From assembly GCA_026184775.1 (NCBI GenBank), contig JANCYW010000012.1, positions 1 to 64,000 on the forward strand: 64,000 bases of DNA, in the 5' to 3' direction. Made by a program: the position numbers and the translations under genes. The DNA is from Cyanidium caldarium. Its lineage: Eukaryota; Rhodophyta; Bangiophyceae; Cyanidiales; Cyanidiaceae. Positions 1 to 64,000 of the stretch are shown in pieces (positions within the stretch are counted from its first letter, which is position 1; each line of letters opens with the position of its first letter). The notes under the pieces were generated by a model. It was not told the origin of the DNA, searched no databases, and saw only the letters and a program-made list of their open reading frames with translations.

Positions 1-167
1 CCCCCCCATTCCCCCCATTCCCCCCCATTCCCCCCCATTCCCCCCCATTCCCCCCCATTCCCCCCCATTCCCCCCCATTCCCCCCCATTCCCCCCCATTC
101 CCCCCATTCCCCCCCATTCCCCCATTCCCCCCCATTCCCCCCCATTCCCCCCCATTCCCCCCCCATT
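1..167. repeat. telomere repeat (CCCCCCATT)n
   Basis: About 18 head-to-tail copies of CCCCCCATT, with a few units one C longer or shorter. The complement is AATGGGGGG, the telomere repeat known from Cyanidioschyzon merolae. The C-rich strand runs inward 5'->3', as expected at the left end of a chromosome. The array gives way directly to the 29-bp subtelomeric repeat. Confidence 0.95.
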
Positions 168-428
168 CGCCTGATCCCACCCAACTCACACCCCTTCGCC
201 CGATCTCACCCAACTCACACCCGGTCGCCCGATCCCACCCAACTCACACCCGGTCGCCCGATCCCACCCAACTCACACCCGGTCGCCCGATCCCCCCCAA
301 CTCACACCCGGTCGCCCGATCCCACCCAATTCACACCCGGTCGCCCGATCCCACCCAATTCACACCCGCTCGCCCGATCCCACCCAACTCACACCCCTTC
401 GCCCGATCTCACCCAATTCACACGCGAC
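168..428. repeat. 29-bp subtelomeric tandem array, 9 units
   Basis: Nine contiguous 29-bp units that begin CGCCCGATCCCACCCAAC and end in CACCCGGT or CACCCCTT. Units differ by one to a few bases (CCCAACT versus CCCAATT, GATCCCAC versus GATCTCAC). There are no spacers, so this is a satellite-like array and not a CRISPR. It abuts the telomere without a gap, which suggests a subtelomere-specific element. Confidence 0.9.
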
Positions 429-2455
429 ACCACTCCCAATCCGCCCCAAACGCTCTCTCCCGTGCGCACGATCGCGCGCGCTCACATCGATCCCCAATAA
501 AAAACAAATAACGAAACACATTCCCGACATGCGCCGCCCCACTCCCCATGCCCGTTCCCCACCGCTCCAACAAGCCACACACGCGCCACTCCCGGGCAGG
601 GCACGGCGCCGACCGGCGATACACATCCACAAAAAACGCAATTGCGGCTTGCCACACAACATCCATTCCACTCAGGTCACGCCACTCCCATACACTCCCA
701 CACACTCCCAGCCACAACACCCGCTCCCACACATACACCTTCCACGCGCTTCATCATCGTCGCCGTTCTCGGACTCGTAACATACACCCTGCAGCAGCAA
801 CAACACTACCGATTCAGACACCGTAACCGCCGCCGCGCTGCCCACCACCACCATCGCTCTCTCTCACTTTCACCGACGCTTTCCCACCAGGTGGCGCCCA
901 CACCGCATCCACCACTCCGCTCCATCGCCGCGATCGCCGCCTCTTGTCTACTGTTCTCGATCGACACAATCAACGCGCACCCTCACCTGCGCGCCGCCGC
1001 CGATCGGCGCGCGCGCACCCACAAGGCGCCGCCGCTCCCATAACCGTTACCGATCCGCGTCATGGCGCCCCCTCTCGCGTTGCCGCTACCGATCGGCACA
1101 CACACACACAAGGCGACTCCGCTCCGACAACCGTTACCGATCTGTGCGCATCCACACACAAGGCGACCCGATTCCATACGATTCCATACACCCGGCACTC
1201 CCCTCGTCTACCACCAGCCGCATCAACACCGACTCGTCTTGCGCCCGCCAACACTCCAAAACGCTTTTCCCACCTCCCGCCACCGTCCCACCGTCCCACC
1301 GTCCGGCGCACACACTCACACGCCAACGATCCACCCCAGTAACACCCACTCAGGCAACACACGCTCATCCCACACACACACGCATCCACCCACCACAACC
1401 AGCCACTCACTCCCAAACGCATACACTCACTTACACAAGCGCACACACACTCACAGCCGCCCTCCAACATCACTCCACCAACACTCCGTCATCCACCAAC
1501 ACCAACACCTCCATACACACCGCACTCCAACCCACCCACAAACAACCACCTCACACTCCATCTCCACATCCATCAACACCCCATCCCATACACACCCATA
1601 CTCACCCATCTCACTTCACCTGCCCCGCTCCTTCGCCTGTAGCCAACCACCACCGTCACAACACTCACACACATGCACTCAAACACACGCCTCCCGACGC
1701 TGCGTAACGCTGCGCAGCGCCCATCCCACACGCTCACCCCATCAATCGCTCATTCCTTCAATCGATCATTCGATCCAGAGCTCTCAGCGTTCTTTTGCAC
1801 TCCCAGACGCACGCGCAGCCACCGCTCCCCGCTTCCGCTTCCAACCACCCCAACACACTCCCAACACACTCCACACCCACCAACCAACTCTCCCGCACGC
1901 CCATGACCCCTCTCCCACCACCACCGATCATCAACCCATCAGGCGCTCACCCGCCAACACTCCCCCAGCTCCCAGCTCCCAACCGACCCGCTGGCCGTTC
2001 CCGCCCAAACCGACCCCAACACCCAACACACACTCATGAACACTCCCAACACTCCCAACACCCACCAACCAACGCTCCCGCACGCCCATGACCCCTCTCC
2101 CACCACCACCGATCATCAACCCATCAGGCGCTCACCCGCCAACACTCCCCCAGCTCCCAGCTCCCAACCGACCCGCTGGCCGTTCCCGCCCCAAACCGAC
2201 CCCAACACGCTCCAACACACACTTTGGCCTCGTGAGTGCGGTTGTCGAAAATTCAGCTCTGTCGCTGGGCACGTTTTCAAAACCCCCCCACTCCGAAACG
2301 CCAAGCGCATTCCCGTTCGCCGATCCCGATGCGTTTTCGGCGAGCGCGCGGTGGGCCGCCTCGTGTGTTGGCTCGCTGGTTTCGCGTGAAGCCCGCGGCC
2401 CTCAGACACCGTCTCAACGCCACGTGTACTCTTCCTTTTTTTTCGTCCCTCTACC
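429..2455. other. C/A-rich subtelomeric region without a supported gene
   Basis: The + strand is very rich in C and A, with long runs of CACACA, CCAACAC and CTCCCA, and poor in G, most strongly at about 1330-1660 and 1840-2215. Long open frames here encode only Pro/His/Thr/Ser low-complexity peptides and show no domain. The last 250 bases, from about 2220, return to ordinary composition and are probably the 5' region of the first gene. Confidence 0.75.
1876..2208. repeat. tandem duplication, 185-bp period
   Basis: 1876-2022 and 2061-2208 are nearly identical. They share CACGCCCATGACCCCTCTCC and the stretch through GCTGGCCGTTCCCGCCC, offset by exactly 185 bases, with only a couple of substitutions and one inserted C. 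The sequence between the copies resembles the flanks. The high identity implies a recent event. Confidence 0.9.
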
Positions 2456-3139
2456 ATGCGTGAGCTGATCGAGGGCTCGCCCTCGTTCACCACTCTCACG
2501 CTCTTCATGGAGCCGGGCGAGGAGGTGCTGACGGAGCCCGCGACCATGGTGCACCAGTCCAACATGTCCCTGGTGGACACCAAGGTGCAGCGGAACTTCT
2601 TCAAAGTGGGCATGTTCGGCGGGGAGTCGGTGTTCTTCAACGTGTGGCGCTCGCACGGCCAGGGGGTGCTCGGACTCGCCGGGCCGCTGGTCGGCGTCAT
2701 CCTCGGTTTTGACTTGACTGCAGGGGGCCGTTTCTACCTGCGCCACGGCGCGTACATGGCCAGCACCTCCAACATCCGCATCACCACGAAAGTGCAACGC
2801 TCGTGGGGTGGTCTTGCCTCCGGCAACCTGGTCATGCTGTCCCTGAAGAACGAGTCAAGCACCGTCGGACGGTTCTGGATCTGCTGCTACGGCGGCGTCA
2901 TACCACTGGCCTGCAGCGAGGGCAGAGTGGTGACGGTACACGCTGACAATTTGATCGGCTTCGACCCGGACGCGCTAGCGTACGAGCTGCAGGTTCAACG
3001 TGGATTCCGGAGGGCGCTCTTCTCGGGCGCCTTGCTCAGCCTCGTCTTCCGCAGCCATCCCGGCAGCCGCGGTATCGTGTATGTACACACGCATTCGTTG
3101 GCGAACCTGGCAGAGCACCTCATGCGGTACACTCGGTGA
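2456..3139 (+). CDS. AIM24 / TIGR00266-family protein
   Basis: A 227-residue protein of the AIM24 (DUF124/TIGR00266) family. These are jelly-roll-like beta-rich proteins found in many bacteria and archaea and, as AIM24, in fungal mitochondria; the biochemical role is not settled. The sequence has the family pattern: a G/E-rich opening strand (GSPSFTTLTLFMEPGEEV), a central FFNVWRSHGQG, and repeated G-rich strands with FDLTAGGRFYLRHGAYMAS and GGRFW-like turns. It is close to the full bacterial length, and no targeting peptide is evident. It is the first gene inward from the telomere. It converges with the next gene, with 153 bases between the stops. Subtelomeric position and prokaryote-heavy family membership make horizontal acquisition possible but unproven. 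Confidence 0.75.
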   Translation: MRELIEGSPSFTTLTLFMEPGEEVLTEPATMVHQSNMSLVDTKVQRNFFKVGMFGGESVFFNVWRSHGQGVLGLAGPLVGVILGFDLTAGGRFYLRHGAYMASTSNIRITTKVQRSWGGLASGNLVMLSLKNESSTVGRFWICCYGGVIPLACSEGRVVTVHADNLIGFDPDALAYELQVQRGFRRALFSGALLSLVFRSHPGSRGIVYVHTHSLANLAEHLMRYTR

Positions 3140-3292
3140 GATCGGCACTTTGCCATGCCTCAACGCTCGTTCTGTGTGTCACGATCTCGCCACCTCTCTC
3201 ACTCGAGCCTGGCGGCCCGAACCGCACTGCCACAGCCTTTATGCGTATACGCGAAACGTTCCACGAGTAGACGCGCACACCCTCTCGTCCCG

Positions 3293-3892
3293 TCAATCGT
3301 CTCGGAAATCACTCCCCAGTTCCACCATAGACCGCCGCCACTCCCCAACCTCCCCGTCATCCTCGCCCTCCTCCCGCCACCACAACCGCGACGGACGCTG
3401 CTCTCGCGCCCGTCTCAACGCCTCCTGCAGCGACGGGTCCTCCACATAGCGACTGTGTCCGGGCAGATACATCCGCTGCCCGCCCGGCAGCTCGTACCAC
3501 AGCTCCCGCGTCAGCTCCCAGTGGTGCAGCGGGTCCACATAGGGCTCCTCCTGCACTCCGACCACCTGCGTGATCACCTCAATGTCCAGGTCGGCCGAGC
3601 CGTCCAACCGTCGCAACACCACGTTCTGGGTGAAGCGCACGATGGCCTCCACCACGTCCACCAACAGCCACAGCGCCGCCTCCGGCAACGCCCGCGACAG
3701 CCGCTGCAACACCGGCGTGCGCGCTCGTCGTCGCGGTAGGCGGCTCGACCAGCCGTCCCAGAAAAACTTGCGGCGCGCGGTGCGCCCCATGACCACCCAC
3801 GCGGGACGCCGCGCCGCCTCCACCCCTTGCCTACCCCGTCCCGGTGGCCTTGCCGGCGTCACAAACGGCAGCCGCTGCGATGTCGCTCTCAT
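3293..3892 (-). CDS. hypothetical protein, basic N-terminus
   Basis: A 199-residue protein I do not recognise. The start at 3892 (MRATSQRLPFV) gives an Arg/Pro-rich N-terminus compatible with organelle targeting and leaves a 147-bp divergent promoter shared with the aminotransferase gene at 4040. A second ATG lies 33 codons downstream (MGRTARRKFFWDGW). The middle has an amphipathic helix (ALWLLVDVVEAIVRF). A Tyr/Gly/Pro-rich segment (LWYELPGGQRMYLPG) follows, and the tail is acidic and Trp-containing. Steady codon use and clean packing between neighbours support a real gene, but no family or function can be named. Confidence 0.55.
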   Translation of the reverse strand: MRATSQRLPFVTPARPPGRGRQGVEAARRPAWVVMGRTARRKFFWDGWSSRLPRRRARTPVLQRLSRALPEAALWLLVDVVEAIVRFTQNVVLRRLDGSADLDIEVITQVVGVQEEPYVDPLHHWELTRELWYELPGGQRMYLPGHSRYVEDPSLQEALRRAREQRPSRLWWREEGEDDGEVGEWRRSMVELGSDFRDD

Positions 3893-4039
3893 TCGCGTTG
3901 CCCCACTCCCCTGGGCTATACGCGGTGGTCGAGTCCCCCCTGACAACGGCCACCTCTCGCGTGCACCCGTGCGCGACGACGCCCGCGCCGTCAACGCGCA
4001 GCGCTCGGGCGACGCTCCCGGTTTTGCTCTCCCCTCCCC

Positions 4040-5371
4040 ATGACCCTGAACGCGGTCAGCGCAGTCCCGAAACGACTGGCCACCCTGGCACTGCACCCCT
4101 CGGTGTGGCTGGAGTTTACACCTCTGGCAGCAGTGACCCGGTCCGTCAATCTAGGTCAGGGCTTCCCCGACTGGGAGCCGCCGTCGTTCGTGTTGCAGGC
4201 GGCGGCGCGGGCGGCGGCGCAGCCGGCGGCCACCGTGCAACAGTATGCGCGTTCGCGCGGACACCCGCAACTGGCTCAAGTGATATGTGAGGTGTATGGG
4301 AAGCGGCGGTTTGGCGGGCGGGTGCTGAACCCGCAGGAGAACGTGCTGGTGACCAACGGCGCCTCGGGCGCCATCTACCTGGCGCTGGTGAGCCTGGTGG
4401 ACGAGGGCGACGAGGTGCTGCTGGTGGAGCCAGCGTTTGACATCTATTTCGGTGCGGTGAAGATGGCCGGTGGCACAGCCAAGCACGTGCCGCTGCGGCC
4501 ACGATATCCGCAAGCCCAGTCGGCAGCCGACCTGGAGTTGGATGATGCGGCGCTCGAGGCCGCCATCACCCCGCGCACCCGCGTGCTGTTGCTGAACACG
4601 CCGCACAACCCCACCGGCAAGGTGATGACGCGCGACGAACTGGAGGCTGTTGCGGCGGTGATACGACGGTATCCGCAAGTGACCGTGGTGAGCGACGAGG
4701 TGTACGAGCATCTGGTGTACGACGGTGCACGGCACGTGAGCATGGCGTCGCTGCCGGGCATGTTCGAGCGGTGTCTGTCGATCTTTTCGGCGGGCAAGAC
4801 CTTCAGCGTGACCGGTTGGAAGATCGGGTGGGTCATCGGCGGTGCTGCACTGGTGCAGCGCCTGCACAACGCGCAGCAGTTTGTGGTGTTCTCGGTGTGC
4901 ACGCCGATGCAGGCGGCGGTAGCCGAGTGCCTGGAACACGCCGAGCGCACCGACTACTACGCACAGCTGGCGCGTCGGATGCAGCACCGACGCGACCAGC
5001 TGCTCAAGGCGTTGCGCGCCGCGCACCTGCAGCCGCTGGTGCCGCAGGGCGGCTACTTTGTGGTGGCCGACGGCGCGGCGCTACCCGCCTGCCGCCACGA
5101 ATTCCCCGAGGGCATGCAGCAGCTGCTGCAGGAACAGCAACGCAGCGGCAATGCGCACGGACTGGAGGTCGACGAGCGCACCCGGCATCGCCGCGACTAC
5201 AACCTGGCGCGCTGGATGTCGCTGCAGCGCCGCGTCACGCCGATACCGCTGTCGGTGTTTTACGGGCCGGCGACGGCCGACGCCAACGACACGTGGCTGC
5301 GGTTCGCGTTTTGCAAACGCGACGAGATGCTCGAGGCGGCCGCCGAGCGGTTGCGGCAGCAGGAGGTGTGA
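4040..5371 (+). CDS. class I aminotransferase, kynurenine/glutamine transaminase K type
   Basis: A 443-residue PLP-dependent aminotransferase. Visible are the N-terminal substrate loop NLGQGFPDWEPP, the Tyr-containing QQYARSRGHPQL, the phosphate-binding TNGASGAIYLAL, the NTPHNPTGKV cofactor segment, SDEVYEHLVY, and the PLP lysine in FSAGKTFSVTGWKIGW. The opening NxxQGFPD followed by QYAR is typical of the KYAT/CCBL group (kynurenine-oxoglutarate and glutamine-phenylpyruvate transaminases), which transaminates aromatic and sulfur amino acids. Length is normal for the group. An insertion rich in Gln/His lies at about 355-385. No strong targeting signal is seen. The gene ends 2 bases before the stop of the convergent gene at 5374. 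Substrate preference cannot be read from sequence. Confidence 0.9.
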   Translation: MTLNAVSAVPKRLATLALHPSVWLEFTPLAAVTRSVNLGQGFPDWEPPSFVLQAAARAAAQPAATVQQYARSRGHPQLAQVICEVYGKRRFGGRVLNPQENVLVTNGASGAIYLALVSLVDEGDEVLLVEPAFDIYFGAVKMAGGTAKHVPLRPRYPQAQSAADLELDDAALEAAITPRTRVLLLNTPHNPTGKVMTRDELEAVAAVIRRYPQVTVVSDEVYEHLVYDGARHVSMASLPGMFERCLSIFSAGKTFSVTGWKIGWVIGGAALVQRLHNAQQFVVFSVCTPMQAAVAECLEHAERTDYYAQLARRMQHRRDQLLKALRAAHLQPLVPQGGYFVVADGAALPACRHEFPEGMQQLLQEQQRSGNAHGLEVDERTRHRRDYNLARWMSLQRRVTPIPLSVFYGPATADANDTWLRFAFCKRDEMLEAAAERLRQQEV

Positions 5372-5373
5372 GA

Positions 5374-7127
5374 TTACGATGCGAGCAGCACTCCGACGCG
5401 CTGAGCGGCCAGCTCGGCGTCCGGCGAGCGCGACAACACCAACACCGCAATGTCGGCGCCGGCAGCAGCGGTGAAGTGCAGCGGCCACCAGGCGCGCACA
5501 TCACCCGGCGACTCGGTGGCGTCCTCGAACGGCCACAACACCGGGCTGCGCGCCAGCACGCGCCGTGTGCGCACCTCCATCACCAGCACCGTCGCCGAGC
5601 AGTGGCCGGCGTGGCCGCGACCGCGCCGCGGCCGCTGCAACACCTCAGTGGTGTGTCGCACGGCGGTCCGGATGGTGAGGCGGCGGCGCCTTGTTGAAGT
5701 GGCCGGCGGCAGGTGGACACGGTAGGCGCACTGCGCTGGCAGCACCAGCCGCGATGCCGCATCGATTCGCCAATGGCATGGGGATGAGGGTGCGGCTCGC
5801 CCGCCGAGAAGGTATTCATCGACGGTGTGTCGTCGTAACAGCTCGCCCAGGCTCCAGTCCGCAGCGGCCACGGGTGGCGGTGGTGACACCGCCAAAAACA
5901 CGCTTGCAGTGCCCGTCTCGTGCCACACGCCGCTCGCCCGAATCACCACCTGGTGTGTGTGTCCGTCAGACTCCACCGACAGCGTCACCGGCGTGTCGGC
6001 CGCAAATCGATGCGGACGTTCGAGCGTGCCCCACGGCGCCAGACGGATCGATGATTCGTCTGCCGCCGGCGGCAACACCCCGCCCAGCAGCTGCACCGAG
6101 CCAAACCCCCACGGTGCGGTCTCCACAAACTGAATGGCCCGCTGCAGCCCCACGTCCGGCGTACGCTGACGGGCAGCGTCGTGGGTGGTGAACGCGTCCA
6201 CGGCATCGCGGGCGAAGAGAATGGCATCGGGCGCACTGCCGCGCCGCCACGCCTGCCGCAACCGCACCATGGACACCTGTTTGGCGGTGGCCACACACAA
6301 ATTCAAGTGCACGCCGGCGTAGACGACGCGGTGAATGCCTGCTGTCTCAAGGACCGTAATCAGCGCCTGGACGTCGTCCGGCACCAGGACGTCGCCAGAC
6401 GCGTCCACATCGAGTGCAGGGTGCACGCGCGACCACCCGTAATGCATACCGCAACGGGAGTGCGGGTCTGCGGCGCACATGCACCCGTGCGGCCGCGGAT
6501 ACACCCGATAGACGGTGGTGTTGACGGCGGTGCGGATACTGTTCAGGAAGGGTGGCGCTCGCCAGTTTTTCGCAGGCGGCGCCACATCGGTGGGCGCGTG
6601 CACCACCAACATGCCGCAGCGGCGCGCTGCCCGTATCGCCCGATTCAGCCGCGGCACCAACCATCGCTCTATGCGGTTGGCGGCGGTGGTGCACCAGTGG
6701 GTGTTCCACACGTCCACCACCACGAGGGCCATCCGGTCGGTGCGTTCCTCTACAGAGTGCTCATCGCGTTGCAACACCGGGGAGCCGGGCCGCGTGTCCA
6801 CCATCCAGCCACCGCCGGCAAAACCCATCTCCTCCAGAGACGCGTTCCAGCGCGCTCGCCGTTGCCACGCCCGGCCGCGACGCCGCACCGTAAAAGTGCT
6901 ATGGACGGGTCGCACCGCCCGTTCCTCCCGCTGCACTCTCCCAAACGTCTCCGCGCCACCTCGTTCCCAATAAGCACACTGCATCTTCCGCAACAGCCAC
7001 TCCGTCCTCACACCCACCGCGTACTTTTCCAAACCCTGCTCCGCATTCACCCGGAGACACTCTCGGTGCACCGCCCCCAGCAGACGCCCCGCCCACTCTG
7101 TCCCTCTCGCTCCCGCCTCCTCCTCGG

Positions 7128-7160
<33 letters not shown>

Positions 7161-7266
7161 CCGCCACCCACAACATCCCCGCAATGACACACAGTGTCAG
7201 CCACACCCACATTCTGCGCCCGACTGTTCCCGTCCACTTCTTGCGACCTCCCCGTCGAGGCCTCAT
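5374..7266 (-). CDS. membrane-anchored isochorismatase-fold cysteine hydrolase with C-terminal extension
   Basis: A 630-residue protein. Residues 1-18 are basic, 19-35 form a hydrophobic anchor (MWVWLTLCVIAGMLWV), and 37-46 are ten arginines encoded by a CGA run. An isochorismatase-like domain spans about 178-400: the nucleophile-supporting aspartate is D185 in ALVVVDVWNTHW, and the catalytic-position cysteine is C324 in YAGVHLNLCVATA, the usual G-x-x-x-x-C arrangement. About 230 further residues (AADESSIRL to the end) form a beta-rich region with no family I recognise. The family hydrolyses amides or isochorismate-like substrates; the substrate here is unknown. The anchor suggests a secretory or organelle membrane location. 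It is convergent with the aminotransferase, with stops 2 bases apart, and divergent from 7415. Confidence 0.65.
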
Positions 7267-7414
7267 TCCCTCCCTCTCTCATGCACTCAGGTCATCGGGC
7301 GCGGCTGCCTCTCCCTCCCGCCACACACGCACCCGCGCAACCGCACATGGCGATCGGCCGCGCGTGCGTGCGTGCGTGCGTGCGCACTTTCGGAGCGACA
7401 CGCCTACAGACGGC

Positions 7415-7849
7415 ATGCGCAGGGGTGAGGCTCGGTGGCTCTCTTGTGCCTGTCGCGCTTGTCGGGTCGTGAATACTGCTTTGCGGGACACTCGATGGGG
7501 ATTGCCGTGTGTGGCGCTGTCGTTAAATGAGAGGCAACGCGCGCACTTGGGCGAACAAGCACGCCGAGTACGCTCGCGAAAGCGTCTCTATATCCACAAC
7601 ATTCGCCACTCCACCCGACAGCGTCGCCGGGACCGCTCGCCAATATTTGTGGTGACGTGTTTGGCCCAGCGGAAAGAGGAGGAGGAGGGTGCGACGTTGG
7701 ATGAGGTGGAGCAGGTCTGGAGGCAGTACGCACCGGTGTTGGAGCGGGTGCAACAGATGCTCACTCCGCAGGTGCATGGTCAGTTGCTCGAATTCTTCGA
7801 GGAGCTCGTGGTGACCCACCTGCAAGCGAACCACAAGAGCGGAAGCTAG
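7415..7849 (+). CDS. small hypothetical protein, charged helical C-terminus
   Basis: 144 residues from the ATG at 7415; the frame is open further upstream to 7184, but that would overlap the divergent gene's start. The N-terminal half is Arg- and Cys-rich (SCACRACRVV), possibly a targeting peptide. The C-terminal 70 residues are acidic and helical (KEEEEGATLDEVEQVW, then VLERVQQMLTPQVHGQLLEFFEEL) and read like a folded helical domain. I recognise no family. It is followed after 94 bases by the CCB-like gene on the same strand, one of few tandem pairs here. The reality of the C-terminal part is reasonably supported; the start is uncertain. Confidence 0.45.
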   Translation: MRRGEARWLSCACRACRVVNTALRDTRWGLPCVALSLNERQRAHLGEQARRVRSRKRLYIHNIRHSTRQRRRDRSPIFVVTCLAQRKEEEEGATLDEVEQVWRQYAPVLERVQQMLTPQVHGQLLEFFEELVVTHLQANHKSGS

Positions 7850-7943
7850 CCGGACCGAATGCGAGCGAGCGAACGAACGAGCCATCTGACCGGACCTCGC
7901 TGTGGCAGGTGGCTGGTCGGCAAGACTGCGCGATCACCACGCG

Positions 7944-8876
7944 ATGCAACTCTCGCCGCGACTACGACACCTCTACTTCATATCGTGCGCACCAGCACCC
8001 ACAACCGCTGCACGGCACCGAAAGCGCTACCGCTCTCCTTGCCAGATGACCGACAAACGACCGCGCAGTGCGGCACCGGCGGCGCGCAAACGGTACGTCC
8101 GCCCGGCGGCGGCCATTGAGCGCGGCGGCGGGTTTTACCTGCCAGGCATCAGCGGTGCGCGCCTGCGACAATTTGCCGGCGTGACGGTGCTCTCCCTCTT
8201 GTTGGTGAATCACGGCGCCATGAACTGGCACGAGGGCGCCCACTCCCTCGTGGACGCGCTGCTCACGCCACCCGCCTGGGACGAGTGGGTGTCGGTGCTG
8301 GCGGCGGCGACACTGCTCGGAGTCGGCCTTGCAGAGCAACGCGTGCAGCAGAAGATCGCGGCCGCCACCCCGGCCAGCGCCGTCGCAGCGCCCTCCCCGT
8401 CATCCCCTCCCGCATCTGCTGACGCCCAGAATACCGACGTGGACACAGCGGCATCCGCCGCGGTCGCTTTTGTCTTGCAAGGCATCCACAGCCTCTTCGA
8501 CGAGTCGCTGCCGTATATTGCCGTCATCCTCCGACCCGATACCCGCACCGTCGTCGCGCACACCGTGTCTGCTGGCGCTGGCGCCCTCCGTCTGACCGAC
8601 GACGCCCCGGTGACCCTCGGAGAGGTCATCGCGCGCGTGTTACAAGCTCGTCGCGGCATTTACTTGGATCGCTTCGACAGTGTCCCCGCCTCGGTCGAGT
8701 TCCCCTTTATCGCCCCCGCGCGCCCAGCATCCGCGGTGGTGGAGTGGTGCGGCGACAATGCCGGCACTCCCGACGCCGCCTCCGCACTCATCTTGCTGCT
8801 GGCCAGCACACAGCCCGACGCCTTCCCGGCTGCGCACCGCCGATGGCTGCGCGCCCTCAGCCGTCGCCTCCACTAG
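7944..8876 (+). CDS. CCB2/CCB4-like cytochrome b6f cofactor assembly protein
   Basis: 310 residues resembling the plastid/cyanobacterial CCB2/CCB4 family (cofactor assembly of complex C subunit B). In plants these membrane proteins help attach haem c-i to cytochrome b6. Residues 1-50 are basic and hydroxyl-rich, like a plastid transit peptide. The signature-like ERGGGFYLPGISGARLRQF follows. Two hydrophobic segments (FAGVTVLSLLLVNHG and VSVLAAATLLGVGLAEQ) come next, separated by a Pro/Ala linker from a soluble GAF-like C-terminal domain ending in HRRWLRALSRRLH. The frame also opens at a GTG at 7902 and a later ATG at 8046; 7944 keeps the transit-like segment. Its TAG stop overlaps the convergent PRPP synthetase stop in a shared CTAG. 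Confidence 0.6.
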   Translation: MQLSPRLRHLYFISCAPAPTTAARHRKRYRSPCQMTDKRPRSAAPAARKRYVRPAAAIERGGGFYLPGISGARLRQFAGVTVLSLLLVNHGAMNWHEGAHSLVDALLTPPAWDEWVSVLAAATLLGVGLAEQRVQQKIAAATPASAVAAPSPSSPPASADAQNTDVDTAASAAVAFVLQGIHSLFDESLPYIAVILRPDTRTVVAHTVSAGAGALRLTDDAPVTLGEVIARVLQARRGIYLDRFDSVPASVEFPFIAPARPASAVVEWCGDNAGTPDAASALILLLASTQPDAFPAAHRRWLRALSRRLH

Positions 8877-10285
8877 GCGAACAGGGTGGAGATGCTCTGT
8901 TCGCGGTGAATGCGCTTGATACAATCGCTAAACAGCTCGTCCACCGGCAGCTGAACGATCTTGTTGCCGCTGGCCGCCCGCCGCTCCTCCGACACCAGTA
9001 TCGAGTCGGTCACGATCAGCTGATCGATACACGACTGTCGCACCCGCTCGATCGCCGGTCCGCTCAGCACCGGGTGCACAATCACCGCCAATACCCGTCG
9101 CGCCCCGTTCGCTTTCAGCGCCCCGGCCGCCTCCGTCAACGTGCCCGCCGTGTCCACCATGTCGTCCACAATAATGCAGTCGCGCCCGGACACCTCCCCG
9201 ATGATGTGCATCACGTGTGCCACATTCGGCCCGCTGCGGCGCTTATCGATAATGGCGAGCGAGGCGTCCACGCGTTTGGCCAGCGCTCGCGCCCGCTCCA
9301 TCCCGCCCGCGTCCGGAGAGACGATCACCGGATTGGCCATGCCGCCGAAGACATTGTGCGCCAGATAGCTCACAAACACCGGAATGGCGTACATGTGATC
9401 CACCGGGATGCGGAAGAAGCCCTGGATTTGTCCGGCGTGCAGTTCAAATGCGAGCACGCGGTGCGCACCGGCCGCCTCGATGAGGTCGGCCACCAGCCGC
9501 GCCGAGATGGGCACCCGCGGAGCGCACTTGCGGTCCTGCCGCGCATACCCAAAGTACGGAATGACCGCGGTGATGCGTTTGGCAGACGCCCGCTTGAGCG
9601 TGTCGATCATAAGCAACAGCTCCACCAGGTTGTCGTTGACCGGCGGAGAGGTGGCCTGCACCACAAACACGTCCTTGCCGCGCACGTTCTCCTTGATGGA
9701 GACGTAGATCTCCCCGTCCGAAAACCGTCGCACGTCCGCCTCCATCAGCGGTCGGCCCAAGTTGCGCGCGATGGCCTCAGCAAGCGGGCGGTTGGAGTTG
9801 CCGGCCATCACGCGCAACTCGTAATTCATCGCCTGGTCCAGCGCCTGACCCCACTGATCCTCCTCCTCCTCCTGCTCGACCTGCTCCACCACCTCATGCA
9901 CCGGCGAGGCATTCGCTTCCCGCCGACGATTCAATAGATCCATCGGCGTACGCCGTCCGCCACCGGCATGCTCTCCCACCGAATTGGCCGCGTTTCCCGC
10001 CAGCGGGGCGCCAGCGCCGTCGGCGCCCGCAGCCTCCCCACCCGCCCGCGGCTGCATCGGCGTCCGCTCCGCGTCCATCGACGACTGCAGCGATCGATTC
10101 GGCTGCGGCGATCGTATGGTCTCTCCCTTCCCGTTCATTGCGGTGAATCGACTCGAGAGAGAGAGGATGAACGCGGCGGAGATAGCCACAGCGCCGTGAG
10201 ATGGCGCCCCGGCGGTGGTGCGTGCATTTTCGCGAAAGGTCCCCCCCCTCTGGGCGCGATCGGCGAATGGCGCACACGAGGCCAT
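8873..10285 (-). CDS. PRPS: ribose-phosphate pyrophosphokinase (PRPP synthetase)
   Basis: Makes 5-phosphoribosyl 1-pyrophosphate from ribose 5-phosphate and ATP for nucleotide, His and Trp synthesis. The ~320-residue core is complete: FSDGEIYVSIKENVRGKDVF, the ATP region YFGYARQDRKCAPRVPISA, VSPDAGGMERARALA with the following KRR loop, and the PRPP-binding DDMVDTAGTLTEAA. An N-terminal extension of about 150 residues ends in a Glu run (EQVEQEEEEDQW) just before the core. The chosen ATG (10285) gives a Ser/Ala/Arg-rich leader, so an organelle form is plausible; a second ATG at 10138 would shorten it. It is head-to-head with peptide deformylase (147 bp) and shares overlapping stop codons with the CCB-like gene. 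Confidence 0.93.
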   Translation of the reverse strand: MASCAPFADRAQRGGTFRENARTTAGAPSHGAVAISAAFILSLSSRFTAMNGKGETIRSPQPNRSLQSSMDAERTPMQPRAGGEAAGADGAGAPLAGNAANSVGEHAGGGRRTPMDLLNRRREANASPVHEVVEQVEQEEEEDQWGQALDQAMNYELRVMAGNSNRPLAEAIARNLGRPLMEADVRRFSDGEIYVSIKENVRGKDVFVVQATSPPVNDNLVELLLMIDTLKRASAKRITAVIPYFGYARQDRKCAPRVPISARLVADLIEAAGAHRVLAFELHAGQIQGFFRIPVDHMYAIPVFVSYLAHNVFGGMANPVIVSPDAGGMERARALAKRVDASLAIIDKRRSGPNVAHVMHIIGEVSGRDCIIVDDMVDTAGTLTEAAGALKANGARRVLAVIVHPVLSGPAIERVRQSCIDQLIVTDSILVSEERRAASGNKIVQLPVDELFSDCIKRIHREQSISTLFA

Positions 10286-10432
10286 TCCGGAGAAGGTGTC
10301 CGGGAACAACCGGGATAAGGGAATCTGTGACGGGCACGGACGCGACACACGCTCGGTGGACGTCACACTGGCCCTGGCCGCGGTCGCGGTCGACGGACAA
10401 GCGCTGTCCCGCACTGCACTCGGCCTTTCTTT

Positions 10433-11296
10433 ATGCGAGACTCGGCCTTCCCAAAGCGAGGGATGCACTCCATCCAATCTCCCGGCATGCACCGAGTGCT
10501 GAGCTGGGTAGCACCTGGTGTCTTTCGTGGCGCCGGCCGACGACTGGGCGCACCGGTGCGGAACGGCTGCGCTGCCGCAAGGCGGTCGCCGCCGGCGCCG
10601 ACGAGGAGCACCGCTCCCGGCCAGCGTTTACCCTGTTCATCACCGAGAGGTGTCGCGCGACACTTTTTCGGGCGTGGAGTGCGCATGGAGGCCGGTGAAC
10701 CGGCGCCGGTGCGCGACAGCCCCGCCATACCCATCACCGAGACCGACCCGGGCGCGGTGGCGGGCACCTCACTGCGCATTGTCCAGTACCCTAACAAGAG
10801 ACTGCGGGCGGCGAACGCCGAGGTGACCGAATTCGGCCCGCAGCTCCAGAAACTGGCGCGCGAGATGTTCACCATCATGTACGCGAGCCGCGGCGTCGGC
10901 CTGGCGGCGCCGCAGGTGGGCGTCAACCAGCGCCTGATGGTGTTCAACCCGACCGGCAACGAGCGTTCCTGGGTGTCGGAGGTGGCGCTGGTGAATCCGC
11001 GCATCGTGGCACGCGGTCCTTCCGCCGGCGCCGAAGCCGAGGGCTGCCTCAGCTTCCCGGGGGTCATCGGCGCGGTGGAGCGCCGCAAATGGGTCAAGGT
11101 GGAGGCGCGACGACTGAACGGTAAGCGCTTCACCGTGAAATTCACCGACTGGACCGCGCGCGTGTTCCAGCACGAATACGATCACCTGGACGGCGTGCTG
11201 TTTATCGACCACATGAGCGAGGCGGAGTTGGCGAAGAACCGCGAGGTGCTGGATCGACTGATACGGAATACGGAGCAACGCGAGCGGGCGTTGTGA
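10433..11296 (+). CDS. PDF: peptide deformylase, organellar
   Basis: Removes the formyl group from nascent organelle-encoded proteins. 287 residues. All three metal/active-site motifs are intact: GVGLAAPQVG, EGCLSFPG (Cys ligand), and QHEYDHLDG (two His ligands and the catalytic Glu). The 115-residue N-terminal extension is rich in Arg, Ser, Ala and Pro and poor in acids at its start, consistent with a transit peptide. Internal ATGs (for example MHRVLSW) are possible alternatives. The type (1A versus 1B) is not certain, but the sequence resembles plastid/bacterial type 1B. The gene is 30 bases from the stop of the convergent Myb-like gene. Confidence 0.95.
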   Translation: MRDSAFPKRGMHSIQSPGMHRVLSWVAPGVFRGAGRRLGAPVRNGCAAARRSPPAPTRSTAPGQRLPCSSPRGVARHFFGRGVRMEAGEPAPVRDSPAIPITETDPGAVAGTSLRIVQYPNKRLRAANAEVTEFGPQLQKLAREMFTIMYASRGVGLAAPQVGVNQRLMVFNPTGNERSWVSEVALVNPRIVARGPSAGAEAEGCLSFPGVIGAVERRKWVKVEARRLNGKRFTVKFTDWTARVFQHEYDHLDGVLFIDHMSEAELAKNREVLDRLIRNTEQRERAL

Positions 11297-11326
11297 AGGT
11301 GTCCGGACGAAAGAGAGATGTCGTCC

Positions 11327-13255
11327 TCAGCTTTGGCCACGGGGTGCGCGGTGGTCGCACGCCCGCAGCATCTCCTCCAGCAACACCGCCAGGCTGAAGG
11401 CGGCTAGCGGCGGCGCGTCGCTATCACGCAACACATGCCGGGCTAACGATACCAGCGCACTGCTCGGCGCGGAGACACCCGTCAAGAACACCGGGTTCAT
11501 TTCGGAGAGCGTGCCCGGAGGCAGCGCGCGATCCACCACCGCCTGGCCACCATACCGCAGCTCGGCGCTGCCGTGTCGCCGCCCGAGTGCCTTGGCGGTA
11601 TCGGCGGCGCGCGCCATAAAGCCGCCGAGCGTCCGACTGGCAGGCATGGGAGCCGCTGCTGTGCTGCTGTGCATCGCCACCCAGCCGCGAGTGATGCAGC
11701 CGCGGACGCCGTGGTAGGTCAACACCTCGGCGGAATCCTCCTCCTCCTCTTCGGCCAGTACGCCGGCGGCAATCAACGACCGCAGCGGCAGGCGCGCCAA
11801 CGGTGCATCGGGGGTGAGCGCGATGGGCGGCAGCGGTGCCCCGCCAGACTGCAGCATCTGTCGCAAATAAACTTGCGTGCGATACGGCAGTGCCAGCCCG
11901 TTCACCCGCAGCTGCTCCACTAGAGACACCAGCAGCGGATCGGATGGGGCAGAGGAGACCAGGTCAGCGCCGGACGATGGGACCAATACGTGACCGCAGG
12001 TGATGGCGTAGGCACAATACGCGGCCACGTCCTCGAACACCTCCGCCGCCTCGGCATCCATTCGGGAGTCGGCGCCCTCTCGCACAGGCACCACCAACTC
12101 GCCGCTGACCAGTGCGACTGCCTCGGCAATCGTCGCGACGCCAGTGCATGCGCAGTTCACGTTGGCAGCGGTTGTCGCGGACGTTGACGTGTCGACGGCA
12201 AGCGTATCGCCGGCGATCAGCACACCGTCATCCCACAGGGCGACGCGAAAGCACTGCAATCGCCTCCAGTAGGCGACGCAAGCGCCGACCGAGGGCGTCG
12301 GCGGTGATGAACGCTGTTCAGTGTCCCTAGTGGTGGCAGTCGCGCTCTCTCCCTCCATCGCGTACGCTTCAAACGTTTGCCGCCACATTCGCCACGGGAT
12401 GCCGTGAAATTCCAGCGACGGCAGTACCGACACATTCGATGCTTCACGCTGCACGACCCGCAGTGCCGCCGGCAGAAATCCACTCTGCTCCATCGCTCGC
12501 AGCCACCCCGCCTCTGCCACTCCGGCCAGCCCAGAGGCCCTCTCATCTCGTCCCCCCTGGCCTCCTCTGCTCTTCATGACTCCAGCCCGATGGGCGGTCA
12601 TGCGCCACCACCGATCACGCACTTGCGTCTCCGAACGCGTGCCCACATGCTCCACCACACGCTTCCACAGCGGCGTACCGGCCGCGTCCCGGAAGGTGGT
12701 GCACGCCTCGGCCAGCCGCTCACACTCCTCGGCGCTCCAGCGCCCGCGATGATGAGGAGTCGTCGCTGGTTCGCGGGCAGTGGCAACATCATCGGTCGCC
12801 GTAGTCACCAAGGATGCTGGTGCCATAACCGCCCTCGGCCGCGGCTCTACCGCGTATCCCCGTCGTCGCAGTCGGTCGTCCACTTGACGCCAGTGGCGTC
12901 GACCGCCCAGCCGCTGGGCAATCTCCTCCAGCTGCTCTTTGGTGTATGGCGGCGGCGCCAGCTGCGACAACACCTCTTCTAGCCGCGCATCCTCTTCGGC
13001 GCTCCACCGCCCGCGCGTCAGCTCTGCTCGGCGCGGGCGACTCGCTATGCGGTATCCGCGCCGATACGCGTAGTGGTACACTTGTTGCGGAGTGCGCGTG
13101 CCGTCCAGTCGCTCGGCGACAAGACATACCTTACGCCAGGAGAACTTTCCGGGCAGCTGTTGCAGTAACCGATCCACCTGGGCCCGCTCTGACGCACTCC
13201 AGTCCTGCCGTCTGGCCTTGGGACGCGGTTCCCCGCGAGGCCGAGGAGATGGCAT
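11327..13255 (-). CDS. Myb/SANT-like protein with three N-terminal repeats
   Basis: 642 residues. Three SANT/Myb-like helix bundles occupy the first ~235 residues: WSASERAQVDRLLQQL ending QVYHYAYRRGYR, RGRWSAEEDARLEEVLSQL ending VDDRLRRRGY, and RGRWSAEECERLAEACTTF ending VRDRWWRMTAHR. Each has the leading Trp, the acidic first helix and an aromatic-basic third helix. The long C-terminal part has alternating ordered and low-complexity stretches and no domain I recognise. Related multi-SANT proteins bind DNA as transcription or snRNA-activating factors, but target and role cannot be assigned. The start MPSPRPRGEPRPKARR is basic and immediately precedes repeat 1. Confidence 0.75.
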   Translation of the reverse strand: MPSPRPRGEPRPKARRQDWSASERAQVDRLLQQLPGKFSWRKVCLVAERLDGTRTPQQVYHYAYRRGYRIASRPRRAELTRGRWSAEEDARLEEVLSQLAPPPYTKEQLEEIAQRLGGRRHWRQVDDRLRRRGYAVEPRPRAVMAPASLVTTATDDVATAREPATTPHHRGRWSAEECERLAEACTTFRDAAGTPLWKRVVEHVGTRSETQVRDRWWRMTAHRAGVMKSRGGQGGRDERASGLAGVAEAGWLRAMEQSGFLPAALRVVQREASNVSVLPSLEFHGIPWRMWRQTFEAYAMEGESATATTRDTEQRSSPPTPSVGACVAYWRRLQCFRVALWDDGVLIAGDTLAVDTSTSATTAANVNCACTGVATIAEAVALVSGELVVPVREGADSRMDAEAAEVFEDVAAYCAYAITCGHVLVPSSGADLVSSAPSDPLLVSLVEQLRVNGLALPYRTQVYLRQMLQSGGAPLPPIALTPDAPLARLPLRSLIAAGVLAEEEEEDSAEVLTYHGVRGCITRGWVAMHSSTAAAPMPASRTLGGFMARAADTAKALGRRHGSAELRYGGQAVVDRALPPGTLSEMNPVFLTGVSAPSSALVSLARHVLRDSDAPPLAAFSLAVLLEEMLRACDHRAPRGQS

Positions 13256-13541
13256 GACGAGGGTCAGCGCGTGCCCTCACCTACAGCCAGAAAGAGAACG
13301 TCCGCCGCCATGAGCGCTACGTCTAGCGTATTTACCTCAGCAGCAGCAGCAGTGTGCCCGAAGCGTGTCGAGTCCCTATTTTCCCACTCGGTGCACTTCA
13401 TTTTCCAGGGCTGCCTGTCGACGACGCGTCGAGCGGAGGTGGCGAAAACGTTTGCCGCAGAGGTGCAAATCCGCGTGACGCCTGCCCGTCACGGCGCGTA
13501 CGTGCAACCGGCGGGCCGAACACCGGACTCGGGCGCTCCGC

Positions 13542-15002
13542 TCAGAACGGAAAACCGAACGAGGGCGTATCGCGACTCCGCTGCGCCCGAACGTCGTAGG
13601 TGAGCGTATCGCGAATGCGGTAGATGGGTCGACCGCCGTCGGCACCGCGACTGCCTTCGTGCCAGGCGCGCATGGCCACCTCGGCGCTGACGCCGAGTGC
13701 GAACAACAACACGGCGGCTGCTGCTAGGGCGATGGCCGTGGCCGTCTGGCACACCCGCAACACCGCGGCAGTGCCTGCAGCGCGTTGGGTAGCTGCGCGA
13801 GCTGATGAACATCCGGCCAGCATCAGACACGTCCACAGCCGTGTCGGCAACACCAGCGTCAGCGCGGCCAGCGCGCCGATACCCAACGCCAGCGCGCCAA
13901 ACCAGTGCATCGGCCGCGTGGCGTACCGCGTCAGGTAGTGCAGTAGGATCAAGTCGCAAAAAACTCTAAAGGTGCGCGCCAGACCGTACTTGCTCCGTCC
14001 GTATTGCCGCGCCCGATGTTGCACCGGCAGCTGGTCGATGCGCGCGCCCTCGATCACCGCCAGAACAGGCAGAAAGCGGTGCATCTCGCCGTACAATCGC
14101 ACATCCCGCAACACCGCTCCGCGATATGCCTTCAGCGAGCAGCCCAGATCGGTCACCTGGGTCACGCCGGTGGCTGCGCGAATGAGCGCATTGGCCACCC
14201 GACTGAGAAACGTGCGCAGGGCGTCGTCGCGACGACGCTGTCGCCACCCGCTCACCACATCCAATTCTTCGCGCTCCAGCTTCTCCAACAACAGGAACAT
14301 GTCTTTCGGCTCCTGCTGCAGGTCGCCGTCCATGGTGACGACCAACTCACCGCGCGCCGCTTGGATGCCGGCGGCGAGCGCCGGCGTCTGCCCGTAATTG
14401 CGGCGGAAGAAGATACCCGTGACGCAGGCGAGTCGGGCGCCAGGCAGCGACTCGGCGGCTGCTCCGGCATCTCGGCGGTCGGTGCGCCCGTTCATTCGCG
14501 TCAGCCACGAGCGCAGCGCCTCGGTGGTGCCGTCGTGCGACCCATCATCCACCAACACGACCTGATACGACTCGCGATATCGCGCCGGCGTCATCTCCGA
14601 CTCCAGTGCCGCCTCTAACGACTCGAGCAGTTTCGGCAGCACTTGTCTCTCGTTGAACAGCGGTATGACCACCGACAGCACACATCCGTCCGCGTCCGGG
14701 CTGCCGGTGTTTGCCGCCGGTGTCGCCCCCAACTGCACACCGCCACGTCGCAGTCCCAGTTGCGCGTCCGGCGATGGAGGCGGCGCAAGCATAGACAGTT
14801 GATGGGAGACCCGTTGCTGTGGGCGTCGAGATAATCGGAGCGCAGAGGGTGGTCTCACCTCCCGAAGGGAGGAACGGTGGCCCGCGGCACCTGCTCTCGC
14901 CGAGACATTTCCTGCGAGGGCGCCAGGCGCCACAAACCCCACGCGTCTCTTACACTCCCTGCGCTTTATAGTGTGCGCTGCCGTTGTCTCCCATCCTTCC
15001 AT
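13542..15002 (-). CDS. GT2 glycosyltransferase, polyprenyl/dolichyl-phosphate sugar transferase type
   Basis: 486 residues from the ATG at 15002; a later ATG at 14792 starts nearer the catalytic domain and is a fair alternative. The GT-A domain is complete: VLSVVIPLFNERQVLP, LVDDGSHDGTTEAL, RNYGQTPALAAGI, MDGDLQQEP (metal-binding DxD-like), and VTDLGCSLKAYR. It is followed by two hydrophobic segments (MHWFGALALGIGALAALTLV and IALAAAAVLLFALGVSAEV). This matches GtrB/DPM1-like enzymes that move a sugar from a nucleotide donor to a polyprenyl phosphate at a membrane. The first ~70 residues could target it to the plastid or ER. Sugar and lipid acceptor are unknown. It sits in a same-strand run with the Myb-like and DUF1826 genes. 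Confidence 0.85.
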   Translation of the reverse strand: MEGWETTAAHTIKRRECKRRVGFVAPGALAGNVSARAGAAGHRSSLREVRPPSALRLSRRPQQRVSHQLSMLAPPPSPDAQLGLRRGGVQLGATPAANTGSPDADGCVLSVVIPLFNERQVLPKLLESLEAALESEMTPARYRESYQVVLVDDGSHDGTTEALRSWLTRMNGRTDRRDAGAAAESLPGARLACVTGIFFRRNYGQTPALAAGIQAARGELVVTMDGDLQQEPKDMFLLLEKLEREELDVVSGWRQRRRDDALRTFLSRVANALIRAATGVTQVTDLGCSLKAYRGAVLRDVRLYGEMHRFLPVLAVIEGARIDQLPVQHRARQYGRSKYGLARTFRVFCDLILLHYLTRYATRPMHWFGALALGIGALAALTLVLPTRLWTCLMLAGCSSARAATQRAAGTAAVLRVCQTATAIALAAAAVLLFALGVSAEVAMRAWHEGSRGADGGRPIYRIRDTLTYDVRAQRSRDTPSFGFPF

Positions 15003-15207
15003 CCCGCCTCCGGCCACTGATCTCGACAAACCGCTCTCTGTCGCCGTCCGCATCGAAAAGCGAAGACGCCGCGGCTGCCCAACGATGCATGTGTCAGGCA
15101 CGCGGACCTGCTCGGCATGCAAGCGGCGGAGCGCCACAACTGCATGATGTACCGCAGCCGGGAAACAGAAACTGGTTGACCAGCACACAGCCGCACCTAC
15201 CCTCGGT

Positions 15208-16149
15208 TCAGTCCTCGGTGGGACGCGACAAGTCCACCTGAAAGATGAGTCGATACCGGCCGGGCACCAGTCGCGGTGAGCGATGCACCGCACCGCGTTG
15301 GTCGTTGCCGGGCCACTGGTTGCCTTTGAGGAAGAGCGCCTCGCCGGCGCGTACTCGCTCGATGGGCGCGTGCGGCGCGGGGTCGTGGATGTAGGAGGCA
15401 CTTGCCTCTTTCCTCTCCCCACGCGGCTGCACTTGGGTCACTCCATACGACACTTGCGGGAGCAACACCAACTGGCGGGCGTGTTCATCTGCATCGAGTG
15501 CCGCCAAATTCACACCATCCACCTCGGGGGCGGCGTCGGCATCATCGCTCTCCGATGCCTGCCGTTGCGCGCGACGGGCGGCCTCGAACATGGCACGATT
15601 CACTGCGGCCTCGCGCACCACCTCGGTGCCGGGCCCGACCAGCGTGCACAACAGGCGCAACGGCACGGTGTCGGAGTGGAAGCGCGGACAGGGCGTCTGC
15701 TGCACTGTGGCCAAGCGCAAGTCATAGCGCAACGATGGTGGCGCCAGGTGTTCGAGGGATTGATGGAAGGCGAGCACCAGCTGGGCGCATCGACGCACCA
15801 GATGGAATGTCGATGCGGCGTCGAACTGCCGCAGCGACGACGCTTGCAACAGATCTCGCAGCGCCTGTCCTATTTGCGGCGCATCGCCGGGCACGCCCCG
15901 CGCACGGATATCGAACGGAGCGGTGGCGGCGGCGGCGGCGGCGGCGGCGATATTGGTCAGCTGTTCAGAGAGCGCCGTCTCATCCGCCGGCGGCAGCAGC
16001 ACCACGGCGTTGCAGTCACCTCGACGGAGCCGTGCGGCCACCTCAGATGCCTCGCTCACTCGCGGCAGTGGTGGGAAAGTGAGTTGCGAGCGCGCTGGGG
16101 CTTGTCGAATAGTCCACCACCTCCATAGCGAGCCCACACCCGTGGCCAT
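15208..16149 (-). CDS. DUF1826-family protein
   Basis: 313 residues from the ATG at 16149. The C-terminal half shows the DUF1826 pattern: CPRFHSDTVPLRLLCTLVGPG, then a loop, VRAGEALFLKGNQWPGN, and VHRSPRLVPGRYRLIFQVDL. The spaced H-x-D, a later HRSP and an Arg in the last strand resemble a cupin/2-oxoglutarate-oxygenase arrangement, but enzymatic activity has not been shown for the family as far as I know. An Ala run (AAAAAAATA) lies near residue 70. The open frame continues upstream to about 17031, but that part overlaps the divergent methyltransferase gene and has no coding character. Confidence 0.75.
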   Translation of the reverse strand: MATGVGSLWRWWTIRQAPARSQLTFPPLPRVSEASEVAARLRRGDCNAVVLLPPADETALSEQLTNIAAAAAAAATAPFDIRARGVPGDAPQIGQALRDLLQASSLRQFDAASTFHLVRRCAQLVLAFHQSLEHLAPPSLRYDLRLATVQQTPCPRFHSDTVPLRLLCTLVGPGTEVVREAAVNRAMFEAARRAQRQASESDDADAAPEVDGVNLAALDADEHARQLVLLPQVSYGVTQVQPRGERKEASASYIHDPAPHAPIERVRAGEALFLKGNQWPGNDQRGAVHRSPRLVPGRYRLIFQVDLSRPTED

Positions 16150-16728
16150 ATGTAGGTTGCCCGGGGAGGCGGCGGTGGACACCGGGCAACGTCTCGAGGC
16201 GCGTCGTCGCCAACGGGTGTAATTCGCTGGCGATTCGTCGCCGGCGAACGGCGAAGAGCTCCTCCCTCGAAACCCGGAATGTGGGCCAAACGATCTCACA
16301 CCAGGCAGTGTGACAAACGACGCGCACGCCGCGCGATAGCTCTCTCGCCATGCGCGTGGCCGACCGCCCACCCCACCCTCACCCCGGCACTCCAAACCTG
16401 TGGAGCCGCTCTCCCTGCCCATTCGGGTCGACACGAAACTCAACTCCCCCCGTCCGACCGTGCGATGCTCTGATGTGTCGCCTTCACGTTCCGTCGTGGC
16501 TCCCGTTACGATGGCAACTCCCAGAAGAGCTCCCGACCCACCCTCTCGTTCCCTTGCTCCCTCCCTCACCACCCCGTTCGGCAATTCTCCCCCGGCGCGC
16601 CCAATGTTGCCCATTGCCTGGCGCGCGGGAAGCCAGTGTGTCGCCTCGGCACCCTCCAGCATCCTGTCACCGCAACCGCCTGGGCCACTGCGATGCCTCT
16701 GCCACCTCGTTAGTTTTTTCTCCTCACC
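16150..16728. other. divergent intergenic region, DUF1826 / MT-A70 genes
   Basis: 579 bases between two start codons. No supported gene, tRNA or repeat is seen. It presumably holds both promoters. Confidence 0.6.
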
Positions 16729-17700
16729 ATGACGCTCGCGACGGTGCCGGAGATCGACGCGGAGCTGGATGCACTGGAGCAGGCGGTGGTCGAGGCGTGC
16801 GCGGCGCTGGTGCGAGCGGCAGAGACTGCCCACCGACGAGGAGCGGACGGCGTCAGCAACGCCGCCGGCCACAACGACCTCCAATCCGCTGCCGTCAGCA
16901 CCGACGGCGACGCTGCTCTCCAAAACCGCCCATCCCATCCGACGAACCGTGACACGCACGCCGCCGACTCTGTCACGGATTGGGACGCCGAGTCCTGGTA
17001 CCTGCCTGAGGACTTTGCCGTCCCGCCGCACTGCATCCCGGTGCGCGCCGACGTGCGTTTCGCGCCCTGGGACGCCATCGTATCCGCCGCCGGCGGCAAC
17101 TACGACGCCATCGTGATGGATCCGCCGTGGCAGTTAGCCACCGCCAACCCCACCCGCGGCGTCGCTCTCGGCTATCAACAGCTGTCCGACGAACTGATCC
17201 TCTCGCTGCCCATCGAGCGTCTGCAACACGATGGTCTGCTGCTCATCTGGGTCATCAACGCCAAATACAAGACCGCGCTGGACATGTTCGACCGGTGGGG
17301 ATATCGGCTGGTGGACGAGCTGGCGTGGGTGAAGCTCACCGTGCACCGCCGATTGGCCAAGAACCACGGTTTCTACCTGCAACACGCCAAGGAGACCTGC
17401 CTGGTGGGCATCAAGTGCGCCAGCGGCTGGCCGCCCACCGTGCGCCGCGGTGTGGAGACCGACGTGATCCGCAGCGAGCGCCGCGGCCAGAGCCAGAAAC
17501 CCGACGAGCTGTACGAGTGGGTGGAGCGCGTCGTGCCCAACGGCAAGTACCTGGAGATTTTTGCCCGCAAGAACAACCTGCGCAACTTTTGGGTCAGTCT
17601 CGGTAACGAGGTGACCGGAGAGAGTTTCGAAAAGGCGCTGCCGCCCGCCGTGCGCCAGCAGTTGCTGTCGCAAATGGAGAATGGCGACGCCGCCAAGTGA
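16729..17700 (+). CDS. MT-A70 family adenine N6-methyltransferase, MTA1-like
   Basis: 323 residues with a complete MT-A70 domain from about 115 to 305. The catalytic DPPW is followed by QLATANPTRGVALGY, then LLLIWVINAKYKTAL, LVDELAWVKLTVHR, HGFYLQHAKETCLVGIK, SQKPDELYEWVERV and ARKNNLRNFWVSLGNE. All catalytic and SAM-contact segments of METTL3-type enzymes are present. Compared with METTL3 (DPPW then HMELPYGTMSD), the NPTRGVALGY and WVINAKY segments look more like the MTA1/AMT1 clade that methylates DNA adenine in ciliates. This clade assignment is from memory of motifs and is an inference. The N-terminal 110 residues are Ala/Asp-rich with a short helix and no zinc fingers, unlike METTL3. Confidence 0.88.
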   Translation: MTLATVPEIDAELDALEQAVVEACAALVRAAETAHRRGADGVSNAAGHNDLQSAAVSTDGDAALQNRPSHPTNRDTHAADSVTDWDAESWYLPEDFAVPPHCIPVRADVRFAPWDAIVSAAGGNYDAIVMDPPWQLATANPTRGVALGYQQLSDELILSLPIERLQHDGLLLIWVINAKYKTALDMFDRWGYRLVDELAWVKLTVHRRLAKNHGFYLQHAKETCLVGIKCASGWPPTVRRGVETDVIRSERRGQSQKPDELYEWVERVVPNGKYLEIFARKNNLRNFWVSLGNEVTGESFEKALPPAVRQQLLSQMENGDAAK

Positions 17701-17759
17701 GTCCGGGCAGGCCACGCGTCGATTGGGTACGCGCTCCCGGTTTATCTTCCGAGTGCTTA

Positions 17760-20147
17760 TCACTCGACGGTCGACGAGACGCCCGTCTCCGGTTGCAGAC
17801 TCACCACCTCCCACCGACAGGCACTCTGCAGGTCTCCGATGACCCCGTTGGTATCCGCATAGCGCAGCTGCAGCAGGCGATGGTGATACCGTCGCAGCGA
17901 CAGACGATGACCTACCGATACCACAGAGGCGCCGGTATCTATCAGTGCCCGGTACACACGCTCCTCTGACGCCTCATCCAGTGCCGAGGTGAACTCGTCG
18001 CCGATGATCAGTCGCGGCCGGTGCAGCAGCAGCCGCACCACGCTCACGCGCTGCTGCTCACCCAGCGACAACACATCGGCCCAGTCGCGCTCGGCGTCTA
18101 GACCGCCCACGAAACGATTCGGCAAGTCCGGCAGACCCGCCGCCGTCAGCGCACGCAGCACACTGGCGTCGTCCAGGCCGTGCACGCCCGCATCGTCCGG
18201 CATGGACGGATACATCAGATTCTGCCGCAGCGTGCCCAGCGTGCAGTACGGCTTTTGCGGGAGGAAGAAGGTGTCTTCGGTGGGCGCGCGCTGGATCACA
18301 CCGCTGCCGCTGCGCCACAGGCCGGCGATGGCGCGCAGCAGCGACGACTTGCCCACACCCGACGGCCCGGATATCAACAGGCGCTCGCCCGGCTGCAACG
18401 CCAGCGTCAGATCCGTAAAGAGCACCCGTCGCTCCGGTTCGCTCGCGGACGCGCTCGTCGGCAATCCGTTGTACACCGTGCCGTCCAGCACGGCCACGTC
18501 GTTCGCCGTCCGCACCGCCTGCTTGCCCACCGGGGTGTACAGCGTCAACGACTGCATCACCAGCGGGCGCGCATCCGCCGTCGCATCCACCACCCGAAAG
18601 TCGATCCGCCCCAGCACGCCGCTGCCGCCCGCCTCCAGCTGCGCGGCCGCTTCCAGTGCCTCGGCAAACTCGCCCAACCGGTCCACGCCCGCACCGAACG
18701 CGCTCAGCGACTCGAAACCGTTCACCACCAGCGACAGATCGCTCAGAATGTGGTTGAACGCCGCGTACGACTGCTGAATGACGCCCAACTCGATGCGGCC
18801 GGCGAAATACAGCGGCGCCACCACGAAAGCCGGCAGCACCTGAATGAGGTACCGATAGCTGGTGGTGAACAGCTCCAGGTTGCGCTGCCAGGTGATGATC
18901 ACCGCCTGGTTGTCCACGGCGCGCTTCAGCCGGCGCTCGCCCTCCGACTGCTCCCGCTGTTGCCCGTTGTAGAATGCCACACACTCGGCGTTCTCCCGCA
19001 CCCGCACCAACGAGTACCGAAAGTCGGCCTCGCGCTGCAGCTGCAAAAAGTTCAGCTGCACCAGTTTGCGCCCCAGCCACACGGTCACCGCGGTGCCGCA
19101 GCCGCTGTACAACAGCAGCACGCCGAACAGCTGCGGGTAGATGCTGAACAGGATCGTGCTGAAGGCCGCCAGGTCGATGATCGAGGTGAGCACCGTCAGG
19201 CCGAACGACAGCGAGGTGTCGGTGAAGGCGTTGATGTCCTCGGTGAGGCGCTGATCGGGGTTGTCCACTTCAGCGCGCAACGACGACGACGACGACGACG
19301 ACGATGGCGCGCCACCGCTGGGATGCGCGTCAGCCCGCTCTGCCAACAGCACCGACTGCTGCGTCTCCAGCAGGTAAAACGCCCGGTTCGCAAAGTATTG
19401 CTCCAGCATGCGGCGCGTCAGCCAGGTGCGCCATCGCAGGCCCAGTCGGCTGCGCGCGTAAGTGTAACTGACCACCACCGGCACGCCCACTACCATGGCG
19501 CTCAGGAACAGCAACAACTCCCGGGTGAACTGCTCCGGGTTGCGATTGCTCAGCGCCGTCCAAAAGTCGCGCCCGATGAACGAGAACGCCACCGACACCC
19601 CCGAGCCCAGCAGCGTGAGCGCCATCACCGCCGCCAAATCCCGTTTGGCGGTGCGTGACTCGCGCCAATACGGTGCGGACAGTTTGCGGAACAGAACCCA
19701 TATACGCGGCACCTGCATACGCCGCGACACTTGCGCCGTCTCCAGCGAGCTCAGCTCCTGCACCGCCTCGTTCCGTTCCGGCAGCGACGGCGGCCGTCGC
19801 TTTCGCGCGGATGCGTCGTCAACATCCGACCGCTCCCAAACACCAAATCCACCCCACAGCGTCTGCCGCGTCCACTGCTGCACCGCCCGGGCCGCCTGCT
19901 GCGCCAATGGCACCGACCCACCCTCGTCGCGGGGCTGCCGCATCACCAGCCCGCCCACCAAGACCGGTCTCGCCCACCAGCTCAGTTTCTCCACGTCGAT
20001 AGGCGAGTGGCGATGCGGGTTGTGTGCCGGCGACACGGCGCCCGCTCGCTGGGGCCCGCGGCCGCGTTCACCTCGGTACCACCGATTCGGCGGGCCGAGG
20101 AATGAGGGTCGACTCACAGGGACAAACACAGCTCGGGACTGACGCAT
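17760..20147 (-). CDS. ABC transporter, subfamily D (half-size, plastid-type)
   Basis: 795 residues. The transmembrane domain begins near residue 130 (LSAPYWRES, GSGVSVAFSFIGRDFWTAL, NPDQRLTEDINAFTD) with about six hydrophobic spans. The EAA-like NPDQRLTED motif is typical of ABCD/SbmA-related exporters. The nucleotide-binding domain has Walker A ISGPSGVGKSSLL, a Q-loop FFLPQKPY, signature LSLGEQQR, Walker B LIIGDEFTSALD and H-loop SVGHR, so it should bind ATP as a dimer. A Ser run encoded by TCG repeats interrupts the loop before NPDQR. The chosen start gives MRQSRAVFVPVSRPSFLG, a Phe-containing basic leader of the kind seen on red-algal plastid proteins. The relatives are cyanobacterial and chloroplast ABCD-type proteins; the substrate is unknown. 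Confidence 0.85.
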   Translation of the reverse strand: MRQSRAVFVPVSRPSFLGPPNRWYRGERGRGPQRAGAVSPAHNPHRHSPIDVEKLSWWARPVLVGGLVMRQPRDEGGSVPLAQQAARAVQQWTRQTLWGGFGVWERSDVDDASARKRRPPSLPERNEAVQELSSLETAQVSRRMQVPRIWVLFRKLSAPYWRESRTAKRDLAAVMALTLLGSGVSVAFSFIGRDFWTALSNRNPEQFTRELLLFLSAMVVGVPVVVSYTYARSRLGLRWRTWLTRRMLEQYFANRAFYLLETQQSVLLAERADAHPSGGAPSSSSSSSSLRAEVDNPDQRLTEDINAFTDTSLSFGLTVLTSIIDLAAFSTILFSIYPQLFGVLLLYSGCGTAVTVWLGRKLVQLNFLQLQREADFRYSLVRVRENAECVAFYNGQQREQSEGERRLKRAVDNQAVIITWQRNLELFTTSYRYLIQVLPAFVVAPLYFAGRIELGVIQQSYAAFNHILSDLSLVVNGFESLSAFGAGVDRLGEFAEALEAAAQLEAGGSGVLGRIDFRVVDATADARPLVMQSLTLYTPVGKQAVRTANDVAVLDGTVYNGLPTSASASEPERRVLFTDLTLALQPGERLLISGPSGVGKSSLLRAIAGLWRSGSGVIQRAPTEDTFFLPQKPYCTLGTLRQNLMYPSMPDDAGVHGLDDASVLRALTAAGLPDLPNRFVGGLDAERDWADVLSLGEQQRVSVVRLLLHRPRLIIGDEFTSALDEASEERVYRALIDTGASVVSVGHRLSLRRYHHRLLQLRYADTNGVIGDLQSACRWEVVSLQPETGVSSTVE

Positions 20148-20518
20148 AGACGCCCTGTGCTGCACTCTCCGCCGCCTGTCGGCCTCGGCTTCACTGGCAC
20201 TCCATTTCCACTCTCCACCAGTGGCCCAGACGGGCATCTCTCCACGCACCCGCATCTCTGCAGCGGAATATGCCTGAACGAGGCGATCGCGCGTCGCGAG
20301 GCCGTTTTTCGGCGCCGCACGGCACGACAGCGGCGCGCGTAGGACGGCGCGCACCGGTTGCGGGGTGCGCGGGCAAGAGGCATCGGTGTCGGTGAGCTGT
20401 TGAAGGAACAACAGAGCGCAATTGGACCAGTTCCACGCCAGTGCTCTACAACGGGACTAGATCAAGTGGAGAAATGCCCTGATCAAACCACCGGATCTTC
20501 TCAAACCAGCCGTTGGGG

Positions 20519-21187
20519 ATGACCTCGCTCGCTCGCGTCTCTGCACGGACCGTCTGGCGACCGGGCCGGTTGCACACGCGCCGCCTGTCCTTCTCGTACC
20601 CGGCTTCCCGCAAATTGGATCAAATTGTGCGTATGCAATCGTTCGCCAGACTGTCGCCTGGTTCGTGTGCCGAGGTGTGGCAGACGTACCACAACGCGGC
20701 GCAGGAGCACAGCCTGGGGTGGAGCCTGTCGCGCAGCCGCTACGCCCACTTTGTGCACAATGCGCGGCGCTACCCGATGTTCGTGTTCCCGCTGCTGCGA
20801 CCGGAGCAGGCCGGCTACGTGTCCTTGCTGGCGCAGACGCAGGACGCCAAATACGTGCTGTTCACCTATCTGCAGGAGTACCGCGACCGGCCGGATCGTG
20901 CCCAGCCGCGACTGGTGTTCACGGTGTACGACGAGCTGGTGGCCGACAAGGGCCTGGCGCTGGTGCGCGCCGAGGTGGTGCATCACCCGCAGATACGCCG
21001 CGAGGACGCCTGGCGCCTGCTGCACCTATGGCAGCAGGTGTACGCCGACGAGGACGACGCGCAGCTGTTGCGCCAGTTTTATGAGCGACCGCGCGAGTTT
21101 GATTACGAGCGCGTGGTGGCGGCGGCGGCCGGCGTAGCCTCCACATGTCCACCACCGCCCACATTCCGGCTGCGTTCAGGGTGCTGA
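20519..21187 (+). CDS. ATP11: ATP synthase F1 assembly factor ATP11 (ATPAF1)
   Basis: 222 residues of the ATP11 family, a mitochondrial chaperone that binds unassembled F1 beta subunits. The pattern is clear: KLDQIVRMQSFARLSPGSC, AEVWQTYH, YPMFVFPLLRPEQAGYVSLL, VLFTYLQEYRDRPDRAQP, VYDELVADKGLALVRAEV and a helical C-terminus. The N-terminal 35 residues are basic with Ser/Thr/Arg and no acids, a good mitochondrial presequence. The first true ATG is 20519; an in-frame TTG lies two codons before. Slightly short relative to animal and yeast homologues but complete across the conserved region. It converges on the CDK gene, with 68 bases between stops. Confidence 0.85.
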   Translation: MTSLARVSARTVWRPGRLHTRRLSFSYPASRKLDQIVRMQSFARLSPGSCAEVWQTYHNAAQEHSLGWSLSRSRYAHFVHNARRYPMFVFPLLRPEQAGYVSLLAQTQDAKYVLFTYLQEYRDRPDRAQPRLVFTVYDELVADKGLALVRAEVVHHPQIRREDAWRLLHLWQQVYADEDDAQLLRQFYERPREFDYERVVAAAAGVASTCPPPPTFRLRSGC

Positions 21188-21255
21188 ACGGGAGAGAGCG
21201 GGACGGTCATGGGTGTCTCTTTTACCCTCCCCCGCCTGCGTTCCCTCCTCGCATT

Positions 21256-22218
21256 TCACGGCATACTGTATCCGTAGGTGGGAATGGGAGCGAGTGGCTG
21301 CGGTTGTACGGCACGCAACTCCGTCAGCTCCGCAAAGTACGGATGCTGCAACGCTTGCCGGGCGGTGATGCGCCCGCTGGGATCGTACATCAACAGTCGA
21401 CCGAGCAGATCCAGCGCCGCCTCACTCCACACACCGCCGTGCGCGACGACCGTCTCCCGAATGGGCCGCGCCGGCCACCGCGGGAACGTGTCTTTGTAGT
21501 CGGGCAAGTCGGTCACGCCGAGCCAGCGCTGCGCGTCGGGCGTGCCGAGCGCCTGGAAGATCTTGAACAGCTGGTCGATCTCCGAGTCGCCCGGAAAAAG
21601 CGGCCGCCGACACATCATCTCCGCGAAAATACATCCCACGGACCACATGTCTACCGCGGCGCTATAGTTGCGACACCCCAGCAGGATCTCCGGCGCTCGA
21701 TACCACAGCGTGATCACCTCCGAGGTCATGTGTCGCACCGGGATACCGAACGCGCGCGCCAGTCCAAAGTCGGCCAGCTTCAGCTGTCCGTCGGCGCCGA
21801 TGAGCAGATTTTGCGGCTTCAGGTCGCGGTGCAGAATGCGGCGCGAGTGCAAATACGCCACTCCGTTGATCATCTGATACATGTACGAGCAGATGAGCTG
21901 CGGGTCCATGGCGGCGTGCGGCGGCAACGAGTCCAGATACCGCTTCAGATCCTGATCTACATACTCGAACACTAGGTACAGTTTGGAGTCGCCGTGCACC
22001 ACATCCAACAACTGCACGACGTTGGGCTGGTGCAGCTCCTTGAGGATGGAGATCTCCCGCAGGGCGGTGCTGGGCACGCCCTCGTCCTCCTGCTCCAGCC
22101 GGATCTTCTTCAGGGCCACATAGCGGCCAGTCTCGCTGTCCACCGCCTTGTACACGACGCCGTAGGTGCCCTCGCCGATCTTCTCCAGGCGCTGATACCG
22201 CAGCGCTGGCGACACCAT
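21256..22218 (-). CDS. CDKA: cyclin-dependent kinase, PSTAIRE-type (CDKA)
   Basis: 320 residues, a complete Ser/Thr kinase of the CDK1/2 group. Visible are the glycine loop [12 protein letters not shown] with the inhibitory Thr/Tyr pair, the ALKKIRL lysine, a cyclin-binding helix reading PSTALRE where animals and plants have [22 protein letters not shown], and the activation loop [15 protein letters not shown] with the CAK-site Thr in place. It ends with a short Pro/Tyr tail. The ATG at 22218 sits directly before the kinase domain; a GTG lies 10 codons upstream. It should drive cell-cycle transitions with cyclins. The 5' region is shared with the Spc24-like kinetochore gene. Confidence 0.95.
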
Positions 22219-23124
22219 GGGCGCCAGTCGAAAGCGGTGCTGCGGCACTCGCGGCGCGCTAGAGGGGTCGACAGCGGCAGCGACAGGCGCGCTGGCGCCC
22301 GCCCGCCACCGGTCGATCGAGTCGATTCAACTACGACCGAGCACCGCCGCCACCACCAGCACTGCTGCTGCGCGCGTCCCGACGCGGGCGCACGGCCTCG
22401 GGAACGCCCTGGCGCGACGTGTAGGGGGTGAAGGTACCAAGGGCGCTGCGCTCGCGCTGTCACCGATGCAGGTCGGGATGGCGCCGGTGCGGCAGCACGT
22501 AACGGGACTGGCTTCCGTTGCTGCGGTCCACGAGGTGTTGCACGCCGGAGACAGCCGCCGGTGCGCTCCCGCAACGTCACGCGGTTGCACACCTCGGCGC
22601 AGAAACGCGGTTCGGGCGCATCGGACACCGCGCGCGCTGTCACGGACGGGCGCGAGATGTCGAATGGGGACAGCACCGAGGCGAGCTACGATCCAGGCAC
22701 GGGTGCGACTGAGCAAAGGGTGAGGGGCAGAGCGTCGTGGACAGGGACGATATGATGGGGAAAAGCAACACTTCAGGGGAATGTGGTGGTTTGGCGAGAT
22801 GACTGGCGTGCGAGACACGAACGGAAGAGACGTAGAGCAGGGAGCCGCATGCGCTGAGTGTAAGCGCAAGTAGAGAGAGGTCAGGCGCTTGATAGGCGGT
22901 GATCGGTGCAGCGTTCCGCATCGAGACACTGGAGTGCCCCGTCCGACTACCACGCCTGTCTGCCCATGCTTGCGGTGAATTGTCCCTATTATCGTTCCCG
23001 CGATTTTCAAATCGGCCACGCTCCGCTCCCCAATGCCGCACCCGCACCACCCTGCTCCGCCCGCTCAGCCGCCTTCCGTTCCCCGCCCGCTCACCGCCCA
23101 ACGGCACCCTGTCTTGCAATCCCC
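22219..23124. other. divergent intergenic region, CDK / Spc24-like genes
   Basis: 906 bases between two cell-division genes' start codons. No supported gene. It contains one TTCCCGC E2F-type core at 22995-23001 (listed separately). Confidence 0.6.
22995..23001 (+). promoter_or_regulatory. possible E2F-type site (TTCCCGC)
   Basis: TTCCCGC followed by GA, about 124 bases upstream of the Spc24-like ATG, in the region shared with the CDK gene. It matches the E2F core TTSSCGC. A 7-mer is expected by chance several times in a GC-rich window of this size, so on its own this is weak. Confidence 0.3.
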
Positions 23125-23886
23125 ATGTCCACGGACACGGCGACACCGGTGCCGCGGTATCGCCCGTATGTGGCGGCGTTTCACGACTCGACGCCACAGG
23201 CGATGGCCACGCTGGCGCCGACCCCACCGCGACGAACCGCGGGCGGCGTCCGTTCCGCTGGCGAGGACCACACTCGCGCAGCCGCCTCAACATCCGCTGC
23301 CGACGCCGAGCGCATGGAGACGGTCGAGTTGATATCCGAGCTCGCGGCCGTGTTTCGCTCCACCGAAGACGTGGAACTCATCGACGCGCTGGCGGCGCTG
23401 GACGCGCAAGTGCGCCAGACCGGCGAGCAACGTTCTGCGGCGTTGAAACAGACGTTGCGGGCGCTGTCGACCCGCGTGGAGCAGGCGCGCGAACGCGCCA
23501 CTCCCACCGAACCCGAAGACGCGCACGCGCAGCGCTTGGAAGGGCGCGAACGCGAAAAGCAGCAGGTGATCGCCCAGATTATGACCGCCGAGGAGAACAC
23601 GCGCGCCCTCGAGGGCCAACTGCGTGAGCTCAGCGCCGAAGACACCGAGGTGCGCAGCGCACTCGAGCTGCATAACCACAGCGTGCGCACCGACATCCCC
23701 AGCCTGAAGCACGCCCTCAGCCTTTACGTCACCATCAGCAACATTCGGTGGAACTACCGCTGCGACGGCACGCAAGTGCAAGGTTATGTGGCTCGCGAGC
23801 GCGACAACGACGTGCTGCCGTTCCGCTTCGCGCACGGCGATCCGGTGCAGGTGGCTGACCGACTGTGGAGCCTCATCGAGCCGTGA
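23125..23886 (+). CDS. SPC24: Spc24-like kinetochore protein
   Basis: 253 residues: a disordered first 60 (TPQ/TPP motifs that could be CDK sites), then coiled coil from about residue 70 to 180 (for example LEGREREKQQVIAQI), then a small globular end. The end (LKHALSLYVTISNIRWNY, VQGYVA, VLPFRF, VADRLWSLIE) matches the Spc24 RWD-type head of the NDC80 complex, which anchors microtubule-binding Ndc80/Nuf2 to the inner kinetochore. Plant and fungal Spc24 have the same LxLYxSxTxI to W-x-I pattern. Sequence conservation in this family is low, so Spc25 or another RWD kinetochore protein is possible. The ATG at 23125 is the first that avoids the low-complexity upstream frame. Confidence 0.7.
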   Translation: MSTDTATPVPRYRPYVAAFHDSTPQAMATLAPTPPRRTAGGVRSAGEDHTRAAASTSAADAERMETVELISELAAVFRSTEDVELIDALAALDAQVRQTGEQRSAALKQTLRALSTRVEQARERATPTEPEDAHAQRLEGREREKQQVIAQIMTAEENTRALEGQLRELSAEDTEVRSALELHNHSVRTDIPSLKHALSLYVTISNIRWNYRCDGTQVQGYVARERDNDVLPFRFAHGDPVQVADRLWSLIEP

Positions 23887-23937
23887 GGGGAGTGCGACGA
23901 AGCGCCGCGCCATCCCCTCCCGCACCCGATCTCCCTC

Positions 23938-24696
23938 CTAACGATATCGTTGCACCAGTTCGCGCAGCACGAGCGGGTCCACCATCGGCAACCGCACCGA
24001 TATGGCCTTGCCGACCATCGGACGCCGCCGCGAGTAGTACAACTCGCGCAGAAAGTGCATGTCGGCGCCCGGATGCAGCCGTAAAATCTGCGTCAACGCC
24101 TCCAAATGTGCGAGGTACTGCGGCTCGCTCAGCGGAAACGACATGTGCAGCTGATGCTTCCACATCACGTGGAAGTAGGCCGCATCCATGCCACCGATCC
24201 GCTGACACACCGGATGCACGTCGAACGGCAGGCCGTACTTGTCCACCAAGAACGAGCGCAGCGTGCGCCCGTCCAGCGGCATGTACCGCTCGCGCAGCAA
24301 CACCTCCACATCGGGCGGCGCCGCCGACGCCACCGGATACGGACTCTTGTACTCGCTGTACAGCGTCTCCGGTTCCGGCGAGAAGCGATGCAGCAGTTGC
24401 ATCGGTGACGATAGCGGTGCCGCCAGTTCCGCCTCGCGCTCGGCGGAGTTGCGCCCCGCCGCATCACCCCGCTCCACGGCCTCCACGGCCCGATAGCGCG
24501 CCGTGGCAGCCGCCTTCATATCCGCCCACTCCCGCTCTATCCACTGGCGTGCTGCCGCCAGCCATCCCTGCGGCCCGGTCGGCCCGCCTAGAGGAGAGGG
24601 ACGGGGAGGCGGCGGGGTCGCACAGCGCAGGCTGCGCCGCGGAGCCGACCGCGGGCGTCCGACTGTCGGAGAGCTGACGAAGCAGGGAGGAGGCAT
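23938..24696 (-). CDS. DUF3067 protein, plastid-targeted
   Basis: 252 residues. The C-terminal 105 match the DUF3067 family, found in cyanobacteria and plastid-bearing eukaryotes: LDGRTLRSFLVDKYGLPFDV, YFHVMWKHQLHMSFPLSE, YLAHLEALTQIL and GKAISVRLPM. Function is not established. The N-terminus (MPPPCFVSSPTVGRPRSAPRR) is Ser/Pro/Arg-rich and acid-free, as expected for a transit peptide, followed by a Trp-containing helical linker. It converges with the Spc24-like gene, with 51 bases between stops. Confidence 0.8.
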   Translation of the reverse strand: MPPPCFVSSPTVGRPRSAPRRSLRCATPPPPRPSPLGGPTGPQGWLAAARQWIEREWADMKAAATARYRAVEAVERGDAAGRNSAEREAELAAPLSSPMQLLHRFSPEPETLYSEYKSPYPVASAAPPDVEVLLRERYMPLDGRTLRSFLVDKYGLPFDVHPVCQRIGGMDAAYFHVMWKHQLHMSFPLSEPQYLAHLEALTQILRLHPGADMHFLRELYYSRRRPMVGKAISVRLPMVDPLVLRELVQRYR

Positions 24697-25259
24697 GACC
24701 GGATGAGGTGAGGAGTGTATCGCAACGACCGAGAGAGGTGAAAGTGGAGAGTGAGCCGAAGAGGGCACTCGATGCGGTTTCACGCGCGGCAGAGAACCGT
24801 CCGCAAGCACGCGGCACCCACCGCTCGCTCGCGGCGAGTTTTTCGATGCGCGCAGCGGTTTACGCTGCTGCCGCGATTCAGCTCTGCCACTCCGCCCACT
24901 CGAATCGATCCGAGCCGGGCGAGTGACCTGGGCGCTCGGTGGTATACCAGGACAAAAGCAACGCGGACCGGAACGCGTACTGCAGTTCGCGTAACACGTC
25001 CGCGTGTCCCTGAGAGTGCACACAAGACCGTACCAATAGGTGACCTATTCCCGAACGCGCTTTCTGGTATCACTATCACCAGCGACGCCAACGGCACCCG
25101 TCGCGGCCCCCGCCGTCTCACACCTCGAATGCGAGATCGCCGACTGCGTCCGCGTCGTGTCGTCCATCGGATCCTTCGATGAAGGGATGGCGATGGCTGG
25201 GCACTCGATGAAGATGTCGATGGGCTGCGACGACGCAGATATGCCGGTCGCTCCTCGTC
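24697..25259. other. intergenic region without a supported gene
   Basis: 563 bases from the DUF3067 start to the end of the transposase relic. Several overlapping open frames on both strands are Arg/Ser/Ala-rich and show no motif. On the minus strand at about 25050-25250 one frame (QPIDIFIECPAIAIPSS) has more protein-like composition and may be the frame-shifted tail of the relic. Confidence 0.5.
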
Positions 25260-25605
25260 GTTGAGAATGGTTTCGGCGATGCGCAGCAGCAGCAGGTTGA
25301 ATGTGGTGTTCTTGTCGCGATTGAGAATACAACGGCAGGCCGGGTTCTGACACTGCAACAGACGCCAGACGTGGCGCATCTGGCCGGTGCGCGGGCCGCG
25401 GTGCTGCTTGCCGTGCTTCGTCTCGCCCACGCATTACACCGAACACGTCTTACTGGCGCGCTCCTCGTTGATGAAGTACACTTCGTAGTCACTTTGCATA
25501 CACAACGCCTCCAATACCTTGCCTCCGATCGAAGGAATGTCCCTGCGGCAAAAGACATCCTTGTCTGAGGTTGCCCTGACCACTCCATACCATATCCCAC
25601 GCTAG
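25260..25605 (-). pseudogene. remnant of a TnpB/Fanzor-type transposon nuclease (C-terminal part)
   Basis: On the minus strand a frame reads DVFCRRDIPSIGG, YEVYFINEERASKTCSV, an in-frame TAA, then VWRLLQCQNPACRC, ILNRDKNTTFNLLLL. This is the end of a TnpB/Fanzor protein: an acidic residue then (S)KTC, a split zinc ribbon (first Cys pair around SKTC, second CQNPAC), and the NRD-x-N-xx-N motif of the last RuvC block. The stop falls inside the ribbon and no N-terminal half is found nearby, so it is not functional. I could not find terminal repeats. Fanzor relatives are known from transposons of several algae; assignment to type 1 or 2 is not possible here. Confidence 0.75.
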
Positions 25606-25853
25606 GCTCGTCTGTCCCATCGTCGTGCACAGCCTCTTGTTGCCCCCGCGGATCGCCCATTTCATCACCGCCGATCCGCGCGACGTGTCCTCTCCGGCAC
25701 CCTCATCGGCTGTTTCCTCATCGACCGGTCACCGCTTTCTGCACCCCGTGGCGCACTCCCCGTGGCCCCTGGGGCACCCACCCGGCAGCCGTGGCGGCCA
25801 GCGCCCCGAGGGCGTACGAGCCCCCGGCAATGGGCAGGGTGACGCGTGAAATC

Positions 25854-26000
25854 ATGGAGGAGAGGCACGAGGAGATGTTGAAGCGCTTGCTCCGGCTGCG
25901 GAAGGACCGGCCCTAGGCACGCGGCTCTGACGCCCGGCGCAACCTGTCCTTTGCGCGGCTGCTGATGGAAGCAATGAAGTGAGAAGACAAGTTTCATCGC
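25854..26000 (+). other. decayed in-frame upstream extension of the six-repeat gene
   Basis: In the same frame as the following gene, the 49 codons before its ATG read like protein: MEERHEEMLKRLLRLRKDRP, a TAG, then ARRNLSFARLLMEAMK, a TGA, then EDKFHR leading straight into the gene's MEKQFDRLRV. The charged helical composition continues across both stops. Either the protein was once longer and lost its N-terminus, or a short intron or sequencing error is involved. Confidence 0.45.
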
Positions 26001-27410
26001 ATGGAGAAGCAGTTTGACAGGCTGCGGGTGAAGTTGCGGGGCCCGTATCACGTGCTGGATGTGCCGGTCGAGATGGTCGACTTGTCGACGGCGGCCAAGG
26101 GCAAGGTGTTCGCTGACGCGGAGCTGAAGAAGCTGTTCGGGAAGCACAAGATGTCGCACTTGTACACATTGCTCACGCGGACTCCGGAGAAGAGGCTCAT
26201 GAAGCCGGCGGACGTGGTGGCCACCCGGGAGGCGCGTTCTGGGGAAGCGACACAGATGGCGCCAGCAGCAACGGTAGTGTTGCTCGACATCGAGTCGCCA
26301 CCAGGGACCGAGGATGGCAAGCAGGAACTGTCGGCGGTGCCGCGAATGCCCACCTACACCAAGTACGAGCTGTGGCGCATGTTGCTGCTGGACGGCCACG
26401 ATGCCTCTCTGGTATGGGGGTGCCGCAAGCTGCTGCTGCTGCTGGCGTTCCGTAAACGCCTCATCAGCGAGGATGCGTCTCTGTTCAACCTTCTCGGTCG
26501 GGTACCGCCGGCCACCTCTGGGGGTGGCGAAGTTCGTGCGACCACCGAGCCGCAGTCGTCACCGTCGTCGTCACCGGAGGGCATGTTCCACGCCAACGCG
26601 CAGCTGCGGGAGCTGTTGGCACAGGTGGGTGAGCGCTGCGGACCGAACGCCGACGAGGACCTGATGCTGCTGCGGGCGTTGGAGTGCGACCTGGTGATGT
26701 GGGAGGATTTGATGGTGGAGCCACCGCCGCAGGTGCCGAAAGTGCAGCCGCCAGCGGAGGGTGAACCGTTCACCACTGCGTCGCTGCGGCAGCTGCTGCG
26801 CGATCACGACATCCCTTTCCACCCAAATATGTCGTGCAAGCGTCTGGCCAATCTGGCGAAGTTGAAGGGCATCGCCACCGGGAGCCAACTGGAAACCCGC
26901 AAACCGGAGCCGGAGCGCCGGAGCGACCCGACGCACCTGGAGAAGCGGATGGAGGAGGTGGCGCAGCAGTTGAAAGTGCAGTGTATGCGGGAGGCCTGTG
27001 AGCCGGACGATGGGAGGGAGGAACCGCAACAACGGCGTGGGCGTGGGCGTGGGAACGCACGTCCGTACTGCCGCGGCACCTACTTCACCGATCACCAGCT
27101 GTATCGGATGCTGCGGCAGGCAGGCGAGGCGCAGGGCGTGCATCCGAACGATCCGCGTCCGGTGCTGTTGCAGAGCTGTCTGGAGGCGCACCTGGTCACC
27201 CTGTGGGATGTGGTGGCCGAGATGAGCCCGCAGCAGCGCAAGGCGAAGACGGGGGCGGAGTGCGAGGCACCCATACCTGACGGCGTATACTACACGAAGG
27301 ACGAGCTGCGGCGAGCGCTTCCCCCCGGCGTGCTCGACGCGTTGTCTCACCACACGATGTGCCTAGCCACTTTATATGACAGGCGTGTAGAACCAGAGCC
27401 ACTGATCTGA
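26001..27410 (+). CDS. six-repeat helical protein of unknown family
   Basis: 469 residues built from six diverged repeats at about 36-73, 118-170, 195-237, 256-298, 360-404 and 429-461. Each begins with an aromatic-Thr turn and a helix (YTKYELWRMLLLDG, FTTASLRQLLRDHD, YFTDHQLYRMLRQAG, YYTKDELRRALPPG). A variable loop follows, then a second Leu-rich helix and usually an acidic end (LWDVV, MWEDLM). Linkers are low-complexity, with an RRGRGRG patch near 345-352. Helix-turn-helix repeats with a basic patch suggest nucleic-acid or protein binding; SAP-like folds are one thought, but I recognise no family. Its stop lies 39 bases inside the end of the convergent mTERF gene. A decayed upstream extension and a Fanzor relic adjoin it. 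Confidence 0.6.
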   Translation: MEKQFDRLRVKLRGPYHVLDVPVEMVDLSTAAKGKVFADAELKKLFGKHKMSHLYTLLTRTPEKRLMKPADVVATREARSGEATQMAPAATVVLLDIESPPGTEDGKQELSAVPRMPTYTKYELWRMLLLDGHDASLVWGCRKLLLLLAFRKRLISEDASLFNLLGRVPPATSGGGEVRATTEPQSSPSSSPEGMFHANAQLRELLAQVGERCGPNADEDLMLLRALECDLVMWEDLMVEPPPQVPKVQPPAEGEPFTTASLRQLLRDHDIPFHPNMSCKRLANLAKLKGIATGSQLETRKPEPERRSDPTHLEKRMEEVAQQLKVQCMREACEPDDGREEPQQRRGRGRGNARPYCRGTYFTDHQLYRMLRQAGEAQGVHPNDPRPVLLQSCLEAHLVTLWDVVAEMSPQQRKAKTGAECEAPIPDGVYYTKDELRRALPPGVLDALSHHTMCLATLYDRRVEPEPLI

Positions 27411-29018
27411 GTCTCGGTACGCGAGGTACTCCGACAGGTCGCAGCCGGCCACCTGTGCGCAGAACTCGGCGTCGCTGCCGGTGAAGATGCGCTCCGGCTG
27501 CGGATCCTCCCACGACGGCTCTCCGCTACCCCGCCGATGGCCGCGCGTTTTGACAAACGCGTACCGGGGAATAATACGCTGGTGCAGGTCCATACACCAA
27601 TACTCCGGTAGCCGATACAGCGTCTCGGTGGCCGGCAGGCCGATGGTCTCGGTCCAAAAGTGCAGGCGCGGTTCCAGCTGCGCCTGCAGCGCCTCATCCC
27701 GACTGCCGCGACGGCCGGTATACGATAGGAGGGCCGGCGCGGCCGCAATCAGTTGGCGCACTTGTGGCGCGGAAAAGCCGCCGCGCTCCTGCAGCCAGTC
27801 GACGAGGGCGGCGATGCGGCGGCGATAAAACTCCGGCACGACTGTCGCGACTTGTGCGATCGCCGGGTGTCGCGCCCCGAAGCCCAGCTCTTCCTCCATC
27901 AACCGCCGGAACGGTTGTAGATCGTGCGGGATGCTGGCCTCGAGTACCAGCGGCGTGGTGAGCACGCATTGGCCGAGATCGCGCACGCCCAGCTGTTCGC
28001 GCAGGAAGTTCAGGCGCGGCTGCATGCTGCGCTGCGGCGACAACACCAACGCACTGGGATAGCGGGCGATCAGGTCGGCCACGTCATCGCGCACCGTCCG
28101 GTATGGGCCTGATGTAGGTGCTGCGGTCGGCGCTGGCGCCCCCGCCTCCATCAGCTGTTCCAGCCACTGCACCTGGGTTCGCAGCGCTGCCACGGACGCC
28201 AACAACACCTGCGGCACGCTGCTCACCACATGCATCGCCACCGAACGATCACCGTTCAGCACTTCCAGTACATAGTCAGCAGAGCGGAGCGCTTCGTCGC
28301 GGGCACACCACAGAATGTGCGGCCGCTTGGCGACCGCCTCCGCCATCGCCGCGCCCTCCAGACCGAACGGCAAGGCGATCGATGTGGGGAGCGTGCCGTT
28401 CGTGGTCGCCGCCGCAGGCGACGCTGCCACTGCTGTGCCCTGCATGAAGGCCGCACCCGGTCGCAACACCTCCTCCACCGATAGCTCCAGGATGCGCGGC
28501 GCGTGTCGCACCACCCGCCGTAGATGCGACTCCCGCAGGCCCAGCGCCTCCACCAAAAACTCGATCACCGGTCGCGCCTGCGCCGCCAGCGATATCCCCA
28601 GCATTTGCGGTCGTCGATGCAACACTCGACCGGCATCCTCCGCCGTCAACCCCAACGCGCGCAACAAGGCGAGCACCCGGTCCACCCGCTGTTCCGCCGA
28701 GTCCGTATTCGTCTTCAGCGCCTGCTGCTCGGCCTCGATCAGCGACGTCAACGCTGACCACACCCGGAGGGTCGAAGCGGGCGAACAGCGAGCGTTGCCT
28801 CGGGGCGACGTTCTGGGACGGTCCGGCGACACCCTCAAACGCAGAAAGAGGTCGCCGCGGGAGGCGCCGCCGCGGTGATGCCCCAGTGGCTGGCCCAGCG
28901 AGGGAGTACTCGGTAAGCGCCTTCCATATCGTCGTTCCAAACTGTGCCTCCTGCTCGCTGCACACCTCAACGGTGTCCGGTCCGGGCAACCTACCCAGAG
29001 CGCCCCCGCCACGAACAT
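27372..29018 (-). CDS. mTERF-domain protein (organellar)
   Basis: 548 residues with a series of ~30-residue mTERF helical repeats: LLRALGLTAEDAGRVLHRRP, LGLRESHLRRVVRHAPRILE, VSSVPQVLLASVAALRTQV, LIARYPSALVLSPQRSM and FSAPQVRQLIAAAPALLSYT. The end (LHFWTETIGL, LPEYWCMDLHQRIIPRYAFV) is the conserved mTERF close, where a Leu/Ile-pair precedes RIxPRY. mTERFs bind organelle DNA or RNA and affect transcription, splicing or ribosome biogenesis. The ATG at 29018 gives an Arg/Ser-rich acid-poor leader. It is head-to-head with methionyl-tRNA formyltransferase (249 bp) and overlaps the convergent six-repeat gene by 39 bases. A tail after the last repeat (GSDAEFCAQVAGCDL) is unusual. Confidence 0.88.
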   Translation of the reverse strand: MFVAGALWVGCPDRTPLRCAASRRHSLERRYGRRLPSTPSLGQPLGHHRGGASRGDLFLRLRVSPDRPRTSPRGNARCSPASTLRVWSALTSLIEAEQQALKTNTDSAEQRVDRVLALLRALGLTAEDAGRVLHRRPQMLGISLAAQARPVIEFLVEALGLRESHLRRVVRHAPRILELSVEEVLRPGAAFMQGTAVAASPAAATTNGTLPTSIALPFGLEGAAMAEAVAKRPHILWCARDEALRSADYVLEVLNGDRSVAMHVVSSVPQVLLASVAALRTQVQWLEQLMEAGAPAPTAAPTSGPYRTVRDDVADLIARYPSALVLSPQRSMQPRLNFLREQLGVRDLGQCVLTTPLVLEASIPHDLQPFRRLMEEELGFGARHPAIAQVATVVPEFYRRRIAALVDWLQERGGFSAPQVRQLIAAAPALLSYTGRRGSRDEALQAQLEPRLHFWTETIGLPATETLYRLPEYWCMDLHQRIIPRYAFVKTRGHRRGSGEPSWEDPQPERIFTGSDAEFCAQVAGCDLSEYLAYRDSDQWLWFYTPVI

Positions 29019-29267
29019 GCCTCCTGTCGACCCCGACTGTCGCTGCCTGTCTTTCCCCGACGCTTCTCCACTCTCCTCGTATTGCCGTGTGCACCTCAAT
29101 ACCCTTTCCGAGCCCGATGGACACGCTCCCATTCACCCGCCTCCCCTCACGGACACCGCTGGGCGTCTCTGTCGTTCGCAGGCGCGCTCTTCGTCGGGTC
29201 TCCCTCCCGCCAGCGCCCCTTCGCCGCGCAACGAGACCATGGACCGCGGGAGAGTCGCCAGCGGGTA

Positions 29268-30566
29268 ATGCACCGGTTCTCGAGCCGGACGACGGTATGG
29301 CGGTCGGTGTCGTTTGTGTTGCCAGCGCGGACGAGTGGAGACTGTCGCTGCTGGCCGCCGTCGCTTCGCCGACGATGGCTCCGGTGGTCGCATCGGCCGC
29401 TGAGCCGGTGGAAGCGAGGTGACCGCTGTTCCCAGCACGCTCGGCGGCTCGCTTGCACGCTTGCACCTTCGTCTCCCGCCAGCCCGAGTGCTCGTCGGCG
29501 CATTCTCTTTATGGGCACACCGGAGGTGGCTCGCGACGCTCTGGAGCAACTGGTGCGATCGCTCGACGAACCCGACGCTACCGCTGCGGCGCCCTTCTAT
29601 GTGGCCGCGGTGGTGACGCAACCGCCGGCGCCGAGCGGTCGACGCCGTTCGGCCGCGCTGCAGCCGTCACCGGTGCATCAATACGCCGAGGAGGTACTGC
29701 GGGTGCCGGTGTACACCCCGGGCAGCGTGCGCCACGACGAGGCCTTTCTGCGCGACATCGCGCACCAACTGGCACCCGATCTGGTGGTGACCGCGGCGTA
29801 CGGCCAATGGCTGCCGACGCGCTTCCTCCACATCGCCCCGCTGGGCACGCTGAACATCCACCCGTCGCTACTGCCGCGGTATCGTGGCGCGGCGCCGGTG
29901 CAGCGAGCGCTGCTGGATGGTGTGCGCGAGACCGGTGTGAGCATCGTGCGCAGCGTTCGGGAGATGGATGCCGGCCCGATCGTACTACAAGAGCGAGTGC
30001 CGGTCGACGAGGAGGTGCAGGCACCGCAACTGCTCCAACAGCTGTTCCTGCTGGGGGCGCGCCTGTTGGCACAGAGCATCCTGCGACGCGCGGGCATGGA
30101 ACGCGTCGACAACATAGCGGAAATGGACGCGCTGCTCGGTACGGTGCGGGAACAGCAACACGCGCACGCCACGCACGCCCCCAAGCTGGGCAAAGCGGAT
30201 GCCCGGCTGACCTTTTGTGAGACGGCCACCCGTGTACACAATCGCGTGCGCGCCCTGGCCGGCTGGCCGGGTACCTGGGTGGACGTGCAGGTGCTGCCGT
30301 CGGCAGGCGATCGGTTGAAAGAACCGACGGTGTTGCGACTGAAGGTGATTTGCACGCGAGTGGTGCGAGCTGAAGCGGGTGCGGCGCTCGGCGTGCACGA
30401 GGTGCATTTCTGCCAGGAGACGCAGGCGCTGCGGTTCACCTGCGACGACGGCTCGCAGCTGGATGTGCTGCAAGTGCAGTTGCCCGGCAAACGGGTGATG
30501 CAGGCGCGCGAGTTTTGGAACGGCCTGCGCGGACGGGCGCTCCAACGTCTGCGGGTGCCGTATTAA
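29268..30566 (+). CDS. FMT: methionyl-tRNA formyltransferase
   Basis: 432 residues. It formylates initiator Met-tRNA for mitochondrial or plastid translation. Core motifs: ILFMGTPEVARDAL, the catalytic segment LNIHPSLLPRYRGAAPVQRAL (Asn, His) with the later Asp in VREMDAGPIVLQE, and the C-terminal OB-like domain with HAPKLGKADARL and VHNRVRALAGWPG. Residues 1-75 (MHRFSSRTTVWRSVSFVLPA onward) are Arg/Ser-rich and acid-poor, a good presequence. The frame opens further upstream, but that would overlap the mTERF gene. Peptide deformylase, the enzyme that reverses this modification, lies about 18 kb away in the same window. Confidence 0.94.
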   Translation: MHRFSSRTTVWRSVSFVLPARTSGDCRCWPPSLRRRWLRWSHRPLSRWKRGDRCSQHARRLACTLAPSSPASPSARRRILFMGTPEVARDALEQLVRSLDEPDATAAAPFYVAAVVTQPPAPSGRRRSAALQPSPVHQYAEEVLRVPVYTPGSVRHDEAFLRDIAHQLAPDLVVTAAYGQWLPTRFLHIAPLGTLNIHPSLLPRYRGAAPVQRALLDGVRETGVSIVRSVREMDAGPIVLQERVPVDEEVQAPQLLQQLFLLGARLLAQSILRRAGMERVDNIAEMDALLGTVREQQHAHATHAPKLGKADARLTFCETATRVHNRVRALAGWPGTWVDVQVLPSAGDRLKEPTVLRLKVICTRVVRAEAGAALGVHEVHFCQETQALRFTCDDGSQLDVLQVQLPGKRVMQAREFWNGLRGRALQRLRVPY

Positions 30567-30672
30567 GGAGTCGGGAGGAGGCGACGGGGTGGCGCTACGT
30601 ACCGATCCGGAGACTCGCACGGCCAACACTACAAAACCGTTTACAACCGTGCGACTGTGCGTCGATCGCTGC

Positions 30673-31377
30673 CTAGATCTTATTAAACGCGGCGATCTCC
30701 ACCGACTGCACGAGGTCCTCGATGCCCTCGATCTCCTCGGTGATCACATCGGTGGACGGCACCTTCTCGTCGATGATGGTGGCCATGATCTGCAGCTTGC
30801 GCACACCAAAGGCCACAGGCACCAATTGCGCGGCGCCCCAGGTCAGACCGTCGAGCTCGATGCGCCGTACGGCCGCCTCCATCGCCGCCATATCGGTGTC
30901 TGCCTCCCATGGCTTCACATCGAACACCACGCTGGACTTGGCCACCGGGGCCGATTTGCCTTTGGCGGCGTCACGTTGTTCTTTGGCCTTGAGCGCTGCT
31001 GCCGCGCGCTCTTGCTGCCGACGGTACGCCTCCTCGTCCTCTTCCTCGTCGTCGTCGTCGCCGAACAGATCGTCCGCCGTGAGATCGTCGCCCCCCGATG
31101 GGGTGGTAGCCGCGGCGCCACCGTTAGCCACACCGGCCGGCCACTGCCCCCGCTGATCCGCCGGAAAGGAGGAAATGTGCGCGTGCCACCGACGCAAGTG
31201 CGGATACCGATCCAGCGCACCGCTCGCGGCCACCAACGCGCCCGACGCGTTCACCGCCCGCAACACCTCCTGATCCGCTTGCGACGGCCGCACGCCCGCC
31301 ACATAAGAATGATCTGCCAGGTGCTCGTTCAGCTCATCGAGCTGAGATTCGTTACTCAGGTCGGTGAACCGAGTCAT
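30673..31377 (-). CDS. translation elongation factor 1B beta/delta subunit (eEF1B)
   Basis: 234 residues. The guanine-nucleotide exchange factor for eEF1A. The N-terminal GST-C-like helices ([31 protein letters not shown]) are followed by an acidic linker ([19 protein letters not shown]) and the exchange domain: [49 protein letters not shown] and [15 protein letters not shown] to the stop, the invariant family end. The linker's Asp run comes from a GAC repeat. The ATG at 31377 ([11 protein letters not shown]) matches the usual family start. Cytosolic. It converges with FMT and diverges from the acyltransferase gene. Confidence 0.95.
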
Positions 31378-31747
31378 GGGGAGCGGGAGCGGGAGCGAAG
31401 CAAAGTGGGCAGATGACGAGGACGCTCTGGGCGCCGAGCGAGGAGAGGAGCGGAGCGGCCGAAGAAGCGGCACTCCGCGCATGTCACGTGGCGGGGGAAT
31501 TCCAGGAGCGAAATGTCACACGCCCGCAACCCTCTACGTCTGTCACGGAAGCACCGCTTTGAAGAGTCACACAGAGGCAGCCGCACCGGGTCGTTCGCCA
31601 GGACTCTGCACCTCCTCGCCGCTGTCTGTCGTGCGAGACGCCCTCTCATCGGCTGGGCCTCACACCCAGCGATCAACACCGCAGCAGCTGCCAACTCGCG
31701 CTTATTGTCCTGCTTGTCTCGGATCCGCTCACCCGATTTTCCACACC

Positions 31748-33097
31748 ATGTGGGAGACGTTGTGGCGACGATGTTACGACCTGGGGCGCCGGGCGCTCGA
31801 ATCGCCGACCACCACCGCGGTGCTGCTGGGGATGCAGCTGGCGTTGCGCAACCCGGGGCTGCGACGGTTGATCGGCGTTTTGGTGCTGCGGCTGTTGTCG
31901 ATGGCGTTCATGCTGTGGTTGTTGGTGTTCAACTCGTTAGGGTGCGACCTACTGTTGCCACTCACCATCTACAACCCGCCGCTTCTCCTATTGGCCGCGC
32001 TGGGTGTGCGCCTGCTGCGGTGGCGACAACCTCAGTCTGCCGAGACGCTGATGCAGACCGCGCGTCGGGTGCGTTCGGCGGTGCGCTCGTTTTTCCTGCG
32101 CCTGTGGGTGGACGCGCTGGTCAGCTGGGCCGAGACCGTCGGCGGCCTGGACCTGATCGTCACCGGCGACGACATCGTACCCTCCGAGGCGTGCGTCGTC
32201 CTGTGCAATCACCAATCCTGGGTAGACTCGCTCATCATCTTCTGCTTGGCGAGTACGGCGGGCCGGTCGGGCGATTTCCGTTTCCTGGCCAAGCGCTCGC
32301 TGCTGTACCTGCCGATCATCGGCACAGCCGCCAAGTTCACCGGCGGCAGCCTGTTCATCCGCCGCAAGTACGAACAGGACGCGGGACGCATGCAACGCAC
32401 CTATCGCCAGCTGCTCACGCGTCGACAGCCGTTCTGGTTCACCATATTCGCCGAGGGCACGCGATTGAACTCCCGCAGCAAACTGGCCGAGGCCAAACGG
32501 TACTACCGCGAAGTGACCCGCAAACAAACCGCCGCCGTCGATGGCAGCGACAATGCCAACACCACCACCACCGCCCATCCGCTTCCGCTGGTAGAGCCGC
32601 GGTACTGTCTGGTGCCGCGGGTGAAGGGATTCCAGCGGGCGGTGGCGGGTCTGCGCGATCGCATCGGCGCCGTGTACGACCTGACCATCTTCTACGAGAA
32701 CCTGGCCGACGAAACGCCGAATCGGGCGGGCGAGTGGGTGCCACGCCCCACCGTCGCTGACATGTATCTCTGGGCGACGCGCTGGGTGCGGGCAGAGCGC
32801 TACCGGGTGCACGTGCATGTGCGCCGCACCCCGGTCGCCGCGCTGCCCGACACCGAAGACGGGCTGGCACGGTGGATGTTCGCCAATTACGCCGACAAGG
32901 AGCGGCTGTTGCAGCGGGCACACGCCCAGTGCGCCTTTCGCGGTGAGCGAGCGGCATCGCGACAGCCGCCCACCTGGCGCGCCCTGCTGCTGGCGCTGTT
33001 GCAACTGACGGCGGTGAACGTGAGCATGGCGTGGCTGCTGCGGACGCTGTGGGTATGGGCCCGACGCACTTTACATCCCAGTGTAGCCTTGTCGTAA
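31748..33097 (+). CDS. lysophosphatidic acid acyltransferase (AGPAT/LPAAT, LCLAT1-like)
   Basis: 449 residues. Transfers an acyl chain to lysophosphatidic acid or a related lysophospholipid in the ER. Two N-terminal hydrophobic spans (LIGVLVLRLLSMAFMLWLLV and PPLLLLAALGVRLL) precede the catalytic NHQSWVDS (H-x4-D). Then come FLAKRSLLYLPIIGTAAK, GSLFIRRKYEQD, the acceptor site FAEGTRLN, and VPRVKGFQRAVAGLR with VYDLTIFYEN. It closes with a C-terminal hydrophobic span. This order and the VPRxxGF motif fit the eukaryotic AGPAT3/4/5-LPAT2-LCLAT1 group more than the plastid type. A Thr/His-rich insertion lies near residue 275. The ATG at 31748 is the first after the divergent eEF1B 5' region. Confidence 0.9.
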   Translation: MWETLWRRCYDLGRRALESPTTTAVLLGMQLALRNPGLRRLIGVLVLRLLSMAFMLWLLVFNSLGCDLLLPLTIYNPPLLLLAALGVRLLRWRQPQSAETLMQTARRVRSAVRSFFLRLWVDALVSWAETVGGLDLIVTGDDIVPSEACVVLCNHQSWVDSLIIFCLASTAGRSGDFRFLAKRSLLYLPIIGTAAKFTGGSLFIRRKYEQDAGRMQRTYRQLLTRRQPFWFTIFAEGTRLNSRSKLAEAKRYYREVTRKQTAAVDGSDNANTTTTAHPLPLVEPRYCLVPRVKGFQRAVAGLRDRIGAVYDLTIFYENLADETPNRAGEWVPRPTVADMYLWATRWVRAERYRVHVHVRRTPVAALPDTEDGLARWMFANYADKERLLQRAHAQCAFRGERAASRQPPTWRALLLALLQLTAVNVSMAWLLRTLWVWARRTLHPSVALS

Positions 33098-33169
33098 AAA
33101 TGTCCAACGCCTCGGATACACACTATCGGGCGCGTATCCCGCCGGCGCCCACCAAGTTCCCGGTCTCCC

Positions 33170-34730
33170 TTATCCGCTGCTACCGTCCGTCGTCATACTG
33201 CTGCCGCTGCCGTTCGGGCTGTTGCGCGGCACATGCTCCGTCACCGGCATCTCCACGGCGTACCGCTTGAACAGCTCCGCGTCCAGACGCTGCACCAACC
33301 CCAGCAGCACCGAGGCCGCGTGCCGAATGTCCGGCGACCAGTGCGCCGCGCAGGCCGTCTGCAGCGCCGGTACCAACAGCGGATACACCGCCGCCTTGTG
33401 CGCCTCGACCAGCTCCCCCATCAGTTCCTGGTTGCTGATGAGGTAGATGGTGCGTTCGCTCACGTCCACGTGGCAGCTCTGCAGGCAACGCGCCAGACAA
33501 CGGAACAGCGGACGCATCACCGGGCCGAACAGCGCCACCACATCCGCCAGACTCGGCTGCTGCTGCTGATGATGATGATGATGTTGTTGTTGTTGTTGTT
33601 GAGGCGGCGGCGGCGGCGGAGCCGATCCCGCCGGGCACGAACGCCCCCCTCTCCCCGTCGATGGCGAGCCGCGACTGCCGCGTCTCGCCGCACCATCCCG
33701 CGCCATCGCCGTCCGCCGCCGCACCATACTCCCGCACGTGGTCAACACCTCGTTCAGTTCCGCCAGGAACAGCAGCTCCTTGCGCGTGCTGGTCACCGGC
33801 CAGTAACGCAACAGCGCCCGCACCGCATCCACGCCTAACGACACCTCTTTGGAGATGCAAAACGATACGCACATGGTCAGCTCGCGGTGATACCGCATCA
33901 CCCCGCGCGGTTTGTGCAACGGCAGCAGCACCCGCCGATAGAACAGCCGATGCTCCGGGCGCAGCGGCACCGAATAGCCGGCCACAATCGCCGCCAAAAC
34001 CTCCAACACCTCGCTCACCCCGTTATACTGCAGCGACGACTGCTGCGCCGCCGGGTGCACCCCCGCCGCCAGCGCCTCGACCGGCAGCAGGTGCACGCCG
34101 TGGCCATCGCCCAGCGCGGCCGCCTCGGGCAGTCGCAGCGAATGCAACTGGCCCTGATACACCAGCGGCAGGGCGGTGACGGTGCTGGCGCGCTCGGCAT
34201 ACGCGTTCTTGTGGTGGTCGTTCGTTCCCCGCACGGTCCGCAGACAGCTCAACTGCCGCAGCGCGTCGTCCTCACACAGCGGTCGCATCAGCACCGTGTC
34301 GACCATCGCCTCGCGCGTGCTCTTACGCAGCGCCGAGTACCGCGCATACAGCCGATGCACCACGGTGCGCAGGGCGTCGCGCTCGCGCGCATCATCTGAA
34401 GCGAACAGCGCCAGCAGCGAGCGCAGGAAGCGCGGCGTGAAGTGGCGCGCCGCCAGCGCATCGCCCAACCGTGACGCATCCGGTGCGCGCCCCACGCGAC
34501 ACAACAACAGCTCTATGAACAGCGAGTAGACCAGTTCGAGGTGCGGCCACGCCCAGTCGAACAACTGTCCCGGATGTTCGATGTCCTCCTCGGGCACCGA
34601 GAGGGCGTCGTGGTCCACCGCCAACGCCGAGTCGCTGGCATCAGAGGCAGCGTGGCCCGTCCGCATCGCTGGACTCGCGTTGCTGCCGCTTCCATCGGTG
34701 GAACGCGTCGAGTCCGGTGAAGCCGCCATT

Positions 34731-34764
<34 letters not shown>

Positions 34765-36706
34765 GTGTGGTTGCTGTCGCCCACAACGCCATCGGCGGCA
34801 GTTCCCGCTCGGCGATATACTCCGGCTCGGTGAGGCGACGCCGGGTCGGCAGCGGCCGGAACAGATTGCTGGCCAGAAAATTCACCCACAGTGGTAGCTG
34901 CTCGAAGAGGAAAAAGCGCGACGGGTCGCTCTTGTTCGGAGGCGGCATCGGCGTGCGCCCATTGGACACTCGTCGCATCGAGCTGCAATTGGCGGTCAGG
35001 TGCAGCACAAAGGGCATCTCCGGGTGTGGTCGACACACCGGCGACAGAGTGCGCGTGAACGCGTCAGTGCCCTGCTGGCGCGCATGCTCAGCGGCATCCA
35101 ATAGATCGACCAACAGCGCGCGCTTCAAGTCCATCAGATCCGCCGGCGTCTTGACGCAGATGCAGCAGCGCCGCGACCGCTGCGGCGGCAACATCGATGA
35201 CGCGGCCGACGGAGTCGGGGTCGGGGTCGGGGTCGGCGTCAGCCCTGCCGACGCGCTGCGAAACAGGTCGCGAGCAATCTGTACACCGGGCCGCAACGCC
35301 TGAAACGGAGTGTCCGGCGGATCGGGCGCGTGGCCGCCTCGCCCACACGCCACCGCGTCCGCACCCTCCCCATTCCCTTGGGCGCTCTCCTCCGTCGCCG
35401 CCGCCGCCGCCACCACCACCACCACCTCCTCCTCCTCCTCCTTGTCAGAGGCATCCAGTGCCGACTGCATGTGCGCAAACTTGCCCACCACCGCGGCAAT
35501 CGAGTCGCTCACCTCCAACTCGCCGTCGCAGCACTGGTCAAAGAGACGGCTGTCGTCCGGCGCCGGCGACACGCGTCGCCCGCCGTCGGCGCCCTTGGGC
35601 CAGCTGCTCTTGCCCGACAGCGAGCCCACATTGCGTCCCGCATGGTGCAACAGACCCACATGCATCCCCTGTGGAACGTGCGGACGCGCATCGCCCGATG
35701 ATTCGCCATCGCTGCGGTCACCGGTGTGGGTGTTGTCGCTGTCCGCGGTGGCACACGACTGGGCGGCCAACACGCGGAAGTAGCGAGCGCGCGCCCGATA
35801 CTCCACCAATAGATTCTCGTCGGTGAGCGCCATCCACTCGGGCAGCGACGGCACCAAGCTGCAAAAATACAGCTTCAGCGCCACCACCCGCTCCCGTTGC
35901 CTATCATCGGTGATGCTCTTGATGCTCGGCAGCGAGGCGATAAAGTCCGGGTGCGTCTCTCCCATCGCTTCCGGCACCGAGCTGTAGCTGGTGAGCAACT
36001 GCATCAGCTGTTCAAAGTGGCCGCACTTGTCCGCGACCGACGACAGGCGCTGGCGGCACTGGCGCAGCTGCAATCGTCGCCAGCGAGCTCGCGGCGTCTC
36101 GTTCGCACGCTGTCCGTACGCCTCCTCGTCGCTGTCACACAGTGCCGCGTCGTCCGCGTCGCCGTCGGTGCCCAGCTCGAGCTCGTCCGCCGGACTCGCC
36201 ACCGCCGTGGCCGACGGCAGGTGCGACAGCGACTGCACCCGCGACATACCGCACTGTCGACGAATAAACCCCACCATATCGTTGCTGCAGTCGCACGGCG
36301 GCGGTGGGGGCGTAAGCGCTGCCGCGGGCGTGGTGGAACGGAATGCTCCCTGCACCCCGGACAGCTCGCGGTCGCCGGCCGACGCCGAGCGCGGTGGCAC
36401 GCTCGACGTGGTCACAAACGACAGCGACGCCGGCGAGTACGCCTCCGCTGAATTCATCGAGCCCGTCGCCGTTGACCACGGCGGACACACCCGCGCCGGC
36501 AACTTGGTGGCCGGCGACAGCGGCGCCGGTGCGTGCCGCCCCGACTGCGGTTGTGTCCATGCCTCGTCTCCAGGGCCAGCCGACCCCCTAACCCCCAACT
36601 CCACACCATTCGAAGGCGTCAGCCACGAGGTGGGCAGCACTCGAGTGGGCTCGTCCCCCGCCCAGCCGCCGCCCACCGCGTGCGGTTCTCTCTTGCGCGG
36701 GGCCAT
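33170..36706 (-). CDS. PP2A regulatory subunit B56 (B'), very long N-terminal extension
   Basis: 1178 residues. The C-terminal ~500 are a B56 HEAT-like superhelix that selects PP2A substrates: WAWPHLELVYSLFIELLL, LLALFASDDARERDALRTV, HRLYARYSALRKSTREAM, LLPLHKPRGVMRYHRELTMC and RYWPVTSTRKELLFLAELNE, continuing to LVQRLDAELFKRYAVEMP. The first ~650 residues are mostly disordered but include a Cys-rich stretch (RRCCICVKTPADLMDLKRAL) and several conserved-looking helices; nothing comparable exists in animal or plant B56. Homopolymers (Thr run, Gln/His run, VVVVAAAAA) interrupt both parts. The ATG at 36706 (MAPRKREPHAV) is chosen over an earlier one at 36799. A second B56 gene lies at 41880. Confidence 0.85.
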
Positions 36707-37142
36707 GCCGCGCGCTCCTGAACTCACGAACGGTTGCCGCGCCAGCAACCCTGACTCCCCATCAACTCCCGCAACAGTATCACTCCGAATCAGACACACG
36801 CTTCTCGAGGGAGTGGATCACGCCGCGATACCACCGGCGGCGTCGATAACGATCGCCGCGGGTCCCGCACCGATGCGCGGCCTCCTGGATGGGCCGACCA
36901 CAATCTCCCCGCGCGCCAATCACCACCACAGAATGAAAGGGATCGATGCGAGGGCCCTGTCACAGGCGAGATTTTTGTGTCCCTTACGGATGAGGGTTTT
37001 GGTTAGGGATTTTCGGGAAAGCGGAGGAAATCCGGTCGCCTGCATGCGACTGGCCTGCTCGCCGTGGAGAGCGCAATGTGGCCGGCGGCACTTTCCGCAT
37101 TTATCGCGAACGAGGCACTCGCGGTGCGCTCTCGCTCGTGTT
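36707..37142. other. intergenic region between same-strand genes
   Basis: 436 bases between the B56 start and the MCMBP stop. No supported gene or repeat. It probably holds the B56 promoter and the MCMBP 3' end. Confidence 0.6.
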
Positions 37143-38675
37143 TCACCCTCCCCGTTCGTCTCGCACCCGCTCCAGGCGAGCAGCTTCGCGGGCACGCATT
37201 CGAGACCAGCGCTCGAGTGTTAGAGCCTCTTCTCGATGCGCCCGCGCCTCTAGGGACGCGAGGCGCAGCCACCGCTGCAGTGTGCCCGGTTCGCATATGT
37301 CTGGATGGTCGCGGCGCTCCTGCACGTAGTCGCGTTCGATGTGCTGTGCCATGGCGTCGTCGATGCGCGGCCAGGGTGCACGTTGTAAATGCGCCAGCAC
37401 CGCTCGGCACCGCGCATCCACGGGCACGTCAAGTGCCTGGTCGGGTGACAGTGGTGGCAGCGGGAGGCGCACATCGGCGACGCTCAGCGCGTTTTGGCTG
37501 CTGGCCAGCAGGCCGCGTCCACAGGTTATGAGAATGAGGGGGATATCCACCTCCACGCGGACGCCGCTGGTATAGTCGTACTGGTAGCGCACCGTCTGGT
37601 CGCGCACCAGTTCCAACAAGGCACGCACATTACGAACGCCGACTTCGTTCAGCTGCCCGCCGTTCTCCTCGAGCGTCGTCTCGTCCAGCACCACGAGCGT
37701 GCCACGCGGCAGCTGCAGCGGTGCCCTCTCCAGCCGGTTGGTACCGTAATCTTTGCGTGGCGTCCATTCGCGCGCATTCAACGCCGTCACCGACACCTCC
37801 AGGGCGACGCAACGCGGCGCCAGCGCCTGCAAGCCTTGCGTCAGCCAATGAGCCGTGTGCCGCGCCACGGTCCGCGGCGTCGACGGCGGCAGCGACAGAT
37901 GCAGCGAGCACCGGCTGGCCGGCGGCGACGCGCTCGAGGACAACAGCGTCAGCAGGAGGTAATGCGCCAGCAGCGGGTCGTTTTGCGGCAGCATCGGCGC
38001 CAGGGCCTTGTGCACCAGAAACGCATAAGCGTCGGTGGACGGGGACGCGTCCTCGTCGTTCTCGCCGGCATCCACTGGAGCATTCCACTTCGCATGCGTG
38101 CCGTGACGCACGCATACACGCCAGTGCCTCACGTGAATGCATGGCAGGCGGGCCCACACGTCCATCAAACCATCCGTTTCGGTTGCGTGCTCATCGAGTT
38201 CGGCAGTCGGGGAGGAGAGCACGCCGACGACTTCCACAATATCGTTCAGCGAGCGCACCCAATCATCGGCGCCCGGGAAGCACGCCACGACTTCAGAGAG
38301 TGCACGCGAGGCGGCGCTGGCGCCGTTCGTGAGGGCGTGTCCGTTGGCCGCCGTCTCCGTCTGCCTGCCACGATCCACCAAACTCCTCTCCCGTTCTCCC
38401 TCACCGGGCACGGGCACCAACACCACGGGAGTTTGCTCGAGCCACGCTTCGTCTCCCGCCCCGCGCAGGTACTGAGTCGGTCCGACGTCTTGCACCATGC
38501 CACGGCAGCGCACCAACCGCGCATCCGCATCGAGGGAGCCGGCGCTCGGCGTCGACTGCGCCGAGTCGCAAGCCCACGGCGGCAGGACGTCGCAAGTCTC
38601 CAAGCGCAACTGTCCCATGAAAGAAGTGTTGCCCTTGTGAGGGCTGACGTCCCTCGTTGGCGAATGGAGTGTCAT
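37143..38675 (-). CDS. MCMBP: MCM-binding protein (MCMBP/ETG1)
   Basis: 510 residues of the MCMBP family, which binds MCM3-7 in place of MCM2 and supports MCM complex assembly and unloading during replication. Matches: VRCRGMVQDVGPTQYL, IVEVVGVLSSP, HYLLLTLLSS, the Arg/Thr-rich region around LVVLDETTLEENGGQL (a Walker-B-like segment of a degenerate AAA fold), VDIPLILITCGRGLL, and the helical end with REEALTLERWSRM. Low-complexity inserts separate the blocks. The ATG at 38675 keeps the family-like opening; 38720 is an alternative. It is head-to-head with the PRONE gene, and a perfect E2F-type site lies 57 bases upstream. Confidence 0.85.
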   Translation of the reverse strand: MTLHSPTRDVSPHKGNTSFMGQLRLETCDVLPPWACDSAQSTPSAGSLDADARLVRCRGMVQDVGPTQYLRGAGDEAWLEQTPVVLVPVPGEGERERSLVDRGRQTETAANGHALTNGASAASRALSEVVACFPGADDWVRSLNDIVEVVGVLSSPTAELDEHATETDGLMDVWARLPCIHVRHWRVCVRHGTHAKWNAPVDAGENDEDASPSTDAYAFLVHKALAPMLPQNDPLLAHYLLLTLLSSSASPPASRCSLHLSLPPSTPRTVARHTAHWLTQGLQALAPRCVALEVSVTALNAREWTPRKDYGTNRLERAPLQLPRGTLVVLDETTLEENGGQLNEVGVRNVRALLELVRDQTVRYQYDYTSGVRVEVDIPLILITCGRGLLASSQNALSVADVRLPLPPLSPDQALDVPVDARCRAVLAHLQRAPWPRIDDAMAQHIERDYVQERRDHPDICEPGTLQRWLRLASLEARAHREEALTLERWSRMRAREAARLERVRDERGG

Positions 38676-39133
38676 GCCGCGGCGAGTGGAGGACAGCGGG
38701 CAACGGCGCTCTGTTGGCATCGGCGACGCGATTCCCGCCAAAATCGGTCGGCAACCCCGCTCCCGAAGCCGTGGCTCCCGGTGTGCTTCCGCGTCCATTG
38801 CCCTGTGTATTGCAGTGCATAGGAAGAGGGCTCATGACGCAGGCATTTTCGTGTATGCTCTGCAATGCCTCTGCACCCTCATGCTGTGCTTTCTTCTCTC
38901 CACGAGCACGCCACCCTGTGAGACCCTCTGGCGACTTCGCTGTCGACCCGTATCACACCCCTCCCCGGTTCCCAGCGGCCTCCCAGCCACTCCTCACCTC
39001 CTTTCCCCGCCAAATTGTAACGGTCACCCTGGCGGACACGCGTCGTGCAGCGAAACGCCGGACGAGGCGGCGCGGCTGCGGAAACGGTTCTCCGATTCTG
39101 CGGTTCTCGGTTCACGGCCTTTTCAAACCGCTC
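38676..39133. other. divergent intergenic region, MCMBP / PRONE genes
   Basis: 458 bases. Apart from the E2F-type site no feature is supported. The frame of the downstream gene is open through most of it but without coding character. Confidence 0.6.
38732..38742 (-). promoter_or_regulatory. E2F/DP-type site TTTGGCGGGAA
   Basis: The minus strand reads TTTGGCGGGAA, the full E2F consensus, 57 bases upstream of the MCMBP ATG and 392 upstream of the PRONE gene's. An 11-base exact match is expected by chance about 0.03 times in 64 kb on both strands at equal base frequencies. MCM-related genes are classic E2F targets in plants and animals, and cyanidiophytes have an E2F/RB pathway, so function is plausible. 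Confidence 0.6.
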
Positions 39134-41739
39134 ATGGCCACACCGACCAAAACTGGGTCGGGGCTGCCACCGCGCACGCCACGATCAACCCAGCAGGAGA
39201 TGAGTGCTGCTCTCGCCAGCACCGACAGTGACCGATCCGGCCGCGAACCGACCCGCGGCAGCTCCACCACCACGCCGACCCGCGCGGGCGAGCCACGACG
39301 GTACTCCACGGCGTTCCGGCAGGGCACCGTGCAGCCGCCAGGAAAACTAGAGTCGGCACGGGCATCGGTGGTGCTAGCGCGGCTACTGGCGGAGGATGCG
39401 GCGGCGGCAGAGGCGCGCGAGGCGTACGAGGCCGCCTACGAGCGGTACTTTGCGTCGGTGGATGCGTTGTTCCGTGCGGTGAGCGCCCTGGATGAGCACA
39501 ACGAGGCCAACGAGCTGGCGGCCATCCGCGCAGCGCCCGTCAGCCCCACGGCACTGGAGGTGGACGAGGAGGCCGTGACGCTGCGCGAGGTGTGCAACAC
39601 CCAGATCGAGGCGTTGATCGCCCGCTGCGAGGCACTGCGTGAGTTTATGTACGAACAGACCGCGGCGACGACGGCCGCAGCCTCCGACGCTTCCGCATCG
39701 GATCGCTCGGGCAGCGATGCTGCCGATCAGGACGGCGACGGTCATAGCAGCGGATGGACGGACAGCGGTGCACCGGCAGCGGTGGCCGCCGCACGCGTGC
39801 GCCGGCGATGTTCCGAGCGCGACAGCGGCGACGCGGCGGTGAGCCAAGACTTGCGCGCGCGCTTCGAGGCCTGTCGCTTAATGCAGAGCGAGCTCGAGCG
39901 CAGCCGCTCGGCCGCCTGGGCCATCGCCGCCACCTACGATGGGCGCGCTGCCGGCGAGACCGCCGCACTGCCCGCCGCCAGCAAACCTGAACGCCGCGCC
40001 GAAGGCGACAAGGAAAACCAGGCGAGTGCGCCGTGCAGCCCTGCTCGGCCCGACGAGACCACCACGTTGCCGGACACGACGGCCGACAGCCACGGCAGCT
40101 CCCATCATGACAGTATGCGCGCCAAGACGCTCATTCAACAGGAGCTGGCGCGCCGCTTCACCGAAATGCGCACCGCCGCCCACCCCGCCGAGGTGCAAGC
40201 GCTTGCCGGCGAGACGGCGACAGCGCCCGCTCGCCGGGCCGCCGCCTACGAGGAGACTTTCGACACCACCTTCTCCTCGACCTACCACTCCAACCAATCG
40301 TCGCTGACGCGCTCGCGTTACGAGGCCATGAAGGAGCGCATCGCCATCATGAAGGAGCGCCTGGGCAAAATCGTGCTCGCCGGCAGCTCGCCCGCCACCT
40401 ACACCGACGGCACCCTGACCATACCCTCGTCGTCGGCATCGTCGCTGGGCACGCCCACCCCACGCATCTCCGGCAATCGCCGCAGCCGCAGCCGCGGAAG
40501 CAGCAGCGGCGCTGCCTGCACCTCCCCTGATGCCACCGGCGCCGCCTCCAACGCGCTGCAACTCAGCCACGCCATCACCAATCTGCACGCCGGCACTTTT
40601 GGCGAGTTCAAACGGCTGGAGCCGCTGCCGACCGCCGCCGCCTCCAAGTGGAGCATCGAGATCGACTTTCTGCTCTCGCCGTGCGAGCAGATCATCATCC
40701 GGGTGCCCGGCACCCGCTCGCTGCCCGATGGCCGCCAGGTGGAGGTGCTGGAGAATCGCCTGCGGCCCGATATCGACGAGTTTCTGCCCAAGCTGCGCGG
40801 CATGGACGCGGCCATGCGCGACATGCTCAAATCGTTTCGCGAGCTGCGCCAGCTGGTGCAGTATGGAGCGGAGCTCGGCGACACCACCGCGACGACGATG
40901 ACGACAACGACGTCGTCCGAGCCGAGCGCCGCCAAATGGTGGCTGGATCGGCCGCGGGTACCGTCCGGCGGATTGCCGCCCGGCGTGCAGGCGCTGCTGC
41001 GGCGCACCTGGCACGAGGCCAACGACATCCGCCAGATGGCCCGCAGCATCAACGATCGCGTGTTGCGCTCCATACCGCTGCCGGAGCGCGAGTACTCACG
41101 GCACTGCTTCGGACTCGACATCACCGAAACGTCCACGTCCGCACTGGCCGCGCTCACCCGCCGCTCCGTCGAGCGCGAGCCCCGCGTGCGCGACATCCTC
41201 CCGCCGGACCTCTACGCCGCCGTCACCAGCGATGCCAACTTTAGCGCAGTCACATATGCGCGCCAGGCGGTGTTGCGGCTCGACGAGCACGCACCGCTGC
41301 CGTCGTGGGATGACGAGTCCGCCAACGCGCGCCTCACCGATCTGGCGGAGCGGTTGGAGCGCGCCGAGTTTGTGTATTGCGTCAAAATCGACAAACACAC
41401 CGGCCGACACCGTTTCGGCACGCCCTGGAAGCGGAACAAGCTCGAGACGTACTACGCCGCCCGACGGCGGTGCAAACGCGGCGCGCACGCCCTGCGCGAA
41501 TCGTTCCCGGGCATCAGCCAGACGTCGCGCGACCAGACGCGCATCCGCTTCAATCGCGACGTCGGCACCGCGGTCTTGGAGGCGTACTCGCGGGTGTTGG
41601 AGGCGCGCGCCGCCGCCGTCGCCAGCCGCGTGGCCCTGGTGCTGGAGGCCGATCGGCGCGAGACCGGCACCCAGCGCAACAGTTCCGCCCGCGGCGCCGG
41701 CCTCGTCCTCAGCGCCGCGAGACACTCGCCGAACACCAT

Positions 41740-41790
<51 letters not shown>

Positions 41791-41869
41791 CTCCCAAGAG
41801 CCGTCCGCCTGGCGCCGCCGCTGGTGGACGCTCGTCGACGACAAACGCACCGACCACGAAACGCTCTAG
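39134..41869 (+). CDS. PRONE-domain protein (RopGEF-type Rho GTPase exchange factor)
   Basis: 911 residues. About residues 398-840 align by eye, block by block, with the plant PRONE domain that activates ROP GTPases. The blocks are YEAMKERIAIMKERLGKIV, LSHAITNLHAGTFGEFKRLE, EVLENRLRPDIDEFLPKL, LRGMDAAMRDMLKSF, AKWWLDRPRVPSGGLPPGVQ (the WW region), MARSINDRVLRSIPLPE, LRESFPGISQTSRDQTRIRF and NRDVGTAVLEAYSRVLEARA. A low-complexity insert of ~70 residues follows the first block and another precedes the WW block. The N-terminal ~390 residues are disordered with two coiled-coil-like helices. The C-terminus carries Pro and Ser runs from CCG/TCG repeats. The ATG at 39134 follows the divergent promoter. 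The substrate would be a Rho/Rac-type GTPase. Confidence 0.85.
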
Positions 41870-41879
41870 AGCGCACCTC

Positions 41880-43970
41880 TCACCGGGCGCGCATACTGCC
41901 GCCACCTCGATTCCGCAAACACGTCTCGTACATATTCGCATCCAGCCGTAGCAACAGCGCCTGCAACTGCTGCGTCAGCTGCTGCACTCGGCCCTCCCAG
42001 TGGTGTGCGTTGATGCGGATGGCGCGTACCAGCGGCGGATACGTCCGTTGCGGATGCCGCAGCAGCGCGCCGCGACACCAAGACACATTGCGCGGCGGTC
42101 GATACCTGGCGCCGGCCGTGCCGCGCCGCGCAGACGCCGCCACCGCATTGGCACTGGCGCGCACACTCCAGTCGGATATCGCCCCCGCCTCGGTTATCAA
42201 CGACGCACCCATCGATACCAGATTCGGCGCGGATCGCTCCTCCCCCTCCTCCTCGTCGTCGTCGTCGTCGTTGTCGTCATCGTCCTGATCCAGCAGCAGC
42301 GCCAACGACTCCTCGGCAATGTCCCGGTGCGGCGAGGTGACGCAGCCGGCCAGGCGACGAAACACCGCCGCCACAAACGCCGCCTCGTCGTGGTCGACAT
42401 CGACCGCCCCATCACTGCCCGGTCGTCGCCAGCGTCGTCGACGGGAACCGTCGGGCAGTGCCGTCACCCCCGCACGACACCCCCGACACACCTCCAACAG
42501 CAGCGCCATCTCCTCCAGATACTGCGACTCCTTGCGGCAGTTGGTGCGCGGCCAGTGCCGCAACAGAAACCACACCGTGGTGCGCGCCAGCTCCGGCTCC
42601 CGATCGGCAAACTGCAACGCACACTCGCTCAGCTCGCGCGCATACACCACATACCCCCGCGGTGCATGCAATGGCAACAGCGCCTGCACATAGAACAGCG
42701 TATTCTCCGGTTTCAACGGCCGCGACAGTCCGCGCGCGATCAGCTGCAACACCTGCAGCAGATCCGGCAGGCCGCGCACCCATCCGGCATGCGCCACGGT
42801 GTCAAAGCGGTACGGCAGGCAGATGTCGCGGCGGATGCGATCGCGGATGAGCGCGCGCAGATCGCGGAACCGCGCGTACAGCCGATGCAGACACGCCTTG
42901 ACGTATTCGCGCTCGTACGGCGGGGTGTTGAAGAGGCGCAATACGGCGGGCACCAGTTGTTGCCACAGATCGACGCGTTCACGCGACGCCAGCGTCACGA
43001 CGGCAGCGTTGCGTTGTTGGCGCACGTCGGTGTCGGTGCGTTCCGGGTCCAGATACTCCAGCAGAAGCGTGTACACGGCCTCGGTGTGGGGCCACAGCGG
43101 GTCGGCGGCGTTTCCCTGGGGATCGGATTGGTTGCTGTTGGCGCCGTTGGCGACGGCCGTGGGAGTGAACACGCTGCGGCCGCTGTGATGGCTGTGGCAT
43201 TCCAGCGAGCTCAGCTCCACATCGTCATCCGCCAGGCTCCAGTACTCGTCGGCGGACATTGGGGGCGGGTCGCGGCGTGCCAGGTGATTGTACACCAGCA
43301 CGGTGACCGCTCGGTAGATGCGGGCGTTGGGCGCGAGTGCGTCGGTGCAGGCCTCGACCCACTCCACCAGTTCTAGTAGGGCGTCCAGGCGCGTCTGTCG
43401 TTGGGCGCGGGCGGACGGCGATGTGTCCCATCGGGTGATGGGCGTGGCGCACGATTCCAGCTGCACCAGAAACTCGTCGCTGTTGCGGATGCCGCTGCGG
43501 CGGCGCGGAGACACGCTGGCACCGGTGTCCGACGAGGAGTGGGAGCGGCGGGAGGAGGAGCGCGACCGCCGATCCAGCATCGGCTGCGGCAGCAGGGAGC
43601 GACCGCGGTTCGCGGCGACCGCGGTCGTCGCCAGACGTTGTTGCTGTTGCTGTCGTTGCGCCTGCCACGCCGGCAGGTTGTCGATGTCCACCCCGGCATC
43701 TGCCAGTTTCGGGTGTCGCGCCGTCGCCTCATCGCCCACGTCCAGACGCAGATCGATGCGCCGGCGCCAGCGTCCCCAGCCGTCTGGCGCCGGCGCATTC
43801 GTGGCGGAAGGAGATGCGGTCGCGGTGTCGTCTCCCGGCAGTTGCGCCTCCGCCGCTGCTACCACTGCTGCCGGTGCCAAGAAACGCTCCTCCAAGCGTG
43901 AGCGACGGGCGCTGCTGCGGTCATCGGGCACCGCCGCCGCCACATGCCGCAGTGGGCTGGTGGTCACCGA

Positions 43971-44003
<33 letters not shown>

Positions 44004-44525
44004 TTCGCTCTCGGACTCGGAGGCGCTCAACGACGCCGGCCACTGCGGTGAGGCACTCCGCACCATCCGTAACGATCGCTCCAGATGCCGTGAAGAAGTT
44101 GCCGCCACGTCCGCATCATCTTGGTACGCCTCGTCGGCCGTAGAGTCCGAGGATGCCGACGACTCTTCCCAGTCGTTCTCGTGGTCCACCACCGTCAGCC
44201 GATCCAGCGCGGTCACCGCGTGGTACGACGGCGGCGCCGGCGGCAACACCGGTGGCGGCAGCAGTCGCCGCTCGCTCTTCGTCTCCGCGCCCGCTAGTGC
44301 ATTCTGAGAACGCCCGTCTCTTCCCGTGGCAGCGGCAGCAGCAGCAGCAGCAGCAGTGGGCGCCGGAGCACCGGACGACCCGGCGGCCGTCGGAGTGCCG
44401 GCCCCGGACCCGCGACCCCACTTGCTGTGGGCGCTCTTCCCGCCGGACGCCTGCCCACCGCCCTTGCCTGGCCTGCCCGAACCCTCCTTGCCGCCTTTTC
44501 GACCCCGTCCAAACAACCGAAACAT
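41880..44525 (-). CDS. PP2A regulatory subunit B56 (B'), second divergent paralogue
   Basis: 881 residues. B56 superhelix from about 475 to the end: PLWPHTEAVYTLLLEYL, RLFNTPPYEREYVKACLHRL, YARFRDLRALIRDRIRRD, PLKPENTLFYVQALLPLHAP, RGYVVYARELSECALQF and RHWPRTNCRKESQYLEEM. An Asp run (DDDDNDDDDDEEE) lies in the last third. The N-terminal ~470 residues are disordered and basic at first (MFRLFGRGRKGGKEG), with Ala and Asp runs. The last helices are degenerate compared with the gene at 33170, so this copy may bind substrate differently. Its start is a proper ATG; its stop is 10 bases from the PRONE stop. Confidence 0.82.
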
Positions 44526-45031
44526 GGCCCTTATGCTCTCTCCATGACGTCGGCCCTGAAAGGTTGTTGACGGAAAAACCGAGACACGGCAATAGCGTTG
44601 GCCGATAGCGACACGTCAGACTCTCTCCCAAAGGGTCCACCGAGGAAATATACCCGTAACGACACAATGAGCGAGGGAGAAGGCAGGATGAATCGTTACG
44701 GAGGCAAGGTGGGTGATCGAGCGAGTGCCGGTGAAGCGCCAGGGTGATGGCGGATACGGGTGTGTGGTGTGCGAGAACCTCCTCTCCGGGTTCGACCTCG
44801 TAGAATTCGTTCATCATTATGTGCCCAAGCACACGCACTCTCTCCCACATTTCCTCCAACACCATTTCTGGTCGTTCGCTTCTCTCCGGCATCACCCCTG
44901 TGCTCCCTTCCTATTTTCTACTCGACCAGATTCACCGGGACAGCGCGCGCCGGCGCGTTCGAACAGCGCGGAGACCGTTTTTGCGTTGACGGACACTTGT
45001 GGTCGCGGGGGTACCGCCTCGGCCGACCACA
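44526..45031. other. divergent intergenic region, B56 / four-TM genes
   Basis: 506 bases between two start codons. No gene, tRNA or repeat is supported. Confidence 0.6.
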
Positions 45032-45943
45032 ATGCATCGCAATGATCGAAGTGTGTTGGGGCGCAGTGGTGTCAGCTGGACAGGCAACGGTGTGGCGGGA
45101 TCGTCGGCAGGTGCGCTGTCCGGTTTGAACGAGTCGGCGGTGCCGGGCGCGGCCTGGAACGGCTCCCGCTCCCAACTGCACGATTCGTACGCCACGGCGG
45201 ATGCCGCCGTACCGCCGCCGCCGCCGCCCGCTTCCCTGCAGAGCGGCGACAGCGGGCACACCGCCGGATCGGGAGGGTGCGGATCGCTGGCGGCGTCGGC
45301 CGCCGCGTTGCGTGCCAAGGCGCTCTATTCGGAGCCGGCGACGGGGCCCGCCGCGGCCGCCGCCGAACCGGTGTGCCTGTGTCGCATGCGCGCCATCGGG
45401 GAGATGTCCTTCCAGACCTGGTACAGCTTCTCCAAATCGCTGCTGTACCTGCTGGAGTTTGTGTGGGCGATTGTGGTGTTCGGCGTGACCGCCAACACCA
45501 TCTACAAGGGCGACAGCTGTCCGTTGTCGGACAGCAACTCCACCGCCCTATGTCGGTATGCGATCGCGCTGGGCGTGGTCGGGTGGGTGCTGGTGCTCAT
45601 CATCGCCGCGGTGTATTTTGGGAGCAACGCCATCGGCCGCGGCCTGCCATTCCTGTACGAGGCGTTCGTGCACGCGTTTTTGGTGATATGGTGGTTCATC
45701 GGCAGCGTCATCATCAGCTCCAACCTGGGCTCGTCGTCGCCCAACCAGGCCAGCATCAACACCGTGGTGGCGTTCAGCTGGATGCTTTTCGTGTGGCACA
45801 GCGCGCACACCGGCATTTGCGTCGCGCAGTGGCGGCAGCCAGTCACGTTTGAGGATTTCGCCCCCAACGAGATGGAGATGCCCGGCGGCGCCGAGTCCGC
45901 CCGCACCTCACCCTCGCGTAACCACCGCCGCGCCAGCACGTAG
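45032..45943 (+). CDS. four-helix membrane protein, MARVEL-like
   Basis: 303 residues. The first ~105 are Gly/Ala/Pro-rich and disordered, with a short Cys motif (VCLCRM) before the membrane part. Four hydrophobic spans follow: LLYLLEFVWAIVVFGVTANT, YAIALGVVGWVLVLIIAAVY, AFVHAFLVIWWFIGSVIISS and TVVAFSWMLFVWHSAHTGIC. Two Cys in the first loop (SCPLSDSNSTALC) could pair. The topology, with both ends cytosolic and an acidic tail, is that of MARVEL/SCAMP/synaptophysin-like vesicle proteins, but I see no diagnostic motif. Same strand as the GATA gene downstream. Confidence 0.6.
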   Translation: MHRNDRSVLGRSGVSWTGNGVAGSSAGALSGLNESAVPGAAWNGSRSQLHDSYATADAAVPPPPPPASLQSGDSGHTAGSGGCGSLAASAAALRAKALYSEPATGPAAAAAEPVCLCRMRAIGEMSFQTWYSFSKSLLYLLEFVWAIVVFGVTANTIYKGDSCPLSDSNSTALCRYAIALGVVGWVLVLIIAAVYFGSNAIGRGLPFLYEAFVHAFLVIWWFIGSVIISSNLGSSSPNQASINTVVAFSWMLFVWHSAHTGICVAQWRQPVTFEDFAPNEMEMPGGAESARTSPSRNHRRAST

Positions 45944-46747
45944 GAGGAGAAGATCAGCGTCGTGGAAGGGAGCGCCTCGTAGCGTGTGCGCGGGCGGCAA
46001 AGCGGTGGAAGCGTGGGCTGGGTGGAGGCAATTTCGAGGTATTGCCCTGACAAGTTTATGGTGATTCAACTCGTGTATAAACGACGATCTGCGCACCGTC
46101 CACCGTTGTGCAACTCGTCGCCGATCGCCATCTTCCCTGCGACGCAACTCCGGCGCCACGTCCGCAACACCATCTCCCATTTTCCCGGCTCCCCGTCGCA
46201 TCAGCGCCGCTGCCCACACCTCGCCTCACAACCGCCTTCCCCGGCTCGCCCCCCCGCGGCCAACCGTTGCACCTCCGCCACACGCTGCGCTGGGATCCGC
46301 AGCGATCTCGCGACCGTTTCAAATCGCGCTCCAGATTTCGCGTTCGCGGCGTTTCGTGCGATTTCCGAGGGCCGACCCAAAGCGCCCCGCCCGAGATACT
46401 TCACGCTGGCGGCTCGGGGATGGTGTTGTTGTTGTCGGCGGCGGGGTTGTCGCGGAGGTGACACACGAGCGAGCTTGTGGTTGTGCGTGCTCGAAGCGCA
46501 TCCGCAATCACAGTCGCGGATTAAGGAGTGCGCGAGAAGAGGGAGCGTGCGTGGGAGTGCTGTGTTGGCAGGTGAAGCGGACTGCAGAGACGGCGCCGTG
46601 GGGTGTGTGTGCGGGGAGATCGCTCGCGCGCCAGCGACGACCGCGACGCTCCACCCGGTCCGTTCAGGGCAGCACCGCGAAGACTCGCGTGGAGGCGAGC
46701 GCCTACCTGCGCTGACGCGCTCTGTATGTGAGCGAGTGGGGGACAGC
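45944..46747. other. region upstream of the GATA gene
   Basis: 804 bases between two same-strand genes. The GATA gene's frame is open from about 45986, but the translated part is Arg/Ser/Cys-rich and not protein-like. I see no other gene and read it as 5' region. Confidence 0.5.
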
Positions 46748-47737
46748 ATGTCCCGAGTCGACTCGACGATGTGGGCTGGCGAGTTACCGGTGGCAGCGTG
46801 GCCGGCAGACGGCGCGGCCGAGTGGCCTGTCGAAGGGGGTGATTTGGACGCCAAGGCCGGTGTGGTGACGGTGAGCGAGTCGTCGGCGTCGCAAAGTCTC
46901 TCGCCCGGGGCGCCGACGGCGGCGCCAGCGGCCGCCCAGGGTGGCGTTAGGTGCCCGGGAGCGGCCACCGCAGCGCCTCCGACTCCGCGTGCGCCAATGC
47001 TCGAACCGGCGGTCGTAACGTCCGCCAAAGAGCATGACGCAGCAGCTATGAGTACGGGACCGCAGTGTTTGCAGTGCGGTGCCACCGAGACGCCGCTGTG
47101 GCGATCCGGACCGCTGGGCCCGAAGACGCTCTGCAATGCCTGCGGCGTGCGCTACAAGAAGCGCCTGCACGGCGTCGGCGCCGGATTGGCGGGCGGCCGG
47201 CGCCACAGTGAGTCGGGGCAACGCTCGCGCCCCATCAAAGTGCAGGGCGGACCGGCGACGACGACGCATGCCCGCAAGCCCCGCTGGGATGAGGCCGCGC
47301 GCAAGCCGGGCGCCCACTGGAGCACCGCAGAGACGCTGCGACATCGAGGTGGCGCGTCGGGAGCAGCTCGCGCCGAACGGCGACCCGAACGTCATGCGAC
47401 GGCGGCCGCTGTGCCGGGATGGATCGAGGACATGACCCCGCCGCCGTCATCCTCGGCGCCGTACTGGGCGATGGTGGCGGGCGCGTCGGTCACTTCACCG
47501 CGACTCGCCGGCGTTCACGCGCCCGGCACCCACGCCCCGACGCGACATTCCCCGCGCGAACCGCCGCACCGGCCCGACGACGACTACTACCCGTACACCC
47601 TGTTCGACGCCGACGCGCACCACTCGTTCGGCTTTTACTGCCTGCACGAAGCCGAGCTGCCCAAACGCCTGTCGGCCCCGGTCAACGACACCGACTGGGC
47701 GCGCAAACACTACTTCATTGAACGGCCGACGTACTAA
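46748..47737 (+). CDS. GATA zinc-finger transcription factor
   Basis: 329 residues with one GATA finger at about 102-127: [20 protein letters not shown] then [12 protein letters not shown]. The spacing Cys-x2-Cys-x18-Cys-x2-Cys is that of the plant/fungal type. A basic tail (KKRLHG) follows. GATA factors bind GATA-core DNA; in algae and plants they act in light, nitrogen or stress responses. The rest is low-complexity until a C-terminal His/Tyr/Phe-rich segment ([20 protein letters not shown]) that may be an activation or interaction region. The ATG at 46748 is an in-frame Met before the first folded part; the frame opens earlier, so the start is uncertain. Confidence 0.88.
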
Positions 47738-47769
47738 CTGCCGCGCGCCCCATCACCAAATGCGAGCAA

Positions 47770-47770
<1 letters not shown>

Positions 47771-47800
<30 letters not shown>
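47771..47800. repeat. (GTC)10 microsatellite, intergenic
   Basis: Ten perfect GTC units in the 146-bp gap between the convergent GATA and RPC2 genes. The same trinucleotide recurs inside many coding regions of this window. Confidence 0.9.
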
Positions 47801-47802
<2 letters not shown>

Positions 47803-47883
47803 AGAGGCCACCGACGAACAGGTATCCTGCACCAGATGATGAGGTGTTCGGAGAAGGCCACGACCTCTCCCTGCCCCCCTCAC

Positions 47884-50800
47884 CTACGCCTCCTCTTCAG
47901 CGAGCCGCAACCGCACCACCACATTCATCGAACGCAACTCTTGGAACAGCAACTTGCAGGCGTACGGCAGCAGCAGCCGCTGCATCGCTGCACCGCTGCG
48001 GCACTCGTGACACCAGTCGCGCGTGCCCAGACTGCCGCACTCGCCGCACACAAACACCGTAAACCCATCCGAACTGTACAACAACCGCTCCAACATCAAC
48101 ATACTGGCGCCGTGGCCCAGCAGCGAGTCGCGCTCCATCTCCCCGAGCCGCAGACCGCCCTCGCGGCTGCGCCCCTCGGTGGGCTGGCGCGTCAGGATCG
48201 CCCGCGGCCCGCGCGAACGCGCAAAACACTTGTCGGCGGCCATGTGTTTCAGGCGCTGGTAGTAGATCGGACCGCAGAATACGCGCGCCGCCAACGGTTC
48301 GCCGCTCACCCCCGAATAGAACACGTCCTTGCCCGAGTAGGCGAACCCGGCGCGCACCAACGCCTCGGCGCACGCCTCGGCGCTGTCCAGCCCGCGTTCC
48401 GTAACAAACGCGGTGGCATCGCGCAGTCGTCCGTCCAGTGCGGCCGCCTTGCCGGCCACCAGCTCCAACACCTTGCCGACGGTCATGCGCGACGGCATAC
48501 CGTGCGGGTTGAACACGATATCCGGCCGGATGCCGCTCTCGCCGTGCCACGGCAAGTCCGGTTCGGGGCAAACCCAACCCACCACGCCCTTTTGCCCAAA
48601 TCGCGAGGCGTACTTGTCGCCCTCGATGACGTCGCGCGTCTGCCGCACCATCACTTTGACCAGGCGCTGGCGGTTGTAGTCCTCGGTGATGACCACCTGG
48701 TCGACGACGCCGGGCTCGCCGCCGGGCGTCTTGTACACCAGCGGCGCCGGACGATACTCCGCGCGCGGTGTCGACGGCGCCGCCGCCGGTTGGGCGAGGG
48801 CGTCGGGCGGCGGTGCCGCCGCGGGGCTGACCAGCGAGCGCGCCTGTGCCGCATCCACCGGCACGTGCCGATTCACCAACACCGCGCCCTGTTGCACCGG
48901 CTCGCCGGCCGCCGCAATGCCGTCGCCGTCCACCGCGTGATACAATGCCTGGCGACGACGCTCGGCCGCTGCCGCCGCCTCGGACGCCTCCGCGTCCGTC
49001 GCGGACATTGCGGCTGGCGCCGGCGGCGGCGGCGGCGGCCGGATCTCATCTCGCAATCCGTTGGGGTACACCCGCAACGCGGTCACAAACTTGCGCAGCA
49101 CGCAACACCGTCCCAGCCCGCGCTCCACACTGCCTCTGTTCACCACGATCGCATCCTCGATGTCGTACCCGCTGAACGAGGTGATGGCCACCACGGCGTT
49201 CTGCCCGCCCGGTAGCCGGTGGTAGTGCGTCAGGGTGACGGTGCGCGTCTGCACCAGCGGCCGCTGCGGATACCGCAACACGTACAGCAGCGCATCGGTG
49301 CGCAGGTGCTGATTGTAGGCCAGCGCGCCCACGCCCTGCTTGCTCATCGCACACTGGTAGGTGTTGCGCGGCGACTGGTTGTGGTTGGCGTACGGGATGA
49401 GGCCCGCGCACACGCCCAGAATACCCTCCGGCGATATCTCCAGGTGCGTGTACCGCAGCGGCTGTTGCCGATGTCCCGCCGCCGGCGTCTCGGTGAGCCA
49501 CGACTCGTGCAGCGCGATGCAGGCGTCGTTCTCCTCGTTGGCATCCAAATACTCGATGAGGCCGGCGCGCACCAGATCCGGCCACCGCAGCAGACCGAGC
49601 CGCAGCTCTTCCAGATGCACCGGCTGCAGGCGCGGTCGTCCCGTACCGCCATCCAGTACCAGCAGCGGGCGACAGAGGCGTCCGGCATCGGTGGCCACGT
49701 GCACCGCCGGGCACGCCGGCGATGCCACCTCCCACACCGACACGTACTCGCCCAGGGCGCCAGCCCGTCGTGCCCGTCGCAACGCCCGTACCAGCGCCGG
49801 CGCCGCGTGATGCATCCCCAACAGCCCACCGTTCAGAAACACCAGCGCGGCACGCGTACGGCGATCCCGCCGTGCCGCCTCCAACTCCGCCAACGAGGCG
49901 ATGCTCACCGTGCCCAGATCGTACAGCAGTCGCTGCACCGGCGCGGCGTCCTGCTCCACGCTCACCTGCGCCAACAGCGCCAAACTCTTCACCAGCCCAC
50001 AGGATTCGCCCTCGGGCGTGTCGCACGGGCACACCAGCCCCCACTGGCTGGGCTGAAGCGCACGCGGCCCGCTGATTTTGCGCGTCTTCTCAAACTGCGA
50101 GGTGATGCGCGTCATCATGCCCACCGCCGACAGGTACGACAGGCGGCTGAGCACCTGAGTGACGCCCTGGCGCTGCATGCGAAAGCGCCGCAACGACCAG
50201 TTGCCGGTGCCGATAGCGTGCTCCAGGCCGGCGGTGATCACGTCGGCGCGGATGCCCTGCGTGCCGTCAAAGTCGTGCGTGCGACTCGGTTTGGCCAGCA
50301 CCGCATCGGCGTGCCGCTTGATGTCGGCGTTGAACTTTTTGAACAGGTCCTCGAACAGCAGTGCCAAAAGCTGTCCGGCCAGCTCCACCCGCTTGTTGCC
50401 GTAGTAGTCCTTGTCGTCGAGCGCCTCCGGATGCTGCGACGCCGCCAACACCCCGCGCACCATTACCGCCAGGTAGAGGCGTTTGTCGGCCATGCTGAGC
50501 GGCGGCTCGCACGGCACATGCGATAGCAGCACCGAGGCCAGGAATTCCAGCGCCTGCGCCACCTGCCGTCGATGGCGCGGCAGCCGCGCGGTCGCCTCGG
50601 CAGCAGCACTGCCCCAATTCCCGCCGCCGCCGCCGCCGCCGCCGCCGCCATACGCCTTTATCCGCGCGCCTAGATACGCCAGGGCGGCGGTGGGCGTGTC
50701 GATGCCCAACGCCGCCAGCTGATCCAACGACGGCTCCAGCTGCCGCTCGTCCCAGCTGATCAGCTGCAGCACTTGCGCGGTCGACTCCACGCCCATGGCC

Positions 50801-51516
50801 AGCAACACCACCACGATGGGCACGTCTTCGCTGAGCGTGTTGTGCTGCAAGTAGAGGCGGTCGCCACGCAGCACCACCGTGGCGCGCGACTTGCGCTCGG
50901 CAGTGGAGCTGGTCACGCTGGCGCACACGTTGCCCTTGCCGTCGCGCTCCAGCAGGATGCGGTTCTTGCACAGCTGCTCCTGCATCAGAATGACCTTCTC
51001 GGCGCCGCGCACGATAAAGTAACCGCCGGGATCCAGCGGGCACTCGCGATAACGCCGTGCCAACTCTTCCTCGCTGCGCGCCGTGCGCAATCGACAGCGC
51101 GACGAGCGCAACATGATCGGCAGATACCCCAGCAGCACCTCCTCCTTGCGCTCACACCGCCCGTGGCAGTAGTGCTCCACGGTCGCCAGGATCGGCGCCG
51201 AATAGGTGCGCTCACAGGTGCGGCATATATGCGGCGTCAGCGGCCACAGCACCCCGACGTGCTCGCGCACCCCCGCCTCGCCCACCCGGACGTCCACATA
51301 CCGCAGAAACCAACTGGGCGACGCGTCGCTGGTCACCAACCCGTTCAACCGCACAATAGCCGGCAACTCCACGTCCACGAAATAATCAAACGATCGGATG
51401 TGTTGTCGCACCACCGGCTCCGCCGCCAAAAAGTGCTCCACCAGCTGGTGCTTGTCCCGCAATCGCTTCACCGACGCCGGCGAGGAGGCGAGGCTTCGGC
51501 CGCCTCCCACATCCAT
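47884..51516 (-). CDS. RPC2: RNA polymerase III second-largest subunit (RPC2)
   Basis: 1210 residues, the Pol III counterpart of RPB2. N-terminal VVRQHIRSFDYFVDVELPAI, the lobe with GGYFIVRGAEKVILMQEQL, the fork region FDGTQGIRADVITAGLEHAI and NWSLRRFRMQRQGVTQVLSR. Then RKISGPRALQPSQWG, CDTPEGESCGLVKSLAL, the hybrid-binding KYASRFGQKGVVGWV with GMPSRMTVGKVLEL, and a C-terminal zinc site CGECGSLGTRDWCHEC. Several of these blocks (LSRLSYLSAVGMMTRI, EKTRK-x-SGPRALQPSQ) are closer to Pol III than Pol I or II. A Gly run from CCG repeats and a Pro/Ala insert are lineage-specific. The ATG at 51516 gives a normal length. It transcribes 5S rRNA, tRNA and other small RNAs. Confidence 0.93.
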   Translation of the reverse strand: MDVGGGRSLASSPASVKRLRDKHQLVEHFLAAEPVVRQHIRSFDYFVDVELPAIVRLNGLVTSDASPSWFLRYVDVRVGEAGVREHVGVLWPLTPHICRTCERTYSAPILATVEHYCHGRCERKEEVLLGYLPIMLRSSRCRLRTARSEEELARRYRECPLDPGGYFIVRGAEKVILMQEQLCKNRILLERDGKGNVCASVTSSTAERKSRATVVLRGDRLYLQHNTLSEDVPIVVVLLAMGVESTAQVLQLISWDERQLEPSLDQLAALGIDTPTAALAYLGARIKAYGGGGGGGGGGNWGSAAAEATARLPRHRRQVAQALEFLASVLLSHVPCEPPLSMADKRLYLAVMVRGVLAASQHPEALDDKDYYGNKRVELAGQLLALLFEDLFKKFNADIKRHADAVLAKPSRTHDFDGTQGIRADVITAGLEHAIGTGNWSLRRFRMQRQGVTQVLSRLSYLSAVGMMTRITSQFEKTRKISGPRALQPSQWGLVCPCDTPEGESCGLVKSLALLAQVSVEQDAAPVQRLLYDLGTVSIASLAELEAARRDRRTRAALVFLNGGLLGMHHAAPALVRALRRARRAGALGEYVSVWEVASPACPAVHVATDAGRLCRPLLVLDGGTGRPRLQPVHLEELRLGLLRWPDLVRAGLIEYLDANEENDACIALHESWLTETPAAGHRQQPLRYTHLEISPEGILGVCAGLIPYANHNQSPRNTYQCAMSKQGVGALAYNQHLRTDALLYVLRYPQRPLVQTRTVTLTHYHRLPGGQNAVVAITSFSGYDIEDAIVVNRGSVERGLGRCCVLRKFVTALRVYPNGLRDEIRPPPPPPAPAAMSATDAEASEAAAAAERRRQALYHAVDGDGIAAAGEPVQQGAVLVNRHVPVDAAQARSLVSPAAAPPPDALAQPAAAPSTPRAEYRPAPLVYKTPGGEPGVVDQVVITEDYNRQRLVKVMVRQTRDVIEGDKYASRFGQKGVVGWVCPEPDLPWHGESGIRPDIVFNPHGMPSRMTVGKVLELVAGKAAALDGRLRDATAFVTERGLDSAEACAEALVRAGFAYSGKDVFYSGVSGEPLAARVFCGPIYYQRLKHMAADKCFARSRGPRAILTRQPTEGRSREGGLRLGEMERDSLLGHGASMLMLERLLYSSDGFTVFVCGECGSLGTRDWCHECRSGAAMQRLLLPYACKLLFQELRSMNVVVRLRLAEEEA

Positions 51517-51847
51517 CCTCCAATTGTAACCCTTGCACTGTGACTGAATCGTTCAGTAATCCAGTACAACACCTGTCCTTCGACGTAATCTACCTGTCTC
51601 CTCCCACGCCTTGCCCAAATTTCCTCTCCATTGCGATCGGACACCCACCCTCATGCGGATGCCGGGCGACGCGGCCGCAACCGATCGCGAACCGATCGCG
51701 GCGTTTCCGTCGTGCGGCCGTCCGGGCTGCGCGCGCCGAGAATTTTCAGCGAACCGCTCGACAGAGGCCGTCGCGAGCGTGCAACTTGTCGTTCCACAAG
51801 ACGTCCGACTCACGCTCACTCCCCCGGTAATCGATTGCTACGGTTGC
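51517..51847. other. divergent intergenic region, RPC2 / MBOAT genes
   Basis: 331 bases. No supported gene. The downstream frame is open from 51611, so the acyltransferase may start earlier than annotated. Confidence 0.5.
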
Positions 51848-53299
51848 ATGGACGACAGTGTGGAGGGGCGGGCGTTGCATCGGGCGCGGGAGCGTCGGGA
51901 GAGGAGGGAGCAGGTGCTCGAGGGTGATGACCGCGGGCCGAGCGACCTGCACTCGCCGTCGCCGGTGCGGCAGCGCAGCGCGAAGCAGGTGGCCACGTTT
52001 CACACGCACGGTCGCTCGACACCGGGTTGGCGGCCGCCGCGAAAGGGTTCTATGGATGTGCAGCCATCGTTGATGGAGGAGGTGACTTCGCAGTTGTTGC
52101 GGTACGAGCCGCCGTCGGCGCAGTTTTGGGATCCGGCCACGGTGACCTGGTCGGCACTGTGGGGCTTCATGAACTTGACGTATGTTATGATAGCGGTGGC
52201 GGCGTTGCGTATTTTGTTGTTGAATTACTTGCGTTCGGAGCCGATACTGGATATGGAGTTTCTGGAGTGGTCGCTGGAGGGCGCCGTGGACACCTTGGCG
52301 CTGTACGCGCTGATGGTGCTGGGCTCGCTGTCGGTGTTCGCACTGCACTGGCTGGCGGCGCACCAGTACATCTCAGTGCCGCTGCGAGAGATGCTGTACC
52401 GCTTCGCGTCGGGCGTGCACTTGCTGGTGCCGTACAAGGTGTTTCTGAATCGGTCGCTGTCGCCGGTGCCGGCGTTTTTCATCGCGCTGCAGAGCATGGT
52501 GTTGCTGATGAAGCATCACTCCTACTACATCAACCTGCGCGCGCTGCAGATCGAGTCGGGCGGGCTGCATCCCGAACGGGTGCGCCTGCGCGATTTCCTC
52601 TACTTTCTGGTGGTGCCCACGCTGGTGTACCGCGTGGACGGCTATCCGCAGTCGCCCAAGATCCGTCCCCTCTTCCTGGTGAATCGTACGCTGCAGGCGC
52701 TCGGCTGTATGTTCCTCATCTACGAGGTGGTGGTGTACTCGATGTTGCCCGAGTTCAAGCGCGTCAACGAGGTGCCCACGCTGCAGTTCGTGGTGGACCT
52801 GATGATGCCGGCGGTGCTGCTGTGGATACTGCTGTTTGTGGCCACCTTTGAGGTCATCCTGAACGTGTTCGCCGAAGTGACCTACTTTGGCGACCGCCGT
52901 TTCTACAACGACTGGTGGAACAGCATCAACCTGGGCGAGTTTTCCCGCAAGTGGAACCGCCCGGTGCACGACTGGCTCTACATGCACGTCTACCAGCCAC
53001 TGCTGCGCCGCGGTTACGGCAAGGTGGTGGCGCAGTCGTGCGTGTTCCTCTTCAGCGCCGTCTTCCACGAGCTCATACTCAGCATCACTTTTCTGCGAGT
53101 GCGCATTTACCTCTTCGCCCTGATGATACTGCAGATTCCCATGATCACGGCGATGAGCGGCCTGCCGCTGCACAGCGACAAGCACCGGTGGATGCGGCGG
53201 GCGGCGAACATTTGGTTTTGGTTTGGCATGTTTCTAGGGCCAGCGCTGCTGTTTCTCATATACTGCAAGGATTACTACCAGGAGCACGAGAGGGCGTAA
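51848..53299 (+). CDS. sterol/diacylglycerol O-acyltransferase (SOAT/DGAT1-type MBOAT)
   Basis: 483 residues. ER enzyme that esterifies sterol or diacylglycerol with acyl-CoA for lipid droplets. About eight or nine hydrophobic spans. The family motif FYNDWWNS and the following FSRKWNRPVHDWLYMHVY are present, and the catalytic His is in FLFSAVFHELILSI. The block MITAMSGLPLHSDKHRWMRR and NIWFWFGMFLGPALLFLIY close it. The stretch after FYNDWW (EFSRKWNRPVHDWL) and the end (FLGPALLFLIYCKDYY) resemble yeast Are1/2 and animal SOAT slightly more than DGAT1, but substrate cannot be settled by eye. A soluble ~75-residue N-terminus precedes the first span. An earlier ATG (51611) is open. Confidence 0.87.
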   Translation: MDDSVEGRALHRARERRERREQVLEGDDRGPSDLHSPSPVRQRSAKQVATFHTHGRSTPGWRPPRKGSMDVQPSLMEEVTSQLLRYEPPSAQFWDPATVTWSALWGFMNLTYVMIAVAALRILLLNYLRSEPILDMEFLEWSLEGAVDTLALYALMVLGSLSVFALHWLAAHQYISVPLREMLYRFASGVHLLVPYKVFLNRSLSPVPAFFIALQSMVLLMKHHSYYINLRALQIESGGLHPERVRLRDFLYFLVVPTLVYRVDGYPQSPKIRPLFLVNRTLQALGCMFLIYEVVVYSMLPEFKRVNEVPTLQFVVDLMMPAVLLWILLFVATFEVILNVFAEVTYFGDRRFYNDWWNSINLGEFSRKWNRPVHDWLYMHVYQPLLRRGYGKVVAQSCVFLFSAVFHELILSITFLRVRIYLFALMILQIPMITAMSGLPLHSDKHRWMRRAANIWFWFGMFLGPALLFLIYCKDYYQEHERA

Positions 53300-53378
53300 A
53301 CCGTGACCGCGATCGTGCAGCATCACCGAGGCAGGAGGTGCGGGCGCCGGATGCCGTCCCCGACTCGCCGCCGATCGC

Positions 53379-54086
53379 TCAGAGGTAGCCGTGCGGGTCG
53401 GCGTGGTAGCCGCGAATGCGCCGCGCCAGGGCGATGTCGCGCGGCATGATGGTCACTCGCCGCGCGTGGATAGCGCAGAGGTTGCTGTCTTCGAACAGGC
53501 GCACCAGGTAGTCTTCGGCGGCGGTCTGCAGCGCCTCCAGCGCGGACGCTTGCCACCGAAAGATGGTGGTGCCGAAGATGCGTTCGCACAGCTCGCGCAC
53601 CACGCGCGCAAAGGGCAGGCGTCGCAGCAGCAGCTGGGTGGATTTTTGAAACTTTCGAATCTCCATGATGGCGCGGGCTCCGGGCCGATACCGATGCCGC
53701 CGTTTGGTGGCGGCCGCTCCCGCGTCCGACACGAAAATGGTACGTTTGGGCGGCAATGGCTGCGGTCGGGAGAGGGTCGGCGCGCCGGCGTGAGCCGTCT
53801 GCAGCGGTTGGGAGGGAGCCGCGCCGGAGGCGGCGGCCGCGGCGGCCCGCGCCGACAACGACGTGCCCGGCGGACCGGCGATGCCGCGGCTCGCCAGTGA
53901 GGTCACTCGGGCGACGCTGCCCAGCAGCGACTGCAACCGTAACGGCGAGTCGTTGGCGTTGTCGTCGGCGCGCACGTTTTCATCGCGCACGATTTCAGAG
54001 CCGCGCGCCTCCTCTTTGCCGCTGATGGTGGGGCTGCCGCGCCGATTTCGCGCGCCGCCCACCGTCCCGACGCCCACGCGCACCAT
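53379..54086 (-). CDS. CENH3: centromeric histone H3 variant (CENP-A/CENH3)
   Basis: 235 residues: a ~140-residue tail that lacks the canonical H3 start ARTKQTARKS, then a histone fold. The fold reads [80 protein letters not shown] and [11 protein letters not shown]. Diagnostic CENP-A features are the Trp in RWQ (Phe in H3), a loop 1 longer by at least one residue than in canonical H3, and a C-terminal extension (HADPHGYL). It marks the centromere and recruits the kinetochore. The tail is Ala/Pro/Ser-rich with an AAAAAAS run. The ATG at 54086 avoids an unlikely upstream frame. In the same window are Spc24-like, MCMBP and CDK genes. Confidence 0.93.
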
Positions 54087-55024
54087 GGTGGGAAGAGGGG
54101 ATGGGGTGATGGGCGAGCGCGAGGGGCACCCACTCGCGCAACGGTCTGTAACAGGCGAGCGCCGAGAACCGCGCGGCGCGCGATGAGGAAAACGGCAAAG
54201 AGGTCGCGCTCCGCAATTTCGGTTTGAAATTGTCACGCCGGGGAGAAATATGTCACACGGAGGGATGGCGACGAAGCACGCAGCGAACACCGCAACGTTG
54301 TCTCGGGGAGAGGTAGCGGACGGGTGTCGGCCCAATGCCAGCCGCTATGCCAGGGCGGACATGCTCGGACGCCGACCCCATCATCAGTGCAGATGAGATC
54401 GAGGTGCCCGAGAGAGTCAGCTGCGTTTGAAAAGGATGAAACATACTTCATCAGCAAATACGCCTCCGTCTCTAGGTGCATCGACACTCCCAGAGGTTAT
54501 CTGGCGGTCCCCGGTAGGAAATGGAGACGGCCACGTTATGTGACGAATTGCGCATGTCACGCGCGGATGATTCCCGGAATCCGTTCCGTTTCGCAACGCG
54601 TTCCACGCGCGCGCGTCTCGCGCACCAGCACCGTTGCCTATCACCCGTTCGGCAGCAGCCGTCCGGGAACCGTAAACGCGCTCGGTAGCCGCCAGGATCA
54701 TCGATTCATACGGGGAAGCGTGAACGTCGCCGCTGTGGCTGCTACGTTTTGTAAAGACTGACCGCACTGCGGGAGACGTGTACGAACGTGCACAGGCCGC
54801 GTTTCTGCGGTGGCGCGAGTCGGGCGCGCGGTAGGCAACCCGCCACCGCTGGCGGCGGCACGCATCGAGGTGGTGCCGGCGAGTCCATTCACCCCGGCAA
54901 TTCAAGGCAAAACTGCCACGAGACCCGACACCATAGAGGAGCCCGGCGAAGGAGCGGGCGCGAGTGCACCGCTGCGGACGCCGCAGCACCGCGAAGAGTG
55001 GTTGCAGCGTGACCGGCTGCCGTC
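54087..55024. other. divergent intergenic region, CENP-A / CCCH genes
   Basis: 938 bases between two start codons. Open frames on both strands lack protein-like composition. I see no tRNA, repeat or E2F-type core here. Confidence 0.6.
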
Positions 55025-56719
55025 ATGGCACCGTCTGGGACGCGTCTGCTGGCCGACGATGAGGCACTCGGGCTGAGCGGCGGGAGTCCGTCGCGAGCGT
55101 GGAATGCACTGGACGGAATGGACCGAGGCGTGCACGCGTGGATGTTGAAGGACTGGATCGATGAGCCACCGGCGGCGGACGACTCCAACAACAGCAACGG
55201 CGGCAACGGCGGCAACGGCGGCTTTTCGGCACTCACGAGTGGCCACTGGCCGCGGCGCCGGACGGTAGAGCCGGCGCTGAGCTTGCCGTCGCCCACCCGC
55301 AGCGGCAGCGGCGAGGGATCGACATCTTCCTCGACGCCGTCGCCGCTGTTCGGCGGACGCGCAGCCAGCGCCTCCTCACCCACCGCCTCGGCCACAGCGG
55401 GCACAGCGCCGTCCACGCCCACCAGCGGCGCGGCGGCGGCGGCGCCGTTCATGAAACCGCAAAGTTACCCGTGTCGCGCCGGCGCCCCCGATTGTCTGCA
55501 TTACCTCAAGACCGGGCGGTGCCAGTTTGGCGCGCGCTGCAAATTCAACCATCCGCCGCGGGACGCGCGTCTGATTCACTCGCTGAACCGGCGGGACTGT
55601 TTCGACTGGGTCGTCACCGGCTCGTGCCCGTACGGTGCCCACTGTAAGTATAACCATCCGGCGCCGGAGGCGACGGAACGGCCGCTGTTGCGCAATTCGG
55701 TGAGTGGACCGGTGGGGGCGGCGGCGCGCGATGCCCCTCGTCGGCGCGCCCCGGTGGCGCCGGTGGAACGGGAGGCGGCTCCGTGGGCATCATCGCCGTC
55801 GATGAGACCGGGCGGCGCCGCGAGTCGGGGCGCGCATCCAGACGAGATGCTGCGTATCGGCAGTGTGGTGAGTTTGGGCTCGGCGCCGCCGGATTCGCCG
55901 TCGGTGGATCTGCTATCGTGGCCGCCGCCATCGACCGAAGTATCCGAGGCGCGCCCGCTGCATCCGTCGCCGATGAACGTGCCGCGCAGCGGGACGCGCA
56001 CTCGAGCCTTGGGCGCGCCGCAGAAACCGTTCAGTGCGGCGCCGGGCACACCGGTGCACGGCCGCGGCGGCGGAAACGATTGGTCGCGGGCACCACCGCC
56101 ACCACCACCACCACCAGCATCAACGTCGGAACACCGCGGCATTCCCATTGCGGGCGCGCTGTCGGTGCCGCAGTCGCCGGTGGTATCTGCATCGGGCAAG
56201 GGCGTACGCTCGGTATCGCCGTTCCCTTCCAGCCCGATTCTGTCCAGCACCTGGACCGCGCCTGGGTACGTGTCGCAGGCGCACTGGGGCAGCACCGAAG
56301 TGTACGGATTGCACAGCAGGAGAACTGGGGGGACGGAGGTGAGGCCGGAAGCCTGCAGAGGTTTGTCGCCGCAAGCGCTGCTGTATCCGCAACCGCATCT
56401 GTTCGATGACAACGGTGACGGGCGAATGTCGGGCACGACATCGAACCGTGCCGCGACGATGCCCCGTCATGCAGTGTGGACGAGCGGCAGTGGCGGCGGC
56501 GGCGAATCGGCCGCCCGATGGCAGGACGAGCGGGGAATGCGGTGGGCGCCGTCCTCGGCGGCAGCATCGCCGCTGCTGCCGGTCGAGTCGTGGGAGTTGT
56601 TGCCGCCGCCGTCGCAGGGTGTGGCAGAGAGGGTGGCGGCAGAAGAGGAGCGAGGGCTGACGGGTCCGCCGGGTCCGCCGGGTCCGCCGGGTCCACCGCC
56701 GCCTGGTGCTGCCAATTAG
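55025..56719 (+). CDS. CCCH zinc-finger protein, two fingers
   Basis: 564 residues. Two tandem C-x8-C-x5-C-x3-H fingers at about 158-230: [20 protein letters not shown] and [20 protein letters not shown]. Spacing and the YLKTGxCxFGxxCKFNH pattern are those of plant-type CCCH proteins that bind RNA, and some act in mRNA decay or development. Both flanks are disordered: Ser/Gly/Asn repeats before, Ser/Pro with likely phosphosites after. The protein ends with a collagen-like run ([14 protein letters not shown]). The ATG at 55025 is in a good position after the divergent CENP-A promoter. Confidence 0.85.
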
Positions 56720-57420
56720 GAAAGAGTATGTCGGGAAGGGGAATGTTGGTATGAGGGAGGAGGATGAGGAGTGGACTTGGCCACACTGTGGTTGTACGCC
56801 GAGGAATTGGTGAGCGTATGCAGCAATGTAGAGAAAATGAATTCCTTTCTCGTGATCTAGACGACGCCGTGCGCGCACCAGCACCTTGAACTTGAATCTA
56901 CGGGCGTTGTCCACTGGAGCACCGTGCGTGCCCCCTCAGCTCTTCTGGTTACTCTCGCGCTGCAAATGCGCTTGAAGGCGCCTCTGGTGCCGTATCCCTT
57001 CCGCTGCGTGCTGCTGTTCTCTCCGTCTCTGTTCCCGCCGAAACTGTCTTTCCTCCGCTTGAAATCTCCGTGGGAGTCGACTCGCGCAAGCGGATATCCC
57101 GGTGTGTCGGTGCGATCGACTGGCCGCCCGAATCCGCCGCGCCGTCACGCGCGCTTGTCAGAGACGTTCTCAGTTGCGATGGGGATTCACGCGCCTTCCG
57201 TCGCCACACGGTCGCTTCGACGAGGTGGGTATGCTCGTGGATCGTCCCAACAGTTTCTCGCCGACTTGTCAGCAGCGCCGCCTAACGCCAGCACAGGGTC
57301 AATCACACCCCCACCTGGCGCTCCGAAAACGAAGCTAGGATTCGTTGGCCGCACCGCTCGATGAGGGCGGGCGCACAACCTGCTGTCGCCGACGCGTCGT
57401 GACCCGTTTCCGTCAAGCGG
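56720..57420. other. region without a supported gene
   Basis: 701 bases between the CCCH gene and the broken gene. A minus-strand frame at about 56936-57148 encodes a charged helix-like peptide (RRFQAEERQFRREQRRREQQ) but is short and isolated. Nothing here is confident. Confidence 0.45.
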
Positions 57421-58331
57421 TTGCTGGCGTTCCTGAAGCGGGTGGAGAAGAGAAGGGAGTTGGAGCTGTTGGAGACGACGCCCAAAAAGCACACCGCTAT
57501 CTCCTGTTACCGCGATGGGGCCTTGCCGGGGCGCTTCGACCTGCCAGCGGTGCACTGGACGGTCGACGCGTTTGTGTACCGTAGGAGCGGGTTTCGCCGC
57601 CGCGGCGGCCTCATCGTGCACCCGATGTCGGTGCGCGAGTTCGAGGGTGTGGAGAAGGATGCTGCTGAAGCGTTTACTCGGGCAGACGCCGAGGACAAGT
57701 ACGGCAAGTTTCTGCGCTTTTTGAAGCTGGATAACCCGACCATGTCGGAGGCGAAACCGGCGTTTCTGCCGGAACCGTGGCCCGCCCGGGGCACAGATCG
57801 CTCAGGGCGGTTGGAAGCCTTTCTGAACGACCCACAGTGCGGTGCCTGGGTGAGCGATATGCCTCGGCGGTGGTGGAATGGGAGGACATGATGCTGAGGG
57901 GTGGAGGGCACGTGTCGACGAACGACGCATACACTGACTACGCCGGCAAGGTCGAGACAATGGCGGCGCCTTGCATCCTGAGGCAGGTCTACGACTGACT
58001 GAACCGCCACCCCAACGTTAACGAGGAGACGCGTGCCAACTTCAAGCGCGGTCTGTTTGCCAGCCGTCGCGAACCCGAGTTGCAGGAGCTGCTGCGGCAG
58101 CTCACCGAGCCGGAGCGCCCGATGTTTCTCGCCCTGCGTGGCATCGTGCGCGGCGGTGGTCCGAGCGCTGAAGATGGCGGCGCGCTGGAGCAACCCGCCA
58201 ACGTTCGCATCCGTGGCGGCTGCGATGCGGGCTGTTGGTGGGTCGGCAGGTGGTGTTGGTGGCGATGCGGCTGCGCCGATGGGAATGGCGGCGACGAGGC
58301 GGCATGTTCGGGCGCGCCATTGTGGCGATAG
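57421..58331 (+). pseudogene. broken protein-coding gene of unknown family
   Basis: Protein-like sequence runs through about 900 bases but not in one frame. The first 150 codons (KRRELELLETTPKKH, RDGALPGRFDLPAVHWTVDA, RKYGKF-like segments, FLRFLKLDNPTM) have balanced, folded composition. Similar composition continues afterwards in another frame (YASAVVEWEDMMLRGGGH, YTDYAGKVETMAAPCI, LLRQLTEPERPMFLALRG), with a stop along the way. No ATG opens the first part. I recognise no domain, so origin (old host gene, element or transfer) is unknown. Intron splicing is an alternative to decay, but no clear GT-AG boundary was found by eye. Confidence 0.5.
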
Positions 58332-58646
58332 GCACGCCGAACCCGCTCCCAGGAGCGCCGAATGCATTTTGTCGCAACGCCGATCTGCCGATCCGATGGA
58401 ACCACCTACTCTAGGACAGACGGGAGGGACGGCGCAACGGACTCGGCCGCGGACGCGGTGGTCACCCACCAGGGGATATCCGCCTGCGCAAGTGCACGCT
58501 CAGGGCGAATCAGAGTGGCAGAAAGACAGAGGGGGTGCGGATATTCTTTACGACACGCACTAGCAGTGCGAGAACGGTCCGGAGAGCTGCAGTAACGCAC
58601 GCAGACTCAAGGTTGTAGCCGTCAGCACCGGCCAGGACGCAGCACT
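58332..58646. other. short region without a supported gene
   Basis: 315 bases between the broken gene and the end of the PEP carboxylase gene. No gene, tRNA or repeat seen. Confidence 0.6.
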
Positions 58647-61520
58647 CTACCCTGTGTTCTGCAAGCCCGCAGCTAGCGCCTTAGCCGATATGATGAACAA
58701 GTCCACCGTCGCCGTGCCAGGCTCCTGTCCCGCCCTCTGACTCTCTCTTATCTCTCTCAACGCCCGTATCTGCGCGAGGCTCATGGGTGTCAACCACGAC
58801 CGACGCGTGTCAATTGCTCGCTGTTGCATGCGATCGTTGTCCATCAGCCGCCGCGCTCCGGATGCCTTTTTCACGTACACGATCGTCTCCTGCAGCAGCG
58901 CGCGCAATTCGGCGCCGTGCTTTCTGAGCGCCGGCTCCACCAGCTCCTCGTCGTACTTGGCAGCGATACGGGCGTCCGCCTTGGCCAGCACCATCTCGAT
59001 CAGATCCAGAAACGACTGGAAGAAGGGCCACTCGCGGTGCATACGCCGTAGCTCCTCGCCGTGCCCCCGCTCCATGGCGTCGCGCAGCGCCGTGCCGATG
59101 CCCAGCCACACCGGCAGCTGCAGCCGGTTCTGACTCCAGCTGAACACCCACGGGATGGCGCGCAGCGTCTCCACACCACCCTCGCGGCGCTTCTGCGGCC
59201 GCGAGCCGATGTTCAGAATGCCGAGCTCGGGCTCCGGGGTGGCCTGTCGAAAGTAGCGCACGAAATCGTCCAGCCCGTATACGATCGAGCGGTACTTGGC
59301 GCAGCTCACCTGGCTCATGCGGTCCATAATATCGCGCCACTGCGGCTGCACCGATGGCGTCGGCAGCAGCTCGTGCTGCATCACCGCGGTGGTGTACGCC
59401 TCCAGGGTGCGGTCGGCCAGCGCGGGCATGCCGAAATTCTGCTGGATCACCTCGCCCTGCACGGTCACCCGGAGGTACTTGTTGATGGTGTTGGGCGGCT
59501 GCGACAGGATGGCCTTGTGTTGCGGACCGCCACCGCGCCCCACTGTGCCACCGCGCCCATGAAAGAAGCGCAGCTGCACGTCGTGCTCGCGCGCCACCTG
59601 CGCCATGCGCTCCTGTGCCAGATACAGCTCCCAGGTGGAGGTGATGCGGCCGCCGTCCTTGCCGCTGTCGCTGTACCCGATCATCACCTCCTGCACGTTG
59701 TGGTGGGCGGTGCGCAAGTGCTCCCGATACCACGGCACTTGCAGCAGCGTGGACAGCACTTGCGGCGCACTGCGCAGCGCCGATATGGTCTCCAGCAGCG
59801 GCACGACGCGTTGCGGCGGCGCCGGCGCATACTCCCGCTGCAGCACCTCCACACACAACACATCGCTCGGCTGCATGCACATGGAGATGATGTAGGCACC
59901 GAGCGCCGTGGCCGACACCTCGTGCGTGATGCGCGCACACGCCGCAAACGTGTCCAGCACCGCCTGTACCGATTCGCTCGCGCCGGGGATGCCGTCGCGC
60001 GGGATGAGCGGGCGGCGACCACGCAGCACCTGTGTCAGAAACGCCATGCGCTCCTCCTCGTTCATCTCCGAATATGGCTTGAACAGCGGGTCATCGCCGC
60101 CGCCGATGTACCGCGTGATGGCGTCCATCGCCTCGGTGTGCCGATCGGCCTCCTGCCGCACATCCAGCCGCAACAGCGACAGCCCGAACGCCTGCAGGCG
60201 CCGTATCAGATCCACCAGACCACCACGCGCCACCTCCACATCGTTCTCGGCGATCAGCGAGTCGTACATACGGCGCAGCGGCTCCAGAAATTCCGCCTCA
60301 TGCATGTAGATGCTGTCGCGGTCGATCCGATCGGCCAGCGGCTGGTTGCCCGACAGCACCGCCCCGAAGTAGTCGCGCGTATTGCGCATGCGGTCGCGCA
60401 CATGCGCCAGCACCTGCCGGTACGGCTCGGTGGGCGGCACGTGGTTCCAGAACTCGCGGTACATGAGGGTGCCGCGGGCGCCCTGCGCCAACAACGGCGG
60501 CTGCGGCAGCTGATCAATGTACTGGCGCAACGCATCGCTGCAATAGTGCAGCGACAGATCGAACATGAGCGTCTCCACCGCCTCCAGATACAAGTCGGCA
60601 GCCCGGAAACGATGCAGCAGCACCACGTCCCAGGTGACCTGCGACGTGACAAACGGATTGCCGTCGCGGTCGCCGCCGGCCCACGACGAAAACGCAAACG
60701 GCTTGGCGTCCAGGGGCAGCGGCTCATTCACCCCGATCTCCTGCAGCGCCACATCCACGTAGCGCAGAAAGCGCGGTACCGCATCCCAGAGGGTGGTGGT
60801 GATCACGTTCAACGCCGAACGCGCCTCGTCCTGCGGCGTGGGCCGCGAACGACGCACCTCATCGGTGCGCCACAGTGCGTTCATGTCCGAGCGCATGCGC
60901 GTCACCAGCAGCGCCCGCTCGATGGGCGTCAGATCCTTGCGGTCCATCTCCATCAGCAGCATGCCGATGTTGTGCAGCTTGTTCAGCAGCGACCGCCGCA
61001 CGGACTGCGTGGGATGCGCGGTCAGCACCATCTCCACCGTCTGGGTGCACAGCTCGAGGTAGATCTGTTGCGGGGTGAGCTTGGCCTTGTCCACCAGAAA
61101 CTCAAACGTCTCCTGCAGGCCGTAGTGGATGAGCACCGACGACTCGCCGCGCTCGTACGCTCGGCGGCGGCGGATGCGGTGCACGTGGTCGGCTATGCTG
61201 GACAGGTTGCACAAGTTGCTAAACATGGAGGAGATCTTCACCAACATCTCGCCGGGCAACGATTCGACGTACGCTGCCAGTTTCTGAAACTGCGCGTCGT
61301 CCTGCAGTTCGTCGTATGACCGCGACAGCCGGTGCATGTGCTCGAACGCCGCCGCCGTCTCCGCCCCGCAGTGCTGTTCCACGATCCCCACCAGCGTCCG
61401 GGTCACATCGCGCAAATTCTCCTGCAGCGGCGTGATAAAATGCACCGAGTCCACTCGGCCCACCGGCGCCCCGCTGTTGCCCTCCGACAGGGTGGTGGAG
61501 GCGTGCAGCCGCGACTCCAT
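58647..61520 (-). CDS. PPC: phosphoenolpyruvate carboxylase
   Basis: 957 residues. Fixes bicarbonate onto PEP to give oxaloacetate, replenishing the TCA cycle. Catalytic motifs are intact: VLTAHPTQSVRR, FSSWAGGDRDGNPFVT, YSDSGKDGGR, FHGRGGTVGRGGGP, QGEVIQQNFGMP and RAIPWVFSWSQNR. The C-terminus ends in QNTG as in plant-type enzymes. The N-terminus (MESRLHASTTLSEGNSGAPV) lacks the plant phosphorylation motif around SIDAQLR, so the classical PEPC-kinase control is not evident. The ATG at 61520 gives the standard length; the frame extends upstream without coding character. Probably cytosolic. Confidence 0.96.
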   Translation of the reverse strand: MESRLHASTTLSEGNSGAPVGRVDSVHFITPLQENLRDVTRTLVGIVEQHCGAETAAAFEHMHRLSRSYDELQDDAQFQKLAAYVESLPGEMLVKISSMFSNLCNLSSIADHVHRIRRRRAYERGESSVLIHYGLQETFEFLVDKAKLTPQQIYLELCTQTVEMVLTAHPTQSVRRSLLNKLHNIGMLLMEMDRKDLTPIERALLVTRMRSDMNALWRTDEVRRSRPTPQDEARSALNVITTTLWDAVPRFLRYVDVALQEIGVNEPLPLDAKPFAFSSWAGGDRDGNPFVTSQVTWDVVLLHRFRAADLYLEAVETLMFDLSLHYCSDALRQYIDQLPQPPLLAQGARGTLMYREFWNHVPPTEPYRQVLAHVRDRMRNTRDYFGAVLSGNQPLADRIDRDSIYMHEAEFLEPLRRMYDSLIAENDVEVARGGLVDLIRRLQAFGLSLLRLDVRQEADRHTEAMDAITRYIGGGDDPLFKPYSEMNEEERMAFLTQVLRGRRPLIPRDGIPGASESVQAVLDTFAACARITHEVSATALGAYIISMCMQPSDVLCVEVLQREYAPAPPQRVVPLLETISALRSAPQVLSTLLQVPWYREHLRTAHHNVQEVMIGYSDSGKDGGRITSTWELYLAQERMAQVAREHDVQLRFFHGRGGTVGRGGGPQHKAILSQPPNTINKYLRVTVQGEVIQQNFGMPALADRTLEAYTTAVMQHELLPTPSVQPQWRDIMDRMSQVSCAKYRSIVYGLDDFVRYFRQATPEPELGILNIGSRPQKRREGGVETLRAIPWVFSWSQNRLQLPVWLGIGTALRDAMERGHGEELRRMHREWPFFQSFLDLIEMVLAKADARIAAKYDEELVEPALRKHGAELRALLQETIVYVKKASGARRLMDNDRMQQRAIDTRRSWLTPMSLAQIRALREIRESQRAGQEPGTATVDLFIISAKALAAGLQNTG

Positions 61521-61969
61521 GGCACCGACAGGAAGAGATGAGAATTCAGTGTAAAGGGGGAAGTGAACGTTGCCAGAGTTGCGCGAGGGTGTGTAATTCA
61601 GATCGATCAGAGGGAAGAAACTCTCGGTCAGTTGGCAGCAGGCGACGCCCACGACGACAGCTGCTACGCAACACACGGTGTGGCGAGTGGCGCACGCCCG
61701 CAACGGCAGAGCGGGTTCCGCGCGTTGGCGCATCGCACGCGCGGATTCGCGGGCGCGGCCGTCGTGCCGGGGAGATGCCGCGGCGATGGAGAGAATTGTA
61801 CAGCATTGCATCAGATTGACAATCGCTCTGGAGGCGCGGTGAGAAAGCGAGGGCGCCTCGCAAGGAGAAAATACACCATCCGATGCGCAACGACGACGAC
61901 GACGACGCGGCATCGATGTGGCGGTCGCCTATCGACCGCCGCCAGCACCCCGTCAATCCATGCGCTGTA
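61521..61969. other. intergenic region between same-strand genes
   Basis: 449 bases between the PEP carboxylase start and the stop of the Cys-rich gene. No supported gene. It presumably holds the PEP carboxylase promoter. Confidence 0.6.
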
Positions 61970-63283
61970 TCATCGGTTGGTCGTGTTGAAAAACCAGGCG
62001 CGATAGTCCACGTCCACCATGGGCGCGCAGCGCACCGCATAGTTCACGTCGCGAGCGACGCACACCTCGGCGGTCTCTTGGGCGGGCGCGCCGCCAATGC
62101 AGTCGGCGAGGGTGCGCAGCGCGTATCGGCAATTGCGCACCGGTCCCAGCACGCCGCCGCCCACCGCCACGTTGCTGCGCAAACAGTCGCGCAACGCCTC
62201 GGCGCCGGTGAGGCACGGCTGATAGTTCAGCGGCGCCGTCAGGCTCGTGGCCGCCGTGGCGTTATCACCGCCAGCCAGCACGTGCAGCGCCACTTGCGCC
62301 AGCGTGTCCAACAGCGATGCCGCACACGGTATCGCGGGCAATTCATCTGGGTGGCGGCTCCTCCGCGATGGCGACGGCGCCTCGGTGGCGCCCTGAAACA
62401 GCGCTCGACACATCGCCGTGGGGCACAGCGCGTCGGCCCCGGTGGCTTTCACGGCGCACACCGAGAAGCACGCCGTATCATCGCGCATCGCCAGATAATA
62501 TCGATGCCACAGCTCCATGCAGAAGAGGATACTACGGGTCTTGGGCGGGGTATCCGAAGCGCGGTACGTGTCCGGCGCCTCGCGCAGCGACACCGGCTCC
62601 AGCAGCGTACCCAAAATGCCCGCCGGTCCGCCCAGCAGACTCGGGCGCTGCGCACCGTTGTCAGTGTACACGCGGTCGATACACAGCAGCCAATTCGCCA
62701 GATAGAATTCACAGGCGCGGACCGCTTCGTAGGGATCGCTGCGACCACCGATGCTCGCCTGGCCCGCCGACGACAAGCCTTTGCCAGGGCTGTTCATATC
62801 GTCCGAGCGCTGGTCGGCATAACAGGTAGCCAACAGCTGCGCCGCCTGCTGACATTGCGCACCGCCGCCGCCGCCGCGGCTCCACCCGTCCGTCACCGTC
62901 AAAAACACCCGCAGCAACACCTCGGTCTGCGTCTTGAGACAGCCGTACACCGCGTTCATGGTGACCGCACAGAGGTGGGAGCGGTCGACCTTGTCCGGTC
63001 GCCCCAGATGTATTTCGGCACCGTCGCCGATGCCGATCGTAACGGCGGGTAAAGGATCACGCGCCGGCGCCCTCCCGTGCCGCAACCACGACTGACGAAT
63101 CTCCTCGTCCAGGCGCTCTGCGGTGGTCAACGATCGTCGCCTCCAGGGCGTCCACGCCCGATACGACGCCGCCGCCATCACCGCTGCCGTCAACAACAAC
63201 GCTAGCAGCAGCGGCCGCCACCTCGCTTTAGACAAGGGCCATCGCGCCGAGCGCCGCACCAGCCGCCACACCGAGCCGCGCAT
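61970..63283 (-). CDS. Cys-rich type II membrane protein, unknown family
   Basis: 437 residues. A basic N-terminus (MRGSVWRLVRRSARWPLSKA) and one hydrophobic span at about 23-40 (RPLLLALLLTAAVMAAASY) act as a signal-anchor, leaving ~395 residues in the lumen or outside. That part has about 20 cysteines in spaced pairs (HLCAVTMNAVYGC, CQQAAQLLATC, CEFYLANWLLC, CFSVCAVKATGADALC, CLTGAEALRDC, CRYALRTLADC). This suggests a repeated helix-disulphide-helix module. One NTT sequon lies near the end and NAT occurs earlier. I recognise no family; a CHCH-like or extracellular matrix role is guesswork. It lies on the same strand as PEP carboxylase. Confidence 0.6.
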   Translation of the reverse strand: MRGSVWRLVRRSARWPLSKARWRPLLLALLLTAAVMAAASYRAWTPWRRRSLTTAERLDEEIRQSWLRHGRAPARDPLPAVTIGIGDGAEIHLGRPDKVDRSHLCAVTMNAVYGCLKTQTEVLLRVFLTVTDGWSRGGGGGAQCQQAAQLLATCYADQRSDDMNSPGKGLSSAGQASIGGRSDPYEAVRACEFYLANWLLCIDRVYTDNGAQRPSLLGGPAGILGTLLEPVSLREAPDTYRASDTPPKTRSILFCMELWHRYYLAMRDDTACFSVCAVKATGADALCPTAMCRALFQGATEAPSPSRRSRHPDELPAIPCAASLLDTLAQVALHVLAGGDNATAATSLTAPLNYQPCLTGAEALRDCLRSNVAVGGGVLGPVRNCRYALRTLADCIGGAPAQETAEVCVARDVNYAVRCAPMVDVDYRAWFFNTTNR

Positions 63284-64000
63284 GAAGATGAGAGTTATGA
63301 AGATGGGAGATACGTCACAGGCATCGGGACTCGACGTCCAGGCCGCTATACGTCACCGACGAAATCGGTGTCCGCGAACGATGCCAGAGCAGTCGCTTTG
63401 CGTGGCCGATGACCCATCGAAAACTCCGCTCGTGAACACGTTGGCGCGCGCAGCGTCACCGTCATTTTCCCTTACGCATCTCCGTGTCCCTTCGCAGGCG
63501 AAAAGGATCGTTGCGGTCGGTGACATGCGCGCGCCAACGTGTCCCTTCCGATTTCCCTCCGCGCGGTTCTATCTCGGCGGTTTTCCGTTCACCTCGCCGA
63601 TGTCGCGCAACCACGACCGCAAGACAAAAAACCGTCACGTCCCCAATCCGATGATGAGGCCCGCAGCACGCACGGCGCAGCGGCGCTCGGGTGGGCGCGT
63701 GCGTGCCGGGCGGGCATTTCCCGCCTTTTTACCGGGTGGGACCTGCGAAACAGCCATCCCGGCCGATCTCCGTGCATCCGACCGGGACATACGCCACAAG
63801 GTCAGTGGAATTGGGTGGAGAGGCGTACGTTGGGAGTGCGCCAGGTGAGCTTGTGGGGAGTTGTGTTGCGTGCGATTGTGCCCGACAGGGGCGGCGCGAC
63901 GTCGAGCCCGGCGGGTTGGGCGCGTTGGCCGCGGCACCTCCAGCAGTCGCGCCGACGATTCGAAGCTGATTGCCGGCGAATAGCCTGAGCCGATCAGGTG
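63284..64000. other. window end without a supported gene
   Basis: 717 bases with only Arg/Ser/Pro-rich open frames. TTTCCCGCC at 63717-63725 matches an E2F-type core. Because the preceding gene starts at 63283 on the minus strand, this could be the 5' region of a plus-strand gene beyond the window. Confidence 0.5.

Follow-up and report, generated by a model that had tools for sequence, protein, structure and literature searches.

Results

A gene in a 64,000-nucleotide stretch of DNA from the red alga Cyanidium caldarium (the window; GC about 66%) encodes a true PRONE relative of the plant Rho activators, and its product is probably a PRONE guanine nucleotide exchange factor that was inherited vertically and carries an N-terminal MIT-like three-helix domain. 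This reading is based on the PRONE homology, the predicted fold, a tryptophan pair, the lack of a second PRONE match in the genome, and the presence of a Rac-type GTPase whose C-terminus is CAAX-like. The features are listed in Table 1.

Table 1. Features of the PRONE gene, its product and the adjacent genes (window coordinates)
Feature	Position	Strand	Basis
PRONE-family RhoGEF gene	39134..41869	+	911 aa, single open frame without stop
MIT-like three-helix domain, residues 71-189	39344..39700	+	AlphaFold2, fold matches, weak Pfam MIT, conservation
Less conserved linker, residues 190-388	39701..40297	+	mostly low model confidence (AlphaFold2), conservation
Counterpart of first PRONE helix, residues 389-415	40298..40378	+	alignment, AlphaFold2, fold match
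Low-complexity Ser/Thr/Arg-rich insertion, residues 416-469	40379..40540	+	AlphaFold2, conservation
PRONE core, residues 470-850	40541..41683	+	PF03759; PDB 2ntx/2nty
Thr/Ser-rich stretch, residues 579-599	40868..40930	+	alignment, conservation
Tryptophan pair W602 W603	40937..40942	+	alignment
Poly-Pro/poly-Ser tract, C-terminal tail	41741..41794	+	sequence, conservation
MCM-binding protein (replisome factor), divergent upstream neighbour	37143..38798	-	PF09739 E 1e-54; start codons
Protein phosphatase 2A B56 regulatory subunit, convergent downstream neighbour	41880..44615 (stop to stop)	-	PF01603 E 6.8e-51

The PRONE domain

The presence of a PRONE domain in a red alga had been claimed in a preliminary description of this DNA, and that observation is confirmed by Pfam, by a PDB sequence match and by the predicted fold, while its interpretation as a whole is partly supported. 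The Pfam PRONE profile (PF03759) matched with E 1.4e-55 and 189.1 bits, well above the curated cut-off of 27. In a PDB search with E up to 1, RopGEF8 (2ntx) was the only sequence matched (E 4.7e-37), and fold comparison of the AlphaFold2 model with 2ntx/2nty revealed the PRONE fold of Arabidopsis RopGEF8 over residues 401-849. When the PRONE profile was searched against the genome contigs (8,787,356 bases, 20 contigs), the matches were the two halves of the window gene only, with no second PRONE match. The start position of the gene is common to the relative P0002. A Pfam match to Mito_fiss_reg over residues 747-889 (E 0.00068; 20.3 bits, under the cut-off of 26.3) was ascribed to the poly-Pro tail and set aside as a second family.

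The counterpart of the first PRONE helix was modelled with low confidence (34-62) and is separated from the rest of the domain by an insertion. The Thr/Ser-rich stretch is present in P0002 and mostly missing in P0003-P0006, and the plant residues at this place differ. The tryptophan pair, which has a catalytic role in PRONE domains, is invariant in 13 of 13 aligned proteins. Compared with P0005, the PRONE segments are 60-75% identical, versus 36% for the linker.

Relatives of the PRONE protein

Thirteen proteins came out of a protein database search, namely that of the window itself, five of Cyanidiales type and seven others. One of the Cyanidiales-type relatives is 94% identical to the window protein and four are 59-61% identical; one of the five is named Cyanidiococcus yangmingshanensis. 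The seven others are PRONE proteins with 27-30% identity, six of them assigned by name to land plants. When a Cyanidiales profile served as the query instead, the same six Cyanidiales-type proteins came back and no others. Since scoring in both searches was limited to the roughly 8,000 candidates with the most shared words, the absence of Galdieria and multicellular red algae from the returned proteins is uninformative.

The N-terminal domain

In the AlphaFold2 model, the N-terminal domain consists of three helices (residues 71-94, 98-132 and 145-189), with a spread among the five models of this region. The domain looks like an MIT domain, a module used for docking on membrane-cutting machinery. 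The Pfam MIT profile (PF04212) scored 8.9-16.1 bits, under its curated cut-off of 30, in all five sequences that bear the N-terminus, and MIT was the top Pfam match of the isolated N-terminal piece, with a second family nearly tied. Of the six best Foldseek rows, four had MIT in the chain title and the other two were Vps4 chains of 82-83 residues, and MIT or MITD1 stood in the title of 17 of the 50 rows from a VIA fold search. An hhalign alignment to helix 2 of the Vps4 MIT domain scored 21.97, more than any of 200 column shuffles (maximum 19.7).

Other sequence searches did not pick out the resemblance. The window gene was not listed when the MIT profile was run against the genome at E up to 10 (three candidates scored), phmmer with the N-terminal piece retrieved three PDB sequences at E up to 10, none with MIT, and an NCBIfam search gave no match. 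BLASTP with the genome's own Vps4, which carries a clear MIT domain, aligned outside the MIT region at E 0.066, and aligned pieces inside it at 0.076 and 0.49.

Candidate GTPases and other Rho regulators

The preliminary description had called for a Rho/Rac-type partner in the same genome, and such a GTPase is there. Among 20 matches in a Ras-family search of the genome, two were judged to be of Rho type by sequence reading, L010 (C18:171846) and L012 (C8:144901), and these two were the only ones compared with the PDB. L010 is of Rac type: its scores reached 224.8 bits with Rac1 chains, compared with 209.0 for the ROP in the PRONE complex 2nty. It has the CAAX-like ending CTIQ, and both AGQE and the P-loop Lys are retained. 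Members of the ROP subfamily are recognised by the motif SYRGA together with a Rho insert of 12 aa (PMC12445832). A ROP substrate with both marks, as a RopGEF in the strict sense would have, was not found among the two: L010 has SYWKA in place of SYRGA and an insert that aligns to Rac1 without gaps, and L012 is likewise without SYRGA.

L012 (L012:1483-2181) is a second, divergent Rho-family GTPase with an altered switch II, DCAGQH, and the CAAX-like end CTVQ. Its best PDB match was the ROP (ARAC2) of the PRONE complex (136.9 bits), practically level with Rac1 (136.4 bits).

The genome also carries one DH-type RhoGEF (L025) and two RhoGAP matches. One of the latter (L024) lies in a protein whose upstream part resembles, by sequence reading, an inositol 5-phosphatase (OCRL-like). 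Genome searches for DOCK exchange factors and for RhoGDI, run without a working control, gave no match and do not establish absence.

Neighbourhood and chromosome end

The C. caldarium 063 E5 assembly has been described as 8.79 Mb in 20 chromosomes with 65.7% GC and 4,870 proteins (PMC9812998). The gap between the PRONE gene and the divergent gene for MCM-binding protein is about 335 bases. At this gene density the gap says little for a shared function, and the cell-division role that the preliminary description drew from a promoter shared with the replication gene is weakly supported, as divergent neighbours are to be expected with this many proteins in a genome of this size. Positions 1-423 of the window are a chromosome end, with a telomere-like array of about 17 copies of the unit CCCCCCCATT followed by about nine copies of a 29-base repeat.

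Discussion

The notion that PRONE is specific to green plants is out of date. Rhodophyte PRONE proteins and a suggested origin in the red-green ancestor are already in print (PMC12445832, PMC11194304), the rhodophyte proteins in a figure legend of PMC12445832. A 2024 review (PMC11194304) refers to Elias 2008 and to Mulvey and Dolan 2023 for PRONE-like proteins in further lineages of Archaeplastida. The window protein is a member of the same family in the same phylum, and its gene confirms the published view that PRONE predates the red-green split. The relevant passages of PMC12445832 mention no MIT-like domain or architecture for the rhodophyte proteins, and our limited literature search found no report of an MIT domain combined with PRONE in red algae. 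What the window gene adds to the published PRONE record is an MIT-like architecture conserved in Cyanidiales. With the plant RopGEFs (Arabidopsis RopGEF8; PDB 2ntx, 2nty, 2wbl) the protein shares the Pfam PRONE domain, the predicted fold, the tryptophan pair and low-confidence tails. It differs in its MIT-like N-terminal domain, in insertions at two places, one following the first helix and one preceding the tryptophan pair, and in its likely partner, a Rac-type GTPase without SYRGA.

PRONE exchange on a Rac-type GTPase would follow from family knowledge (PMC6767298). The PRONE domain, probably dimeric like RopGEF8, for which a homodimer has been described (PMC12043234), would bind the GDP form of the Rac-type GTPase and open its nucleotide site, so that GTP could replace GDP. 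Less certain is the part played by the MIT-like domain and the disordered linkers, which might set the cellular site, most likely ESCRT-III-coated membranes.

The preliminary description had left open whether the fold is older than the red-green split or was transferred. That the gene was gained horizontally from the green lineage, whether plant or alga, appears extremely improbable, even though beyond Cyanidiales the seven others found were PRONE proteins, with land plants for the six named ones. The Cyanidiales proteins form a tight group (94% and 59-61%) far from the plant proteins (27-30%) and have their own N-terminal domain, and the published distribution of PRONE includes rhodophytes (PMC12445832); transfer from plants was rejected on this identity pattern. 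It is also unlikely that the PRONE domain has degenerated into a scaffold, holding a GTPase without catalysing exchange and leaving the work to L025. The genome does contain this DH-type RhoGEF, and the PRONE domain has insertions and 27-30% identity to the plant proteins found, but the 13 aligned proteins agree fully at core positions, the tryptophan pair among them, and the PRONE segments are better conserved against P0005 than the linker. There is a slightly better, still small, chance that L010 is not the substrate and that this role falls to the divergent L012 or to a GTPase of Ras type, such as L011. L012 belongs to the Rho family, matches the ROP of the PRONE complex best, level with Rac1, and ends in CTVQ, and L010 has no SYRGA. 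However, L012 has His for the switch II Glu after AGQ, which exchange factors usually contact, whereas L010 keeps the Glu. With a candidate partner that is of Rac type and has no plant ROP motif, swapping partners becomes a way to test how PRONE-ROP specificity arose.

More serious, if still the lesser likelihood, is the alternative that the N-terminus has no kinship with MIT and forms a three-helix bundle or coiled coil of another kind, serving for instance in dimerisation or membrane binding, whose MIT likeness reflects only a common helical arrangement. The Pfam MIT match in all five N-terminus-bearing sequences and at the top for the isolated piece, the uniformly MIT or Vps4 chains among the best six Foldseek rows, the MIT or MITD1 titles in the VIA search and the hhalign score beyond all shuffles argue against this. 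Compared to the MIT domains of Vps4, spartin, spastin and MITD1, the modelled domain appears similar in its three-helix fold, and is similar in length and helix 2 sequence pattern, but it has a longer loop before helix 3 and a sequence score below the Pfam cut-off.

If the N-terminal domain is indeed of MIT type, the architecture conserved in Cyanidiales hints at a site of action for the exchange factor. The usual ligands of MIT domains are the tails of ESCRT-III proteins. Seven Snf7-family matches were found in the genome, one of which has an exact MIM1-like ending by our own MIM1 pattern. In C. merolae, ESCRT-III, ALIX and VPS4 are located at the intercellular bridge, and a VPS4 mutant blocks abscission (PMC7169423). 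Together with an MIT-like domain on a RhoGEF, this means that Rho activation could sit at scission sites. We therefore propose, tentatively and as a doubtful extension of the model, that in Cyanidiales the PRONE factor may dock by its MIT domain directly on ESCRT-III and activate Rac at the cytokinetic scission site; if true, this would be a direct Rho-ESCRT link within a single polypeptide. The MIT-like domain, on which the preliminary description is silent, points to a connection with membrane scission and division better than the promoter argument does, yet still indirectly. C. merolae, the relative with ESCRT-mediated abscission shown (PMC7169423), is genetically tractable.

Nine actin-family matches in seven places of the genome were found, together with a myosin, and haploid division in such algae has been reported to be independent of F-actin (PMC13353863). 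The myosin frame (L041:903-6326, minus strand; G000:C10:213402-218825) encodes 1808 aa with a nearly whole motor domain. It matched Myosin_head with E 9.8e-128 over profile positions 2-641 of 679 and PDB myosins from E 9.7e-78, and it carries the motifs GVSGAGKT and LEAFGNA, with a second P-loop-like motif, GVTEGVGKS, further on. The genome used here matches strain 063 E5, and this frame contradicts the statement in a 2026 paper, whose assembly is of strain NIES-551, that the C. caldarium genome is without a myosin gene (PMC13353863). The presence of a myosin bears on the working of the C. caldarium actin ring.
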